A stretch of DNA of 64,000 nucleotides. Origin: Xanthomonas euvesicatoria pv. euvesicatoria. Its GTDB lineage: Bacteria > Pseudomonadota > Gammaproteobacteria > Xanthomonadales > Xanthomonadaceae. Where the stretch lies: the NCBI RefSeq assembly GCF_020880415.1, contig NZ_JAJIUJ010000119.1, positions 1 to 64,000 of the forward strand, written 5' to 3'. The translations under genes and the position numbers were made by a program. Numbering within the stretch: position 1 is the stretch's first letter; every line of letters starts with the position of its first letter. Below are positions 1 to 64,000 of the stretch, in pieces. The notes beneath the pieces were generated by a model that was not told where the DNA came from, ran no database searches, and worked only from the letters and a program-made list of their open reading frames with translations.

Positions 1-56
1 TTATCCCGAGTTTGAGAGGCTTGTAAAAAAACCCGCGCGACGCCATCCGTGAAGGT

Positions 57-845
57 ATGACACCGCATCCTGTTGCCGCCGCCGACACCACCGCCCAAGC
101 TCGCCTGGATCGTTCCCGGGTCTTGCGCGCCTTCAATGTGAGCCTTGCCGCCGTGCTGCTGCTGGTGGCGGTGTTCACCGCCCAGGGCATGTTCGACTGG
201 CGCGCCTGGGCGGTGGCACCGCTGCAGGCCGACGGCCTGCGCGGCATCCTCACCGCACCGCTGCTGCATGGTTCGCTGGCCCACCTGGGCGCCAACGCCG
301 CGGCGCTGCTGATCCTGGGCACGCTGGCCGGCAGCGTGTATCCACGTGCCACCGTGATGGCGCTGCCGCTGTTGTGGCTGGGCTCGGGCCTGGGCGCATG
401 GCTGCTGGGCGAACCCGGCAGCCGGCATCTGGGCGCCAGCGGCGTGACCCACGGGCTGATGTTCCTGGTGTTCGTGCTGGGCCTGCTGCGCCGCGACCGC
501 CCCGCGATCGCCACCAGCATGATCGCCTTCCTGTTCTACGGCGGCATGCTGATGACCATCCTGCCGCACGAAGCCGGCGTGTCCTGGCAATCGCATCTGG
601 GCGGTGCGGTGGCCGGCCTGATCGCCGCCCTGCTGCTGCGCCTGCGCGACCCGCAACAGGCCAAGCCGCGCTACAGCTGGGAAGACGAGGACGAAGACGC
701 CGCCTGGGAGGTGAGCAACCCTGAGCACGCGATGCTGGAACCTCCACCGCCGCGTCAGGTGCCGGTGCTGTGGCAGCGCCAGGACGATGGCTCAGACAAC
801 GTGGTGCTGCATTTCCCGCCGCGCGAACGGCCACCAGGTGCCTGA
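57..845 (+). CDS. Rhomboid-family intramembrane serine protease
   Basis: A 262-residue polytopic membrane protein of the rhomboid family, which cleaves transmembrane substrates within the inner membrane. The nucleophile motif GASG lies near residues 125-128, and the second catalytic residue is the His of SHLGG near 179. An HxxxN-type signature (HLGAN) lies in an early helix. About six hydrophobic segments are visible, followed by an acidic, Trp-containing cytoplasmic tail (SWEDEDED) and a proline-rich end. The ATG has GAAGG close upstream. It is convergent with the phosphodiesterase gene to its right. The substrate is unknown. Family call is firm, physiological role is open. Confidence 0.85.
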   Translation: MTPHPVAAADTTAQARLDRSRVLRAFNVSLAAVLLLVAVFTAQGMFDWRAWAVAPLQADGLRGILTAPLLHGSLAHLGANAAALLILGTLAGSVYPRATVMALPLLWLGSGLGAWLLGEPGSRHLGASGVTHGLMFLVFVLGLLRRDRPAIATSMIAFLFYGGMLMTILPHEAGVSWQSHLGGAVAGLIAALLLRLRDPQQAKPRYSWEDEDEDAAWEVSNPEHAMLEPPPPRQVPVLWQRQDDGSDNVVLHFPPRERPPGA

Positions 846-903
846 GACGGATCAGGCAACCACGAATCGGTCGATCCCCTGCGTAGGCGCGTGCCTGCGC
901 GCG

Positions 904-927
904 ACGGGCTGTACCGCTAGAGCCCGT
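904..927. terminator. Hairpin between convergent genes
   Basis: Perfect 7-bp inverted repeat ACGGGCT/AGCCCGT with a 10-nt loop, lying between the converging rhomboid and phosphodiesterase genes. There is no T-run, so a terminator role is only suggested by position. Confidence 0.3.
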
Positions 928-957
928 TGCGCTCTGGCGCGCTCCTACAGATGCTGA

Positions 958-2055
958 TTAGCGCGCGGGGCGCCCGCTCAATGCGCGCCGCGCCAGGCCC
1001 GGGTCGTCGGCGAAGAACGCATCGATGCCCGCATCCAGATACGCCTGCAACTCGACCAACGCACCGGCGTCGTTGCGCTCGGTCACCGCGCCGCTGCTGC
1101 GGTTGTTGGCGGCCAGAAAATAATTTTCTGGACGGAACGTATACGGCTGCACCTGCAACCCGGCCGCATGTGCGTCGTGCACCAGGCTGGTGGGCGCGCC
1201 CAAACGTTGCTGCGCATCCAGCGGGATGATGCTGCGGATGTCGGGGCCGATCGCATCGGCATATGTCGCGACCTGCTTCAGGCCGTCCGGCGTGATCATC
1301 TGCCCGTAGGTCTTCGGCGCATCGTCCGTGCCGGCGGGCAGCGCCATCTGCGCGCCACCGAGCAACTGCAGCAGGCCGATGTTGCTGGTGCGCCCGATCT
1401 TGTCGCGCAGATAGCGCAGATTGCCGGTCTCGAACGACTGGATGATCACCGGCGCAGTCCGGGTATAGGCATGCGCCTGCAAGGTGGCCAGCATCTTGTC
1501 TTCCATCGGCAGGCCCAGCGCCTTGAAATAGCTGGGATGCTTGATCTCCGGAATCAGCCCGATCGTGCGGCCGGTCGCGGCAGATTCGGCCGCGACGAAA
1601 TCGATGATCTCGTCCAAGGTCACGATCTGGAACTGGCCATCCCAGCGCGTGCCACGCAGCTGCGGCAGCCGCTCGCGCGCACGTAGCGTCTTCAACTCGG
1701 CCAGGGTGAAATCTTCGGTGAACCAGCCTTCCATCGCCTGACCGTCGATGGTCTTGCGGGTCTTGCGCGCAGCGAATTCCGGGTGGCTGGCCACATCGGT
1801 GGTGCCACCGATCTCGTTCTCGTGCCGCGCGATCAGTACGCCATCCTTGGTGGACACCAGATCCGGCTCGACAAAATCGGCGCCATCGACAATGGCTTTG
1901 GCATAGGAGGCCAGGGTGTGTTCCGGACGCAGCGCACTGGCGCCGCGGTGCGCAAAGATCTGCACCGTCTTGGCCAGCGGCGCTTCGGCAACTGCCGGGC
2001 CGTTCATGCCAACCATCATCGCTCCCACCAACCAGATACGACCGAACTGCATCAT
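958..2055 (-). CDS. glpQ: Glycerophosphodiester phosphodiesterase, exported
   Basis: A 365-residue protein with an N-terminal signal peptide (hydrophobic GRIWLVGAMMVGM, cleavage around AVAEA). The GDPD-family HRG signature appears as FAHRGAS near residue 35, followed by the acidic metal ligands in FVEPDLV. This family hydrolyses deacylated phospholipid glycerodiesters to glycerol-3-phosphate and an alcohol. The signal peptide makes it periplasmic (GlpQ type) rather than cytosolic (UgpQ type). The ATG at 2055 is preferred over an upstream TTG because GGAGAG lies just in front of it. The symbol follows the periplasmic type; no glpT or ugp transporter adjoins it. Confidence 0.85.
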   Translation of the reverse strand: MMQFGRIWLVGAMMVGMNGPAVAEAPLAKTVQIFAHRGASALRPEHTLASYAKAIVDGADFVEPDLVSTKDGVLIARHENEIGGTTDVASHPEFAARKTRKTIDGQAMEGWFTEDFTLAELKTLRARERLPQLRGTRWDGQFQIVTLDEIIDFVAAESAATGRTIGLIPEIKHPSYFKALGLPMEDKMLATLQAHAYTRTAPVIIQSFETGNLRYLRDKIGRTSNIGLLQLLGGAQMALPAGTDDAPKTYGQMITPDGLKQVATYADAIGPDIRSIIPLDAQQRLGAPTSLVHDAHAAGLQVQPYTFRPENYFLAANNRSSGAVTERNDAGALVELQAYLDAGIDAFFADDPGLARRALSGRPAR

Positions 2056-2270
2056 GCATCTCTCCAACGAAAAACAGGTACCGAATCGACGCCTGACCGC
2101 CGGGCGAGTCTGGTCGATAGGCGGCGCGGGAGGTACGACTGTACATCCCGCTTCCGCTGCATCGTCCGCACCCGCCGGAACATCACTCGCGACGTCTTGT
2201 TCGCCAGCCTAAAGCTGTCTGCGTCGATGGAAACCGGAATTCGGTAAGCAACCGCAAGACCGGCTCTTAC

Positions 2271-2292
2271 GATTCCCCAATCCCGATTCCCG
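2271..2292. repeat. GATTCCC-type intergenic repeat
   Basis: A run of ATTCCC/AATCCC units (GATTCCCCAATCCCGATTCC) directly beyond the stop codon of the TonB-dependent receptor. It matches the motif seen at 32660-32775, 52994-53106 and 59687-59720. Confidence 0.55.
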
Positions 2293-2295
2293 TCC

Positions 2296-4596
2296 TCAGA
2301 ACTTCGCATCCAGCGTCAAGAACACTTGCCGCGGCGCACTGGCATGGAAGGCCAGCTGGCGGCCGTTGGGATCGCTATTGGCGAAGGCCGTCAGGTTGGA
2401 GGCGTAACGCTTGTCGGTGAGGTTGGTGACATTGAGCGAAAGCTTGAGCCCCTGCAGCACGCCAACCTGGCCGAAGTCATAACCACCGCCCGCATCGAAG
2501 GCGGTGTAGCCGCCGAAGCCCTGGTCGTTGGTGTAGGTGTAGTAGCGCTGGCCGGTGTATTTGCCGCGCAGGTTGAGATTCCACGGCCCGTAATTGAAGG
2601 CCAGTTCGCTGGCGAACATGCGCTTGGGCGTGTCGACGGTGTATTTGCCGGCGGTGGGAATCACCACGCCGTTCTGCACGTAGTTGTCGTCGTAGGTCGA
2701 ACGGTTGATCGAGGCCGAGTTGTACCACTGCAGGTAGCTGGTTGGCTTCCAGATCACCGTCAGTTCGCCGCCGCGGCTGCTCACCGAGCCCACGTTGAAG
2801 AAGCGCGTGGTGCATGCGGGCGTGGTGCCCTGCTGGATGCTGGCGCAGGGGTTGAGCGAAAGCAGGCGGTTATCGAAGGTGACGTCGTAGCCGACCAGCG
2901 AGGCTTCGAAGCGGTCGCGCACGAAGCGATAGCCGGCTTCCAGCGTGCGCGATTTCTCCGGCTCCAATGCGCCGACGCTGGCATCGAACGAGGCCTGGGT
3001 CACCAACAACGGGCCACCGGCGCCGCCGCCCTGGAACGCGGCGATGTTTTCCGCGTACGAGGCGAACACTTCCTGGCCTTCGGCCAGGCGATAGCCCACG
3101 CCGATCTGCGGCAACACCGATTCGCTGGCCTTGAGCGAACCGGTGGCCACCGGCGCTTCCACTGCCACGCCCGGCGTCTCGCGCGCGGTCATTTCGGTGC
3201 TCGGGCTCTTGATGCCCAGGTCCAGGCTCAGACGCTCATCCAGGAACTTGAAATTGCCCTGCACGTAGAACTGCCGCGTGGTGATGATGTAGTTCTGCGA
3301 GAACAAACGGCGATTGGGATTCTGAAGGAACTTGTCGTCGCTGACCGGACCATCGATCCAGTAGAAATTGCGCTCCACATCGTGGTGATTGCGCTCGTAC
3401 CACAGGCCCGCTTCCAGATGATGCGGGCCAAGGTCCCAACCGAGCGAAGCGATGCCGCCGGTGCGGTTGATCCAGTAATTGGTGCTGCGGATGGAAATCG
3501 GCAATGCCTGCGGCGTACCCGGATTGGACGCCTGGCCCGGCGACCACCAGTGGCCCTGGCCCTTGTTCTCGTGGTGATAGACCTGCGTGTGCAGGCTGAT
3601 CGCATCGTTGGGCTGGAAATCGCCGGCCACGTAGAACAGGTCGTCGTCGCGCAAGGCGCGGCTCTGGTAGTACGCATCGTCGATGTTGTCGACACCGCCG
3701 CTGAAACCGCAACGCGCGGCATTGCGCGTGGCCGGTGCGCAATACGCCGCAGCCAATGCGCGGTTCCAGTCCGGCGCGTACAGATTCCAGTCCCAGCCCA
3801 GGCCGCGCGCCATGCCGCTCTTGGACAGGTACGCATAGTCGGCCTGCGAAGTACGCGAGGTATCGGCGAATGCGGTCAGCTTGCCGCCATCGAACTGGTA
3901 CACGCCCTTGGCATTGAACTGCCGCGTGGTGGTCGGCGATTCCGGGCGCGCCCACATGTCGGCTTCGGCGTTGATGCCGGACACATACGCCGAAAACCCG
4001 TTGTAATCGCCGGTATCCACGCGCAGGAAGGTGCGCCGATTGGCATCGGAGCCCACCGTCTGCGACACCTGCCCGCCGAATACGCTGGACGGATCGGCCG
4101 AGTAATACTGGATGGTGCCGCCCAGGTTGCTGGTCGACGCCGTGCCCAACGCACCGATGCCCGAGGCCAGCTCCACGCCGCCGAAGTTTTCCGCAATCAA
4201 TGCGCGGCTGATGTTGAGGCCGTTGTAGTTGCCATAGGCGTTGTCGCCCAACGGCAGGCCGTCGAGCGTATAGCCCAGGCGCGTACCGTTGAAGCCGCGC
4301 AGGCTGATCGTCTGCGATTCTTCGTTGGCACCGAACGCATCGTTGGATTGCACGTTCACGCCCGGCATGCGGTTGAGCAGCTTCTGGATGCTGGTGCCCG
4401 GTGGCAACACCGCAATGTCCTGCGGGGTGATGCGCTGCACCTGGCGGGTTTCGCCCTGGCCGATCACCGACACCGCATCGAGTTGCTGCACGGTCGCACC
4501 GGTATCGGCAGACACCTCAGGGTCGGCGGCGTAAGCGGCAGGCGCGAGCACGAGCGCGGCGAGAACGGCGGCACTTAACTGATGGGTCTTGGGCAT
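2296..4596 (-). CDS. TonB-dependent outer-membrane receptor
   Basis: A 766-residue outer-membrane receptor. The ATG at 4596 begins a clean signal peptide (MPKTHQLSAAVLAALVLAPA, cleavage after AYA); the frame upstream of it is unlikely to be translated. A TonB-box-like stretch (LDAVSVIG) follows, then a plug domain from about residue 70 with the SLRGFNGTR and GTIQYY segments. A long beta-barrel ends in a C-terminal Phe (LTLDAKF), the usual outer-membrane assembly signal. Uptake would be powered by TonB-ExbB-ExbD such as that encoded at 23.6-26.7 kb. The plug resembles ferric-siderophore or dicitrate receptors, but I cannot assign a ligand. It is divergent from the acid phosphatase. Confidence 0.88.
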   Translation of the reverse strand: MPKTHQLSAAVLAALVLAPAAYAADPEVSADTGATVQQLDAVSVIGQGETRQVQRITPQDIAVLPPGTSIQKLLNRMPGVNVQSNDAFGANEESQTISLRGFNGTRLGYTLDGLPLGDNAYGNYNGLNISRALIAENFGGVELASGIGALGTASTSNLGGTIQYYSADPSSVFGGQVSQTVGSDANRRTFLRVDTGDYNGFSAYVSGINAEADMWARPESPTTTRQFNAKGVYQFDGGKLTAFADTSRTSQADYAYLSKSGMARGLGWDWNLYAPDWNRALAAAYCAPATRNAARCGFSGGVDNIDDAYYQSRALRDDDLFYVAGDFQPNDAISLHTQVYHHENKGQGHWWSPGQASNPGTPQALPISIRSTNYWINRTGGIASLGWDLGPHHLEAGLWYERNHHDVERNFYWIDGPVSDDKFLQNPNRRLFSQNYIITTRQFYVQGNFKFLDERLSLDLGIKSPSTEMTARETPGVAVEAPVATGSLKASESVLPQIGVGYRLAEGQEVFASYAENIAAFQGGGAGGPLLVTQASFDASVGALEPEKSRTLEAGYRFVRDRFEASLVGYDVTFDNRLLSLNPCASIQQGTTPACTTRFFNVGSVSSRGGELTVIWKPTSYLQWYNSASINRSTYDDNYVQNGVVIPTAGKYTVDTPKRMFASELAFNYGPWNLNLRGKYTGQRYYTYTNDQGFGGYTAFDAGGGYDFGQVGVLQGLKLSLNVTNLTDKRYASNLTAFANSDPNGRQLAFHASAPRQVFLTLDAKF

Positions 4597-4788
4597 GAGC
4601 GGCGTTGGGGACGAGTCAAAAGATGGCGGCAAGCGTGCGACAGTTGTCTTGCGTCGATGCGACCGAAACATGACAGTGCAACGACAACCGTTTCGCATCC
4701 CTGGCCGTTGCTGCGTCGCGTTGGCATGCAGCTGTCATCGAGCCGTCGTAATCTGCGGGCTCTTCCATTTGTGTTGTCTGAGGTTGCC

Positions 4789-5646
4789 ATGTCGCAGCGC
4801 ATTGCTTGCCACTCTCACCGGACGCTGGTCAGCGTTGCCATCGCCGCATTGTTGATCGGCAGCGGCATCGCAAGTGCACGGGACAAGGCAGCCGCGAAAG
4901 ATTCGGTGCTAGCCACCGACGCGCATGGGTACCTGGAGAAACAACAACTGCCCGACAGCGTGCAGCTGGTGCCACCGCCACCGCAGGAGGGCAGCGCTGC
5001 GCTCGCCAACGACGAGGCAGTCGCCAAGGCCATGCTCGCCCTGCGCGGGACACCGCGCTGGGAGCTGGCCGCGGAGGACGCGGTGCTGAGCTTTCCGGCT
5101 GCGGCCACGCACTTCAGCTGCGCGCTGGGCATACAGATCGACCAGGCCAGCACCCCGCATCTGATCCGTCTGCTCGAACGCAGCATGCGCGATGCCAGCA
5201 CCGCGACCAGCGCCGCCAAGGCACGCTATCAACGCCCGCGTCCTTTCATGCGCAACGCGCAACCGATGTGCACCCCGGCCGATGACGCGGCCCTGCGCAA
5301 GAACGGTTCCTACCCCTCCGGCCACACCGCCATCGGCTGGACCTGGGGCCTGATCCTGTCCGAAATCGCCCCCGCCCACCGCGACGCCCTGCTCGCGCGC
5401 GGCCGCGCCTTCGGCGACAGCCGCCTGGTCTGCAACGTGCACTGGCAGAGCGATGTCACCCAGGGCCGCGTGGTAGGCGCTGCCACGGTCGCCGCATTGC
5501 ACGCCAATCCTGCGTTCGAAAAAGACCTGGCCGCCGCACGCCGCGAGATCGAACAGGCGCAGGCCAAGCAGCCGGCTGCGTCCTCGGTGGCTGCGTGCAA
5601 CGCGGAAAACCAAGCGCTAGGGACCGCATTGCCTGGGGTGCTGTAG
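4789..5646 (+). CDS. Class A (PAP2-type) non-specific acid phosphatase, exported
   Basis: A 285-residue protein with a signal peptide (LVSVAIAALLIGSGIASA). The three PAP2 phosphatase motifs are complete: KX6RP (KARYQRPRP), PSGH (GSYPSGHTA), and SRX5HX3D (DSRLVCNVHWQSD). Spacing and length fit periplasmic class A bacterial acid phosphatases (PhoN/PhoC type), which release phosphate from diverse organic monoesters. The ATG at 4789 is chosen because it starts the signal peptide; the open frame further upstream lies in the divergent promoter region shared with the TonB-dependent receptor. The co-location suggests, but does not show, a nutrient-scavenging role. Confidence 0.85.
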   Translation: MSQRIACHSHRTLVSVAIAALLIGSGIASARDKAAAKDSVLATDAHGYLEKQQLPDSVQLVPPPPQEGSAALANDEAVAKAMLALRGTPRWELAAEDAVLSFPAAATHFSCALGIQIDQASTPHLIRLLERSMRDASTATSAAKARYQRPRPFMRNAQPMCTPADDAALRKNGSYPSGHTAIGWTWGLILSEIAPAHRDALLARGRAFGDSRLVCNVHWQSDVTQGRVVGAATVAALHANPAFEKDLAAARREIEQAQAKQPAASSVAACNAENQALGTALPGVL

Positions 5647-5809
5647 TCCACCGCAAGCGCATGGCCGATGCGCCTGCGGTGCTCGGACGATGTGCGAGAG
5701 GTTGCGCCCGCATCGCCGTCCACGCAGATGATGTGCGGCGGCAGCTGCGTCTGGGTGCGGCCCGGTTCCGACGGTTCCCGCGCGCCTCATCGCGCTGGGC
5801 ATCGCCGCA

Positions 5810-7150
5810 TCACTTGCCGATGCAAAAACTCGAGAAGATCTTGCCGAGCAGGTCATCGGCACTGAGCTTTCCGGTGATCTCGCCGAGTGCTTCATGCGCC
5901 AGGCGCAGTTCTTCGGCAGCCAGTTCCAGCTGCTCGAAACCCAGTTCCAGATCGGCAGCGTCCACGTGTTGTTCGGCGCGACGCAGCGCCTGAACATGCC
6001 GTGTGCGGGCAGAGAATTCGCCCTCGACGCTGTCCACGCCATCGCCGAGCGCAAGCGCGCGCAGGCGGATGTGCAATTGCTCCAGTCCCTGTCCGGTCAC
6101 GGCAGAGACAGCGATCGCATTGGCATCGAGCGATACGGCATTGCCGAGCAGATCGCATTTGTTGTGGATCCACAGCTGACGCGGCACGGCATCGATGGCA
6201 TCGCCAATGGCATCGCGGGCGGCCTGCGGGTCGCGTGCATCCAGCACCACCAGTGCCAGGTCCGCGCGCTCCAGCTCGGCGCGTGCACGGCGCATGCCTT
6301 CGCGTTCGATCGCATCGCCGCCATCGCGCAGGCCGGCGGTATCGACCAGGGTCAACTCGAAGCCGTCGAGCTGGATGGCTTCGTGCAAGGTGTCGCGGGT
6401 GGTGCCGGCGACATCGGTGACGATCGCCCGATCGCTACCGGCCAGCGCATTGAGCAAGGAACTCTTGCCGGCGTTGGGCGGACCGATCAACACCGCATGC
6501 AGGCCGTCGCGCAACTTGCGTCCGCGTTCGGCATCGCGCAGCAGCTGGGCGAGCACGTTGCGCGCCTGACCCAGACCATCGCGTAGTTGGTTGCCGCCCA
6601 AGGTGTCGAGCGGCTCGTCGGCAAAGTCGATGGCCGCTTCCACGTGGATACGCAGGCGGGTCAGTGTGTCCGCCACCGCATCGACCCGTCGCGAAAACAC
6701 CCCGTCCAGTGCGCGCCGCGCGGCGCGTGCCGCCCGCAGGTCGCCGGCTGCGATCAAGTCGGCAATCGCCTCGGCCTGTGCAAGATCGAGCTTGCCGTTG
6801 AGAAATGCACGCTCACTGAATTCACCGGCGCGTGCCTGGCGGGCGCCCAGTTCGATGCAGCGGGCAACCAGTTGCCGCAACAGCACCGGGCTGCCATGGC
6901 CTTGCAGCTCGACGACGTCTTCGCCGGTAAAGCTGTGCGGCGCGTTGAACCACAGCGCAATGCCATCGTCGATGACGGCGCCCTGCCCGTCGCGAAAACG
7001 CGCGTAGTGCGCATGCCGCGGCTGCATCCGCGCAATTCCCAGTTGCGCTGCAATCTGCACCGACTGCGCCCCGGACAGGCGCACGATGCCCACGCCGCCG
7101 ATTCCGGCAGCACTGGCGATGGCAACGATGGTCGAAGCGGAAGACGACAT
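5810..7150 (-). CDS. mnmE: tRNA uridine-34 modification GTPase MnmE
   Basis: A 446-residue GTPase that with MnmG installs the carboxymethylaminomethyl group at C5 of wobble uridine in certain tRNAs. An N-terminal formyl-THF-binding domain ([19 protein letters not shown]) is followed by a helical region and an inserted G domain: G1 [10 protein letters not shown]3 [10 protein letters not shown]4 NKCD. The C-terminal CIGK, with the catalytic Cys, is intact. The ATG at 7150 gives the canonical MSSSAST start. It lies downstream of the caspase-deacetylase gene and about 3 kb from yidC; the mnmE-yidC-rnpA-rpmH neighbourhood is a conserved origin arrangement in gammaproteobacteria. Confidence 0.97.
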
Positions 7151-7306
7151 GGGCACTGCTCTACGTGGATTGAAAAAGGACACCTGTAGTTTAAACGGCG
7201 CAGTCAACAACGCCGACCCACATATTTGCGGGCACTTTTGAATCACCTCCCATGACGACATCCGCGCTGTCTGGCGTCTGCACGCCATGTCGTGTCGCGC
7301 GTCCGG

Positions 7307-10009
7307 TCACAACGATTGCAGCTGTGCGCGCGCCTGCTCGGCACCACTGCCTTGCGGCTGCAATTCCAGGTAGGTGGCATAGGCCTTGCGCGCCTTGTCG
7401 CGATCGCCTGCCTTGGCATATGCATCGCCGAGATTGAGATAGGCCACCGCGCGCGAGGGATCGATCTTCAAGGTATTTTCCAGCCAGCGCGCCGATTCGG
7501 CAAAGCGCCCCTGACGGTAATACACAAAGCCCAGGTTGTTGGCCGCCAGCGCGAAATCCGGACGCAGCTTCAGTGCCTCGGCAAATTGCTCGGCCGCATC
7601 GGCATAGCGCTTTTCCTTGTACAACTGCAGGCCGCGTTCGTTGGCCAGTTGTGCACGTTGGCGATCGCTGCTCTTCGCTGCGGTGGGCAACACCAGCGTG
7701 GCCTGGCCACCTTGCAGTGTCTTCACCGTCACCGGCACTGCAGCCACTGCCACACCGGCTGCGGCCGGCACAGGGCGCGCTGCGTCCACACGTGAGTTGA
7801 GCGCAATCGCATCGGCCGACAGCTGCGCGGTCTGCGCAGTGAGAAATTCTTCGCCGCTGGGAACCTGGAACACGAATTCGCCGCCTTGCGAACCGGGCAG
7901 GCTGCCGAATGCCGGCGTCTGCGCCGAGACTGCCGACACCGCGGGCGCCACGTACGCGGCCAGTTCGGTTCCGGTGATCAAGCCATCGCCATTGAGGTCG
8001 CCCTTGCCAGCCAATGCCTGCAACAGCACCCAGGTGAACACCGAATGCCCATTGGGCCCGCTATCGGCCACCTGTTGATCGGCGCCGCCGGCGGTGAGCA
8101 TCTGGCGCGCGATACGCCGCGCGTTCTCGCGCAGATACGCGCTGGACGTCGGCCCGCCGCGCGTCAATCCCAGCCCGCTGTAGCACGCATCCATCACGAA
8201 CAAGACGTGCTTGGCCTGCAGGCTTTCGGCGATGTTCTGCAAATCGCTCATTGCGATCGCATCGCTGGCCAGATGCTGCGGGTCCGAGTCGACCGGAATG
8301 ATGTAACCCAGATCGCGACCGGAAGCGAGCCGTCGTGTGGCGCCATGCCCGGCAAAGAACACGAACACGCGGTCGTTGGTTTGTGCACGGCCTTCGCCGA
8401 GGCGGTCGTGGAATGCGGCCAGGATATTGTTGCGCGTGGCCTGCCCGTCCTTGAGCACGATCACTTGCGAGGACGGAAACCCCAACGGCCCGGTCAGGGT
8501 ACTGGCAATCGCCTGCGCATCGTTGGCCGCATAGTCCAGCTTGGGCCAATGCGCGTAGTCGTCGATGCCGATCACGATCGCCCACGATTTCGCATAGCCG
8601 GTGGTCACCGTGGCATCGGCCGCCGCGCCGGGTGCGCGCGCGACCGAGAACTCGCGGCCATTCCAGCCGGCGAACTGGTAACCGTCGGCGATGAGACGAT
8701 CCAGAATCTGCGGCAGCGCCTTCACTGCGCGGTCGTGGATGTCATGAAACAGCACGATGCCGCGCTGGTCCTTGTTCACTTGATCGAGCACGCGTTGCAC
8801 GATGGATTCCGGCACCGGATCGGCCCAGTCCAGCGAGTCGATGTTCCACATGATCGATTTCAGGCCGGCTTCGCCCAGCAGCTGCAAGCCTTCCGCATTG
8901 CGTGCGCCATACGGAAACCGGAACAGCGGCGCGCGCTTGTCGTCCACTGCACGCAGCAAGGTGTCGGTATCCAGAACCTGGCGACGCAGTGCATCGCCGG
9001 TGGTCTTGGACAACTGTGCGTGGGTGAGGCTGTGGTTCCCCACCGCATAGCCTTCTTCCATCAGCGAATGACTGATCTTCGACAGCGGCGCAAGTTGCGG
9101 TTTGCCGTTGGCATCCAGGCTGCCGAGGTTGCGCCCCACTTCGAAGAACACGCCGGGCACATCGTAGCGCTTGAGAATCGCCACGATCTCTTCGGTGTAG
9201 GCCTTGTGCGGGCCATCGTCGAAGGTGAGCACCACTGTCTTGGGCGGCAGGTCGCGGCCGAACACTTCGCTGTCGCTGTCGCGCGCGGCGAACGGGTACG
9301 GCTCGACCACGCCATGGTCGCGCAGGATGTTCTCGCGCGTATAGAGCGTGCGCAACTGCGCCACGTAGTCGCCCCATTTCTCGCGCTTGGGCACGATGGC
9401 GCGGCTGCGATCGAAACGGCTGAAGATCTGCGTCAACTCCTTGTTGTAGCTGCGCTCGATCTCGTCCAGCGCCTCCAGATCCTCGCCGATGCGCTGATGC
9501 AGTTTCACCGCCGGCAATGCAGAGTCGCGGCCGATGCGCGCATGCAGATCGCGCAGCACCTCGGCAAATGCCAGGCGGTCGGCATCGAACAGATCCGACG
9601 CAGATTCCACCTCGTCCAGCACTGCGGAAATCGTCGCGAACCGGCGTGCATCCTTGGAAGCCAGAATCGTGTCCAACGATGCGGCAATGCGTTCGCGCTG
9701 CTCCAGGTTTTCGTGAAACAACTGCTGGCCCACGCTGCTGGAGGTGGCGCGATCGCGTGGCGTTTGTTTGTCCTCATCGGCCAGCAGCACGATGATGCGG
9801 CGGTGCCGGTCCAGCTGTTCGCGCAGTTGAGCGATCAATGCACCGGTGGCGTTCCCGGTCTTGTCCGCCTGCGTGCCAGCGCTCGTTGCAGCCGCGGGCT
9901 TCGCAGCGCCGGCAGCATCGCTGGCGTCCTGCGTGCCGCAGCCGGCCAACGCCAGCACTCCCACGCAACTTGCGCACAGCAACAGGCGATGCAACGGCGA
10001 TGTGGTCAC
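7307..10009 (-). CDS. Lipoprotein: polysaccharide deacetylase + caspase-like + EF-hand + TPR
   Basis: A 900-residue multidomain protein. The GTG at 10009 has AGGA 7 nt upstream and gives a short lipoprotein signal with lipobox LAGC (Cys24); a further GTG lies at 10042. A helical region to about residue 240 precedes a NodB-type polysaccharide deacetylase with TFDDGP near 262, NHSLTH, RFPYGAR and LFHD motifs. From about 480 comes a peptidase C14 domain with catalytic His in FFAGHG (near 556) and Cys in DACYSG (near 609). A calcium-loop-like DLNGDGLITGTE follows near 670, then at least two TPRs from about 790. All catalytic residues appear intact. Likely membrane-anchored in the periplasm; function unknown, and the fusion is unusual. 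Confidence 0.85.
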   Translation of the reverse strand: MTTSPLHRLLLCASCVGVLALAGCGTQDASDAAGAAKPAAATSAGTQADKTGNATGALIAQLREQLDRHRRIIVLLADEDKQTPRDRATSSSVGQQLFHENLEQRERIAASLDTILASKDARRFATISAVLDEVESASDLFDADRLAFAEVLRDLHARIGRDSALPAVKLHQRIGEDLEALDEIERSYNKELTQIFSRFDRSRAIVPKREKWGDYVAQLRTLYTRENILRDHGVVEPYPFAARDSDSEVFGRDLPPKTVVLTFDDGPHKAYTEEIVAILKRYDVPGVFFEVGRNLGSLDANGKPQLAPLSKISHSLMEEGYAVGNHSLTHAQLSKTTGDALRRQVLDTDTLLRAVDDKRAPLFRFPYGARNAEGLQLLGEAGLKSIMWNIDSLDWADPVPESIVQRVLDQVNKDQRGIVLFHDIHDRAVKALPQILDRLIADGYQFAGWNGREFSVARAPGAAADATVTTGYAKSWAIVIGIDDYAHWPKLDYAANDAQAIASTLTGPLGFPSSQVIVLKDGQATRNNILAAFHDRLGEGRAQTNDRVFVFFAGHGATRRLASGRDLGYIIPVDSDPQHLASDAIAMSDLQNIAESLQAKHVLFVMDACYSGLGLTRGGPTSSAYLRENARRIARQMLTAGGADQQVADSGPNGHSVFTWVLLQALAGKGDLNGDGLITGTELAAYVAPAVSAVSAQTPAFGSLPGSQGGEFVFQVPSGEEFLTAQTAQLSADAIALNSRVDAARPVPAAAGVAVAAVPVTVKTLQGGQATLVLPTAAKSSDRQRAQLANERGLQLYKEKRYADAAEQFAEALKLRPDFALAANNLGFVYYRQGRFAESARWLENTLKIDPSRAVAYLNLGDAYAKAGDRDKARKAYATYLELQPQGSGAEQARAQLQSL

Positions 10010-10063
10010 GACGGCGTCCTTGGCGAAAGAGACAACAGGCACTCAATGCGGGCTGACATGCAG

Positions 10064-10088
10064 AAAGCCCGCCTTGCGGCGGGCCTTC
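10064..10088 (-). terminator. Terminator of the rpmH-rnpA-yidC transcript
   Basis: Perfect GC stem GCCCGCC/GGCGGGC with a 4-nt GCAA loop (minus-strand reading), located 7-30 nt beyond the yidC stop and followed by TTTC on the minus strand. The T-run is short. Confidence 0.6.
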
Positions 10089-10094
10089 TTGAAC

Positions 10095-11819
10095 TTACTT
10101 GGCGTTGGCCTGGATGATCTTGCTCGGCTTCTCGCCGTGCTGGCGGATCATCCACCACTGGATCAACAGGCCCAGCCCGCCGTTGACCACCCAGTACAGC
10201 ACCAGGCCGGCCGGCATGAAGGCCATCATGACGCCGAACACCAGCGGCATGAACTGCATCATCTTGGCCTGCATCGGGTCCATGCCCGGGGTCGGGGTCA
10301 GCTTCTGCGTCGCCCACATGATCGAGATGTTGAGCAGCGGCAGGATGAAGTACGGGTCGCGCGCAGTCAGATCCTGGATCCAGCCCAGCCACGGCGCCTG
10401 ACGCAGTTCCACCGACTCCACCAGCACCCAGTACAGCGCGAAGAAGATCGGCATCTGGATCAGCAGCGGCAGGCAGCCGCCCATCGGGTTGATCTTTTCC
10501 TTCTTGAACAGCTCCATCGTCGCCTGCTGGTACTTGACGCGATCGTCGCCGTAGCGCTCCTTGAGCTGCGCCAGGCGCGGCTGGAAGCGGCGCATCTTGG
10601 CACCGGACTTGTACTGGGCAGCCGACAGCGGATACAGCGCCAGGCGCAGCAGGACCACCAGGCCGATGATGGCCCAGCCCCAGTTGTGCAGGAAGCTGTG
10701 CAGATGGCTCAGCACCCAGAACAGGCCCTGGCCGATGATGGCCATGATCGAGAAGCGGCTGTAATCGACCACGCGGTCCAGGCCCTTGACGTCTTCCTTG
10801 GCGATCAGGTTGACCAGCTTCGGGCCTACCCACAGGCGCGCTTCGGTGCTGGCGGTCTGGCCAGGTGCCACGGTGAAGGCCGGGCCGCGCAGCTCGGCCA
10901 CGTCGCGCGGGCCGTCCTGGGCCAGCACGTACAGCGAGGCTTGGTCCTTCTGCGGAATCCACGCGGTGAAGAAGTGGTGCTGCAGCAGCGCTACCCAGCC
11001 GCCGGTGATCTGGCGATTCAGGCCGCCGTCGTCCATGTAGTCCTTGAACGCGCGGCGCTCGTAGCCTTCCTGCGGGCTGTACCAGGTCGCGCCATTGAAG
11101 CTGAAGGAATCCGGATTGGTCATGCCGCGGCTGAGGATGGTCGGCACCCGGCTCAGCTTCCGGAACACGTAGCCGTTCCACGGCGCGCCACTCTTGTTGA
11201 TCACCTCGTCCTTGATCGAGATGGCATAGCGGCCGCGCTCCAGGGTAAAGGTGCGACGGATCGAGACGCCGTCGGGGCCATTCCAGACGAACGGCACCAC
11301 CAGCGTGTTCTGGCCCTTGGCCATTTCGAACGTCGTGCCCGGCTGCTCGGCGCGGAAGCCGCCTACACCCGGCACCGGCGAATGCTCGCTGGCCCAGCCG
11401 CTGGTGGCGTTATACGGGTGCGCCGGATCTTCGGTCAGCAGGCTGACCGGCTCGGTGCCGTCCTTGGTCTGCGGGAATTGCAGCAGCTCGGCATCGAGCA
11501 CGCTGCGGCCATCCAGCTTCAGGCGCAGCACATCCGAGGTCAGGGTCACCACCGGCGCAGCGCCGGCAGCGGCCGGTGTTGCCGCAGTGCTGCTGGTCGC
11601 CGGCACCGTGCCCGGCGCGCCGGCCTGCGGAATGGGCTGGGCCGAAGGCACATTGGCCGCGCTCGGCGCTGCCGCATCCGGATCGCGCGCCGCCGGCACC
11701 GCCTGGGTGGCCGCGGCCACCGGCGCATTGGCAGCCGCCTTGTCCTTGCCCCACTCCATCCACAGCAACGCCGCGACCATCAGCCAGGCAAAAATCAGGA
11801 AAACACGGGTCTGGTTCAT
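10095..11819 (-). CDS. yidC: Membrane protein insertase YidC
   Basis: A 574-residue Oxa1/YidC-family insertase of the inner membrane. An N-terminal transmembrane helix ([18 protein letters not shown]) is followed by an Ala/Pro-rich linker, a large periplasmic beta domain, and the conserved C-terminal helices (for example [20 protein letters not shown]). It inserts membrane proteins alone or with SecYEG. It lies 25 bp downstream of rnpA in the rpmH-rnpA-yidC order. The gap leaves no room for yidD, which sits between rnpA and yidC in many bacteria. Confidence 0.97.
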
Positions 11820-11844
11820 CGGGCAGCAACTCGCTCAGTCGGAA

Positions 11845-12282
11845 CTACAGTTCCGGCTCTGTCGGGGAAGGGGAGGATGGGCGCACCGTCCTGGCGGGCG
11901 GCATTGTGCCGGGCGCAGCAGGCAGGGGCAATGCGCCGGCACGGCGCAGCAGACGCACGAAGGCATCGCGGATCTGTGGATTGGTCGCTTTTGCCGCCGC
12001 CGAGCGCGCCACGATGACGTAGTCACCACCGGCCAGCTCGGGCAATAGATGCCGCATGGCATCGCGCAGCACACGTTTGATGCGGTTACGTCCGACCGCG
12101 CGCGTATCGACCTTGCGCGACACGGCCATGCCCAGGCGCGGCGGCGTATCGCCGGTGCGCCAGTGCAGGCTCAGGAGTGGGTCCGAGGTGCGACGTGCAG
12201 TATCGAAAACGATCGTATATTGCGCACGCGTACGAACCCGCGCAGAGCGAGGAAATCGCCTGCACGGGTTCGATGCGTTCAC
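11845..12282 (-). CDS. rnpA: Ribonuclease P protein component
   Basis: A 145-residue basic protein subunit of RNase P, which assists the catalytic RNA in trimming the 5' end of pre-tRNAs. The RNR signature is present as [14 protein letters not shown], and the N-terminal [13 protein letters not shown] matches the family. I choose the GTG at 12282 ([10 protein letters not shown]); an alternative TTG at 12324 overlaps the rpmH stop as TTGA and would allow translational coupling. The C-terminal extension is Pro/Ser-rich. Cotranscription with rpmH is expected from the 38-bp spacing. Confidence 0.93.
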
Positions 12283-12320
12283 GGTAGGGACTGCCTCGGC
12301 CGCAGGGAGCGGCGCGGCAA

Positions 12321-12461
12321 TCAAGCGCTCAGGCGCTTGCGGCCCTTGGCGCGGCGGCGAGCCAGGATCTTGCGGCCGTCGGCGGTTGCCATACGTGCGC
12401 GGAAACCATGGTCGCGTGCTCGCTTGAGATTGCTGGGTTGGAAAGTACGCTTGGTGGCCAT
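12321..12461 (-). CDS. rpmH: 50S ribosomal protein L34
   Basis: A 46-residue, highly basic protein beginning [20 protein letters not shown] and ending GRKRLSA, the full canonical L34 sequence. It is the first gene of the leftward rpmH-rnpA-yidC group and is divergent from dnaA, with a 242-bp gap between them. The rpmH-dnaA junction is a hallmark of bacterial origin regions. Confidence 0.98.
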
Positions 12462-12569
12462 GGGGCCCTCTGCATGAATGGAGACGAATAGAACCGGCAA
12501 TTCTATAGGCCTGCCGCGCCGCAGGTCAACACCCTGCTTGCCTTACCGCGGAAGAGGACGACGGCGGCC

Positions 12570-12590
12570 TGTGGATGGCCCTGTGAATAA
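12570..12590. promoter_or_regulatory. DnaA-box-like sites upstream of dnaA
   Basis: In the rpmH-dnaA gap, TGTGGATGG (12570-12578) and TGTGAATAA (12582-12590) match the DnaA box TGTGGATAA with two and one mismatches. Their position upstream of dnaA suggests autoregulation or a part in the origin. The rest of the 242-bp gap shows no other recognised element. Confidence 0.45.
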
Positions 12591-12703
12591 CTCTGGGAAA
12601 ACCCTGCCCTCGGTGCTAGTCTGGTCCATCCTCTTTTCACTACCGGGCTGCGAGCACGGCGCTTTTCTGCGCCCCGCGGCCGGCAACAGATGATCACACG
12701 TTG

Positions 12704-14032
12704 ATGGATGCTTGGCCCCGCTGTCTGGAACGTCTCGAAGCCGAATTCCCGCCCGAAGATGTCCACACCTGGTTGAAACCCCTGCAAGCCGAAGATCGCG
12801 GCGACAGCATCGTGCTGTACGCCCCGAACGCCTTCATCGTCGACCAGGTTCGCGAACGGTACCTGCCGCGCATCCGCGAATTGCTGGCGTATTTCGCCGG
12901 CAACGGCGAAGTCGCGCTGGCGGTCGGTTCGCGTCCACGTGCGCCTGAGCCGGCCCCCGCAGCGGCGGCGGTGCCAAGTGCGCCGCAGGCTGCGCCGATG
13001 GTGCCGTTCGCCGGCAACCTGGATTCGCATTACACCTTCGCCAACTTCGTCGAAGGCCGCAGCAACCAGCTGGGTCTGGCCGCCGCGATCCAGGCGGCGC
13101 AGAGGCCCGGCGACCGCGCGCACAACCCGTTGCTGCTGTACGGCAGCACCGGCCTGGGCAAGACCCACCTGATGTTCGCGGCCGGCAATGCGCTGCGTCA
13201 GGCCAATCCGGCCGCCAAGGTGATGTACCTGCGTTCGGAACAGTTCTTCAGCGCGATGATCCGGGCGCTGCAGGACAAGGCGATGGACCAGTTCAAGCGC
13301 CAGTTCCAGCAGATCGATGCGCTGCTGATCGACGACATCCAGTTCTTCGCCGGCAAGGACCGCACCCAGGAAGAGTTCTTCCACACCTTCAACGCGCTGT
13401 TCGATGGCCGCCAGCAGATCATCCTGACCTGCGACCGCTACCCGCGCGAAGTGGAGGGCCTGGAGCCGCGCCTGAAGTCGCGCCTGGCCTGGGGCCTGTC
13501 GGTGGCGATCGATCCGCCGGACTTCGAAACCCGCGCGGCCATCGTGCTGGCCAAGGCACGCGAGCGCGGCGCCGAAATTCCCGACGACGTGGCATTCCTG
13601 ATCGCCAAGAAGATGCGCTCCAACGTGCGCGACCTGGAAGGCGCGCTCAACACCCTGGTGGCGCGCGCCAACTTCACCGGCCGCTCGATCACGGTGGAAT
13701 TTGCCCAGGAGACGCTGCGCGATTTGCTGCGCGCCCAGCAACAGGCGATCGGCATTCCCAATATCCAGAAGACCGTGGCCGATTACTACGGCCTGCAGAT
13801 GAAGGACCTGCTGTCCAAGCGGCGCACCCGCTCGCTGGCGCGCCCGCGCCAGGTGGCGATGGCGTTGGCCAAGGAGCTCACCGAGCACAGCCTGCCGGAG
13901 ATCGGCGACGCGTTCGCCGGCCGCGACCACACCACCGTGCTGCATGCCTGCCGGCAGATCCGCACGTTGATGGAGGCCGACGGCAAGCTCCGCGAGGACT
14001 GGGAAAAGCTGATTCGCAAGCTCAGCGAGTAG
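12704..14032 (+). CDS. dnaA: Chromosomal replication initiator DnaA
   Basis: A 442-residue AAA+ initiator that binds DnaA boxes and opens the origin. Domain I ([20 protein letters not shown]) and a short Ala/Pro linker precede the ATPase: Walker [10 protein letters not shown] near 147, Walker [10 protein letters not shown] near 207. The C-terminal DNA-binding domain carries the DnaA signature [12 protein letters not shown] near 405. The ATG at 12704 is preceded in frame by a TTG at 12701; the ATG gives the canonical MDAWPRCLE start. It is divergent from rpmH and followed by a 276-bp gap with DnaA boxes. Confidence 0.98.
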
Positions 14033-14308
14033 GCCATTGGCTGCCATCGGCGCCAGGCTGGAAAAAAGCGTGGAAACGTTGGGGTCAAATGCGGGAGAAT
14101 CTGTGGATAACGTTGCACCGCAGTCCGGCTGGAAAACTATCCACAGGTTTTCCGACCAGCTCAGGCGCACTAGTCCAACGCGTTTCAGATGCTGAAATGT
14201 CTTTGGAAACAAATAGTTACGGTGGTTATCCGCTGAAAACGGCCCTACCATCACCACCAAGCTTTTGATTTATTCCATATCTTTTAAAGCATAGGGGCAC
14301 GGAACCAC
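14033..14308. other. Candidate chromosomal origin (dnaA-dnaN gap)
   Basis: A 276-bp non-coding gap. It contains a perfect DnaA box TGTGGATAA (14102-14110), a one-mismatch box CTATCCACA in the opposite orientation (14137-14145), and a weaker TTATCCGCT (14226-14234). An AT-rich stretch follows (14262-14292, tttgatttattccatatcttt core) that could be the unwinding element. The dnaA-dnaN gap is the usual oriC location in this group of bacteria. The dnaN promoter probably shares the AT-rich end. Confidence 0.65.
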
Positions 14309-15409
14309 ATGCGTTTTACACTGCAGCGCGAAGCCTTCCTCAAACCATTGGCACAAGTGGTCAATGTGGTCGAACGGCGTCAAACCCTGCCCGTCCTGGC
14401 TAACCTGCTAGTTCAGGTCAAGGACGGACAGGTCTCGTTGACCGGCACCGACCTGGAAGTGGAAATGATCTCGCGCACGCTGGTGGAGGACGCGCAGGAC
14501 GGCGAAACCACGATTCCGGCGCGCAAGCTGTTCGACATCCTGCGCGCCCTGCCCGACGGCAGCCGCGTCACCATTTCGCAGACCGGCGACAAGGTCACCG
14601 TGCAGGCCGGGCGGAGCCGCTTCACCCTGGCGACGTTGCCGTCCAACGACTTCCCGTCCGTGGACGAGGTCGAGGCGACCGAGCGCGTCGTGGTGCCCGA
14701 AGCCGGGCTCAAGGAGCTGATCGAGCGCACCGCGTTCGCCATGGCCCAGCAGGACGTGCGCTACTACCTCAATGGCCTGTTGTTCGACCTGCGCGACGGC
14801 TTGCTGCGCTGCGTGGCTACCGACGGTCATCGTCTGGCGCTGTGCGAGATGGAGCTGGAGAAAGCCGGCGGCGCCAAGCGCCAGATCATCGTGCCGCGCA
14901 AGGGCGTGACCGAGCTGCAGCGTCTGCTGGAAGGTGCCGATCGCGAGGTCGAGCTGGAAGTGGGACGTAGCCATATCCGCGTCAAGCGCGGCGACGTGAC
15001 CTTTACGTCGAAGCTGATCGACGGCCGGTTCCCGGACTACGAGGCAGTGATTCCGATTGGTGCCGATCGTGAAGTCAAGGTGGATCGTGAAGCGCTGCGC
15101 GCATCGCTACAGCGTGCGGCCATCCTGTCCAACGAGAAGTACCGCGGCGTCCGTGTGGAAGTGTCGCCGGGTCAGCTGAAGATCAGCGCGCATAACCCCG
15201 AGCAGGAAGAGGCCCAGGAAGAGATCGAGGCCGATACCAAGGTCGACGACCTGGCTATCGGCTTCAACGTCAACTATTTGCTCGACGCGCTGTCGGCATT
15301 GCGCGATGAGCACGTGGTGATCCAGCTGCGTGATGCCAATTCGTCTGCATTGGTGCGTGAGGCCAGCAGCGAGAAGTCGCGCCATGTGGTGATGCCGTTG
15401 CGTCTCTAA
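14309..15409 (+). CDS. dnaN: DNA polymerase III beta sliding clamp
   Basis: A 366-residue clamp of the normal family length, which dimerises into a ring and tethers the replicative polymerase. Recognisable features are the MRFTLQREAFLKPL start, NLLVQVKDGQVSLTGTDLEV in domain 1, and the C-terminal ending SRHVVMPLRL, which matches the conserved VVMPMRL. It lies between dnaA and recF in the standard order. A parS palindrome and a strong terminator follow it directly. Confidence 0.98.
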   Translation: MRFTLQREAFLKPLAQVVNVVERRQTLPVLANLLVQVKDGQVSLTGTDLEVEMISRTLVEDAQDGETTIPARKLFDILRALPDGSRVTISQTGDKVTVQAGRSRFTLATLPSNDFPSVDEVEATERVVVPEAGLKELIERTAFAMAQQDVRYYLNGLLFDLRDGLLRCVATDGHRLALCEMELEKAGGAKRQIIVPRKGVTELQRLLEGADREVELEVGRSHIRVKRGDVTFTSKLIDGRFPDYEAVIPIGADREVKVDREALRASLQRAAILSNEKYRGVRVEVSPGQLKISAHNPEQEEAQEEIEADTKVDDLAIGFNVNYLLDALSALRDEHVVIQLRDANSSALVREASSEKSRHVVMPLRL

Positions 15410-15415
15410 CGCTCC

Positions 15416-15429
15416 GTTCCACGTGGAAC
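15416..15429. promoter_or_regulatory. parS site 1 (ParB-binding palindrome)
   Basis: Perfect 14-bp palindrome GTTCCACGTGGAAC, between the dnaN stop and its terminator. It matches the Pseudomonas-type parS core bound by ParB in chromosome segregation. Two further exact copies lie in recF. Confidence 0.85.
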
Positions 15430-15434
15430 ACGCA

Positions 15435-15464
15435 AAAGCCCGGCATCTGCCGGGCTTTTTGTTT
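15435..15464 (+). terminator. Rho-independent terminator after dnaN
   Basis: Perfect stem AAAGCCCGGC/GCCGGGCTTT with a 4-nt ATCT loop, followed by TTTTTGTTT, 25 bp after the dnaN stop. It should separate dnaN transcription from recF. Confidence 0.85.
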
Positions 15465-16452
15465 GCGCCATTCGGGGGCTTGTTGTTCTAGCTAAGCATC
15501 GTGGCCAAGTCGTCTGTGGCGACCAAATGGGACGTGGGCCGAGCTATGGCGCCTGTGCATGATCTGAAGGGATAAGCCCTGACGTAAGCGTGGGAGCTAT
15601 GCCTTCGATCCGGTCGATCGACCAAACGCGCTCCACGCGCTTGCAACGGCGTTGCTGTATTGGCTGGACATCGGCGCCAGGGTTGAGACTCGGTACACAT
15701 CGAGTTTCAAAATCTACATGAGCGGCTGCGGACCCAGCTCCGACTCGGTCAAACGTCAGGACAAGATTCACCGCGGCGCGTAAGTAGGACCTCTACGGAC
15801 TATTTCCGTCGCCACGCATCTTCGCGTTACGTCTGCAGTGTCCTGAAATTTTGGACGGGCCTGGCACCTGGCGACTCAGCGAGGTTCGAAAGTCTCAACG
15901 TGGCCGGAGCCGAGTTCATTCGCCCGGTCTTTGATCGTCGAGCTGGCTTGGTCCGAGACACAGCGAAAGCAGGGAGAGAACAGGACACCTTGTCTCTCAT
16001 GCGCCATTGGGTTTTGAAGCTCTGCGTGTTTAACCTGAATGAGTTCATTTCAAGGCAATCAATTGATTTGCTATCGCACATGTCGGCGAGATCCGGTGTC
16101 CAGCTGTTCAGCTCCCTACTGTTTTTGACTTATGCACATCGCGCTTTGCTTTTAAATCTATAAATAACTTAAGAGCTTTGTGGTGATGGTAGGCGCAGAT
16201 TTCGCGTAAAAACACCTCAAGTGATTGTTCTTAAAGGGAATTAGGGGGTCGAAACCCTGTGTTTATCGACCTGTTTTCTGGCTTACAAGCTGTGGATAAG
16301 AAAAAACACCGCCCTCCGCCCCTTTTTTATCCACATGTTATCCCCTGCCTGTCCCGCCGTTGTTGCCGGCCACAACTGCGCGCGTTTCATGCCGATCCCG
16401 TATCCTTCGACCCGACCGGCATGCCGGATTACAGCCCAGAGCACACCGATCG
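15465..16452. other. Long dnaN-recF gap, AT-richer, DnaA boxes at its right end
   Basis: About 1 kb without a recognisable gene, and AT-richer than its flanks, especially 16120-16340. Short open frames on either strand (for example 15900-16163) show no family resemblance, no convincing ribosome-binding site and no codon bias. The right end has a perfect DnaA box TGTGGATAA (16291-16299) and its exact inverse TTATCCACA (16327-16335), plus TTATCCCC just after. The gap could be a decayed gene, a second initiator-binding region, or the recF regulatory region. Confidence 0.5.
16291..16335. promoter_or_regulatory. Pair of perfect DnaA boxes upstream of recF
   Basis: Two exact DnaA boxes in opposite orientation: TGTGGATAA at 16291-16299 and TTATCCACA at 16327-16335. 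Poly-A and poly-T runs flank the segment between them. They lie 118-162 bp upstream of the recF start. Confidence 0.7.
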
Positions 16453-17559
16453 ATGCATGTAGTGCGGTTGTCCATTCATCGGCTTCGCCGGTTTCACACC
16501 GTCGAGCTTCATCCCTCCAGTACCTTGAATCTGCTGACCGGCGACAACGGTGCGGGGAAGACCAGCGTGCTCGAAGCGCTGCATCTGATGGCCTACGGCC
16601 GCAGCTTCCGCGGGCGCGTCCGTGACGGCCTGATCCAACAAGGCGCCAACGACCTTGAAGTTTTCGTGGAATGGAAAGAAGGCAACGGCGCTGCGGGCGA
16701 ACGGACGCGTCGAGCCGGCCTGCGTCATAGGGGGCAGGAATGGACGGGACGTCTGGATGGTGAAGACGTGGCGCAGCTTGGCGCGCTTTGCGCTGCGCTG
16801 GCAGTGGTGACGTTCGAGCCCGGCAGCCACGTGCTGATCAGTGGCGGTGGCGAACCTCGCCGCCGCTTCCTGGATTGGGGCCTGTTCCACGTGGAACCCG
16901 ATTTCCTCACCATGTGGCGCCGCTACGCCCGGGCGCTCAAGCAACGTAATGCGTTGCTGAAGCAGGGCGCGCAGCCACGCATGTTGGACGCCTGGGACCA
17001 CGAACTCGCCGAATCCGGCGAGAGCCTGACGTCTCGGCGCACGCGCTACCTGGAACGCCTGCAGGAGCGGCTGGTTCCCGTGGCAGACGCGATCGCGCCC
17101 GCGCTGGGACTGTCTGCGCTGACGTTCGCTCCCGGCTGGAAGCGCCACGAGGTCTCGCTGGCAGACGCCCTGCTGCTTGCGCGCGAACGCGATCGCCAGA
17201 ATGGCTACACCTCGCAAGGCCCGCACCGGGCAGATTGGGTGCCCAGCTTTCAGGCACTCCCTGGACGGGACGCGCTTTCCCGGGGACAGGCCAAGCTCAC
17301 CGCCCTCGCCTGCCTGCTCGCACAGGCGGAGGACTTCGCCTACGAACGCGGCGAGTGGCCGGTCATCGCCCTGGATGATCTGGGCTCGGAGCTGGACCGG
17401 CACCATCAGGGGCGTGTGCTGCAGCGGCTCGCGTCCGCGCCGGCACAGGTGCTCATCACCGCAACCGAAACCCCGCCTGGCCTTGCAGATGCCGGCGCAC
17501 TATTGCAGCAGTTCCACGTGGAACACGGCCACATTACGCGACAGGCAGCGGCCCACTGA
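16453..17559 (+). CDS. recF: DNA replication and repair protein RecF
   Basis: A 368-residue SMC-like ATPase that with RecO and RecR loads RecA at gapped DNA. Walker A is GDNGAGKTS near residue 30, and the C-terminal ABC region has LSRGQAK and the Walker B stretch VIALDDLGSELD. The ATG at 16453 gives the canonical MHVVRLSIHRLRRF start; the upstream open frame is not supported. Two perfect parS palindromes are embedded in the coding sequence, encoding LFHVEP and QFHVEH. Confidence 0.97.
   Translation: MHVVRLSIHRLRRFHTVELHPSSTLNLLTGDNGAGKTSVLEALHLMAYGRSFRGRVRDGLIQQGANDLEVFVEWKEGNGAAGERTRRAGLRHRGQEWTGRLDGEDVAQLGALCAALAVVTFEPGSHVLISGGGEPRRRFLDWGLFHVEPDFLTMWRRYARALKQRNALLKQGAQPRMLDAWDHELAESGESLTSRRTRYLERLQERLVPVADAIAPALGLSALTFAPGWKRHEVSLADALLLARERDRQNGYTSQGPHRADWVPSFQALPGRDALSRGQAKLTALACLLAQAEDFAYERGEWPVIALDDLGSELDRHHQGRVLQRLASAPAQVLITATETPPGLADAGALLQQFHVEHGHITRQAAAH
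16884..16897. promoter_or_regulatory. parS site 2 (inside recF)
   Basis: Second exact copy of GTTCCACGTGGAAC, preceded by T, within recF codons reading FHVE. Confidence 0.85.
17511..17524. promoter_or_regulatory. parS site 3 (3' end of recF)
   Basis: Third exact copy of GTTCCACGTGGAAC, about 35 bp before the recF stop, again in an FHVE context. Confidence 0.85.
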
Positions 17560-17592
17560 GCCGCGACGGCCGGCTCGTGCCGGCTGGTATAA

Positions 17593-20118
<2,526 letters not shown>

Positions 20119-20186
20119 GGCACCCGCATCGGCCGGCACGTCGCAACCGCGGCGTGGTGGCCGGTGCGGTGTTCGCAGGATTGATG

Positions 20187-21023
20187 ATGCGCACCGATCT
20201 TCCACCGCCCCCGGCACCACGCACGGTTGCCGGCAAGCCGCCGTTGCTGCCCGTGCTCGTGGGTTTCTGGGTCGACGTGCTCATCGCCGCCGGCCTGCTG
20301 TTGACCCTCAGCGTGGCCGGCTTTGCGTTGTGGGGCGCAGTGCGTGGCTTTGGCCACGTACAGGCGGCCAAGGCGCAGGGGCTGACCCCCTCGCCCACCG
20401 AGGTCATGGCCGCCATTGGCCAACCCGGCGTGATGGTGCAGCTGCTCACCGCGTTGGTCAGCACGGCCACGCCGGCGCTGCTGTTGTACTACTGGCGCCG
20501 CCGCGCCACCGCTGCCGAACAGACCGCCTCGCGGGCTGCCGCGCGTCGCGCCTCCACCTGGGGCTGGACCGCGCTGGTCGCCGCCGCAGTGTTCCTGCTC
20601 AGCAACCTGGTCAGCGTGGCGGCTTCGGCGTTGGGCATCAAGCCGGTGCCCACCAACCTGCCGTTGATGGAAGACGCGCTCCAGCAGTGGCCGCTGGCAC
20701 TGACGCTGTTTGCGGTGGTCATCGCGCCGGCTTACGAAGAACTGCTGTTTCGTCGCGTGCTGTTCGGGCGCCTGCTCGCTGCCGGCCGCCCCTGGCTGGG
20801 CATCGTGCTGAGCGGGGCGATTTTCGCGCTGGTGCACGAAGTACCCGGCATCAGCGGCAACGGCCCGGCCGCGATCGCGCAGCTGTGGCTGGTGTACGGC
20901 AGCATGGGCGCGGCGTTCGCATGGCTGTACTGGCGCACCGGTACGCTGTGGGCGCCAATTGCCGCGCATGGCATCAACAACGCCACGGCCCTGGCAGCGC
21001 TGTACTTTTTCGGGCTTGGCTGA
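20187..21023 (+). CDS. CPBP-family intramembrane metalloprotease
   Basis: A 278-residue membrane protein of the CPBP (CAAX protease / bacteriocin-processing) family. The conserved EExxxR motif is YEELLFRR near 183, with the HE pair in LVHEVPG near 217 and an HxxxN motif in AHGINNATA near 261. Multiple hydrophobic segments surround these. Bacterial members include prenyl-protein-type proteases and immunity-like proteins; the substrate here is unknown. AGGA lies 6 nt before the ATG at 20187; 20184 is an adjacent alternative. It follows gyrB in the same direction. Confidence 0.85.
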   Translation: MRTDLPPPPAPRTVAGKPPLLPVLVGFWVDVLIAAGLLLTLSVAGFALWGAVRGFGHVQAAKAQGLTPSPTEVMAAIGQPGVMVQLLTALVSTATPALLLYYWRRRATAAEQTASRAAARRASTWGWTALVAAAVFLLSNLVSVAASALGIKPVPTNLPLMEDALQQWPLALTLFAVVIAPAYEELLFRRVLFGRLLAAGRPWLGIVLSGAIFALVHEVPGISGNGPAAIAQLWLVYGSMGAAFAWLYWRTGTLWAPIAAHGINNATALAALYFFGLG

Positions 21024-21206
21024 GTCCACAAGCGGTCAGATGCGAGAACCCAGCCGCAGCGGCGTGGCGCCTGGGCACCGGATAAATCCGCACGCTTTGG
21101 ACAGCCGATCGCCCCGGCCGGGCACGCGTCATCGGCCGCACGGAACCGTTTGACGAAAAGTTAAGACGAGCCTGCCAGAATGCCCCCATGGTTCTAGGGG
21201 GATCGA

Positions 21207-21974
21207 ATGAAAGCTAGGCTGTTGATCGTTGTTGCCGTGCTTGCACTGACGGCGTGTGCCACCACAACTTCGCCAACCGGCCGCCGACAGGTGGTGGGCG
21301 GGGTATCGCAACAGCAATTGGACCAGTTGGGCGCGCAATCCTTTGCGCAGACCAAGGCCAAGGAAAAAGTCAGCACCGACGGCAAGCAGAACGCCTACGT
21401 GCAGTGCGTGGTCAACGCGCTGGTGGCGCAACTGCAGCCGCAATGGCGTGAAACCAAGTGGGAAACCGCGCTGTTCGTGGACAACGAAGCCAATGCCTTC
21501 GCCCTGCCTGGTGGCAAGGTCGGTGTCAACACGGGCATTTTTACTGTCGCCAAGACCCAGGATCAGCTCGCCGCCGTGCTCGGGCATGAGATCGGCCATG
21601 TCATTTCGCGCCATCACGAAGAGCGCATCACCCGTCAGCTCGGCGCGCAGACGGGCCTGGGCATCATCGGCGCACTCGCCGGCGCTGCCTATGGCGACGG
21701 GGCGGCCAGCGCAGTCAATCAGGTCGGCGGTATGACTGCCCAGACAGTGTTCCTGCTGCCCGGCTCGCGTACCCAGGAAAGCGAAGCCGATGTGGTCGGC
21801 CAACGTCTGATGGCCCAGGCCGGCTTCGATCCGGCGCAGGCGGTGACGCTGTGGCAGAACATGATGGCCGCCAGCGGCAATCGCCAACCGCAGTGGCTGT
21901 CGACCCACCCCGACCCTGCCAACCGCATCCGCGAACTGCAGGCCGACGTTGCCCAGCTCGAACCGGTGTACTAG
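21207..21974 (+). CDS. M48-family metalloprotease lipoprotein
   Basis: A 255-residue lipoprotein with a short signal and lipobox LTAC. The zinc motif HExxH is HEIGH near residues 128-132, and the third ligand lies in ESEADVVG near 193. Size and layout match periplasmic LoiP/YggG-type M48 proteases, which degrade damaged envelope proteins. The C-terminal HPDPANRI motif is typical of this group. It stands alone, with 183 bp before it and 316 bp after it. Confidence 0.9.
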   Translation: MKARLLIVVAVLALTACATTTSPTGRRQVVGGVSQQQLDQLGAQSFAQTKAKEKVSTDGKQNAYVQCVVNALVAQLQPQWRETKWETALFVDNEANAFALPGGKVGVNTGIFTVAKTQDQLAAVLGHEIGHVISRHHEERITRQLGAQTGLGIIGALAGAAYGDGAASAVNQVGGMTAQTVFLLPGSRTQESEADVVGQRLMAQAGFDPAQAVTLWQNMMAASGNRQPQWLSTHPDPANRIRELQADVAQLEPVY

Positions 21975-22290
21975 CAGGCCAGGCGGAGCGGGCGCGTGCC
22001 GCGTTGTGGCTAGTGCTGCTAACGACATCCGTGCGGCCGCCGTCAACCTGGACGAACACCGATTCGATGCGACGCTTGCTTGCCTCCCCTGGTGGCGTAC
22101 GCGCCGCTACACCGGTCAAGGTCTGTTAGCGACGCTAAGACATCGGTTCCCTGCTTCTGATTGCCGCAACACAACATGGAAACCGTTTTCGGGAACTGAG
22201 ACTTTCTGCTAAGTTTGCCGGCTCAGATTTTTCGTACAGCGCCCATTCCGCTTTTCGTACCGCCCGACGGCGGATCGTCCGAGGTGAAAC
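21975..22290. other. Non-coding gap before the TPR gene
   Basis: A 316-bp gap. It holds a short perfect inverted repeat TTAGCGACGCTAA (22126-22138) about 150 bp before the TPR gene, which could be an operator. The final 100 bp are AT-richer and probably carry the promoter. Nothing else is recognisable. Confidence 0.4.
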
Positions 22291-23484
22291 ATGAAACTGC
22301 TCAACCGCAAGCAAGCCCTGTTGTCCCTGTTCATCGCCGCGTCGCTGGGTGGGGCTGTCGTCACCGATGCGGTCGCGCAGTCGGACCGTTCCTCCGAACG
22401 CGCCAGCCGCAAATCCAAAAGCGGCAAGGCCGAGGAGCTGTACCCGCAGTCGACCCGCCAGGCACCGACGATCAAGCCGTCCTCCAAGTTGAGCAGCAAG
22501 CTGCAGAAGCTGATCGAAACCTTCAACAAGGGCGAGGACTACCAAGGCGTGCGCACCCAGGCCGATGAGATCCTGGCCAACAGCGCTGCCAACGACGCCG
22601 ACAAGGCGCTGGCGGCCCAGCTGGCCGCGCAGGCTGCCTACAACCTGGGCGACACCGCCGCTGCCAAGAAGTACCTGCAGCAGGCCATCGGCCTGAACGC
22701 GCTGGACAACAACGGCCAGTTCCAGTCGATGCTGATGCTGGCGCAGTTGCAGATGCAGGACGACCAGCAGGCCGAGGGTCTGGCCACGCTGGACAAATAT
22801 CTGGAAGAGAGCAAGTCGCAGCGTCCGGAAGACCTGATCCTCAAGGGCCAGGCGCTGTACCAGACCGAGCGCTACAAGGAAGCCATTCCGGTGTTGAAGC
22901 AGGCCATCGCTGCCTCGCCCGAGCCCAAGGACAGCTGGAACCAGCTGCTGATGGCGTCCTACGCCGAAGCTGGCCAGACCGGTGAGGCCGTTGCGGCCGC
23001 CGAGGCGCTGGCCGCCAAGACGCCCAACGACAAAAAGGCGCAGCTCAACCTGGCCAACATGTACATGCAGGCCGACCAGATGGACAAGGCCGCAGGCGTG
23101 ATGGACAAGCTGCGTGCCTCCGGCCAGTTGACCGAAGAAAAGGAATACAAGCAGTTGTATTCCATCTACGCCAACACCGAGAACAAAGAAAAGGACGTCA
23201 TTGCCGTCATCAATGAGGGTATGCAAAAAGGCATCCTCAAGCCTGATTATCAGACATACCTTGCCCTGGCCCAGTCGTATTACTACAGCGACGATGTCCC
23301 GAAGGCGATCGAAAACTGGCAGAAGGCCGCACCGCTTTCCAAGGATGGCGAGACCTATTTGAATCTGGCCAAGGTGCTGCATTCGGAAGGTCGCATCCCC
23401 GAGGCCAAGCAGGCCGCACAGCAGGCGATCGCCAAGGGTGTTAAAAAACCCGAAGACGCCAAGAAGATCATCAACCTGAAGTAA
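22291..23484 (+). CDS. TPR-repeat protein, exported, upstream of tonB
   Basis: A 397-residue protein with a signal peptide (ALLSLFIAASLGGAVVTDAVAQ). A Lys/Ser-rich segment is followed by a solenoid of tetratricopeptide-like repeats through the C-terminus (for example QPLAQAAYNLGDTAAAKKYLQ-like units and LNLAKVLHSEGRIPEAKQAA). It is probably periplasmic and acts through protein-protein contacts. It lies 153 bp upstream of tonB in the same direction, so a role linked to TonB-dependent transport is plausible but unproven. GAGGTG precedes the ATG. Confidence 0.85.
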   Translation: MKLLNRKQALLSLFIAASLGGAVVTDAVAQSDRSSERASRKSKSGKAEELYPQSTRQAPTIKPSSKLSSKLQKLIETFNKGEDYQGVRTQADEILANSAANDADKALAAQLAAQAAYNLGDTAAAKKYLQQAIGLNALDNNGQFQSMLMLAQLQMQDDQQAEGLATLDKYLEESKSQRPEDLILKGQALYQTERYKEAIPVLKQAIAASPEPKDSWNQLLMASYAEAGQTGEAVAAAEALAAKTPNDKKAQLNLANMYMQADQMDKAAGVMDKLRASGQLTEEKEYKQLYSIYANTENKEKDVIAVINEGMQKGILKPDYQTYLALAQSYYYSDDVPKAIENWQKAAPLSKDGETYLNLAKVLHSEGRIPEAKQAAQQAIAKGVKKPEDAKKIINLK

Positions 23485-23637
23485 AAAAAGAAAATAAACC
23501 CCCGAAATCCCTGTGTTTTTAGTGGTTACAGGACTCGGGATTGGTATAAGCTTGGGAGTTCCTGCGGTGTCAAAGCCGTCCGAAAACCTGGGGATCATCA
23601 CAGTGATCCGGGCCCCCACTGAAAGAGCCATTGGCGC

Positions 23638-24309
23638 ATGACGGAACAACTCGTTATCCACAGGCATGACTACGATGCCGGGAACCAGGGTCTGAGCTGG
23701 GCCCGCATTATCGGCATTGCTTTTGTAATTGCTTTGCACCTCACTGCACTGATGATGTTGCTGATCCCTGCAGTGGCGCCGAAGGCTCCGGCAGAGAAGG
23801 AGCGCACCACCATGGTCACCTTGGTGGATGCACCGCCTCCTCCCCCGCCGCCGCCGCCGCCGCCGCCGCCGGAAGACAAGCCGCCGCCGCCGGTCAAGAA
23901 TCTGTCGCCGCCGAAGCCGTCACCGGTTCCGCCGCCGCCGGAAGCTCCGGTGGTCGACGTTCCCGAACCGCGTCCGAGCGATATCGTCACGCCGCCGAGC
24001 CCGCCGAGCCCTCCGGCTCCGCCGAGCGACATTGGCGCCAGCGTCGATATCTCGTCCAAGAACATGAACCCGCCGAAGTACCCGCCGGCTGCATTCCGTG
24101 CCGGTGTCCAAGGTGAGGTCATCCTGATCGTGGATGTGGATGCCAGCGGCAACGTGACCAACGTGTCGGTCGAAAAGTCCAGCCGCAACCGCGACCTTGA
24201 CCGTGCCGCGATGGACGCAGCACGCAAGTGGAAGTTCAACGCCTCCACCGTCAACGGGCAGAAAGCCGCCGGACGTGTCCGCGTCCCGGTCAACTTTGCT
24301 CTGAACTGA
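23638..24309 (+). CDS. tonB: TonB energy-transduction protein
   Basis: A 223-residue inner-membrane-anchored protein that transmits proton-motive force to outer-membrane receptors. One N-terminal helix (about 22-45) is followed by a Pro-rich periplasmic spacer with 13 consecutive prolines (66-78), nine encoded by a pure CCG run. The C-terminal TonB fold has PPKYPPAAFRAGVQGEV and the end VRVPVNFALN. It heads tonB-exbB-exbD1-exbD2. The unusually long polyproline is a slippage-prone DNA tract. Confidence 0.96.
   Translation: MTEQLVIHRHDYDAGNQGLSWARIIGIAFVIALHLTALMMLLIPAVAPKAPAEKERTTMVTLVDAPPPPPPPPPPPPPEDKPPPPVKNLSPPKPSPVPPPPEAPVVDVPEPRPSDIVTPPSPPSPPAPPSDIGASVDISSKNMNPPKYPPAAFRAGVQGEVILIVDVDASGNVTNVSVEKSSRNRDLDRAAMDAARKWKFNASTVNGQKAAGRVRVPVNFALN
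23845..23871 (+). repeat. (CCG)9 triplet repeat in tonB
   Basis: Nine consecutive CCG codons in the Pro-rich spacer of tonB. Length changes would stay in frame and alter only spacer length. Confidence 0.9.
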
Positions 24310-24394
24310 TCCCACGGGCCGGCCACGGTCGGCCCAGGATCCTGTCTTCCTTTCGCTCCACCCTTCATCACCACACACAACAAAGGTAAGCGTC

Positions 24395-25156
24395 ATGCTG
24401 CAGGAATTCTTTATCGCCGCCGCTGCAGGGGGCTCCAATCCGTCGGCCGCTCTGTCGCAGATGGGCTTCGAGCACTTGATCACCGAAATGACCTCCAGCC
24501 CCGGCGACTTCGCCGTGTCCTGGGTCGTGTTGATCACCCTGATCGCCATGTCCGCTGCCTCCTGGTACTGGACTGTCATCAACATCTTCCGTGCCACCCG
24601 CTTGAAGAGCGCGGCTGACCGCGTCACCACCGCGTTCTGGGATGCCCCGAATGCACAGGACGCCATCCGCGCCATGGAAGAACAGCCGGCTTCCGAGCCG
24701 TTCTCGAAGATCGCGCTGGACGCCGCCCAGGCTGCTGCGCACCACCAGCGTGCCGAAGGCAGCACCGGTGGCCTGGGCGAGAGCCTGAGCCGTTCGGAGT
24801 TCGTCGACCGCGCCCTGCGTCAGGCCGTGACCCGCGAAAGCACCAAGCTGCAGTCGGGCATGACCCTGCTGGCCACCGTCGGTGCGACCGCACCGTTCGT
24901 CGGTCTGCTCGGTACCGTGTGGGGCATCTACGGCGCGCTGATCAAGATCGGTGCAACCGGTTCGGCCTCCATCGACGCCGTTGCCGGTCCGGTGGGTGAA
25001 GCGCTGATCATGACCGCGATCGGCCTGTTCGTCGCAATCCCGGCCGTGTTCGCGTTCAACTTCTTCTCCAAGGTCAACAGCTCGGTGATCGCCAAGTTCG
25101 ACACCTTTGCCCACGACCTGCACGACTTCTTCGCCACCGGTTCGCGCGTTCGCTAA
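24395..25156 (+). CDS. exbB: Biopolymer transport protein ExbB (MotA/TolQ/ExbB family)
   Basis: A 253-residue inner-membrane protein of the MotA/TolQ/ExbB proton-channel family. Three transmembrane segments are visible: near 40-62 (SWVVLITLIAMSAASWYW), near 150-175 (LLATVGATAPFVGLLGTVWG, the family signature) and near 205-230. With ExbD it forms the motor that energises TonB. AAGGTAAG lies before the ATG at 24395, and exbD1 follows after 46 bp. Confidence 0.96.
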   Translation: MLQEFFIAAAAGGSNPSAALSQMGFEHLITEMTSSPGDFAVSWVVLITLIAMSAASWYWTVINIFRATRLKSAADRVTTAFWDAPNAQDAIRAMEEQPASEPFSKIALDAAQAAAHHQRAEGSTGGLGESLSRSEFVDRALRQAVTRESTKLQSGMTLLATVGATAPFVGLLGTVWGIYGALIKIGATGSASIDAVAGPVGEALIMTAIGLFVAIPAVFAFNFFSKVNSSVIAKFDTFAHDLHDFFATGSRVR

Positions 25157-25202
25157 TCCGGTCGTCAAGAACGCCTTCGCAACGATTTAGACGGAGCCCG
25201 TT

Positions 25203-25625
<423 letters not shown>

Positions 25626-25628
25626 GCC

Positions 25629-26042
25629 ATGGCATTTAGTACTGGTGGAAGCCGTGGGCCGATGGCCGACATCAACGTCACGCCCCTCGTGGACGTGATG
25701 CTGGTGCTGCTGATCATCTTCATCGTCACCGCGCCGATCATGACCTACCCGATCGCCGTGGATCTGCCGCAGCGGGTGCTCAACCCGCCACCGCAGACGA
25801 CCGAACCGCCGCCGCCGATCGAGTTGCGTATCGACGCCAGCAACCAGGTGTTCTGGAACAACAGCCCGACTCCGGTCGATGTGTTGCAACAGAAGATGGA
25901 AGAAGTGGTGCAGGCCGATCCGACCAATCAGCCGGAACTGCGCATCGATGCAAATCCGGATGCGGAGTACGAGGTGATGGCCAAGGTGCTGGCCGCTGCG
26001 AAGAACTCGCAGATGAAGAAAATCGGCTTCATGCAGCAGTAA
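25629..26042 (+). CDS. exbD2: Biopolymer transport protein ExbD2
   Basis: A 137-residue ExbD paralogue with the same [16 protein letters not shown] helix and a periplasmic domain that diverges from ExbD1 ([19 protein letters not shown]). Known Xanthomonas work describes a second ExbD beside ExbD1, with a role in plant interaction rather than basic iron uptake. It is tightly linked to exbD1 and followed by a strong terminator. Confidence 0.93.
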
Positions 26043-26085
26043 ACGTATCTGCAAGACCGCAACACAACAGTCATGACGCGACTGC

Positions 26086-26114
26086 AACGCCACCGGAAAC
26101 GGTGGCGTTTTTTT
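26086..26114 (+). terminator. Rho-independent terminator after exbD2
   Basis: Perfect 9-bp stem AACGCCACC/GGTGGCGTT with a 6-nt loop GGAAAC, followed by seven T, 44 bp beyond exbD2. It should end the tonB-exbB-exbD1-exbD2 transcript before exbD3. Confidence 0.9.
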
Positions 26115-26288
26115 ATGTGTGCTTCGACCCAAGCGCGTTAATGGCAGCGCTTGTAGACCCTTCAGCGCCCAGCACCCCATTGCCGAGCCGATGCCGTGCC
26201 GCCAGCGCACCCGCGTCGAGTTGCCGGTGCAGGTCGCAGGTGTGTGCTCGGCCGTGCAGCACCCACGATCACAGCACGGGAGGCAGTC

Positions 26289-26696
26289 ATGGCTTTCAGT
26301 ACGACAGGGAATCGGGGACCGCTGGCGGAGATCAATGTCACGCCGCTGGTGGATGTCATGTTGGTGTTGTTGATTATCTTCATCGTCACCGCACCGATGG
26401 TGACGCGGACAATCGCGGTGGATCTGCCGCAGCACAGTTCGCAAGTGACCACACGGCCGGAGCCGGCTGCACCAATCGCCTTGCGTGTGGATGCCGACGC
26501 ACAGCTGTTCTGGAACGCCAACCCGGTGACCTTGCAGCAACTCCAGTCCAGGTTGATCGAGCAGATGCAGGCAACTGCAGGACATCAGCCGGAACTGCGC
26601 ATCGCCGCCAGTGGGGACGCCGAGTATGCCGGGGTGGCCAGCGTGCTGGCGGCAGCGAAGAACGCGCAAGTGCAGCGCATCGCCTTTGTGCAGTAG
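26289..26696 (+). CDS. Third ExbD paralogue
   Basis: A 135-residue ExbD/TolR protein. [19 protein letters not shown] has the conserved Asp, and the periplasmic domain ([19 protein letters not shown]) is closer to ExbD2 than to ExbD1. The ATG at 26289 has GGGAGG 5 nt upstream; the open frame before it is not supported. It lies behind the exbD2 terminator and so probably has its own promoter. It could replace ExbD1/2 in a second TonB-like motor or be a redundant copy. No new exbB or tonB adjoins it. Confidence 0.9.
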
Positions 26697-26950
26697 TGTT
26701 TGTGCAAGCGCGTATTGCGCTTGGCCACGTGCAGTGCATGCAACAACGCGCGATGCGCGTCGCCCAGGCGCCGCATCGCGGCTTCGGATACGACAGGCAC
26801 GGGGAGTTAACAGAGGTTGTTTCTCACCGGCAGCAGCTGGCCGTCGCTAACCAGGCGCTCGTCGTGATGTTCCTGCGTAGCATCCACCACGCGAACGTGG
26901 TTGTCGCCAACCCGGGCATCGATCATCGATGCCGACGTTAGCGCATGGAC

Positions 26951-27718
26951 TCAAGCGCTAACGTGGCTGCCACGCAGGATGTCGACGTACGCGCGCACGC
27001 TTGCATCCAATCCCTGGTACAAGGCCTCGCTGATCAAGGCGTGGCCGATGGATACTTCCAGCACCCCCGGCACAGCGGCGAGAAAATCGCCCAGGTTGGC
27101 TTGCGACAAATCGTGCCCGGCATTGATGCCCAGGCCTGCGGCACTGGCGCGCTGCGCGGCATCGGCGAACAGCGCCAACGTGGCATCGGCCTGGCCGCTG
27201 GCGTGCGCGTGGGCATACGGGCCGGTGTACAACTCGATACGGTCCGCACCGAGCGCGGCTGCGCGGGCGATGTCCGGGTTACCCGCATCGACGAACAGGC
27301 TGACCCGGCTGCCCAGCTGCTTGAACGCGGTGATCAGCTCGGCGAGCTGCGTGGTGTCCTGCGCAAAATCGAAGCCGTGATCGGAGGTCAGCTGCCCGTC
27401 GCCGTCCGGCACCAGGGTGATCTGTTGCGGGCGCGTGGCACGGCACAATTCCAGCAACCCCGGGTAGCCTGCGCGCGGCGGCGCGAAGGGGTTGCCTTCG
27501 ATATTGAATTCCACCGCCTGCGCGCGCGTGAGTGCACTGAGCGCCAGCACGTCGTCGGCGCGGATATGCCGCTGGTCCGGGCGCGGATGCACGGTGATGC
27601 CGTGTGCGCCGGCGGCAATGCAGGCGCGTGCGGCCTGCACCACGTCCGGGTCGGCGCCCCCGCGCGAGTTGCGCAGGACTGCAATCTTGTTGACGTTGAC
27701 GCTGAGCTGGGTGGTCAT
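26951..27718 (-). CDS. pdxJ: Pyridoxine 5'-phosphate synthase
   Basis: A 255-residue TIM-barrel enzyme that condenses 1-deoxyxylulose-5-phosphate with 3-amino-2-oxopropyl phosphate to pyridoxine 5'-phosphate. Family landmarks are [16 protein letters not shown] at the N-terminus, [12 protein letters not shown], and the C-terminal EVSIGHALI. Length is typical. It is 7 bp downstream of a small membrane-protein gene and convergent with exbD3; cls, the small gene and pdxJ could share a transcript. Confidence 0.96.
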
Positions 27719-27725
27719 GCGGTGA

Positions 27726-27995
27726 TCAGGCCTGCGGCTCGCTGTCGCGTGCGGCGGCCAGGGCGGCCGACTTGCGTGCTTCTGCCAGCTCGCGCAGGCG
27801 GCGCAGCTCGGCCGGGTCGATCATGCTGCTGGTATCGCGTTGGGTGTCGCCCATGCGCGAGGCGAACCAACCGCGCGTCCACAACAGCAGCAGCACCAAC
27901 GCCACCAGCAGCGAGACCACCAGCAACCACACGTGCGGCGTGCTGAAAGCCAGCACCAGCGCACCCAGTGCCATAAGCAGAAACAGCCAGTGCAT
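27726..27995 (-). CDS. Small membrane protein of unknown function
   Basis: An 89-residue protein with one or two N-terminal hydrophobic segments ([15 protein letters not shown] and [18 protein letters not shown]) followed by a soluble, charged helix ([24 protein letters not shown]). No family is recognised. The ATG at 27995 is chosen because it opens the membrane segment. It sits between cls and pdxJ, 75 bp and 7 bp away. Confidence 0.7.
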
Positions 27996-28070
27996 GACGC
28001 GCTCCCCCGTTGAGTGGCGGCAGTGTAGCGCCGCGCCCGGCGCGGTTCCACGTGGGCGCCTCACCGTTGG

Positions 28071-29531
28071 TCAGAGCAGCGGCGACAACAGCCGGGCGAA
28101 GGCCTCCGGCAGGCGCGAGCGCCATAACGGCCGATGCCGCGCGAATTGCACCTCCTGCGCCTGCTGCAGATCGGTGCCGATCAGCCCGGCCATCTCTGCT
28201 GCCACGGCCTGGTCGCGGAACAGCATCGACAACTCGAAATTCAGCCGGAAGCTGCGGCTGTCGAAATTGGCACTGCCGACGATGCAGACATCGTCGTCGG
28301 CCAGCAGCGCCTTGGTATGCAGCATGCGCGGGCCGTACTCGTAGATGCGGACACCGGCTTCCAGCAACTCGTCGAAATACGAACGCGCCGCGTAGGTGAC
28401 CAGGCGCGAATCGCTCACGCGCGGCACCAGCAGGCGCACGTCCAGCCCGCCGAGTGCGGCGGAGGTCAGCGCCATGCGCGCTGCTTCGCCGGGCACGAAG
28501 TACGGAGTGACCAGCCACACGCGATGCTTGGCTTCATGGATGGCGGCGACCATCAGGCGGTGGATCGCTTCCCACGACGAATCCGGGCCGGACACCAGCA
28601 CTTGCGCATCCACCGTGCCTTGCGCGCGGGTGGGCACATCGTCCGGCCACAGCTGCTGGCCGTGGAAGGCCGCGCGGCCCTGGCCCGTGGCATAGAGCCA
28701 GTCCTCCAGGAACACCAGCTGCAGACTGCGCACCACATGGCCTTGCAGGCGCACGTGCAGATCGCGATACGCCTGCTTGCGCACCTGTTCGTTCTCGTCG
28801 TCGGTGACGTTGATGCCGCCGGTGAAACCCACGCGGCCATCGATGACGATCACCTTGCGGTGGGTGCGCAGGTTCAACCACGGCCGCTTGAATGGCTTGA
28901 GCAATTGCGAGGGATGGAACCAGGCGGTTTCCACCCCGGCCTCGCGCAGCGTGCGCAGGGCGCGTCGGGTCATTGCCGATGAGCCGATCGCATCCATCAG
29001 CAGCCGCACCTTGACTCCGGCACGGGCACGTTCCATCAGCGCAGCGCAGATCGCGGTACCGCTGTGGTCGGGCTGGAAGATGTAGTACTCCAGATGGATA
29101 TGGTCGCGTGCGCCCCGGATCGCTTCGATGATGGCGGCATACGTGGCAGCGCCATCCACCAGCCAGTGCACTTCGGTGGCGCTGCTGGGCGCCAGCCCGG
29201 TGGTGGACTGGGCGATCTTGGCCAGCTCGGTACAGTCGGCATCCGGCGGGCAGACGCTGCTGTAGCTCTCCATGCCCGAGCGCGAGCGCCCGCGCCGCAG
29301 CCGCTGCCGTTTGACCTTTTGCGGGCCCAGCCAGTAGTAGATCAGCAGCCCCAGGTACGGCAGCGCCGCCAGCGACAACACCCAGCTCAGCGTGGCCACC
29401 GGTTCGCGCTTCTGCAGCACGATCCAGCCGGCGATCCATAGCAGGTACAGCACATAGGCGGCCAGGAGGAGCGCTTCGAGGTGGGGAATGGTGGCCAGCC
29501 ACTCCCACGCGCCCTGTGCAAGTGCGAGCAT
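28071..29531 (-). CDS. cls: Cardiolipin synthase (phospholipase D family)
   Basis: A 486-residue inner-membrane enzyme that joins two phosphatidylglycerol molecules to form cardiolipin and glycerol. Two N-terminal transmembrane segments are followed by two HKD motifs: HRKVIVIDG near 220 and HTKALLADD near 403. Both have the expected GxG and GSANFDSRS contexts. Length fits the ClsA class. It is the first of three same-strand genes ending with pdxJ. Confidence 0.94.
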   Translation of the reverse strand: MLALAQGAWEWLATIPHLEALLLAAYVLYLLWIAGWIVLQKREPVATLSWVLSLAALPYLGLLIYYWLGPQKVKRQRLRRGRSRSGMESYSSVCPPDADCTELAKIAQSTTGLAPSSATEVHWLVDGAATYAAIIEAIRGARDHIHLEYYIFQPDHSGTAICAALMERARAGVKVRLLMDAIGSSAMTRRALRTLREAGVETAWFHPSQLLKPFKRPWLNLRTHRKVIVIDGRVGFTGGINVTDDENEQVRKQAYRDLHVRLQGHVVRSLQLVFLEDWLYATGQGRAAFHGQQLWPDDVPTRAQGTVDAQVLVSGPDSSWEAIHRLMVAAIHEAKHRVWLVTPYFVPGEAARMALTSAALGGLDVRLLVPRVSDSRLVTYAARSYFDELLEAGVRIYEYGPRMLHTKALLADDDVCIVGSANFDSRSFRLNFELSMLFRDQAVAAEMAGLIGTDLQQAQEVQFARHRPLWRSRLPEAFARLLSPLL

Positions 29532-29754
29532 GCGCGGATTCTAAGAGCCGCAGCAGCGGTCTGACCGGCGCCTGGACTGCCGCAGTGCTGCTCGAGCTCC
29601 GATGATCGCGCGTGATTGTTCGCAGGATGCTCGGACATCACAACAATCTAATGTGATCAAGCTCGACCTTCGCAAATGACGCCTGGATTGAGGTTTGACG
29701 GTAGCCATGAAGGCAGTGACACTCGTGCAGCAGGGGATCGAAACGGAGCTTTTG

Positions 29755-30633
29755 ATGATGAAGATGATCGCAATATTCAGCAGCTTGGTGCTCTTAGGAT
29801 TTGTCGGAAAAGCCACTGCAAATGACATTCACTTCTGTGATTCGTGCACGCAGACGCAGCGAGGAGTACTAGCCACTCAGCTGACCTCCGGTCTTGGCCA
29901 AGTCTACATCGGTGATCGCACTACAGGCGTTCCATACCTCTACACAGTCAATACTGTAAACGGCCCCGTCTCGGTGGCACCACCCGGGATTCAGGAGCAG
30001 CCCGTGTCTCAAGCGGATGCCGACCAATTCGCGATCTACTCGTCGGTGTATCGGAGCTATGGAAATATTGGCACGCTCAACGTAAAGATCGACTTGGCGA
30101 ATGGAACTGTTGCACCGAGTTCGGTCAGCCGAATGGTTGAGGTGGCGTCCGACGAGTCGTCTGCCTTCGCCAGCGCCTTCGACGTACGCCGGGAAGGTGC
30201 GACCCGTCAACAAGTCATCCAGTGGCTTGAAAAAAACGACTGGCAAGTGCCCAATACTGGCGAAAATTTCATCTTCTTCATCCAACAGGTTCTCTCCAAT
30301 GCCTATAAATGGAGGAGTTCGGAGGACTACAGCATCCGCATCGATACCACGTTCAACGACAAGAGCAGAGCGATTTTCGCCTATGATTCCGCAAAGCGCG
30401 CCATTGTTTACGTTGAAGCCTACGATTCGGCGGGCAATCTCATTGGGACGTCCAGCAGTGAGCCGATCAATGTCGATTACAGCTCCTACGAAAGCCCGGG
30501 CGCAGCATCTCGGCCCGACTACCAGCGCGGCATAGACTGGCTCACGTCAAGTGGTGCAGCCACCATCTCTGGAGGCACAGTCACGGTAGGGAGTGGCACT
30601 GTCCTTGTCGGCGATGTGGTCCAGGTCAAATAA
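29755..30633 (+). CDS. Exported protein of unknown function, island gene 1
   Basis: A 292-residue protein with a signal peptide (MIAIFSSLVLLGFVGKATA). The mature start carries a CxxC pair (HFCDSCTQ). The rest is largely beta-like, with GxT-rich C-terminal repeats (TISGGTVTVGSGTVLVGDVV). No family is recognised. GGAG lies 6 nt before the ATG at 29755; 29758 is an alternative. Codon use and base composition are AT-richer than the neighbours. Its stop overlaps the next start as TAATG, so the pair is translationally coupled. Confidence 0.8.
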   Translation: MMKMIAIFSSLVLLGFVGKATANDIHFCDSCTQTQRGVLATQLTSGLGQVYIGDRTTGVPYLYTVNTVNGPVSVAPPGIQEQPVSQADADQFAIYSSVYRSYGNIGTLNVKIDLANGTVAPSSVSRMVEVASDESSAFASAFDVRREGATRQQVIQWLEKNDWQVPNTGENFIFFIQQVLSNAYKWRSSEDYSIRIDTTFNDKSRAIFAYDSAKRAIVYVEAYDSAGNLIGTSSSEPINVDYSSYESPGAASRPDYQRGIDWLTSSGAATISGGTVTVGSGTVLVGDVVQVK

Positions 30634-31223
30634 TGAGGACCATCCGCATCAGGGAGCGCAGGTTAAGCCTGCGCTTTCGTGAAACAGTTCTGCTCGCGGG
30701 CACGTTGGCTTGCTCTGTGCTCTTTGTGGCGACTCAAAGCCAGATCGGACTGCTGTGCTATGCAGTAGCTCCCATTCTGCTTTTAGCGTTTTTTGTGCTG
30801 CAAGCAGATTTGGTGTGGCGTGGACATAAGGCCGCAGGGGCGGCCTTCATCATGGCTGTTGCTGCTTGGCTTACGTTTTCAGCCCTCGCCACCTATGCAT
30901 TCTCTGGCTTGGTGCACGCCCACATTTTTTTGGGCACCTGGCTTAAAGCGCTTCTGGGGGCGGGCTTCTTTGCCGCTCTCTTTTCTCTTTCAGTGCTGCT
31001 CGCTAGGAAACGATCGATGAGCCTCTATTGCTATTTGGCTGGAAGCCTAGCGGTCGTGATCGCAGTGGCAGCGGTTCATCCGGAAAACTCCGGCGACATC
31101 ACAGTTCACTGCGAAAGAGGCAGCTGTGCTGCTGGCATCATCGCTTTTTGGCCCGGTGCTTTCCAAGCTGCGGATGGCAACCGCCCTATCTCCGTTGTCC
31201 TTCCTCAATCCGGCGGCGATTGA
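30633..31223 (+). CDS. Membrane protein of unknown function, island gene 2
   Basis: A 196-residue membrane protein with about five hydrophobic segments (for example TVLLAGTLACSVLFV, IGLLCYAVAPILLLAFFVL, SLAVVIAVAAV) and a soluble tail with two Cys residues (VHCERGSCAAG). No family recognised. It overlaps the upstream gene by one base. AT-richer than its neighbours. The pair could be an exported protein with its membrane partner. Confidence 0.75.
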   Translation: MRTIRIRERRLSLRFRETVLLAGTLACSVLFVATQSQIGLLCYAVAPILLLAFFVLQADLVWRGHKAAGAAFIMAVAAWLTFSALATYAFSGLVHAHIFLGTWLKALLGAGFFAALFSLSVLLARKRSMSLYCYLAGSLAVVIAVAAVHPENSGDITVHCERGSCAAGIIAFWPGAFQAADGNRPISVVLPQSGGD

Positions 31224-31431
31224 CAGTAAGCAATCCCGGTCGATCGGTCCAACATTGCAAATAAACATAGCCTAATGATTGGATGTGCGCTGCTATTTCG
31301 GATCCGGGGCTTCAACGTGGCGAGGTGCAATTAACCCCGATCTCGGAATACCCGCCTATCTCCCCATAACGATAGGAGACACTGCGATTCTTAGCCAGAC
31401 TCGAACTAGCATCGCAAACCGCACAGAAAAA

Positions 31432-32559
31432 TTAAAAAAGATTAAGCTGCGGCGTGTCCGGTCTGGGTGGACGGAACTGCGTGGTATCGAGCCTGGGCAG
31501 CCGCCCGAATCCAAGGCGCCGATACGCGATGGAAAACCGCTGCGCGATCAGTTCTGCAAACGGGCCTTCGCCGACCATGCGCTTGCCGAAGCGGCTGTCG
31601 TAGTCCTTGCCGCCGCGCATCTGCTGGATCAGGCTCATGACATGCTTGGCACGATCGGGATAGTGCAGCTCGAGCCACTCGCGCCATAACTGGGTGAGCT
31701 CGTGCGGCAGGCGCAGCAACACGTAGCCGGCCGAACGTGCGCCGTGGGCTGCGGCCGCCTCCAGGATGCGCTCCAGTTCCTTGTCGTTGATCATCGGGAT
31801 GACCGGAGCGACCAGCACGCCCACCGGTACGCCGGCAGCGTGCAGCGCCTGCATCGCGCGCAGTCGCGCGTGCGGCGCGGCGGCGCGCGGCTCCATCTTG
31901 GCCGCGAGGCGATTGTCGAGCGTGGTGACCGAGAAATACACCGACACCAGGTTGTGCTGCGCCATCTCGGCCAGCACATCGATGTCGCGTTCGATCAACG
32001 CTGCCTTGGTCACGAAGCTGACCGGGTGACGGGCCTGCGCAAGCACTTGCAGGCATTGCCGGGAAATGTGCAGGCGCCGCTCGGTGGGCTGGTAGGCGTC
32101 GGTATTGATCCCCAACGCGATCGGCGAGCACTGGTAGGACGGGCGTGCGATCTCTGCGCGCAGCAGCGCTGCCGCATTCGGCTTGGCGAAGATCCGCGTT
32201 TCGAAATCCAGCCCTGGCGACAGATCCAGATACGCGTGCGAGGGCCTGGCAAAGCAGTACACGCAGCCGTGCTCACATCCCCGGTACGGGTTCACCGACT
32301 GCGAGAAGCCGATGTCGGGCGAGTTGTTGCGGCTGATGATGCTGCGCGCGATTTCCTCGGCCACCACGGTCTTGGGACGCATGGCGGCCTCGCCGTCGGC
32401 ATCGAGCGCGCCCCAGCCATCGTCTATCTCGACGGCGGTGGTGACCGCGAAGCGGCCGGGCACGTAGGCGGTGGTGCCGCGCCCCTTGATGACCGTACGC
32501 GAGCTGCGGACATCGCGCTCAGCTGCCGCGCTCGTGCCGGGGAAAGAGTTCTTCTGCAT
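31432..32559 (-). CDS. PA0069-family radical SAM protein (SplB-like), LexA-box promoter
   Basis: A 375-residue radical SAM protein. The CX3CX2C cluster is C95-EHG-C-VY-C102, which coordinates the [4Fe-4S] used with S-adenosylmethionine. The fold and the RPPRPDTPQLNLF end match the PA0069/SplB-like group, whose best-known member repairs spore photoproduct DNA damage; this member's substrate is unknown. The ATG at 32559 is chosen; an upstream TTG lacks support. A LexA box covers the predicted -10, so it is probably SOS-induced. Confidence 0.85.
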   Translation of the reverse strand: MQKNSFPGTSAAAERDVRSSRTVIKGRGTTAYVPGRFAVTTAVEIDDGWGALDADGEAAMRPKTVVAEEIARSIISRNNSPDIGFSQSVNPYRGCEHGCVYCFARPSHAYLDLSPGLDFETRIFAKPNAAALLRAEIARPSYQCSPIALGINTDAYQPTERRLHISRQCLQVLAQARHPVSFVTKAALIERDIDVLAEMAQHNLVSVYFSVTTLDNRLAAKMEPRAAAPHARLRAMQALHAAGVPVGVLVAPVIPMINDKELERILEAAAAHGARSAGYVLLRLPHELTQLWREWLELHYPDRAKHVMSLIQQMRGGKDYDSRFGKRMVGEGPFAELIAQRFSIAYRRLGFGRLPRLDTTQFRPPRPDTPQLNLF

Positions 32560-32562
32560 GCC

Positions 32563-32580
32563 GTTAGTATTCTTACTAAC
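32563..32580 (-). promoter_or_regulatory. LexA (SOS) box
   Basis: GTTAGTATTCTTACTAAC, an 18-bp palindrome (7-bp arms, 4-bp centre) that fits the Xanthomonadaceae LexA consensus TTAG-N6-TACTA exactly on both strands. It lies 4-21 bp upstream of the radical SAM start and overlaps the predicted -10. Confidence 0.85.
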
Positions 32581-32598
32581 GAAGCCTGGTGCAAGCAA
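32570..32598 (-). promoter_or_regulatory. Promoter of the radical SAM gene
   Basis: On the minus strand, -35 TTGCTT (32593-32598) and -10 TAAGAA (32570-32575) with a 17-bp spacer. The -10 falls inside the LexA box, so LexA binding would block initiation. The leader would be very short. Confidence 0.45.
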
Positions 32599-32659
32599 CG
32601 TGTACCGGTCCGAGGAGCGAGCACAACCGCTACGACGCGGTGCAGGGCGCAGTCGCAGC

Positions 32660-32775
32660 GGGGGAATGGAGAATCGGGAAACGGGAAACGGAAACGGGAA
32701 AGCAACAGCAACAGCAACAGCAGAAAGCGCCGCCGTTGCGATTCCCCATTCCCTATTCCCGATTCCCTAATCCCC
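32660..32775. repeat. Inverted GGGAAT/ATTCCC intergenic repeat with CAACAG hexamers
   Basis: A left arm of GGGAAT/GGGAAA units (from 32660) faces a right arm of ATTCCC units (to 32775), separated by (CAACAG)3 and a short spacer. The right arm overlaps the 3' end of the oxygenase gene. It belongs to the same family as 52994-53106. Confidence 0.6.
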
Positions 32776-33468
32776 GCCGTAAAGCGCCTGCGCCGACTGA
32801 AACAGAATCCAGCTGGTGGCAATGAACTTGTCGCCGCCGACCGGGCGGTTGCCGCGGTGGGTGTGGGTGAAGGCGGTGGGAGCGATCAGTAGGCTGCCGG
32901 TGCGTGGGCGCGCCTTGCGTTGCTGGAACAGGAATTCGGTTTCGCCCTGCTCGAATTCCTCGTTGAGATACAGCGTCCACAGCAGATGGCGATGCAGCGT
33001 GTCGGCATTGGCATCGCGCGGATACAGCTCGCAATGCCAGTACGGGTAGCCGCCCTGGTCGGCGGTATACCACTGCAGATTGATCGCACCCGGGCGCAGG
33101 CAGGTGCGTGCCAGATCGCCCAGCGCCTGGTCGCTCATCTGCACGATATCCTCGGCCACCAGGCGATGCGCTGTGCCATCGGCCATGGTGACCTGCAGCA
33201 TCAGCGGTGAAATCAACGCCTGCGGATACTGCCGCAGATACGTGAGCACGCCATCGAACACGGCCTGTTGCAGGCGGTTTTCCACTTCCGCCCATTCGGC
33301 CATCCCACTGATGCGCAAGTCGCGGCTGTGTTTGAGGTCGGGAAAGACGCCGCCACCGATGCGGCCGGGATGCAGCTGCTGGCTCTGGCGCATGCGCTGC
33401 ACGATGGCCACGCACTCTTCGCGCGCGATGGCGTTGTCGGTGATCTGGATGAAGTCGGGTTGGCTCAT
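32767..33468 (-). CDS. 2-oxoglutarate/Fe(II) dioxygenase (prolyl-4-hydroxylase type)
   Basis: A 233-residue protein of the 2OG-Fe(II) oxygenase superfamily. The iron-binding signature is suggested by YWHCELYPRD and the distal His in THTHRGNRP, followed by a basic 2OG-contact region. Members hydroxylate proline or other residues and small molecules; the substrate is unknown here. The ATG at 33468 starts MSQPDFIQI; an in-frame ATG at 33480 is possible. It sits upstream of the FadL-like gene's terminator, in the same direction. Confidence 0.8.
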   Translation of the reverse strand: MSQPDFIQITDNAIAREECVAIVQRMRQSQQLHPGRIGGGVFPDLKHSRDLRISGMAEWAEVENRLQQAVFDGVLTYLRQYPQALISPLMLQVTMADGTAHRLVAEDIVQMSDQALGDLARTCLRPGAINLQWYTADQGGYPYWHCELYPRDANADTLHRHLLWTLYLNEEFEQGETEFLFQQRKARPRTGSLLIAPTAFTHTHRGNRPVGGDKFIATSWILFQSAQALYGGD

Positions 33469-33689
33469 GCGCCTGACCATAGCAATCCGGCGCGCCGGCT
33501 GCAGCGTTCGACAGGCCTTGCGTGCCGGCGGGATCAGCACGCGAAGTTGTCGGGATCACCCGTGTGTGGCCCGGTAGCGTCACCGCGCACGGTGGGCAAG
33601 CGCGGTGACGAGGGGATGTGTCCTGCCTGCTTTGCTTGTTGCTTGTTGCCCGTTGCCCGTGTCGTGGGTGGAGCATGCAAGGCGCCAAA

Positions 33690-33716
33690 GAAAAACCCCG
33701 CCGAAGCGGAGTTTTT
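33690..33716 (-). terminator. Terminator after the FadL-family gene
   Basis: On the minus strand, stem CTCCGC/GCGGGG (one G-T wobble) within A/T runs, with a TTCG loop followed by TTTTT, 25 bp past the FadL-family stop. Confidence 0.8.
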
Positions 33717-33741
33717 CGTCACGCAACGCGTGCTGCGGCGA

Positions 33742-35082
33742 TCAGAACTTGTAGTTGATCGAAGCGGCCAGCACGTCGCCCTTCACGTCGTAGCTGCCGG
33801 CCAGACGGTCGCCGGTGGCGCTGCGGGTGTCGCTGGTCGGGTCGCTGGTGAACAGGTGGGTGTAGCCGAAGTTGTACTCGGTCTGCGCCGACGGACGCCA
33901 GCTCATACCCAGCGAAACCCACTTGCGGCTCGCGTCCGGCACGCGCACGTCGCGGTGTTCGGCCGTGGTCGGGGTCTGGTCGTACGCCAGGCCGCCGCGC
34001 AGGGTCACCGTGTCGCTCATGCGGTAGTCGGCACCGATCGAGGCGAAGGTGGTGTCGCGGTAGGAGAAGTCCAGCACGCTATCGGGCTGGTTGGAGGCGA
34101 AGTCCACGGTGACCTGGTCGAACTTGCTCCAGGCGGTGCGGGTGACGTCGGCCATGATCGACCACTGCTCGTTCACGTTATGCGTGAAGCTGGCGGTGGC
34201 GCTGGCCGGCAGCTTGACGGTGGCGCGGCCCTTGGTGTCGACGAAGGTACCCGGCGCGGCTACGCCCAGCACGGCGGCAGCACTGCCCGGCACGGTGAAG
34301 TCGGCGGTGCCGTCGGTGATCTTGTGTTCCACCTGCGAGCGGTAGCTGAAGCCGATGTGGGTGTTCTCGTCGATGCTGAACAAGCCGCCCAGGGTGAAGC
34401 CCACTTCGGTGCTGTCGCCCTTGATGCGCGAGTAGCCATCGGCGCTGCCCGGCGCGAAGCCCGGCACGCGGCGCGCAGCCAGCACGCTGCCGAAATCCAC
34501 GGCGTTGGCCAGGTCGATATCCAGACGCTCGGCGAACACCGAGGCACCGAAGGACACGTACGGGTTCACGTCATAGGAGAACGCGACGTTGAAGTCGATC
34601 GCCTGCAGCTCGGTCTTGGTGCCGTGGTAGCGGCCGACCCAGTCGCGGTCGTATTCGGTCTTGAAGCCGAACGGCACGGTCAGCGAGGTGCCCAGGTGCA
34701 TGTTGTCGTTCTCGCCGAACGGCACGTGGAAGTACATCGCCGGGACCGGCGCGATCATGCCGGCGTCGCCGCCGTTGCCGCCGGAGACCGGAGCGCCGTT
34801 GGCGTAGGCCGCGGTGTCGGGCTGGAACTTGGCCGAGAAGCTGATGGCGCTGACGTCGGCCTGGAACAGGCGACCGTCCAGCTGGCGCATGCCTGCCGGG
34901 TTGTTGGCGATGATGGAGGCATCATCCGGGGCGCTGCCCGAACCTGCGAATGCGCGGCCAAGGCCCTTGGCGCTGTTTTCCTTCAGCTGGAACGCGGCGC
35001 CGTGCGCCTGACCAACGGCCAGCACGCCAGCGATACCGACGGCCAACAGGGTGGCGCGGCTGAGAGTGGAAGCGGTAGACAT
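33742..35082 (-). CDS. FadL-family outer-membrane protein (OMPP1/FadL/TodX)
   Basis: A 446-residue beta-barrel of the OMPP1/FadL/TodX family, which imports long-chain fatty acids or aromatic hydrocarbons. A signal peptide (ATLLAVGIAGVLAVGQAHG) is followed by the family's N-terminal hatch, including AFQLKENSAKGLGRAFAG and the NPAGMRQL motif. The protein ends SINYKF, with the terminal aromatic used in outer-membrane assembly. The ATG at 35082 has GGAG upstream. The 218-bp gap to the rhomboid gene contains a C9 run. Confidence 0.93.
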   Translation of the reverse strand: MSTASTLSRATLLAVGIAGVLAVGQAHGAAFQLKENSAKGLGRAFAGSGSAPDDASIIANNPAGMRQLDGRLFQADVSAISFSAKFQPDTAAYANGAPVSGGNGGDAGMIAPVPAMYFHVPFGENDNMHLGTSLTVPFGFKTEYDRDWVGRYHGTKTELQAIDFNVAFSYDVNPYVSFGASVFAERLDIDLANAVDFGSVLAARRVPGFAPGSADGYSRIKGDSTEVGFTLGGLFSIDENTHIGFSYRSQVEHKITDGTADFTVPGSAAAVLGVAAPGTFVDTKGRATVKLPASATASFTHNVNEQWSIMADVTRTAWSKFDQVTVDFASNQPDSVLDFSYRDTTFASIGADYRMSDTVTLRGGLAYDQTPTTAEHRDVRVPDASRKWVSLGMSWRPSAQTEYNFGYTHLFTSDPTSDTRSATGDRLAGSYDVKGDVLAASINYKF

Positions 35083-35168
35083 AAGTTGTAGCTCTCCGGA
35101 TAAGGACTGCAATGGTCGGTTCAGCGCCCGCGTCCAGCACCAATCCAGTGCCCGGAGCGCGCCGGAGA

Positions 35169-35177
35169 CCCCCCCCC
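35169..35177. repeat. C9 homopolymer upstream of the FadL-family gene
   Basis: Nine consecutive C residues about 90 bp upstream of the FadL-family start. In other bacteria such promoter tracts can vary in length; nothing else here demonstrates that. Confidence 0.7.
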
Positions 35178-35300
35178 GACATACGACGCCGTACGCAGTA
35201 TACCCATGACGATTAACCGAACAATAACGAGGCGCGCGCTGAACGTGCCGTCAGGTTAGGGCTGGGTTCAGCAGCGTGGACCGGCTATTGTCGCCGTCCG

Positions 35301-35993
35301 ATGTTCGTCTCTCTTCCTTCCCGCAAGAAACCCACCCCGCGCTGGGCAGTGCCGTTGCTGTTCGCCACGGTGTGGCTGGCGTATCTGTGGTCGATCAGCC
35401 GGCCGGGCGAGGCGCGCAATACGTTGTGGCTGGACTGGGGCGCGCTCTCCAGCGGGGTCTCCAATCTGGGCGACTGGTGGGCCACCTTGCGCGACGGCAG
35501 CGTGCTGCGCCTGTTCACGGCGCTGTTCCTGCACGCGGACTGGTCGCATCTGCTCGGCAACCTGGTGTTCCTGCTGATCTTCGGGCTGCCGGCCGAACGC
35601 ATCCTGGGCCCGTGGCGGTTGTTGCTGCTGTTTCTGGTCGGCGGCGCGGCCTCCAACCTGGCGGCGATCTTTGCCATCGGCACGCCGGACCGGGTGATCA
35701 TCGGCGCCTCGGGTGCGGTGTCGGCGTTGATCGGCACGTATCTGGCGCTGTTTCCGGGCGCCAAGCTGGGCGTGGTGCTGCCGCTGGGCGTGTTTCTGGA
35801 ATTCATTCGTGTGCCGGCGCCGCTATTGATCGGCGCCTGGGCACTGCTGCAGGTGGTGTTCGCCTATATCGGCCCGGCGTTCGGCATGGTGGCGTGGTCG
35901 GCACACATCGCCGGCTTCGTGTTCGGCATCGTGTACGGCCTGTACGTGCGCGCGGCAATCGCGCGGCGGCTGCGCAAGCGCCACGGTTTCTGA
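35301..35993 (+). CDS. Second rhomboid-family intramembrane protease
   Basis: A 230-residue rhomboid-family protein, distinct from the one at the left end. An HxxxN-type motif (HLLGN) is followed by the nucleophile motif GASG near 130 and a catalytic His in SAHIAGF near 200. Six or so hydrophobic helices are visible, and a basic cytoplasmic tail ends RKRHGF. Substrate unknown. It is divergent from the FadL-family gene. Confidence 0.85.
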   Translation: MFVSLPSRKKPTPRWAVPLLFATVWLAYLWSISRPGEARNTLWLDWGALSSGVSNLGDWWATLRDGSVLRLFTALFLHADWSHLLGNLVFLLIFGLPAERILGPWRLLLLFLVGGAASNLAAIFAIGTPDRVIIGASGAVSALIGTYLALFPGAKLGVVLPLGVFLEFIRVPAPLLIGAWALLQVVFAYIGPAFGMVAWSAHIAGFVFGIVYGLYVRAAIARRLRKRHGF

Positions 35994-36088
35994 GCCGCGC
36001 AGCATCCGGGCTGTAGCGGCAGGCCGCACCCCATGCGTGGCCGAGGTACCGGCACGATGCTGCGCACGTCGCTGTCCAGGCGCGCGCC

Positions 36089-36094
36089 TATAAT
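36089..36094 (+). promoter_or_regulatory. -10 TATAAT of a probably leaderless gene
   Basis: A perfect -10 hexamer TATAAT lies 7 bp before the DUF1820 ATG, which puts transcription start at or next to the ATG. No clear -35 is visible. Confidence 0.55.
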
Positions 36095-36101
36095 CGTGTG
36101 C

Positions 36102-36422
36102 ATGTCCAAGTCTCTGTACAAAGTCACCTTCCTCAATCACGGCAAGGTGTATGAGCTCTACGCGCGTGAGGTCACCGGCAGCCATCTGTGGGGCTTCAAC
36201 CAGATCGGCGAGCTGGTGTTCGACGTGCACGACGGGCTGGTGGTAGACCCCACCGAAGAACGCCTGCGCGAGGAATTCGGCAATACCAAGACCTTGCACC
36301 TGCCGATGCAGAGCATCGTGCGGATCGAAGAAGTGGAGAAAAAAGGCCAGTCGGTGATTCGCGATGCCACCACCGGCGACAAGGTGGTCACCCCGTTTCC
36401 CTCGCCGATCAAGCCACGCTGA
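36102..36422 (+). CDS. DUF1820-family protein
   Basis: A 106-residue protein of the DUF1820 family, of unknown function but conserved in proteobacteria. Recognised from SLYKVTFLNHGKVYELYAREV, GLVVDPTEERLREEF and the RIEEVEKKG stretch. The ATG at 36102 starts MSKSLYKVTF and has no ribosome-binding site; a TATAAT 7 bp upstream suggests a leaderless mRNA. The next gene overlaps its stop as TGATG. Confidence 0.85.
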   Translation: MSKSLYKVTFLNHGKVYELYAREVTGSHLWGFNQIGELVFDVHDGLVVDPTEERLREEFGNTKTLHLPMQSIVRIEEVEKKGQSVIRDATTGDKVVTPFPSPIKPR

Positions 36423-37414
36423 TGCGCATTGTGGTGCCCGACGACTACCAGGGCGCCGTCGCTCAGCTGCCCTGCCTGCAGCAGATGCAGGGCCACCCGG
36501 TGCAGGTGCTGGGCGCGTTGGGCGCGGAGCTCGACGCGCGTGCCGCATCTCTGGCCGACGCCGACGCATTGGTATTGATCCGCGAACGCACGCGCGTGGA
36601 TGCGGCGCTGCTGCAACGGCTGCCGCGGTTGAAACTGATCAGCCAGACCGGGCGCGTTGGCGCGCATGTGGATGTGGCGGCGTGCACCGCATCGGGTGTG
36701 GCGGTGGCCGAAGGCGTCGGCTCGCCGGTGGCGCCGGCCGAGCTGACCTGGGCGCTGATCCTGTCGGCCAGCCGTCGGCTGACCGACTACCAGCATGCAT
36801 TGCAGCAGGGACGCTGGCAGGCGCTTGGCGATCCCGGCCTGGGCCGCGTGCTGCATGGGCGCACGCTGGGGATTTGGAGTTATGGGCGGATTGGCCAACG
36901 CGTGGCCAGCTTCGGGCGCGCGTTCGGCATGCAGGTGCTGGTGTGGGGCGGGCCGGCATCCTGTGCGCAGGCAGCGCGCGATGGGTTCGCGGTTGCGGGC
37001 AGCCGCGAGGAACTGTTCGAACGCAGCGACGTGCTGTCGCTGCATCGGCGCCTGACTGCGCAGACACGTCATGACATCACCGCACAGGATCTGGCGCGCA
37101 TGCGCGCCGACGCGTTGCTGGTCAACACCAGCCGTGCCGAGTTGATCGCCCCTGGCGCCCTGCTCGCTGCGTTGGACGCGGGCCGGCCGGCGCAGGCCGC
37201 GCTGGATGTGTTCGAGCACGAGCCGGTGCTGGACCCGCGCGATCCGCTGCTGCGGCATGCGCGCGTGCTGGCGACACCGCATCTAGGGTACGTGGAGCGC
37301 GACAGCTACGCGCTGTATTTCGCCGCGGCGTTCGACAACGTGCTGGCGTTCGCGGCGGGCACACCGCGCAACCTGGTCAATCCTGAGGTGTTGGCCACAA
37401 CCCAGCGGGTGTGA
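36422..37414 (+). CDS. D-isomer 2-hydroxyacid dehydrogenase family protein
   Basis: A 330-residue NAD(P)-dependent dehydrogenase. The Rossmann motif is SYGRIGQRVA near 155-165, and the catalytic Arg (TSRAELI), Glu (EHEPV) and His (PHLGY) triad is intact. The family reduces or oxidises 2-oxo/2-hydroxy acids such as phosphoglycerate, pyruvate or glyoxylate; the substrate cannot be assigned. It overlaps the DUF1820 gene by one base, so the two are translationally coupled. Confidence 0.85.
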   Translation: MRIVVPDDYQGAVAQLPCLQQMQGHPVQVLGALGAELDARAASLADADALVLIRERTRVDAALLQRLPRLKLISQTGRVGAHVDVAACTASGVAVAEGVGSPVAPAELTWALILSASRRLTDYQHALQQGRWQALGDPGLGRVLHGRTLGIWSYGRIGQRVASFGRAFGMQVLVWGGPASCAQAARDGFAVAGSREELFERSDVLSLHRRLTAQTRHDITAQDLARMRADALLVNTSRAELIAPGALLAALDAGRPAQAALDVFEHEPVLDPRDPLLRHARVLATPHLGYVERDSYALYFAAAFDNVLAFAAGTPRNLVNPEVLATTQRV

Positions 37415-37580
37415 TTCCCCGCTGGGTCAACGCGGCTTGCAAGCAGCCGACCAGCCGCGCGCGCTGCTGCCAGGTGAGCGGCGATTGATGTTGGGTGCCG
37501 CATGCACCACTCCCACACCAATCCTCTGCGAGACGACCAAACCCGCCTGACGACGGGCCACGACGTTGCATGGGCCGCTC

Positions 37581-39110
37581 TCAGTTGGCCGGTTCGGTGG
37601 ACGCTGGCGTGTCCTTTGGCGGCGCCGGCTGCACCGGTTCGGCTGGCGCTGCGGGTGCAGTGGCCGGCTTGGCCTTGCCTGCCGGTTCGGCCGATGTGGG
37701 CTTGTCCGTGGTCGCCGGGCGCGCTGCGGCGGGCTTGGGATCGGCACCGGTCTTGGCTGGCTTGGCCTTCTGCGCGGCCTGCGCCTTGGCTTTGCGTGCA
37801 GCCTGCGCCTTGGCGACGGAGCCGGGTTGCTTGAGTTCGGCCAGGGCTTCGGCGATCGGGCCGTCGCCCGGCAGCACGTCGCCGGCGCTGTAGCCCTCTT
37901 CGCCTTCGTCGTCGCCGCGCAGGTGGCCCGGCAAGGTGGCTTCGCTGTAGTCGGTCAGGCTGGCCGGCACATCGGCATCGCCGGGCTGCGGTTCGGGGGT
38001 GAGCAGTACGTCCGGCATGATGCCGCTGGCCTGGATCGACTTGCCGCTGGGGGTGTAATAGCGCGCGGTGGTGAGCTTGACCGAGTCGCCGTTATCCAGC
38101 GGCAGCACGGTCTGCACCGAGCCCTTGCCGAAGGTGCGACTGCCGATGATGCGTGCGCGCTTGTTATCGCGCAGCGCGCCGGCCAGCACTTCCGACGCAC
38201 TGGCCGAACCGGCATCCACCAGCACCACCACCGGTGCGCCGCTCAGCAGATCGCCCGGAGTGGCGTCGAACTTGGCATCGCTGATCGAGATGCGCCCGCG
38301 CGTGCTGACGATATTGCCCTTGTCCAGCAGATCGTCGGCCACCTGCACCGCCGAGGTCAGCAGACCGCCGGGGTTGCTGCGCAGGTCCAGCACCAGCCCG
38401 CGCAACTTGCCGCCGGCCTGCAGCTGCTTGAGGTTCTTCTGGAAATCGGCACCGGTGTCGGCCTGGAAGGTGCTGATGCGGATGTAGCCGTAGCCCGGCT
38501 CCAGCAGCTTGCTGCGCACGCTGGCCACGCGGATGGTTTCGCGCTGAAGGGTCACATCGAACGGCTTGGGCGTCTTGTCGCGCATGATGGTCAACACGAC
38601 CTTGCTGCCGGATTCGCCGCGCAGCGGCTCCATCGCCTTGCTGGCATCGATCGGCTTGCCGTCGATGGCCACGATCACATCGCCGGCGCGGATGCCGGCG
38701 CGCGCGGCCGGGGTGTCGTCGATCGGCGCGATCACCTTGAGGGTGTTGTCCTGCTGCTGTAGCAATTCCACGCCGATGCCGTCGTAGGCGCCGGTGGCCT
38801 GTTCGTCGAAGGCTTCGGCATCTTCCTTGTCGAAATAGGTGCTGTGCGGGTCCAGGTCCGAGAGCAGGCCGCGCACGGCGGAGTGCATCAGCTTCTTGTC
38901 TTCGACCGGGTCGACGTAGGCCTGCTTGACCGCGTTGTAGACCGCCACGAAACGGCGGATCTCATCCAGCGGCACCTTGGAAACAGCGGCTTCATTGGCT
39001 TCCGGATCGTCCGCGCTGGCCTGGGCGGCGGCGGGGCCGGCCTTCTGCGCCCAACCAGGCGACGCGAACAGGGCCAGCGACAGGGCAACGGACAGGACGG
39101 CTACGCGCAT
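37581..39110 (-). CDS. ctpA: Carboxy-terminal processing protease (S41)
   Basis: A 509-residue periplasmic protease. A signal peptide (VAVLSVALSLALFASPGWAQ) is followed by an N-terminal helical region, a PDZ domain and an S41 catalytic domain with Ser in SASASEVLAG (near 303) and Lys in TFGKGS (near 328). The long Ala/Lys/Pro-rich C-terminal tail is low-complexity. Such proteases trim penicillin-binding and envelope proteins. It lies 104 bp downstream of envC in the same direction, a common pairing. Confidence 0.93.
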   Translation of the reverse strand: MRVAVLSVALSLALFASPGWAQKAGPAAAQASADDPEANEAAVSKVPLDEIRRFVAVYNAVKQAYVDPVEDKKLMHSAVRGLLSDLDPHSTYFDKEDAEAFDEQATGAYDGIGVELLQQQDNTLKVIAPIDDTPAARAGIRAGDVIVAIDGKPIDASKAMEPLRGESGSKVVLTIMRDKTPKPFDVTLQRETIRVASVRSKLLEPGYGYIRISTFQADTGADFQKNLKQLQAGGKLRGLVLDLRSNPGGLLTSAVQVADDLLDKGNIVSTRGRISISDAKFDATPGDLLSGAPVVVLVDAGSASASEVLAGALRDNKRARIIGSRTFGKGSVQTVLPLDNGDSVKLTTARYYTPSGKSIQASGIMPDVLLTPEPQPGDADVPASLTDYSEATLPGHLRGDDEGEEGYSAGDVLPGDGPIAEALAELKQPGSVAKAQAARKAKAQAAQKAKPAKTGADPKPAAARPATTDKPTSAEPAGKAKPATAPAAPAEPVQPAPPKDTPASTEPAN

Positions 39111-39214
39111 GAAGCACTCCGACAAAGAGATAAGGCGCCCCGCAGCGCGGAGCTGACCGGATTATGCGCGAAGCAGCGGTAAATCCGCGTTGAATCGCGG
39201 GCGGTGCGCGGCGC

Positions 39215-40450
39215 TCAGCGGCGTTGCAGCCAGCTCGATGGATCCACCGGCTGCCCGTTGCGTCGCAATTCGAAGTACAGCGCCGGCACGCCCTGCCCGC
39301 CCGAACTGCCGACCTTGGCGACCGCGTCGCCACGTTTGATCGATGCGCCGGCATCGCGCAGCAAGGTGTCGTTATGCGCATACAGGCTCATGTAGCCGTT
39401 GCCGTGGTCCACGATCAGGATCATGCCGTAGCCGGTCATCCAGTCGGAAAACACCACCGTGCCATCGGCCACTGCGGTCACGGTGGTGCCCTTAGGCGCG
39501 CCGATCAGCACGCCCTTGCTGGTGTGGCCATCGGGCAAGGTGGCGTTGAAGCGCGCCAGCAGATTGCCCGCCACTGGCCAGCTGAGCCCACCGACCTTGG
39601 GGGCCGGTGCGTTGGCGACCACCTTGGGCGGGGTCTTGCCGGGGCGATCGGAACGCTCGGTTTTGCTGCGTTTGGCCTGCGCGGCGGCTTCGGCGGCAGC
39701 GCGTTTTGCGGCAGCGCGCCGTTCGGCTTCGGCCTTGGCGGCCGCTGCGCGCAGATTGGCGAGCAGTTGTTCCAGCGCCTTGGCGTCCTGGCCGATTGCC
39801 TTTTCGCGCTCGGCGCGCTGCTTGTAGCGATCGTCCAGCTGCGCGACGGTGGCCGCCTGTTGCGAGCGGTCCTTCTGCAGCGTGGCCGCCTGCGCCTTCT
39901 GCTGCGCGCGTGCGGCATCCAGCGCCTGGCGCCGGGTGGCGATGTCCTGTTCCACTTTCGCCAGGGTATCCAGTTGCGTGGTCAGGGCGTGGATGCGTTG
40001 CGCACGTGCGTTTTGCACATAGCGGTGATCGGCCAGCATGCGCGTGGCATCGCCCACCGTGTCCTGCGACAGCAGCACCTTCAACGGTGCATTGCGGCCC
40101 ACCTGATCGGCAGCGCGCAACAATGCTGCCAGCTGCGTGCGCTGGCTCTGCAGGCCGCGCTGCAACTGCGCGCGTTCCTGCTGCAGGGTGGACAGATGCT
40201 GTTCCTGCGCGCGCATCGCCGCTTCGGTTTCGCTCAAGGCGCGTGCGGTCTTGGCCACTTTCTCGTCGGCCTGGCGTAGCTGTTGCGCAGCAGTGCCGCG
40301 TTTGCCTTCCAGTTCGCGCCGATCGGCGCTGATGGTCTTGAGCTCATCGCGCAGCTGCTGCAGTTTGCGCTCGGTCTCGCGCTGGCTCTGCGCGCTTGCG
40401 CCCACGCTGCCCAGCAACGTGCAGGCCAGCACACCCGCCGCCAGCCACAT
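39215..40450 (-). CDS. envC: Murein hydrolase activator EnvC (LytM/M23, degenerate active site)
   Basis: A 411-residue protein. A signal-type N-terminus is followed by about 230 residues of coiled coil (repeated ARALSETEAAMRAQ-like heptads), a basic Ala/Lys linker and a C-terminal LytM domain. The HxH zinc motif is replaced by LYFELR, as in E. coli EnvC, which activates amidases rather than cutting peptidoglycan itself. The start is uncertain: the ATG at 40450 (MWLAAG) is preferred over a TTG at 40513. Confidence 0.9.
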   Translation of the reverse strand: MWLAAGVLACTLLGSVGASAQSQRETERKLQQLRDELKTISADRRELEGKRGTAAQQLRQADEKVAKTARALSETEAAMRAQEQHLSTLQQERAQLQRGLQSQRTQLAALLRAADQVGRNAPLKVLLSQDTVGDATRMLADHRYVQNARAQRIHALTTQLDTLAKVEQDIATRRQALDAARAQQKAQAATLQKDRSQQAATVAQLDDRYKQRAEREKAIGQDAKALEQLLANLRAAAAKAEAERRAAAKRAAAEAAAQAKRSKTERSDRPGKTPPKVVANAPAPKVGGLSWPVAGNLLARFNATLPDGHTSKGVLIGAPKGTTVTAVADGTVVFSDWMTGYGMILIVDHGNGYMSLYAHNDTLLRDAGASIKRGDAVAKVGSSGGQGVPALYFELRRNGQPVDPSSWLQRR

Positions 40451-40610
40451 CCGCCCACGGCCGGTGGCGGGAGCGAGCGGCAGGCGCGGCAGCGGTGCGG
40501 ACGAAGGGGGCAACGAAAGATCCAGTGACTTCAGGCAGGTGCGCGATTGTAGCCAAGCATGATGTGATCGCCGCCACGCCCCAGACTACCGCCGCCGCGC
40601 GAGGTTCAGC

Positions 40611-41267
40611 ATGAAGCCCCAAATTCTCCTCCTGGCACTGTCCCTGGTCTGCACGAGCGCCTGGGCCGATGAGGACGTCAGCAAGGTCAACGGCAAGATC
40701 AGCGCAGATGCCGGCAAGACCTACGGCGCCCTGGAAACGGTCAACGGCTCCATCGAGATCGGTGCCGGTGCGCAAACCAAGAACGTGGAAACCGTCAATG
40801 GCGGCATCCGCATCGGCGACAACGCGCGAACCGGTGGCGTGGAAACGGTCAACGGCTCGATCACGCTGGGCCAGAAAGTCACCGTGTCCGGCGGGCTGGA
40901 GACGGTCAACGGCAGCATCCTGGCCGAGCGTGGCAGCCAGATCAGCGGCGGCGTGGAAACGGTCAATGGCAGCATCGGGCTGGTGGGAACCGAGCTCGGC
41001 AAGGGCATCGAAACGGTCAACGGCGACATCACTGTCGGGGTGGGCTCGCACGTGCGCGGTGGCATCGAAGTGAGCAAGCCGAGCTTCGGTTTTTCGTTCC
41101 AGCCCTCGCGCAAGCCGCGCGTGGTGATCGGCCCGGATGCGGTGGTCGATGGGCCGTTGCACTTCGAGCGCGAGGTCAACCTGTACGTGCACCGCAGCGC
41201 CAAGATCGGCGCGGTGAGCGGCGCCACCGCGCGCAGCTTCGATAGCGACGTCGCACCGAAGGACTGA
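40611..41267 (+). CDS. Exported ETVNG-repeat protein
   Basis: A 218-residue protein with a signal peptide (ILLLALSLVCTSAWA). The mature part has at least six imperfect repeats of about 20-22 residues, each centred on ETVNGSI/ETVNGGI/ETVNGDI, the pattern of a right-handed beta-helix or hexapeptide-like fold. A non-repeat C-terminal region follows (VVIGPDAVVDGPLHFEREV). I recognise no specific family; it resembles bacterial DUF4097-type beta-helix proteins. It is divergent from envC. Confidence 0.8.
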   Translation: MKPQILLLALSLVCTSAWADEDVSKVNGKISADAGKTYGALETVNGSIEIGAGAQTKNVETVNGGIRIGDNARTGGVETVNGSITLGQKVTVSGGLETVNGSILAERGSQISGGVETVNGSIGLVGTELGKGIETVNGDITVGVGSHVRGGIEVSKPSFGFSFQPSRKPRVVIGPDAVVDGPLHFEREVNLYVHRSAKIGAVSGATARSFDSDVAPKD

Positions 41268-41428
41268 CCGACGCAGCACGCACCTGCCGGTGCGTGCGCC
41301 GGATCCAGGGCGCCCGCTCCAGGCGCCCTGCCCGGCCCGCCATGCAACCGCAGCACACGCAGCCGCGCGCTCACCCCGCCGTCCGACGCACGCTCTAAGA
41401 TCGGGATTCCGCCGCACGAGGAGTTCCG

Positions 41429-43225
41429 ATGCCCCGCAAGATCCTGTTGTGCCTGGCCGCGACGCTGGCCCTGGCCGGCTGCAAACGCGAACCCGCCGCT
41501 GCGCCCGGCGCGCCTGCCGCGCAGACGCCGACCGAGCGCGCGCCCACCGCGCCGGTCAGCCGCCACACCTTCTCCCCGGAAATGACCACGGGCGACTTCG
41601 CCGAACTGGTCAAGACACTGGCGTCGGACGACTTCGAAGGCCGCGGCCCGGGGACGCCGGGCGAAGAAAAGACCGTGACCTACATCCGCGACCAGATGCA
41701 GCGCATCGGGCTGCAGCCGGGCAATGGCGACAGCTGGTTCCAGGAAGTGCCGATGGTGGAAACCACCGCCGATGCATCCACCGCGCCGAGCCTGCGCAGC
41801 GGCGAGCAGACCCGCACACTCGCCTTCGGCACCGACATCGTGGTCGGCACGCGCACCGGCCAGGCCGAGGTCAAGCTGGACAACAGCGAGCTGGTGTTCG
41901 TCGGATACGGCGTGGACGCACCCGAGCAGCAGTGGAACGACTATGCCGGCCAGGAGTGGAAGGGCAAGACGGTGGTGATGTTCGTCAACGACCCGGGCTT
42001 CCACACCGACGATGCCAAGTTGTTCGATGGCAAGCGCATGACCTACTACGGGCGCTGGACCTACAAGTTCGAAGAAGCCGCACGCAAGGGCGCGGCTGCG
42101 GCGTTGATCGTGCACGACACGCCCGGCGCCAGCTACGGCTGGGACGTGGTGAAAAATTCCTGGTCCGGCCCGCAATACGACTTGCCGGCCAAGGACGACC
42201 CCGACCCGCGCCTGCCGGTGCAGGGCTGGATCAGCGCCGAAACCGCCAAGCAATTGTTCGCCAACGCCGGGTTGGACCTGGCGCAGGCCTACAAGGACGC
42301 CAGCAAGCGCGGCTTCAAGCCGGTGCCGTTGAAGGCCAGCTGGTCGGTCGATCTCAAGAGCACCATCGCGGCCAAGACCTCGCGCAACGTGGTCGGCGTG
42401 CTGCCGGGCACCAGCCACGCCGACGAGGCGGTGCTGTACATGGCGCACTGGGACCACCTGGGCAAGCATCCGGGCGAACGCGGCGACAACATCTACAACG
42501 GCGCGGTGGACAACGCCACCGGCGTGGCCGGCATCCTGGAAATCGCCGATGCATTCGCGCACCAGGATCCCAAGCCGGCGCGCTCGGTGGTGTTCCTGGC
42601 GGTCACGCTGGAAGAATCGGGCCTGCTCGGTTCCAAGTATTACGTGGCCAACCCGAGCTTCCCGCTGGACAAGATCGCGGCGGTGATCAATCTGGATGCG
42701 ATGTCGGTGGCCGGGCGCGCACGCGATGTCACCGTGGTGGGCATGGGCAGCTCGGAGCTGGAGGACATCCTCAAGCCGATCGCTGCCATGCAGGGGCGCA
42801 CCCTGCACGCAGAAGCCACCCCGCAAAGCGGCTCGTACTTCCGCTCGGATCACTTCAACTTCGCCAAGGCCGGCGTGCCGGCGTTGTATGCCGATGGCGG
42901 CGAAGACCTGCGCGAGGGCGGCACTGCCGCCGGACGTGCCGCGGCCGAGGACTACGGACGCCATCGTTATCACGCCCCGGGCGACGAATACGACGCCTCC
43001 ACCTGGAAGCTCGATGGAACCATCGAAGACCTGCAGGTGGTCTATGGCGTGGGCAAGGAGGTCGCTGCCGGCGAACGTTGGCCCAACTGGTACCCCGGCA
43101 ACCCGTTCAAGGCCGCGCGCGATCGCATGATGGCCGGCAAGCCTGGCGCGAGCGCGGCGACCGCGCAGCCGGCCGACGCTGACAGCGCGGCCACGCAGAC
43201 GCACAAGGCCCAATCTCCACGCTGA
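41429..43225 (+). CDS. M28-family aminopeptidase lipoprotein
   Basis: A 598-residue lipoprotein (lipobox LAGC) with a PA (protease-associated) domain around residues 130-280 and an M28 zinc peptidase domain. The metal-ligand pattern is visible as AHWDHLG, GAVDNATG, LEESG, NLDAM and HAPGDEY. M28 aminopeptidases remove N-terminal residues from peptides. GAGGAG lies before the ATG. A strong terminator follows about 100 bp downstream. Confidence 0.92.
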   Translation: MPRKILLCLAATLALAGCKREPAAAPGAPAAQTPTERAPTAPVSRHTFSPEMTTGDFAELVKTLASDDFEGRGPGTPGEEKTVTYIRDQMQRIGLQPGNGDSWFQEVPMVETTADASTAPSLRSGEQTRTLAFGTDIVVGTRTGQAEVKLDNSELVFVGYGVDAPEQQWNDYAGQEWKGKTVVMFVNDPGFHTDDAKLFDGKRMTYYGRWTYKFEEAARKGAAAALIVHDTPGASYGWDVVKNSWSGPQYDLPAKDDPDPRLPVQGWISAETAKQLFANAGLDLAQAYKDASKRGFKPVPLKASWSVDLKSTIAAKTSRNVVGVLPGTSHADEAVLYMAHWDHLGKHPGERGDNIYNGAVDNATGVAGILEIADAFAHQDPKPARSVVFLAVTLEESGLLGSKYYVANPSFPLDKIAAVINLDAMSVAGRARDVTVVGMGSSELEDILKPIAAMQGRTLHAEATPQSGSYFRSDHFNFAKAGVPALYADGGEDLREGGTAAGRAAAEDYGRHRYHAPGDEYDASTWKLDGTIEDLQVVYGVGKEVAAGERWPNWYPGNPFKAARDRMMAGKPGASAATAQPADADSAATQTHKAQSPR

Positions 43226-43549
43226 GGCTGCCGCGCCGTCATTGCCGCACGGTGTGGCACGGTGTGGCACGACTGCATCAGCGGCCTGCCTTGCGCGACC
43301 ATCGCTGGAAACCAATCTGTTACGCAAAAGGCCTCCCACCGGAGGCCTTTTGCATTGTTGCCTCATATGAGGCCTCTGGCGATCAGCCACGCCACATCGT
43401 GCAGCTGCGATCTTGCGCGATCAGGGGCCTGCTGCACTGACCTTACATCTCAGCCCATGGATGGGACGCATGGCCATGCGGCAATCGCGCATTCTCTGCG
43501 ACGCTCGATCTACCCTACCCGCCTGGCAGACGAACGAGACGTGCGCCAC
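43226..43549. other. Non-coding gap between convergent genes
   Basis: A 324-bp gap between the M28 peptidase and the PepSY gene. It contains a short tandem duplication (GGTGTGGCAC twice, from about 43252), a strong terminator at 43326-43351, and no recognisable gene. Confidence 0.6.
43326..43351 (+). terminator. Terminator after the M28 peptidase
   Basis: Perfect 11-bp stem AAAAGGCCTCC/GGAGGCCTTTT with loop CACC. T-rich on both sides, so it may work in both directions between convergent genes. Confidence 0.85.
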
Positions 43550-43993
43550 TCAATCGTTCTCCACGCTCACCACGTGACCGTCTTCCGGATCCACGTGCAG
43601 TTCGACTTTCTGCCCGTTGCGCTTGGCATCGGCCTTCCACAGGCCATCCTTGAACTTGAGGTCGTGCACATCGGCATAGCCGCCGGTGGAGAGCGATGCG
43701 CGCACGTCGGCTTCGCTGAGCTTGGAGGTGGTCTGGTCGCCATAGACGCGGCCGGTCACCGGATCGATGTGCACGTCCACGTCCTTGCCGTCGCCGCTAC
43801 GCGCGTCTGCCGTCCAGACGCCATGCTCGAACTTGACGTCGTGCACCTTGGTGTAGCCCTTTGCGGTGAGCATGCTGGTGACCTCACCGGAGGTGAGCGC
43901 CTTGGCCGGCTTGTCGGCCGCCTGTGCCAACGCACCCTGCGACAGCAAGGCAAGGGCGCCGATCAGTGCGGTCTTCATCAATCGCTGTGTCAT
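43550..43993 (-). CDS. Exported protein with two PepSY-like domains
   Basis: A 147-residue protein with a signal peptide (LMKTALIGALALLSQGALAQA). The mature part has two tandem PepSY-like units, each with a K(V/D)HDVKF/KDGLWKADA core and an acidic DP-containing end (HIDPVTG; HVDPEDG). PepSY domains are usually inhibitory or ligand-binding and often periplasmic. AGGAG lies 7 nt before the ATG at 43993. Confidence 0.82.
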   Translation of the reverse strand: MTQRLMKTALIGALALLSQGALAQAADKPAKALTSGEVTSMLTAKGYTKVHDVKFEHGVWTADARSGDGKDVDVHIDPVTGRVYGDQTTSKLSEADVRASLSTGGYADVHDLKFKDGLWKADAKRNGQKVELHVDPEDGHVVSVEND

Positions 43994-44254
43994 GGGAATG
44001 CTCCTGCAGTGAAGTGCGCTCATGCTGGAGGGCGGCCTATCGCCATCAGGTGAAAAACGGGCAAGCGGCCGCAACGAAAGTTCAGTTAGCTGAAACGCCG
44101 AGGTGCTTGCTCACCTGCGATGCACGCGATGTTTACATCGACGCGGATGTCGCGGCTGAGCACGCATCGTGTGTTATCCACGATCGCAATCGCAGCAACG
44201 TGCGTGTGCTTCTCACCTTGCCGACGCCGTGTGCTCGCGCGCGCTGCGTGCGCT

Positions 44255-44281
44255 GGAAAAGCCGCCTTGCGGCGGCTTTGC
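44255..44281 (-). terminator. Terminator downstream of endoglucanase 1
   Basis: Perfect stem AAAGCCGCC/GGCGGCTTT with a 4-nt GCAA loop (minus strand), 7 nt beyond the endoglucanase 1 stop, followed by TTTTCC. Confidence 0.6.
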
Positions 44282-44287
44282 TTCGCA

Positions 44288-45421
44288 TCAGCGTGTCGTG
44301 CGTGCAGCGGATGTGCTTGTTGCCGAGGTCGATGCAGCGGAGCTGCGCGCCACGGCAGTCGCAACCGGTGCACGCGTGGCGAGTGCGGCCTGTGGCGACA
44401 GGATCGCCATCTGCGGCTTGTCGGTGCCGTCCTTGTTGGGGTGCACGTTGTACGCGTAACTGAGGTTCCACCACGAACCGGCCGCCCACCAGGTCCAGCC
44501 CAGCCACACGTCTGCATTGGTTTCCATGTGTGCCAACATGCCTTGCAGCGCCTGGTTGCACACCGCATTGTTGGCGGTGCCGAATTCGCCCAGAAAGCCG
44601 CGCTTGCGGTTGGTGCGCAGCCACTGCGTGAAGTTGCGCAGGCGCTCGGCGCCGATGGTGCTGCTGACACAGGTGCTGCTGGTGCCGCTGGAATCGGCAT
44701 CCAGATACTGGTGCACTTCGAAGGCGTAGCGATTGAGCGGGTCGTAGATGGCGGTCAGCGCGGTGGCGTTGGAATAGCCATCGTTCGTGGGGGAATACCA
44801 ACTGTGCGCGCCGGTCCACAATGCGCCGGGCACCAGGATCAGGTTATTGGCACCGGTCCTGCGGATGGCATCGATGGCGGCCTGCGCTGCGCCGGCCCAT
44901 TCGCTGGCCGAAATATTGTTGGGCTCATTCATCAGCCCGAACATCACCGCGTTGTCGCTGTTGAATGCCAGTGCCAGACGACGCCAGAGATCGGTAAACG
45001 TGGCCACCGGTACTTCCGGGCCGCCGATCTTGTAGCCGTAATACTTGGCGTAGTTGTGGATATCGATGAGCAGATACATACCGGCTGCCTTGGCGCGTGC
45101 CACCGCCTGCTGCAGCAACGCGAGCTGTGCCGGGTCCAGTTCGCCGTTCGCGGTGGGCTGCAGCCGCTCCCACAGGATGGGCAGGCGGATGGTATTCATG
45201 CCGACACCGGCGAAATAGGTGTAATCGTTGGTCGCGGGGTACATATAGTCCTTGTTGAGGACTCCGGGCTTCTTGGAAGATGCGTACTCGGCACCTGACA
45301 GATTGACGCCGGCATAAGTGAGCGCGCGCGTCTGCGCGTGGGCCAGCGACAGGCTCCCGAACACGATGAAAAGCAGCGTAGAGCGCAGTAGCGCGCGCAA
45401 CGAAAAGCAGACAGCAGACAT
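44288..45421 (-). CDS. GH5 endoglucanase 1, secreted
   Basis: A 377-residue glycoside hydrolase family 5 enzyme, an endo-beta-1,4-glucanase type. Signal peptide (STLLFIVFGSLSLAHAQ), acid/base Glu in GLMNEPNN and nucleophile Glu in LGEFGTANN. A Ser/Ala/Thr-rich tail ends the protein; no cellulose-binding module is seen. GAGGAG lies 7 nt before the ATG at 45421. Probably exported through type II secretion and active on plant cell walls. It is the first of three tandem paralogues. Confidence 0.9.
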   Translation of the reverse strand: MSAVCFSLRALLRSTLLFIVFGSLSLAHAQTRALTYAGVNLSGAEYASSKKPGVLNKDYMYPATNDYTYFAGVGMNTIRLPILWERLQPTANGELDPAQLALLQQAVARAKAAGMYLLIDIHNYAKYYGYKIGGPEVPVATFTDLWRRLALAFNSDNAVMFGLMNEPNNISASEWAGAAQAAIDAIRRTGANNLILVPGALWTGAHSWYSPTNDGYSNATALTAIYDPLNRYAFEVHQYLDADSSGTSSTCVSSTIGAERLRNFTQWLRTNRKRGFLGEFGTANNAVCNQALQGMLAHMETNADVWLGWTWWAAGSWWNLSYAYNVHPNKDGTDKPQMAILSPQAALATRAPVATAVARSSAASTSATSTSAARTTR

Positions 45422-46050
45422 GACACAACTCCTCAGACGGGGGGCGATGCAGGTAAGTGCATGCGCGTTACGCGCGATGCACTGCATCGGTCTAAGTCAA
45501 TGCATCAGCCGTGCCCAATTGCTGCCGGTGGCCAGTTCAGCGCCAATATGCGAACTGCATCGCAGTCACACTCCGCAAGGCGCGTTGTCGAGATTGATAG
45601 GCCGCACAAAAGCGCGAGATATGGGCCGGTATTTGCGCAAGTGCGGCACGGGTTCGTCCGTGCTGTCGACTTTGCGTCGTATGGAAGCGCCTGCCGTCAG
45701 TGGCATGACGTCATGTCCATGACGCCATGCCGCATTGAAGTGCCACCGAGGTTGCAGGCATAGGCTGCCTCGATCTTTCCGCGAAAAGACCAGGAAAAGT
45801 GGCCAATCGCGGCAATGCTCAGCCCGGTAGAAAGCGCGCTCGCTACCGGATGGAAGAGCGACGTGTGATGACGATTGCCTGCGGCGCCCGCACGTGCCTG
45901 CACTGGCGCTGTCGTTGCGAACAGCAGCGAAAGCACCTGCGCGCGGGCGTCAGGCGGGCGCCGCAGGCGTTTGCGTGGACACATCTACGGTGTGGTTTGC
46001 GTGCCATCCGCGCCCAGCTGACGACTATTTGCTAGGCGCGTTGGTCGCGC
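45422..46050. other. Upstream region of endoglucanase 1
   Basis: A 629-bp gap with no convincing gene. Near the coding start a long inverted repeat, AGTGCAT..ATGCACT (45456-45462 and 45477-45483) with GCGCG arms, lies about 35 bp before the ATG and could be a leader hairpin or operator. Two related 12-bp palindromes CATGACGTCATG (45704-45715) and CATGACGCCATG (45718-45729) lie about 290 bp upstream. An open frame at 45697-45984 is not supported. Confidence 0.5.
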
Positions 46051-47103
46051 TTAATCGGTAATCCGGCGCGCACGTGGGCCCAATATCGACATCTGCGGCT
46101 TGTCGCGCCCCTGCGCATCCGGTTGCACGTTGAACGGATACGCCCTGCTCCACCACGCGCCTGCCGCCCACCAGGACCAGCCCATCCACACATCGCTGTT
46201 GGATTCCATGTAGCCCAGCATGCCGTTGAGCGCGAGATTGCAGGTGGCCGTGTTGCCGGTACCGAATTCGGCAAGAAACCCGCGTTTTTTGTTCAGGCGC
46301 AGCCATTCGGTGAAGCTACGCAGGCGCTCGACCCCGATCGTGGCACTGACGCACCCGCCGCTGGTGCCGCTGGAATCGGCATCCAGATATTGATGCGCTT
46401 CGATGGCATACCGATTGAGCGGGTCGCGAATGGATGCCATCGCCACTGCATTGGATTGCCCGGCCACTGTGGAGTACCAGCTATGCGCGCCTGTCCATAA
46501 CGCACCCGGCACCAGAATCAGATTGTTTGCACCGGTTTTACGAATGGTGTCGATCGACGCCTGCGCGGCTCTTGCCCACGCTTGCGGATCGATGTCGTAA
46601 GGCTCGTTCATCAGCCCGAAGATCACGGCGTTGTCGCTCTTGAACGCGATCGCCAGCCGTCGCCATAGATCGTTGAAGGTGCTGATCGGCACTTTCGTGC
46701 TGCCGATGGTGTGGCCGTAATACTTGGCGTAGTTGTGCACATCCACGATCACGTACATGTTGGCCGCCTTGGCGTTGGCGACCGCCTGCCGGATCAACGC
46801 CAGCTGCGCCGGATCCAGCTCGCCGCCCGCTTTTGGCTGCAGCCGTTCCCACAGGATCGGCAGGCGAACCGTGTTCATGTGCTTGCCGGCGAAGTAGGCG
46901 TATTCGTCGGCCGCCGGATAGTGATAACCGATGTTGAGCACGCCGGGTTTTTGCGAGGATTTGATCTCGGCGCCGGATAGATTGATGCCTGCATACTTCA
47001 GGCCGGAAGTGCTTTGCGCCTGCGCGAGCGGCATGAGGGCAAGCAATAGCAAAGACAGCGCGCGGCAACGCGGCCGGCGCGTACGCGTGGTGAGGGATTT
47101 CAT
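46051..47103 (-). CDS. GH5 endoglucanase 2, secreted
   Basis: A 350-residue GH5 paralogue. Signal peptide (ALSLLLLALMPLAQAQ), acid/base Glu in FGLMNEPYD and nucleophile in LAEFGTGNT, with the TGNT variant of the usual TANN. The surrounding GH5 core matches its neighbours. AGGAG lies 7 nt before the ATG at 47103; the long upstream open frame is not supported. No binding module. Confidence 0.9.
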   Translation of the reverse strand: MKSLTTRTRRPRCRALSLLLLALMPLAQAQSTSGLKYAGINLSGAEIKSSQKPGVLNIGYHYPAADEYAYFAGKHMNTVRLPILWERLQPKAGGELDPAQLALIRQAVANAKAANMYVIVDVHNYAKYYGHTIGSTKVPISTFNDLWRRLAIAFKSDNAVIFGLMNEPYDIDPQAWARAAQASIDTIRKTGANNLILVPGALWTGAHSWYSTVAGQSNAVAMASIRDPLNRYAIEAHQYLDADSSGTSGGCVSATIGVERLRSFTEWLRLNKKRGFLAEFGTGNTATCNLALNGMLGYMESNSDVWMGWSWWAAGAWWSRAYPFNVQPDAQGRDKPQMSILGPRARRITD

Positions 47104-47870
47104 GGGGGAACTCCTGAGACTTCTGCGTGCGAAAGACCTGTGCAAGGACGGCGCGCTGATGCGGGTATGAGCTCGTTCGATGTAAGACAGCAACGCGTCC
47201 ATCACCAGACTAGGCGTATACGCCCGCACAAACCACGGTTGAGAGGGATCAATCGGCCAAGCTGTGCAGTGACCCGCAGTTCTTGTGTTAGAGCGCGCAC
47301 GCATGGCGCGAACGTACCGCACCGTTTGCACACGCTTCAAACAGTGGCGCGCATCGCCTGCGCGATGGCGTGCTGTACATCGCGGGCGAATGCAGCTGCA
47401 TTCGTGCAATGCCTTTGCGCTGCAGCGCCTATCTGTCCATCACGATGGGTTGCCTGATTGGCGATGCTGTCGCCGGGCAATGCCAGCCACAGCGGCAGAC
47501 AGTGCGCAGGTTTAGTGCGGACGTCGACGCGATAGCGCGGATTGGATGAGATCGCTCGCGCGTCGTCCATGCATCGTGGCGCGCAGGCGTCGCATCAGGG
47601 CGTCGCCGAGACGGCAGCCTCGCACTGCAAGTTGCACCAGCGCATGGACGATATGGCCAGCGCTCGATACCGGGCTGTTGCATGTCATCGAACAGCGCAC
47701 ATCGGCAACACGCAGCGCGTGAGCTGGCGCGCGATTGCCTCTGCCTTCTGCTGCCCGCAGCGAGCCAGCGGCGGTCTGCCCTTCTCCGAAGCAGGCGGCC
47801 CCACGCGCTGCGGCAATGACAAAAAAGTGGCCGCAACACTGGTTGCGACCACCTCTGGCTGCGCCGCTGC
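47104..47870. other. Upstream region of endoglucanase 2
   Basis: A 767-bp gap without a recognisable gene. A perfect 12-bp palindrome GGCGTATACGCC (47213-47224) lies about 110 bp before the endoglucanase 2 start and could be an operator. The terminator of endoglucanase 3 lies at 47821-47852. The remainder shows no family or element that I recognise. Confidence 0.5.
47821..47852 (-). terminator. Terminator of endoglucanase 3
   Basis: On the minus strand, an 11-bp stem GTGGTCGCAAC/GTTGCGGCCAC with loop CAGT and one wobble, followed by TTTTTT, 18 bp beyond the endoglucanase 3 stop. Confidence 0.85.
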
Positions 47871-48944
47871 TTACTTGCCGGCGCGGCGTGCGTACTTGCT
47901 CAGGATCGCCATCTGCGGCTTGTCGCTGCCGTCCTTGCCCGGTTGCACGTTGAAGGGATAGTCCGGCTTCCACCAGGCGCCCGCCGCCCACCAGGTCCAG
48001 CCCAGCCACACGTCGCTGTTCTTTTCCATGTAGGTCAGCATGCCTTCCAGCGCCTTGTCGCAGACCGGATTGTTGGCCGTGGCGAATTCGCCCAGAAAAC
48101 CCTTCTGCTTGTTCTCGCGCAACCACGAAGTGAAGCCCTGCAGCTTTTCTTGGCCTACCGAGTCGCTGGTGCACACCGGCTTGGTGCCGCTGTAGTCCTT
48201 GTCCAGGTACTGATGCGCTTCGAAGGCCAGGTTGTTGCCCGAGTCCTTGAGGATTTCCAGCGCCTTTGCGTTGGAGACGCCGTAGCTGGTGCTGCGCCAG
48301 CTGTGTGCGCCGGTGTAGGCGGTGCCCGGCACCAGGATCAGGTTCTTCGCGCCGGTCTTGCGGATCGCGTTGATCGTCCCCTGCGCGGCATTGGCCCAGT
48401 CGGGTGCGGAAATGCCATTGGGCTCGTTCATCAGCCCGAAGATCACCGCCTTGTCGTCCTTGAACTCCAGCGCCAGCCGGCGCCACAGATCGGCCAACGC
48501 GCCGGCCGGCACATCGCTGGTGCCGATGCGCTTGCCGTTGTACGTGGCGTAGTTGTGCAGATCCAGGATCAGGTATTGCTTGTTGGCCTTGGCTGCTTCA
48601 AGCGACTTCTTGATCAAGCCCAATTGGGCCTGGTCCAGCTGACCATTGAGCTCGGGCTGCACGCGTTCCCACAGAAACGGCAGGCGGATCGTATTCATGC
48701 CTTTGCCGGCGAAATAGCTGAAATCCGAGGCGGCAGGGTAGGTGTAATCCTTGAACAAGGTGCCGGGCTTCTTGCGCGAGTTGAACTCGGCGCCGGACAG
48801 ATTGACTCCGACATACTTCAGGCCGGCGGTGTCCTTCTTCGGGCCGGGCGGCTCCTTGGCCTGGACCAGTGGGGTGGCGGCGAGCAAGGTCAACGCGAGC
48901 GCGGCGATGCGCAAGCGGGGAAAGTGCGGGGGAGTGCGGAACAT
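47871..48944 (-). CDS. GH5 endoglucanase 3, secreted
   Basis: A 357-residue GH5 paralogue. Signal peptide (LRIAALALTLLAATPLVQA), acid/base Glu in FGLMNEPNG and nucleophile Glu in LGEFATANN. It is the most divergent of the three, with Lys/Asp-rich stretches. GGAG lies before the ATG at 48944; an upstream ATG at 48962 is less likely because that ribosome-binding site lies inside it. No binding module. The three copies keep the same order and strand. Confidence 0.9.
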   Translation of the reverse strand: MFRTPPHFPRLRIAALALTLLAATPLVQAKEPPGPKKDTAGLKYVGVNLSGAEFNSRKKPGTLFKDYTYPAASDFSYFAGKGMNTIRLPFLWERVQPELNGQLDQAQLGLIKKSLEAAKANKQYLILDLHNYATYNGKRIGTSDVPAGALADLWRRLALEFKDDKAVIFGLMNEPNGISAPDWANAAQGTINAIRKTGAKNLILVPGTAYTGAHSWRSTSYGVSNAKALEILKDSGNNLAFEAHQYLDKDYSGTKPVCTSDSVGQEKLQGFTSWLRENKQKGFLGEFATANNPVCDKALEGMLTYMEKNSDVWLGWTWWAAGAWWKPDYPFNVQPGKDGSDKPQMAILSKYARRAGK

Positions 48945-49254
48945 GGGAGTCTCCTTCGGCATCGACGTGGGCGGCCGCGGGGGAGGGCACGGCCAGCGCA
49001 GATGGTGCAGCGCCATCTGCTGCTGCGTGAGTCTGGGAGCTCGCACGTTAGTGCGCCATTCACGCGCATGGCGCGGATTTGACCGCGTGCGAACACGCGC
49101 AAGGCGCATCATGCCGCTGCGCTCGCGTTCGCAAGAGACCAGGTAAGACGCACTGTCGCAGGAGTGCGACATCCGCGCGTTTTAAGCTACCGACCCTTTC
49201 TTCCCGTTGTTGGCGCGCCTTGCCGACGACGCAACACCCCCCCGGAGTTTTCCC
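48945..49254. other. Divergent control region of endoglucanase 3 and the alcohol dehydrogenase
   Basis: A 310-bp divergent gap. A perfect 18-bp palindrome TGTCGCA-GGAG-TGCGACA (49154-49171) lies 84 bp upstream of the dehydrogenase. A second inverted repeat GCGCCAT/ATGGCGC (49053-49059, 49068-49074) lies nearer the endoglucanase. A C7 run (49237-49243) just precedes the dehydrogenase ribosome-binding site. Confidence 0.5.
49154..49171. promoter_or_regulatory. Perfect 7-4-7 palindrome, candidate operator
   Basis: TGTCGCA-GGAG-TGCGACA in the divergent control region. The regulator is not identified. Confidence 0.5.
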
Positions 49255-50313
49255 ATGAGCACAGCCCACGCCTACGCTGCCCAGGCCGCCGATCAACCAC
49301 TTGCCCCGTTCGTGTTCGAACGCCGCGCGCCCGGCCCCCACGACGTGCAGATCGACATCGCCTACTGCGGCGTGTGTCACTCGGACCTGCATACCGCACG
49401 CAACGAATGGCACAACACGCTTTACCCCTCGGTGCCCGGCCACGAGATCGTCGGCCGCGTGACCGCCGTCGGCAATGCGGTCACCGGTTTCAAGGTCGGC
49501 GACCTGGCCGGTGTCGGTTGCATGGTCGACAGCTGCCGCAGCTGCGCCTCCTGCCAGGAAGGCGAAGAACAGTATTGCGAGCAGGGATTCACCGGCACCT
49601 ATAACGGCCCGATGTTCGGTGGCGGCGAGAACACCTACGGCGGCTATTCCGACCATATCGTGGTCGACCAGAAATACGTGCTGCGCATCACCCACAGCGA
49701 CAACCTGGCCGCGGTGGCACCGTTGCTGTGCGCCGGCATCACCACCTATTCGCCGCTGGCACACTGGAAGGTGGGTCCGGGCCAGAAGGTGGGCGTGGTC
49801 GGCCTGGGCGGCCTGGGCCACATGGCGGTGAAGATCGCCAAGGCGATGGGCGCCACCGTGGTGCTGTTCACCACCTCCGAGAGCAAGCGCGCCGATGCGA
49901 TGCGCCTGGGCGCCAGCGAAGTGGTGATTTCCAAGGACGAAGCGCAGATGGCTGCGCAGTACAACACCCTGGATTTCATCCTCAACACCGTGGCCGCGCC
50001 GCACAACTTGGACCCGTTCCTCAACGCGCTCAAGCGCGACGGCGCCATGGTGCTGGTAGGCGTGCCCGAGCAGTCGCACCCGTCGCCGGCGGTGTTCAAC
50101 CTGGTGATGAAGCGCCGCACCCTGGCCGGCTCGCTGATCGGCGGCATCCGCCAGACCCAGGAAATGCTGGATTTCTGCGCCAAGCACAACATCGTCTCGG
50201 ACATCGAAACCATCCGCGCCGACCAGATCAACGAGGCCTACGAGCGCATGCTCAAGAGCGACGTGAAGTACCGCTTTGTGATCGATATGGCCACGCTGGA
50301 TAAGGCGGCCTGA
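49255..50313 (+). CDS. Zinc-dependent alcohol dehydrogenase (YahK/CAD type)
   Basis: A 352-residue NAD(P)-dependent dehydrogenase of the zinc-containing medium-chain class, close to YahK and cinnamyl-alcohol dehydrogenases. Catalytic-zinc ligands lie in CGVCHSD and GHEI; four structural-zinc Cys lie in CMVDSCRSCASCQEGEEQYC. The Rossmann motif is GLGGLG. CGGAG lies before the ATG at 49255. A strong 12-bp hairpin follows it. Probable aldehyde or alcohol substrate, unspecified. Confidence 0.93.
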   Translation: MSTAHAYAAQAADQPLAPFVFERRAPGPHDVQIDIAYCGVCHSDLHTARNEWHNTLYPSVPGHEIVGRVTAVGNAVTGFKVGDLAGVGCMVDSCRSCASCQEGEEQYCEQGFTGTYNGPMFGGGENTYGGYSDHIVVDQKYVLRITHSDNLAAVAPLLCAGITTYSPLAHWKVGPGQKVGVVGLGGLGHMAVKIAKAMGATVVLFTTSESKRADAMRLGASEVVISKDEAQMAAQYNTLDFILNTVAAPHNLDPFLNALKRDGAMVLVGVPEQSHPSPAVFNLVMKRRTLAGSLIGGIRQTQEMLDFCAKHNIVSDIETIRADQINEAYERMLKSDVKYRFVIDMATLDKAA

Positions 50314-50336
50314 TCGCCTATCCAGGTGAGGGATGC

Positions 50337-50366
50337 CACCGCTTGCGTCGTCGAACGCAAGCGGTG
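50337..50366 (+). terminator. Strong hairpin after the alcohol dehydrogenase
   Basis: Perfect 12-bp stem CACCGCTTGCGT/ACGCAAGCGGTG with a 6-nt loop, 23 bp after the stop. There is no T-run, so it is either a processing or stability hairpin or a terminator that relies on another factor. Confidence 0.55.
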
Positions 50367-50475
50367 TCGCGCAGCGACGTGCCACTGGCGAGAAAGGAGA
50401 CGACGCAAATGACAGATCTGCAAGCGCAGGTTATGCATTACGTCGTGCTAGCGGATTTGATGCGCAAACGTCTTG

Positions 50476-50829
50476 TCAATGTTGATGTCGTGACCAGCGC
50501 ATGATTGAAACAATGGAGAAAACAAAGCCCGCTAGGCACATGATCGCTGCCGCATACAGAACTAGGACCGTCAGCCAATACTGAAACGGATCGTGAGAAG
50601 CGGCAAAAAGCCCAGCGGCACAGTTTCTACAAGGCACCGTACCGGCTACCAATGCCTGCCAGACCATCAATGCCGGGATTACACCCAGGCAGAATGACAA
50701 CACACTGCCAAGGACAAGGCGAGAGCGAATTTTCGGCTTGGCATACCGTTTCCAGAAGAACCGATAAGCGACCCACATCATTGGAGGTATGGCAACGGCC
50801 AAGACGTAAGTTGGCGACGAAATTCCCAT
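50476..50829 (-). CDS. Small membrane protein, unknown family
   Basis: A 117-residue protein with three or four hydrophobic segments (for example VLAVAIPPMMWVAYRFF, LVLGSVLSFCLGVIPALMVW, YWLTVLVLYAAAIMCLAGFV). No family recognised. AT-richer than its surroundings, as is the next gene, which suggests a shared lineage-specific origin. Same strand as gltD. Confidence 0.6.
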   Translation of the reverse strand: MGISSPTYVLAVAIPPMMWVAYRFFWKRYAKPKIRSRLVLGSVLSFCLGVIPALMVWQALVAGTVPCRNCAAGLFAASHDPFQYWLTVLVLYAAAIMCLAGFVFSIVSIMRWSRHQH

Positions 50830-51035
50830 TAGGCTGTAGCTCCAATGATGCGATCCTTCTGTGGATCAGCAAATAAGATTGAATCGTCTCGGCACAATGC
50901 ACTCAGACGGACATTTACGTCTGGCGCGGATGCGATCTCATTACCTTAACCAAGATGGAAATACAGCTATCCACATCCACGCATGTGAGCATAAATCGAA
51001 TTTCGTCAGGAGCGGGCGTCTGCTTAGCTTAGTTG

Positions 51036-51464
51036 CTAGTTGTAGCGCCTGCGATCCAATCTGCGCCAAAGAGCATGCGTGAGCACGATAATGAAAGGAA
51101 CGATAATGAGAAGATAAAAGATCTGCAGCACCGGAACGATGAAAAAGTTCCAGCCATCGGTGCGGGCAGTTGTTGCAATCCACCACGCGTTTGGCACGAG
51201 TGAAAGTGCGATGAGAGTGCACAACACAAACAGCTTCTGTGCCGGGCCTGCGTTTGATATTGGCAAGAAAAAAGAATAAATGGCGTACGGAGTTACTCCA
51301 AGCAACGCCGTAACTCCAAATAGAAGGAGCGCTATCAACACCTGGCCTGTTGTTGCGAAGAAGGACCAGTCGACAGCTATCGCAGTGCATGCGGCAGTGA
51401 CAAGCGCGCAGCACCAGGCGACGCGCTTTGATGCCTTGTCTAGATTTGTGGTGGAATTGGCCAT
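51036..51464 (-). CDS. Membrane protein, unknown family
   Basis: A 142-residue protein with about four transmembrane segments (for example VAWCCALVTAACTAIAV, VLIALLLFGVTALLGV, FFIVPVLQIFYLLIIVPFIIVL). No family recognised. AT-rich. The ATG at 51464 starts MANSTTN. It lies 40 bp downstream of gltD on the same strand. Confidence 0.7.
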   Translation of the reverse strand: MANSTTNLDKASKRVAWCCALVTAACTAIAVDWSFFATTGQVLIALLLFGVTALLGVTPYAIYSFFLPISNAGPAQKLFVLCTLIALSLVPNAWWIATTARTDGWNFFIVPVLQIFYLLIIVPFIIVLTHALWRRLDRRRYN

Positions 51465-51480
51465 GGCGCGTAGCATACGC

Positions 51481-53106
<1,626 letters not shown>

Positions 53107-53114
53107 GGCGGCGG

Positions 53115-57587
<4,473 letters not shown>

Positions 57588-57753
57588 GTCTGCCTCTTTG
57601 CGATCTTAGGAGAGCGGCGACGACGTCGCAGCGCTCGATCCGTGGAGCGTTCGAAGAGGTCACCGGATGATCGACTAGACCACAGTTGATGCGGTGCCGC
57701 AATACACCGTTACAGCTGCAACGAGAACCGCTGCAACCCCTTGTGCCAGCAGG

Positions 57754-57783
57754 CTTGGCGCCGGTCTTGCGACAGGCGCCAAG
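57754..57783 (-). terminator. Hairpin after the first I78-type gene
   Basis: Perfect 9-bp inverted repeat CTTGGCGCC/GGCGCCAAG with a 12-nt loop, beginning 7 nt beyond the stop. No T-run. Confidence 0.35.
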
Positions 57784-57789
57784 GCCGTC

Positions 57790-58170
57790 TCAGCCGCAGC
57801 GCACCGAGGTGATCACGTTCTTGGCGTCCACTTCCAGATTGAGCCGTTCGCCATTGAATTCCATGGTGGTCATCTGGCCGGGTTTGAGCACACGCACCGA
57901 CTTGGCGCCGGCATCGCTGCGTGCCTGTTCGCCCACCGCATCGGTCAACGGCTGGCCCACCAGCGATTGCACCTGGGTGGCATCGCAAGTGCCGATCGGC
58001 GGCGCTTCCGGCGCTGCATCCGGTGCGGGCGCAGCGGCTTGTTCGGCCGCGTGCTGGGCCTTGGCGGTGACGGCTTCCTGCTCATCGGGTTGCGGTTTGT
58101 TGCAGGCAGTCAATGCAGCCAGCATCACCAGGGTGCAGGTCAGGCGAGCAACAGGTAGAACAGCGCGCAT
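57790..58170 (-). CDS. I78-family peptidase-inhibitor-like lipoprotein, copy 1
   Basis: A 126-residue lipoprotein with lipobox LTAC followed by an Ala/Pro linker and a domain with the I78 pattern: CDATQVQSLVGQPL near the start and a Cys at the end (VITSVRCG). Members inhibit serine proteases such as elastase and subtilisin in the periplasm. GGAG lies before the ATG at 58170. Divergent from topoisomerase IB. Confidence 0.8.
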   Translation of the reverse strand: MRAVLPVARLTCTLVMLAALTACNKPQPDEQEAVTAKAQHAAEQAAAPAPDAAPEAPPIGTCDATQVQSLVGQPLTDAVGEQARSDAGAKSVRVLKPGQMTTMEFNGERLNLEVDAKNVITSVRCG

Positions 58171-58316
58171 CGATCACTCCAGCAAAGGGGGATGCCCAAG
58201 CATAAGCACAAAGTCACGCGACGGGCATGGCTTGCGCACAGGGCGTTGTCGTAGCGTTGACGCAGCCTAGTCTTGCTGCGGCCAACAATCGCGGCCAGTC
58301 CCTCGACCTGTGCGCA

Positions 58317-59504
58317 ATGAAAGCCAAACGTGTTGTTCGCAATGCCGCAGTCGCCGTCAGTACGGCCGGCAAGCTCGCGGCGGTCGCCACCGGCGCCGCC
58401 GTCGCCACGGCCGCTGTGGCAAGCGCAGCCGCTGTGGCGCAGGCCAAGGCGACCGCGCGTGCGGCCGGGCTGACCTATGTCAACGACCAACAGCCCGGCA
58501 TCAGTCGCCGCAAGGCCGGCAAGAGCTTCAGTTACCGCGATGCCGACGGGCAACGCATCGCCGATGCCGACACCTTGCAGCGCATCCGTTCGCTGGCGAT
58601 TCCGCCGGCCTATACCGACGTGTGGATCTGCGCCAAGCCCAATGGCCACCTGCAGGCGACCGGGCGCGATGCGCGGCGGCGCAAGCAATACCGCTATCAC
58701 GCCGACTGGGCGCAGGTCCGCGGCGAAGGCAAGTTCGAACGCGTGATCGCCTTCGGTACTGCGCTGCCCAAGTTGCGGCGGCGGTTGCGTCGCGATCTGG
58801 TGCTGCCGGGATTCCCACGCGAAAAGGTGCTGGCGATCGTGGTGGCGTTGCTGGCCGACACCCTGGTACGCGTCGGCAATGCCGAATACGCGCGCAGCAA
58901 TCGCTCGTACGGGCTGACCACGCTGCGCAACCGGCACATGGAATTTCTGAAGGGCGGACGCGCGCGGCTGAAATTCCGTGGCAAGAGCGGCCAGGACCAC
59001 GATATCGAAGTGGACGACAAGCAACTGGTCGAACTGATCCGGCAATGCCAGCAGCTACCGGGGCAATCGCTGTTCCAGTACCGCGACGACGATGGCCAAT
59101 TGCAGCCGGTGGACTCGGGCGAGGTCAACGACTATCTGCGCGAGGCCATGGGCGAAGACTTCACCGCCAAGGATTTCCGCACCTGGGGCGGCACATTGGC
59201 CGCGCTGCAACGCCTGGCCCGGCTGCCGCTGCCGGAGCGCAGCAGCGAACGTGCGCTCAAGCAAGTGCAGAACGATGTCATCCGTGAGGTGGCCGATGCC
59301 TTGGGCAACACGCCCTCGGTGTGTCGCAAGGCCTACATCGACCCATGCGTCTTCGAAGGCTGGCGTGCGGGCCAGCTGCAGGCCATGGCAACCGGTGTGC
59401 GTGGCGAGCGCCAGTGGGAAGCGGCCACGCTGAAGTTTTTGAGCGCTTCGCGCAGCAGGCTCAAGACGCAGTCGACGTCTGCGGCAAGGCGCAAGTCGGC
59501 GTAA
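58317..59504 (+). CDS. Poxvirus-type DNA topoisomerase IB
   Basis: A 395-residue type IB topoisomerase of the poxvirus/bacterial class (COG3569). It relaxes supercoils through a 3'-phosphotyrosyl intermediate. Active-site Tyr340 lies in RKAYIDP, with the catalytic Arg/Lys/His set in the preceding domain. An Ala-rich basic N-terminal extension precedes the core. The ATG at 58317 begins MKAKRVVRN. Flanked by I78-type genes. Confidence 0.88.
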   Translation: MKAKRVVRNAAVAVSTAGKLAAVATGAAVATAAVASAAAVAQAKATARAAGLTYVNDQQPGISRRKAGKSFSYRDADGQRIADADTLQRIRSLAIPPAYTDVWICAKPNGHLQATGRDARRRKQYRYHADWAQVRGEGKFERVIAFGTALPKLRRRLRRDLVLPGFPREKVLAIVVALLADTLVRVGNAEYARSNRSYGLTTLRNRHMEFLKGGRARLKFRGKSGQDHDIEVDDKQLVELIRQCQQLPGQSLFQYRDDDGQLQPVDSGEVNDYLREAMGEDFTAKDFRTWGGTLAALQRLARLPLPERSSERALKQVQNDVIREVADALGNTPSVCRKAYIDPCVFEGWRAGQLQAMATGVRGERQWEAATLKFLSASRSRLKTQSTSAARRKSA

Positions 59505-59686
59505 GCGCCCGAGGCTGACACCCACGGCATTCGCCACAGCCAGGGTGTCGGCGTGTGCGGGCATCGCGTACCGCGCGCGCGCCGGTTCCTGCGCGTCGCT
59601 CATGTCCGCCTGGCGACGATCAGCGACGCGGTGTCAACCATTCCAGGTGGCCGCCTCGGGACGCAGACAGCAGCGAGTGCCGTACC

Positions 59687-59720
59687 GAATCCCGAATTTC
59701 GATTCCCGAATCCCGAATCC
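59687..59720. repeat. AATCCC/ATTCCC intergenic repeat
   Basis: GAATCCCGAATTTCGATTCC followed by further CCCGAATCC units, immediately beyond the second I78-type gene stop and between convergent genes. Same family as the repeats at 2271, 32660 and 52994. Confidence 0.6.
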
Positions 59721-60065
59721 TCAGCCGCAATAGATGGCCGTGATGCTGTTGTTCGGGCCGGTTTCGATGGTGAGCTGATCGCCGCCGCTTTCGCTGGCAC
59801 CCTGAGCCGGGTCGGCCAGGCCGCTGGCGGTGGTGCCGCCGGTCGCGCGCTCGCCGCGGCGCACGATGACGCGCTGGCTGTCGCTATCCACGCGTGCACG
59901 TTCGATGGTCTGCGCGGCCGCCGCCAGACCCACCGCACCACGCACCTTGTCGCTATGGCACTGGCCGGAGATGGCGCCGTCGATGGGCTGCACCTGCGCC
60001 ACCTGGTTGGAGGCACAGGCCGACAACAACGCAGCGGCAGCGAGTGGGGCGAGGACACGGATCAT
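59721..60065 (-). CDS. I78-family peptidase-inhibitor-like lipoprotein, copy 2
   Basis: A 114-residue lipoprotein (lipobox LSAC) with the same I78-like pattern: CHSDKVRGAVG near the start of the domain, an Arg/Val-rich middle (SQRVIVRRGE) and a terminal YCG. Shorter and more divergent than copy 1. Convergent with topoisomerase IB. The ATG at 60065 is chosen because it starts the signal. Confidence 0.72.
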   Translation of the reverse strand: MIRVLAPLAAAALLSACASNQVAQVQPIDGAISGQCHSDKVRGAVGLAAAAQTIERARVDSDSQRVIVRRGERATGGTTASGLADPAQGASESGGDQLTIETGPNNSITAIYCG

Positions 60066-60313
60066 CGGGAAGCTCCAGGGCAAGAATGCCGCAAGCGTGA
60101 AGGTGGCGTTGTCGGGATGGCATGAAGATGCTGCGCGGCACCGTGTCAGAGACGGGCCTCACCCGTGTCTGCCGATGATCGTCAGCGCGCCGGACACGCT
60201 GCGCCAACGCTGGGCTACCTGGATTCGCTTGCCAATCTAGCGTTTCCGGACAGCGCCTCGCCCAGCAGCGCGAGAGGTGCAGACTCGTGCTTCCAACCCA
60301 GACGATCGGTAGC

Positions 60314-62712
60314 ATGACCATCAAACCGCTGCTGCTTGCATTGGTTGCCTGCGCGGCGCTGCCGCCTTCGGTTGCACGTGCAGCGCCCGCGCCCAGCCAG
60401 GCCACCATGACGGTGGCAGGTCTCCAACGGCCGGCGCAGATCCGCGTGGACAGGTGGGGCCTGGCACATATCTACGCGCAGACCGACGACGACGCGTTCT
60501 TCGTGCAGGGTTTCAATGTGGCGCGAGACCGTTTGTTTCAGCTGGATCTACTTCGCCGCAAAGGGCTGGGCCATCTCTCCGATGCGTTCGGGCCAACCTA
60601 TGTGGAACAGGACCGTGCCGCGCGGCTGTTTCTGTATCGCGGCGACATGGCACAGGAATGGAGCAGTTACGGGCCCACTGCCCGGCGCGACGTGGGCCGA
60701 TTCGTCGCCGGCATCAATGCGTATATCGCATGGCTGGACAGTCACCCGCAGGCACTGCCCTACGAATTCGACAAGCTGGGGTATCGCCCCGAACGCTGGG
60801 CGCCGGAGGATGTGCTGCGCATCCGCACCACCGGCCTGAGCCGTAATGTCAAAAGCGAAGTCGCGCGTGCGAACGTCGCCTGCAAGGCCTCGCTGGCTGT
60901 CGATGCGATACGCCTGAGACTGCAGCCGGCCTGGACCACCACGCTGCCGGACGGGCTGGACCCGTGTCTGCCCAAAGACGTGCTGAAGGTCTACGAGCTG
61001 GCGACGCAAAGCCCCAAGCTGAGCGCAAGCACGCAACTTGCGGCAATCGCACCGACGTTATCGGCCATTGACGATGACGCCTCTGCCGAAGGCAGCAACA
61101 ACTGGGTCATCGCGTCGCAGAAATCCGCCACCGGTCACGCGGTGCTGGCGGACGACCCGCATCGGGCCTACAACGTGCCCAGTCTTCGCTACTTCGTGCA
61201 TCTCAACAGCCCTGGTCTGGACATCATCGGTGCCGGCGAGCCCACCGCGCCTGGCATCGCGATCGGGCATAACCGAACCAGCGCGTTCGGCCTGACCATC
61301 TTCAACATCGATCAGGAAGATCTGTACGTGTATCGGTTGCGTCCAGACGACAACGCGGCGTACTGGTACCAGGGCAAATGGGAGCCGCTGCGCAGCGAGC
61401 ACGAACAGATCGCCGTGCGCGGCGCCGCGCCGGTGACAACAGAGCTGCAATTCACCCGTCACGGGCCGGTGATCTATGTCGATGTCGAAAAACATGTGGC
61501 GTATGCGCTGCGGTCGGTATGGAGCCAGCCCGGCGCGGCGCCCTATCTGGGCTCGCTACGCTACCTGCGCAGCAACGCGTTCGTGCAGTTCAAGGCCGCA
61601 CTCGCCCATTGGGAGCGCCGTCGGTCAACCAGGTCTATGCAGATGTCGGCGGAACCATCGGCTGGGCCACCGCCGGCATGACCCCGCGCCGCGATCACGG
61701 CGATGGATTGCTGCCCGTGCCCGGCGATGGCCACTACGAATGGAACGGCTTCTGGGACGGCACGGTGTTGCCCTGGTCGAAGAATCCCAAAGCCGGCTTC
61801 ATCACCACCTCCAACGAGATGAACCTGCCCGCCGGCTACCCGGTTGCGCAGCGCAAACTCGGCTTCGAGTGGGCCAATGAGGCTCGCCATGCCCGTATCA
61901 CCCAGGTGCTCTCGCAGCTGCCCAAGGTGACGCTGGAGGACTCGCAAAAACTGCAGAACGATCAGGTCTCGTTGCCCGCGCAACGCCTGGCCGCATTGTT
62001 GCGACCGCTGCGTTCGCAGGACCCTGATATCAGCGCCGCACTGACGTTGCTGCGGCCATGGAATGGCGAGGTCAGCGCTACGTCCCCCGCCGCAGCGCTG
62101 GAAGAGGTCTGGTTCAGTCGCTATCTGGGCAATGCATACAAAGCGTTGCGATTACAGCCGTCGGAGGCCGACAGCTTCGGCGCGCCCGATGCCGCGGCCA
62201 TGCTGGATGCGCTGGAACATCCTGGCGCCGCGTTCGGCGCAGCGCCGGCCGCACGCCGCGACCAGTTGCTGCTGCAGTCGTTGCGCAGTGCGTACCAGGC
62301 GCTTGTCTCGCTGCAAGGCCCCGATGCCTCGCAGTGGCAATGGGGCAAGCTGCATACCAACAAGATCTCGCATGCGATGAGCGCGGTGGCCGGGGCCGAT
62401 CGCGCGCTGCTTGATGTCGGTCCGTTCGCCAAGGGCGGCAGCCCTTATACGCCGAATCAGTCCAGCTACGACCCTGCCGATTTTCGCCAGACGATCGGTC
62501 CTTCTGCACGATTGATCATCGACCTGGGCAATTGGGATAACTCTCGCGCCATGAATTACCCCGGCCAGTCCGGCGACCCGGCCAGCCCGCATTACCGCGA
62601 CCTCGCACCGCTATGGCTCAAGGGACGCTATTTCCCGCTGCTGTACACGCGCGCTGCGGTAGATGCGGCAACCGAACAGATCTTCGACCTGGTGCCTGCG
62701 CAGGCGCACTAA
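60314..62712 (+). pseudogene. Penicillin-acylase-family gene, frameshifted
   Basis: A penicillin-acylase-type Ntn hydrolase interrupted by one frameshift. The first part has a signal peptide (LLLALVACAALPPSVARA), the alpha region and the autoprocessing Ser261 (GSNNWV). The frame breaks at 61611-61613, where GGG replaces an expected GGGG after HW. The rest continues in another frame (APSVNQVYADVGGTIGW) to a normal C-terminus. Restoring one G gives a full-length protein. Possible substrates include acyl-homoserine lactones or beta-lactams. Either a real pseudogene or a sequencing error. Confidence 0.85.
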
Positions 62713-62746
62713 CGCAACCGCGAACCGACCTGATCCCGCGCACATC

Positions 62747-62782
62747 GCGTAGCAAGCGCGAGAATCCCCGCGTTTGCTACGC
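62747..62782. terminator. Bidirectional hairpin between convergent genes
   Basis: GCGTAGCAA-G-CGCG and CGCG-T-TTGCTACGC form a 14-bp arm with one wobble, between the acylase pseudogene and the reductase. No long T-run. Confidence 0.5.
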
Positions 62783-62791
62783 CGCCTGCGC

Positions 62792-63661
62792 TCACGCCGG
62801 CGCAGTCGCCTCGCGCACGAAGGCTTCATAGGTGCGCAGCGGACGTCCCAGCAGCGCCTGCAACTGCGCCACCGTGCCCTCTGCCGCGTGCATGCCCAGG
62901 CGCTGGATGCCGGCCATCATCAGGCGCATGTCATAGGCCAGCCACGACGGGCCGTACGTCGCCAGCTGTGCTTCGAAGGCGGCCACGTCATCGCCGGCGT
63001 AGGCGATCTCGCGCCCAAGCGCTGCGCTCCAGACCTTGGCCGCATCCACCCCGGTCAGTGCCTGCGGGCCGACCAAGTCGAGCGTGACGGGTGGCAACGG
63101 ACCGTCTGCACGGTCGCGGCGCAGCAGCTCGACGACCGCGATATCGGCTATGTCGCGCGCATCGATCATCGCGATGCCCTGTGCGCCGATCGGCATCGGG
63201 TAGAGGCCGTATTTGGTGATCGTCTGCTGCACCATGCCTTCGTTCTGCATGAAGTACGCCGGCCGCAGGATCGTTGCCGGAATTTCCAGGCTTTCGATCA
63301 TGCGCTCGACGGTGTGCTTGCCGGTGAAGTGCGGCACGTTGGTGTACGTGTCGGCATGGATCACCGACAGATACACGATGCGCTCGATGCCGGCTTCCTT
63401 GGCCAGATTCAATGCGATCAGCGCCTGGGTCACTTCGTCGGGGGTGACCGCATTCAACAGGAACAGCGTGCGCACCGATGCCAGTGCGGCGCGCATCGAT
63501 GCGACGTCGGTGAGGTCTGCCACCACTTCGGTGACACCTGCCGGAAAGGAGCGTTTGCCTTGCTGGCGGACCAGCGCCTTGACCTGGGCGCCGGCGTCGG
63601 CAAGGCCTTGGGTGACCAGGGAACCGACGGTGCCGGTGGCACCGGTGACGAGAATGCTCAT
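62792..63661 (-). CDS. NmrA-like NAD(P)-binding reductase
   Basis: A 289-residue Rossmann protein with the TGATGTVG motif near the N-terminus and a YxxxK-like region replaced, as in the NmrA/SDR-atypical family. Members act as redox sensors, quinone or ether reductases, or negative regulators. AGGAG lies before the ATG at 63661. Divergent from a LysR regulator, a typical regulator-target pair. Confidence 0.82.
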   Translation of the reverse strand: MSILVTGATGTVGSLVTQGLADAGAQVKALVRQQGKRSFPAGVTEVVADLTDVASMRAALASVRTLFLLNAVTPDEVTQALIALNLAKEAGIERIVYLSVIHADTYTNVPHFTGKHTVERMIESLEIPATILRPAYFMQNEGMVQQTITKYGLYPMPIGAQGIAMIDARDIADIAVVELLRRDRADGPLPPVTLDLVGPQALTGVDAAKVWSAALGREIAYAGDDVAAFEAQLATYGPSWLAYDMRLMMAGIQRLGMHAAEGTVAQLQALLGRPLRTYEAFVREATAPA

Positions 63662-63825
63662 GGTGAATCTCCTGCGTTGGATGGACGGTTGGATCGGAGC
63701 GAAGCGGCCGGTGCGGTGGTGCTGCTGCCGGTGCGGCCGCCTGGTGGGTGGGGCAACGATATGCCGTTGCACTGCCAGTACGAAGACGCCATGATGTAGA
63801 CATCCCGTTTCAGATGTGGAACAGC

Positions 63826-64000
63826 ATGGACCTCAATGCCCTGATCGATTTCTCGCTGGTGGCCGCCAACCAGGGGCTGGGCAAGGCCAGCCGCGCGAGC
63901 GGCAGATCGAAGGCGACCTTGTCGCGGCGCATCACCGAGCTGGAGGAACAGCTGGGGGTGCGCCTGGTCGAGCGCAGTGCCCGTGGACTCAAGCTCACCG
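63826..64000 (+). CDS. LysR-family transcriptional regulator, 5' part
   Basis: The first 58 codons of a LysR-type regulator. The winged helix-turn-helix is recognisable (ALIDFSLVAANQGLGKASRA, then SKATLSRRITELEEQLGVRL). The effector-binding domain lies beyond the window. Divergent from the NmrA-like gene, which is probably its target. Confidence 0.85.
   Translation, partial: MDLNALIDFSLVAANQGLGKASRASGRSKATLSRRITELEEQLGVRLVERSARGLKLT

What the first reader, a model, noticed from the sequence alone, without database searches (positions are those of the whole stretch)
7307..10009. A lipoprotein joining a deacetylase, a caspase-like protease, an EF-hand-like loop and TPRs
One 900-residue chain carries a NodB-type polysaccharide deacetylase with TFDDGP, HSLTH and RFPYG motifs, a peptidase C14 (caspase-like) domain with His (FAGHG) and Cys (DACYSG), a calcium-loop-like DxNxDG stretch and TPRs, behind a lipobox. 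The catalytic residues of both enzymes look intact. Caspase-like proteins occur in bacteria, but I do not know this combination from standard family descriptions. A membrane-anchored, possibly calcium-gated cysteine protease tied to polysaccharide editing is a reasonable hypothesis.
Basis: partly seen in the sequence, partly recalled or inferred. Interest (0 to 1): 0.8.

Follow-up and report, generated by a model that had tools for sequence, protein, structure and literature searches.

The report
Exported deacetylase–metacaspase protein of Xanthomonas
A Xanthomonas envelope protein joins a sugar-deacetylating enzyme to a caspase-like protease; the combination has been in print since 2012, but the sequence indicates that it works outside the cytoplasm, which does not fit its published link to apoptosis-like cell death.

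Summary
One open frame (7307-10009, minus strand, 900 aa) encodes a lipobox signal, a helical domain, a complete CE4/NodB deacetylase, a caspase-fold C14 domain with an EF-hand loop, and TPRs. It is no chimera: in 77 intact copies (window included) the catalytic residues are invariant. The combination is not new: PMC3501461 (2012) described it as the 'Xanthomonas-type metacaspase' and linked it to programmed cell death. What I add: (1) It carries export signals: a lipobox in 56 of 58 xanthomonad-type copies, an N-terminal hydrophobic helix in 18 of 18 betaproteobacterial ones. (2) The protease has the S1-pocket aspartates of Arg/Lys-cutting metacaspases, so the DEVD-cleaving activity measured in dying Xanthomonas may have another source. 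(3) The EF-hand block is the most conserved in the chain. (4) Of 35 same-genus genomes 16 keep it intact; the rest have damaged, remnant or no copies. I favour a membrane-tethered, calcium-bound periplasmic enzyme that deacetylates a GlcNAc polymer, probably peptidoglycan, and cuts envelope proteins after Arg/Lys. Location rests on sequence signals only; substrates and calcium control are inferred.

The parts
7307..10009 (-). CDS, 900 aa from GTG 10009 (911 codons from GTG 10042): exported CE4 deacetylase - C14 metacaspase - EF-hand - TPR protein
9938..10009 (-). lipoprotein-type signal peptide and lipobox LAGC (Cys35 of the 911-codon numbering, codon 9940-9938; +2 residue Gly)
   Evidence: direct reading; lipobox by pattern in 56 of 58 xanthomonad-type intact loci
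10017..10021 (-). AAGGA Shine-Dalgarno-like site, 7 nt before GTG 10009
   Evidence: direct reading
9278..9868 (-). N-terminal helical domain (about residues 59-255); no Pfam match, no PDB sequence match better than E 0.15
   Evidence: five long helices, ten-residue pLDDT means 74-90 in that stretch of the model
8648..9277 (-). CE4/NodB deacetylase domain (residues about 256-465), motifs MT1-MT5 intact
7838..8593 (-). C14 caspase-fold domain (residues about 484-735): His566, Cys620, S1-pocket Asp508 and Asp618, conserved Arg628 in a low-confidence loop
7964..7999 (-). EF-hand-type calcium loop DLNGDGLITGTE (residues 682-693) inside the C14 p10-like part
7319..7642 (-). TPR repeats (residues about 801-908)
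10062..10089 (-). hairpin with a 12-bp stem and GCAA loop between the yidC stop and this gene, terminator-like with a short T run
   Evidence: -24.5 kcal/mol, z -5.4; the pattern scan lists no terminator in 7200-10200

Best explanation
The gene makes an exported, membrane-tethered two-enzyme protein. In Xanthomonas it leaves the cytoplasm by a lipoprotein-type signal, is expected to be lipidated on Cys35 and, with Gly at +2, sent to the periplasmic face of the outer membrane. The CE4 domain removes N-acetyl groups from a GlcNAc polymer that it meets there, most likely peptidoglycan. The C14 domain has a metacaspase/paracaspase-type fold and cuts a periplasmic or envelope protein after Arg/Lys (possibly itself at Arg628). 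The EF-hand loop fills with Ca2+ at periplasmic concentrations and holds the p10-like half in its active shape, which would keep the protease quiet in the low-calcium cytoplasm before export. The C-terminal TPRs hold the partner or substrate. Shown by sequence: domains, invariant active sites, export signal, EF loop, conservation. Inferred: lipidation, outer-membrane sorting, both substrates, calcium dependence, TPR role. It is probably not the cytoplasmic, DEVD-cutting executioner of Xanthomonas cell death.
Against: No experiment on location or activity was found. The +2 rule is recalled and was set in E. coli; the betaproteobacterial copies look inner-membrane anchored, so outer-membrane location is not a shared feature; L077 has no lipobox. 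No substrate is shown, and CE4 sequence does not fix it. The EF loop does not track export in a wider C14 sample: one search was given 62 non-family loci; 30 (L161-L190) were dropped because their Cys motif escaped my pattern and 8 for a cut 5' end; of the 24 left, 5 had the loop (4 called exported, 1 not) and 19 lacked it (12 exported, 7 not), Fisher p 0.63; an earlier export rule gave 4/1 and 8/11, p 0.32. The classifier is crude and missed signals visible by eye (for example L129). Many exported C14 proteins lack the loop, so calcium is no general need there. No shared neighbour gene points to a substrate. MALT1, metacaspases and caspases lie within about 3 Z units, so the fold alone does not settle specificity.
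Confidence: 0.5

Rival explanations
1. Programmed-cell-death executioner, as proposed in print: a caspase-3-like protease that is switched on in protein-rich medium, cleaves cell proteins and kills the cell.
For: PMC3501461 (passages and section 10) links the homologous gene of X. campestris pv. glycines (GI 88792532) to cell death and to cross-reaction with caspase and PARP antibodies; PMC4006831 (passages) reports DEVD-cleaving activity in X. campestris 8004.
Against: Export signals put it outside the cytoplasm; the S1 pocket predicts Arg/Lys, not Asp; the activity was measured with DEVD reagents; the same laboratory reports a caspase-3-like protein in E. coli, which lacks metacaspases (PMC3501461 abstract); none of 14 control genomes has a C14 match at E 1e-15; 19 of 35 same-genus genomes lack an intact copy, though whether those species show such death is not known to me.
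Confidence: 0.12
2. Self-releasing deacetylase: the C14 domain's main substrate is the protein itself; cutting at Arg628 or in the linkers frees the CE4 or TPR part when calcium or damage signals.
For: Arg628 is invariant in 32 of 32 rows of A3 in the one internal stretch of the C14 model with pLDDT under 50 (model residues 149-159); PMC3501461 notes a 55-kDa caspase against about 100 kDa predicted and suggests auto-processing; orthocaspases autoprocess (PMC5756287 passages).
Against: A cut at Arg628 would give pieces of about 594 and 283 residues (from Cys35), not an obvious 55 kDa; low pLDDT with few sequences is weak evidence of flexibility; the Arg is also present in the two signal-less relatives in A3 and may serve another purpose.
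Confidence: 0.2
3. Envelope defence or stress sensor: the protein responds to phage entry or wall attack and damages its own cell.
For: PADLOC 'caspase' profile match E 1.9e-21; two of the closest signal-less C14 relatives carry a candidate defence domain, PDC-S65 (E 2e-43 and 9e-52); patchy retention in the genus.
Against: Fixed place beside housekeeping genes: yidC and mnmE flank it in 55 of the 62 loci L033-L094, mnmE alone in 3 whose other side is cut, neither in the 4 beta-labelled bins; no PDC-S65 match in the window protein; very low dN/dS is unlike what I recall of fast-evolving defence genes.
Confidence: 0.1
4. Exopolysaccharide maturation: a PgaB-like deacetylase lipoprotein for a secreted GlcNAc polymer, with the TPR part docking on an exporter.
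For: CE4 plus lipoprotein plus TPR resembles the Pga/Alg export logic (recalled); one beta-labelled locus, L073, has a glycosyltransferase-like ORF next to it (by eye).
Against: The PgaB profile TIGR03938 scores 27.1 bits against a cut-off of 321.9; no shared neighbour was seen in 17 flanks, of which I read only the first 50 residues of each ORF and ran no profile.
Confidence: 0.1

Closest known systems
Xanthomonas-type metacaspase (Asplund-Samuelsson et al. 2012, PMC3501461)
   Same: PF01522 deacetylase, then metacaspase, then 1-3 TPRs; intact His-Cys; beside trmE (mnmE); reported there in Xanthomonas, Stenotrophomonas, Xylella and two Acidobacteria
   Different: In the main text 'EF-hand' and 'calcium' do not occur, and 'lipoprotein' occurs once in another context; the passages and sections that I saw give no export signal, S1 pocket, betaproteobacterial branch or broken copies for this family. 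Figures and supplements were not seen
CE4 peptidoglycan deacetylases (PgdA, PdaC, Bd3279)
   Same: all five CE4 motifs; among the best solved relatives by sequence and fold
   Different: fused to a protease and TPRs; in a Gram-negative envelope
Metacaspases and paracaspase MALT1 (C14B)
   Same: fold, His-Cys dyad, acidic S1 pair
   Different: carries an export signal and an EF-hand-type loop in the p10-like part; fused to CE4 and TPR
Signal-less C14 proteins with PDC-S65 domain (L116, L117)
   Same: among the closest C14 domains found here outside the family, 43% and 40% identity
   Different: no export signal, no calcium loop, no CE4 or TPR match, candidate defence C-terminus

Membership tests
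Xanthomonas-type metacaspase | CE4 domain, then C14, then TPRs in one chain | tested here: met
   CE4 and TPR in 38 of 38 members of A1, C14 in 37 of 38 at E 0.001
Xanthomonas-type metacaspase | conserved Cys-His dyad | tested here: met
   77 of 77
Xanthomonas-type metacaspase | neighbour of trmE/mnmE in xanthomonads | tested here: met
   window; of loci L033-L094, 55 of 62 have yidC and mnmE, 3 mnmE only (other side cut), 4 beta-labelled bins neither
Xanthomonas-type metacaspase | molecular weight 97-100 kDa | not tested
   not computed (900 aa)
Xanthomonas-type metacaspase | role in programmed cell death | not testable with these tools
   literature passages only
CE4/NodB deacetylase | motifs MT1-MT5 with the metal-binding Asp-His-His set | tested here: met
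   (motif names recalled)
CE4/NodB deacetylase | de-N-acetylation of a GlcNAc polymer | not testable with these tools
   no assay
C14 metacaspase/paracaspase/orthocaspase (C14B) | caspase fold with p20 and p10-like parts, His-Cys dyad | tested here: met
C14 metacaspase/paracaspase/orthocaspase (C14B) | two S1-pocket Asp residues for basic P1 | tested here: met
   D508, D618; role
C14 metacaspase/paracaspase/orthocaspase (C14B) | proteolysis after Arg/Lys | not testable with these tools
   no assay
Animal caspase (C14A) | basic S1 pocket for Asp at P1 | tested here: not met
   acidic pair at the pocket positions by sequence alignment; not tested by assay
EF-hand | 12-residue loop DxNxDGxIxxxE between two helices | tested here: met
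EF-hand | match to an EF-hand profile | tested here: not met
   no EF-hand family listed at E 0.1 in Pfam, so it is an EF-hand-type loop, not a member of a Pfam EF-hand family
EF-hand | binds calcium | not testable with these tools
   -
Bacterial lipoprotein | signal peptide with lipobox | tested here: met
   (pattern and hydropathy, no SignalP)
Bacterial lipoprotein | lipidation | not testable with these tools
   -
PgaB PNAG deacetylase | TIGR03938 above cut-off | tested here: not met
   27.1 bits against 321.9
PDC-S65 candidate defence protein | PDC-S65 C-terminal domain | tested here: not met
   not listed for the window protein at E 0.1, present in L116 and L117

The most novel reading that the evidence does not exclude
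A compartment-gated caspase: a metacaspase-type protease whose EF-hand loop and export signal belong together, so that it stays off in the low-calcium cytoplasm and is switched on by periplasmic calcium, coupling de-N-acetylation of peptidoglycan to proteolysis of envelope proteins in one tethered chain. The two-decade-old 'bacterial caspase-3' activity of Xanthomonas would then belong to another enzyme.
Probability: 0.3. Interest if true: 0.75.

Novelty: already known. Interest (0 to 1): 0.42.

Why it matters
This family is a molecular candidate cited for apoptosis-like death in Xanthomonas (PMC3501461). If it works in the periplasm and cuts after Arg/Lys, the DEVD-based evidence must have another source, and the question becomes directly testable, helped by natural species without the gene. 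It would also be a clear case of a caspase-fold protease put to use in the bacterial envelope.

Tried and rejected
Assembly chimera: rejected by full-length orthologues in many genera. Plasmid mobility: 0 of 72,556 plasmid records hold 80% or more of the protein, 5 hold a partial match (E 1e-20). Operon with mnmE as a clue to function: 22 loci (18 betaproteobacterial-type, 4 beta-labelled bins) have neither yidC nor mnmE beside the gene, flanks differ, and a hairpin parts it from yidC. Full-length AlphaFold model: poor (mean pLDDT 65.3, pTM 0.33), used only for the helical, CE4 and TPR parts; no statement on domain arrangement is made. N-terminal helical domain: no PDB sequence match better than E 0.15; its fold was not searched alone; the weak PADLOC PD-T4-6 match (E 1.3e-4) is taken as a helical coincidence, not tested. 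EF loop against export: tried, not significant, not used as proof. Literature searches. Papers: PMC3501461 (abstract, passages, sections 10 and 12), PMC6426788 (passages, section 17), PMC5756287, PMC4006831, PMC4933709, PMC3715506, PMC3902798, PMC2810307 (passages only); the other papers were seen as search listings. The original Gautam, Sharma and Wadhawan papers were not read.

Full report
What is there. It lies between yidC (10095-11819 -) and mnmE (5810-7288 -) (Pfam), near dnaA (12701-14032 +, recognised by eye). Pfam gives a polysaccharide deacetylase, a caspase domain and TPRs, all well over their cut-offs. The window is the start of contig 25 of a 5.3-Mb genome that has one C14 match at E 1e-15. 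The genus is taken to be Xanthomonas because same-genus contigs match named ones in length (for example G008:C14 and a Xanthomonas prunicola contig, both 67,820 bases); the species was not sought.

Is it real. One search confirmed 152 stretches and kept the best 80: Xanthomonas, Stenotrophomonas, Pseudoxanthomonas and, at 58-64% identity, Polaromonas, Rhodoferax, Massilia, Duganella, Undibacterium, Thiobacillus and some unnamed bins. I dropped four (L037, L065, L093 frame-split; L076 cut) and aligned 77 rows including the window. The five CE4 motifs, the His and Cys motifs, the S1 Asp pair and the EF-loop ligands are invariant. The most conserved 20-residue block of the chain is the EF-hand block 681-700 (0.97). 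In six pairwise comparisons inside Xanthomonas dN/dS is 0.02-0.08 in CE4, 0.02-0.04 in C14, 0.03-0.06 in TPR and 0.10-0.29 in the helical domain.

Where it works. Of the 58 intact xanthomonad-type loci (L033-L094 less the four dropped; the four beta-labelled bins and the mislabelled L089 included) 56 match a lipobox pattern 30-90 residues before the first conserved motif; L039 has APAGC, by eye also a lipobox, and L077 has none. A stricter rule with a hydropathy filter found 51 of 72 rows (18 of the 21 misses are the betaproteobacterial rows; four rows were not scored there). The +2 residue is Gly in 43 of the 56, Ser in 7, Gln in 3, Arg in 2, Asp in 1. The 18 betaproteobacterial loci L095-L112 have instead a hydrophobic 19-residue stretch (mean hydropathy 1.69-2.59), mostly after basic residues, and no lipobox. 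Two different anchors on one family both place the enzymes on the periplasmic side. PMC3501461 treats location only in general (section 12) and in the passages seen does not call this family exported.

What the protease should cut. The C14 model matches MALT1 and metacaspases best and animal caspases a little less well (rows within one Z unit are ties). Asp508 and Asp618 align with the conserved Asp residues of yeast Yca1 and stand, by motif, for TbMC2 Asp95/Asp211, which hold basic P1 residues (PMC6426788 section 17). The published Xanthomonas activity was measured with DEVD reagents (PMC4006831 passages), and that laboratory reports a caspase-3-like protein also in E. coli, which lacks metacaspases (PMC3501461 abstract). 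I read this as evidence that the DEVD activity and this gene are different things; it is not proof.

The calcium loop. DLNGDGLITGTE fits the EF-hand consensus at positions 1, 3, 5, 6, 8 and 12 (consensus recalled) and lies between two helices of the model, although no Pfam EF-hand family is listed at E 0.1. The four closest C14 relatives found outside the family (L026, L116, L117, L118) show no export signal and no ligands there. Five other C14 loci have the loop (L122, L123, L125, L126, L147; four called exported), but many exported C14 proteins lack it, and the association is not significant. EF-hand motifs in 7 archaeal orthocaspases are in print (PMC6426788 passages), so the loop in a C14 protein is not new in itself. 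Structural filling by periplasmic calcium is the safer reading; gating is a hypothesis.

History of the gene. Of the 62 loci L033-L094, 55 have yidC and mnmE on its two sides, 3 have mnmE and a cut other side, and the 4 beta-labelled bins (L068, L072, L073, L075) have neither. In the tree (quick method) the 18 betaproteobacterial rows lie on one side of a fully supported branch and 59 rows, window included, on the other; the four beta-labelled bins nest among Stenotrophomonas and Pseudoxanthomonas, which suggests transfer or wrong binning. Among 35 same-genus genomes (own plus 34): 16 intact, 1 with an in-frame deletion of about residues 92-267 (G017), 6 split by frameshifts or deletions (G003, G004, G011, G012, G027, G033), 2 with only a remnant (G007, G023) and 10 with none; in those 10 yidC and mnmE stand next to each other. 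So the gene is kept under strong constraint or lost, repeatedly and at different places: a useful but dispensable function. In the family 35 of 247 genomes (8 of 54 genera) have a match at E 1e-60, three of them broken copies; in a class-wide sample 3 of 369 at E 1e-50, all three in the family, so that sample showed none of the betaproteobacterial carriers.

How it most likely works is given under Best explanation, with shown and inferred steps marked. Against known kinds: the architecture, the trmE neighbourhood and the proposed death role were published in 2012 (PMC3501461). What the parts of that paper that I saw do not hold, and I add, are the export signal, the alternative anchor, the S1 pocket, the EF-hand loop, the betaproteobacterial branch and the losses. 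The searches for print are in an open-licence library; most subscription papers are not in it.

Noticed in passing
L116 (2971-4722), L117 (2875-4713); also L026, L118: Signal-less proteins with an N-terminal C14 domain close to this family; L116 and L117 (IMG/VR contigs) carry a C-terminal PDC-S65 candidate defence domain, as if a caspase had been swapped in as effector.
   Followed up: partly
L021 (genome G017): An open frame of 742 aa in which the helical domain (about residues 92-267) is missing in frame while CE4, C14 and TPR parts remain: a natural variant or early decay.
   Followed up: partly
L068, L072, L073, L075: Metagenome bins labelled Betaproteobacteria/Azonexus carry xanthomonad-type copies away from yidC-mnmE.
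   Followed up: partly
L089: A contig labelled Bacillus subtilis has a Stenotrophomonas-type copy with yidC and mnmE beside it; most likely contamination or a wrong label.
   Followed up: partly
window 7886-10117 (+) and 9846-12017 (+): Long antisense open frames of 743 and 723 codons over this gene and yidC; probably shadows of high-GC coding sequence.
   Followed up: no
window 10062-10089: Strong terminator-like hairpin just after yidC in the gap before this gene.
   Followed up: partly
window 4582-5646 (+): PAP2-family phosphatase beyond mnmE, whose predicted start looks too far upstream.
   Followed up: no
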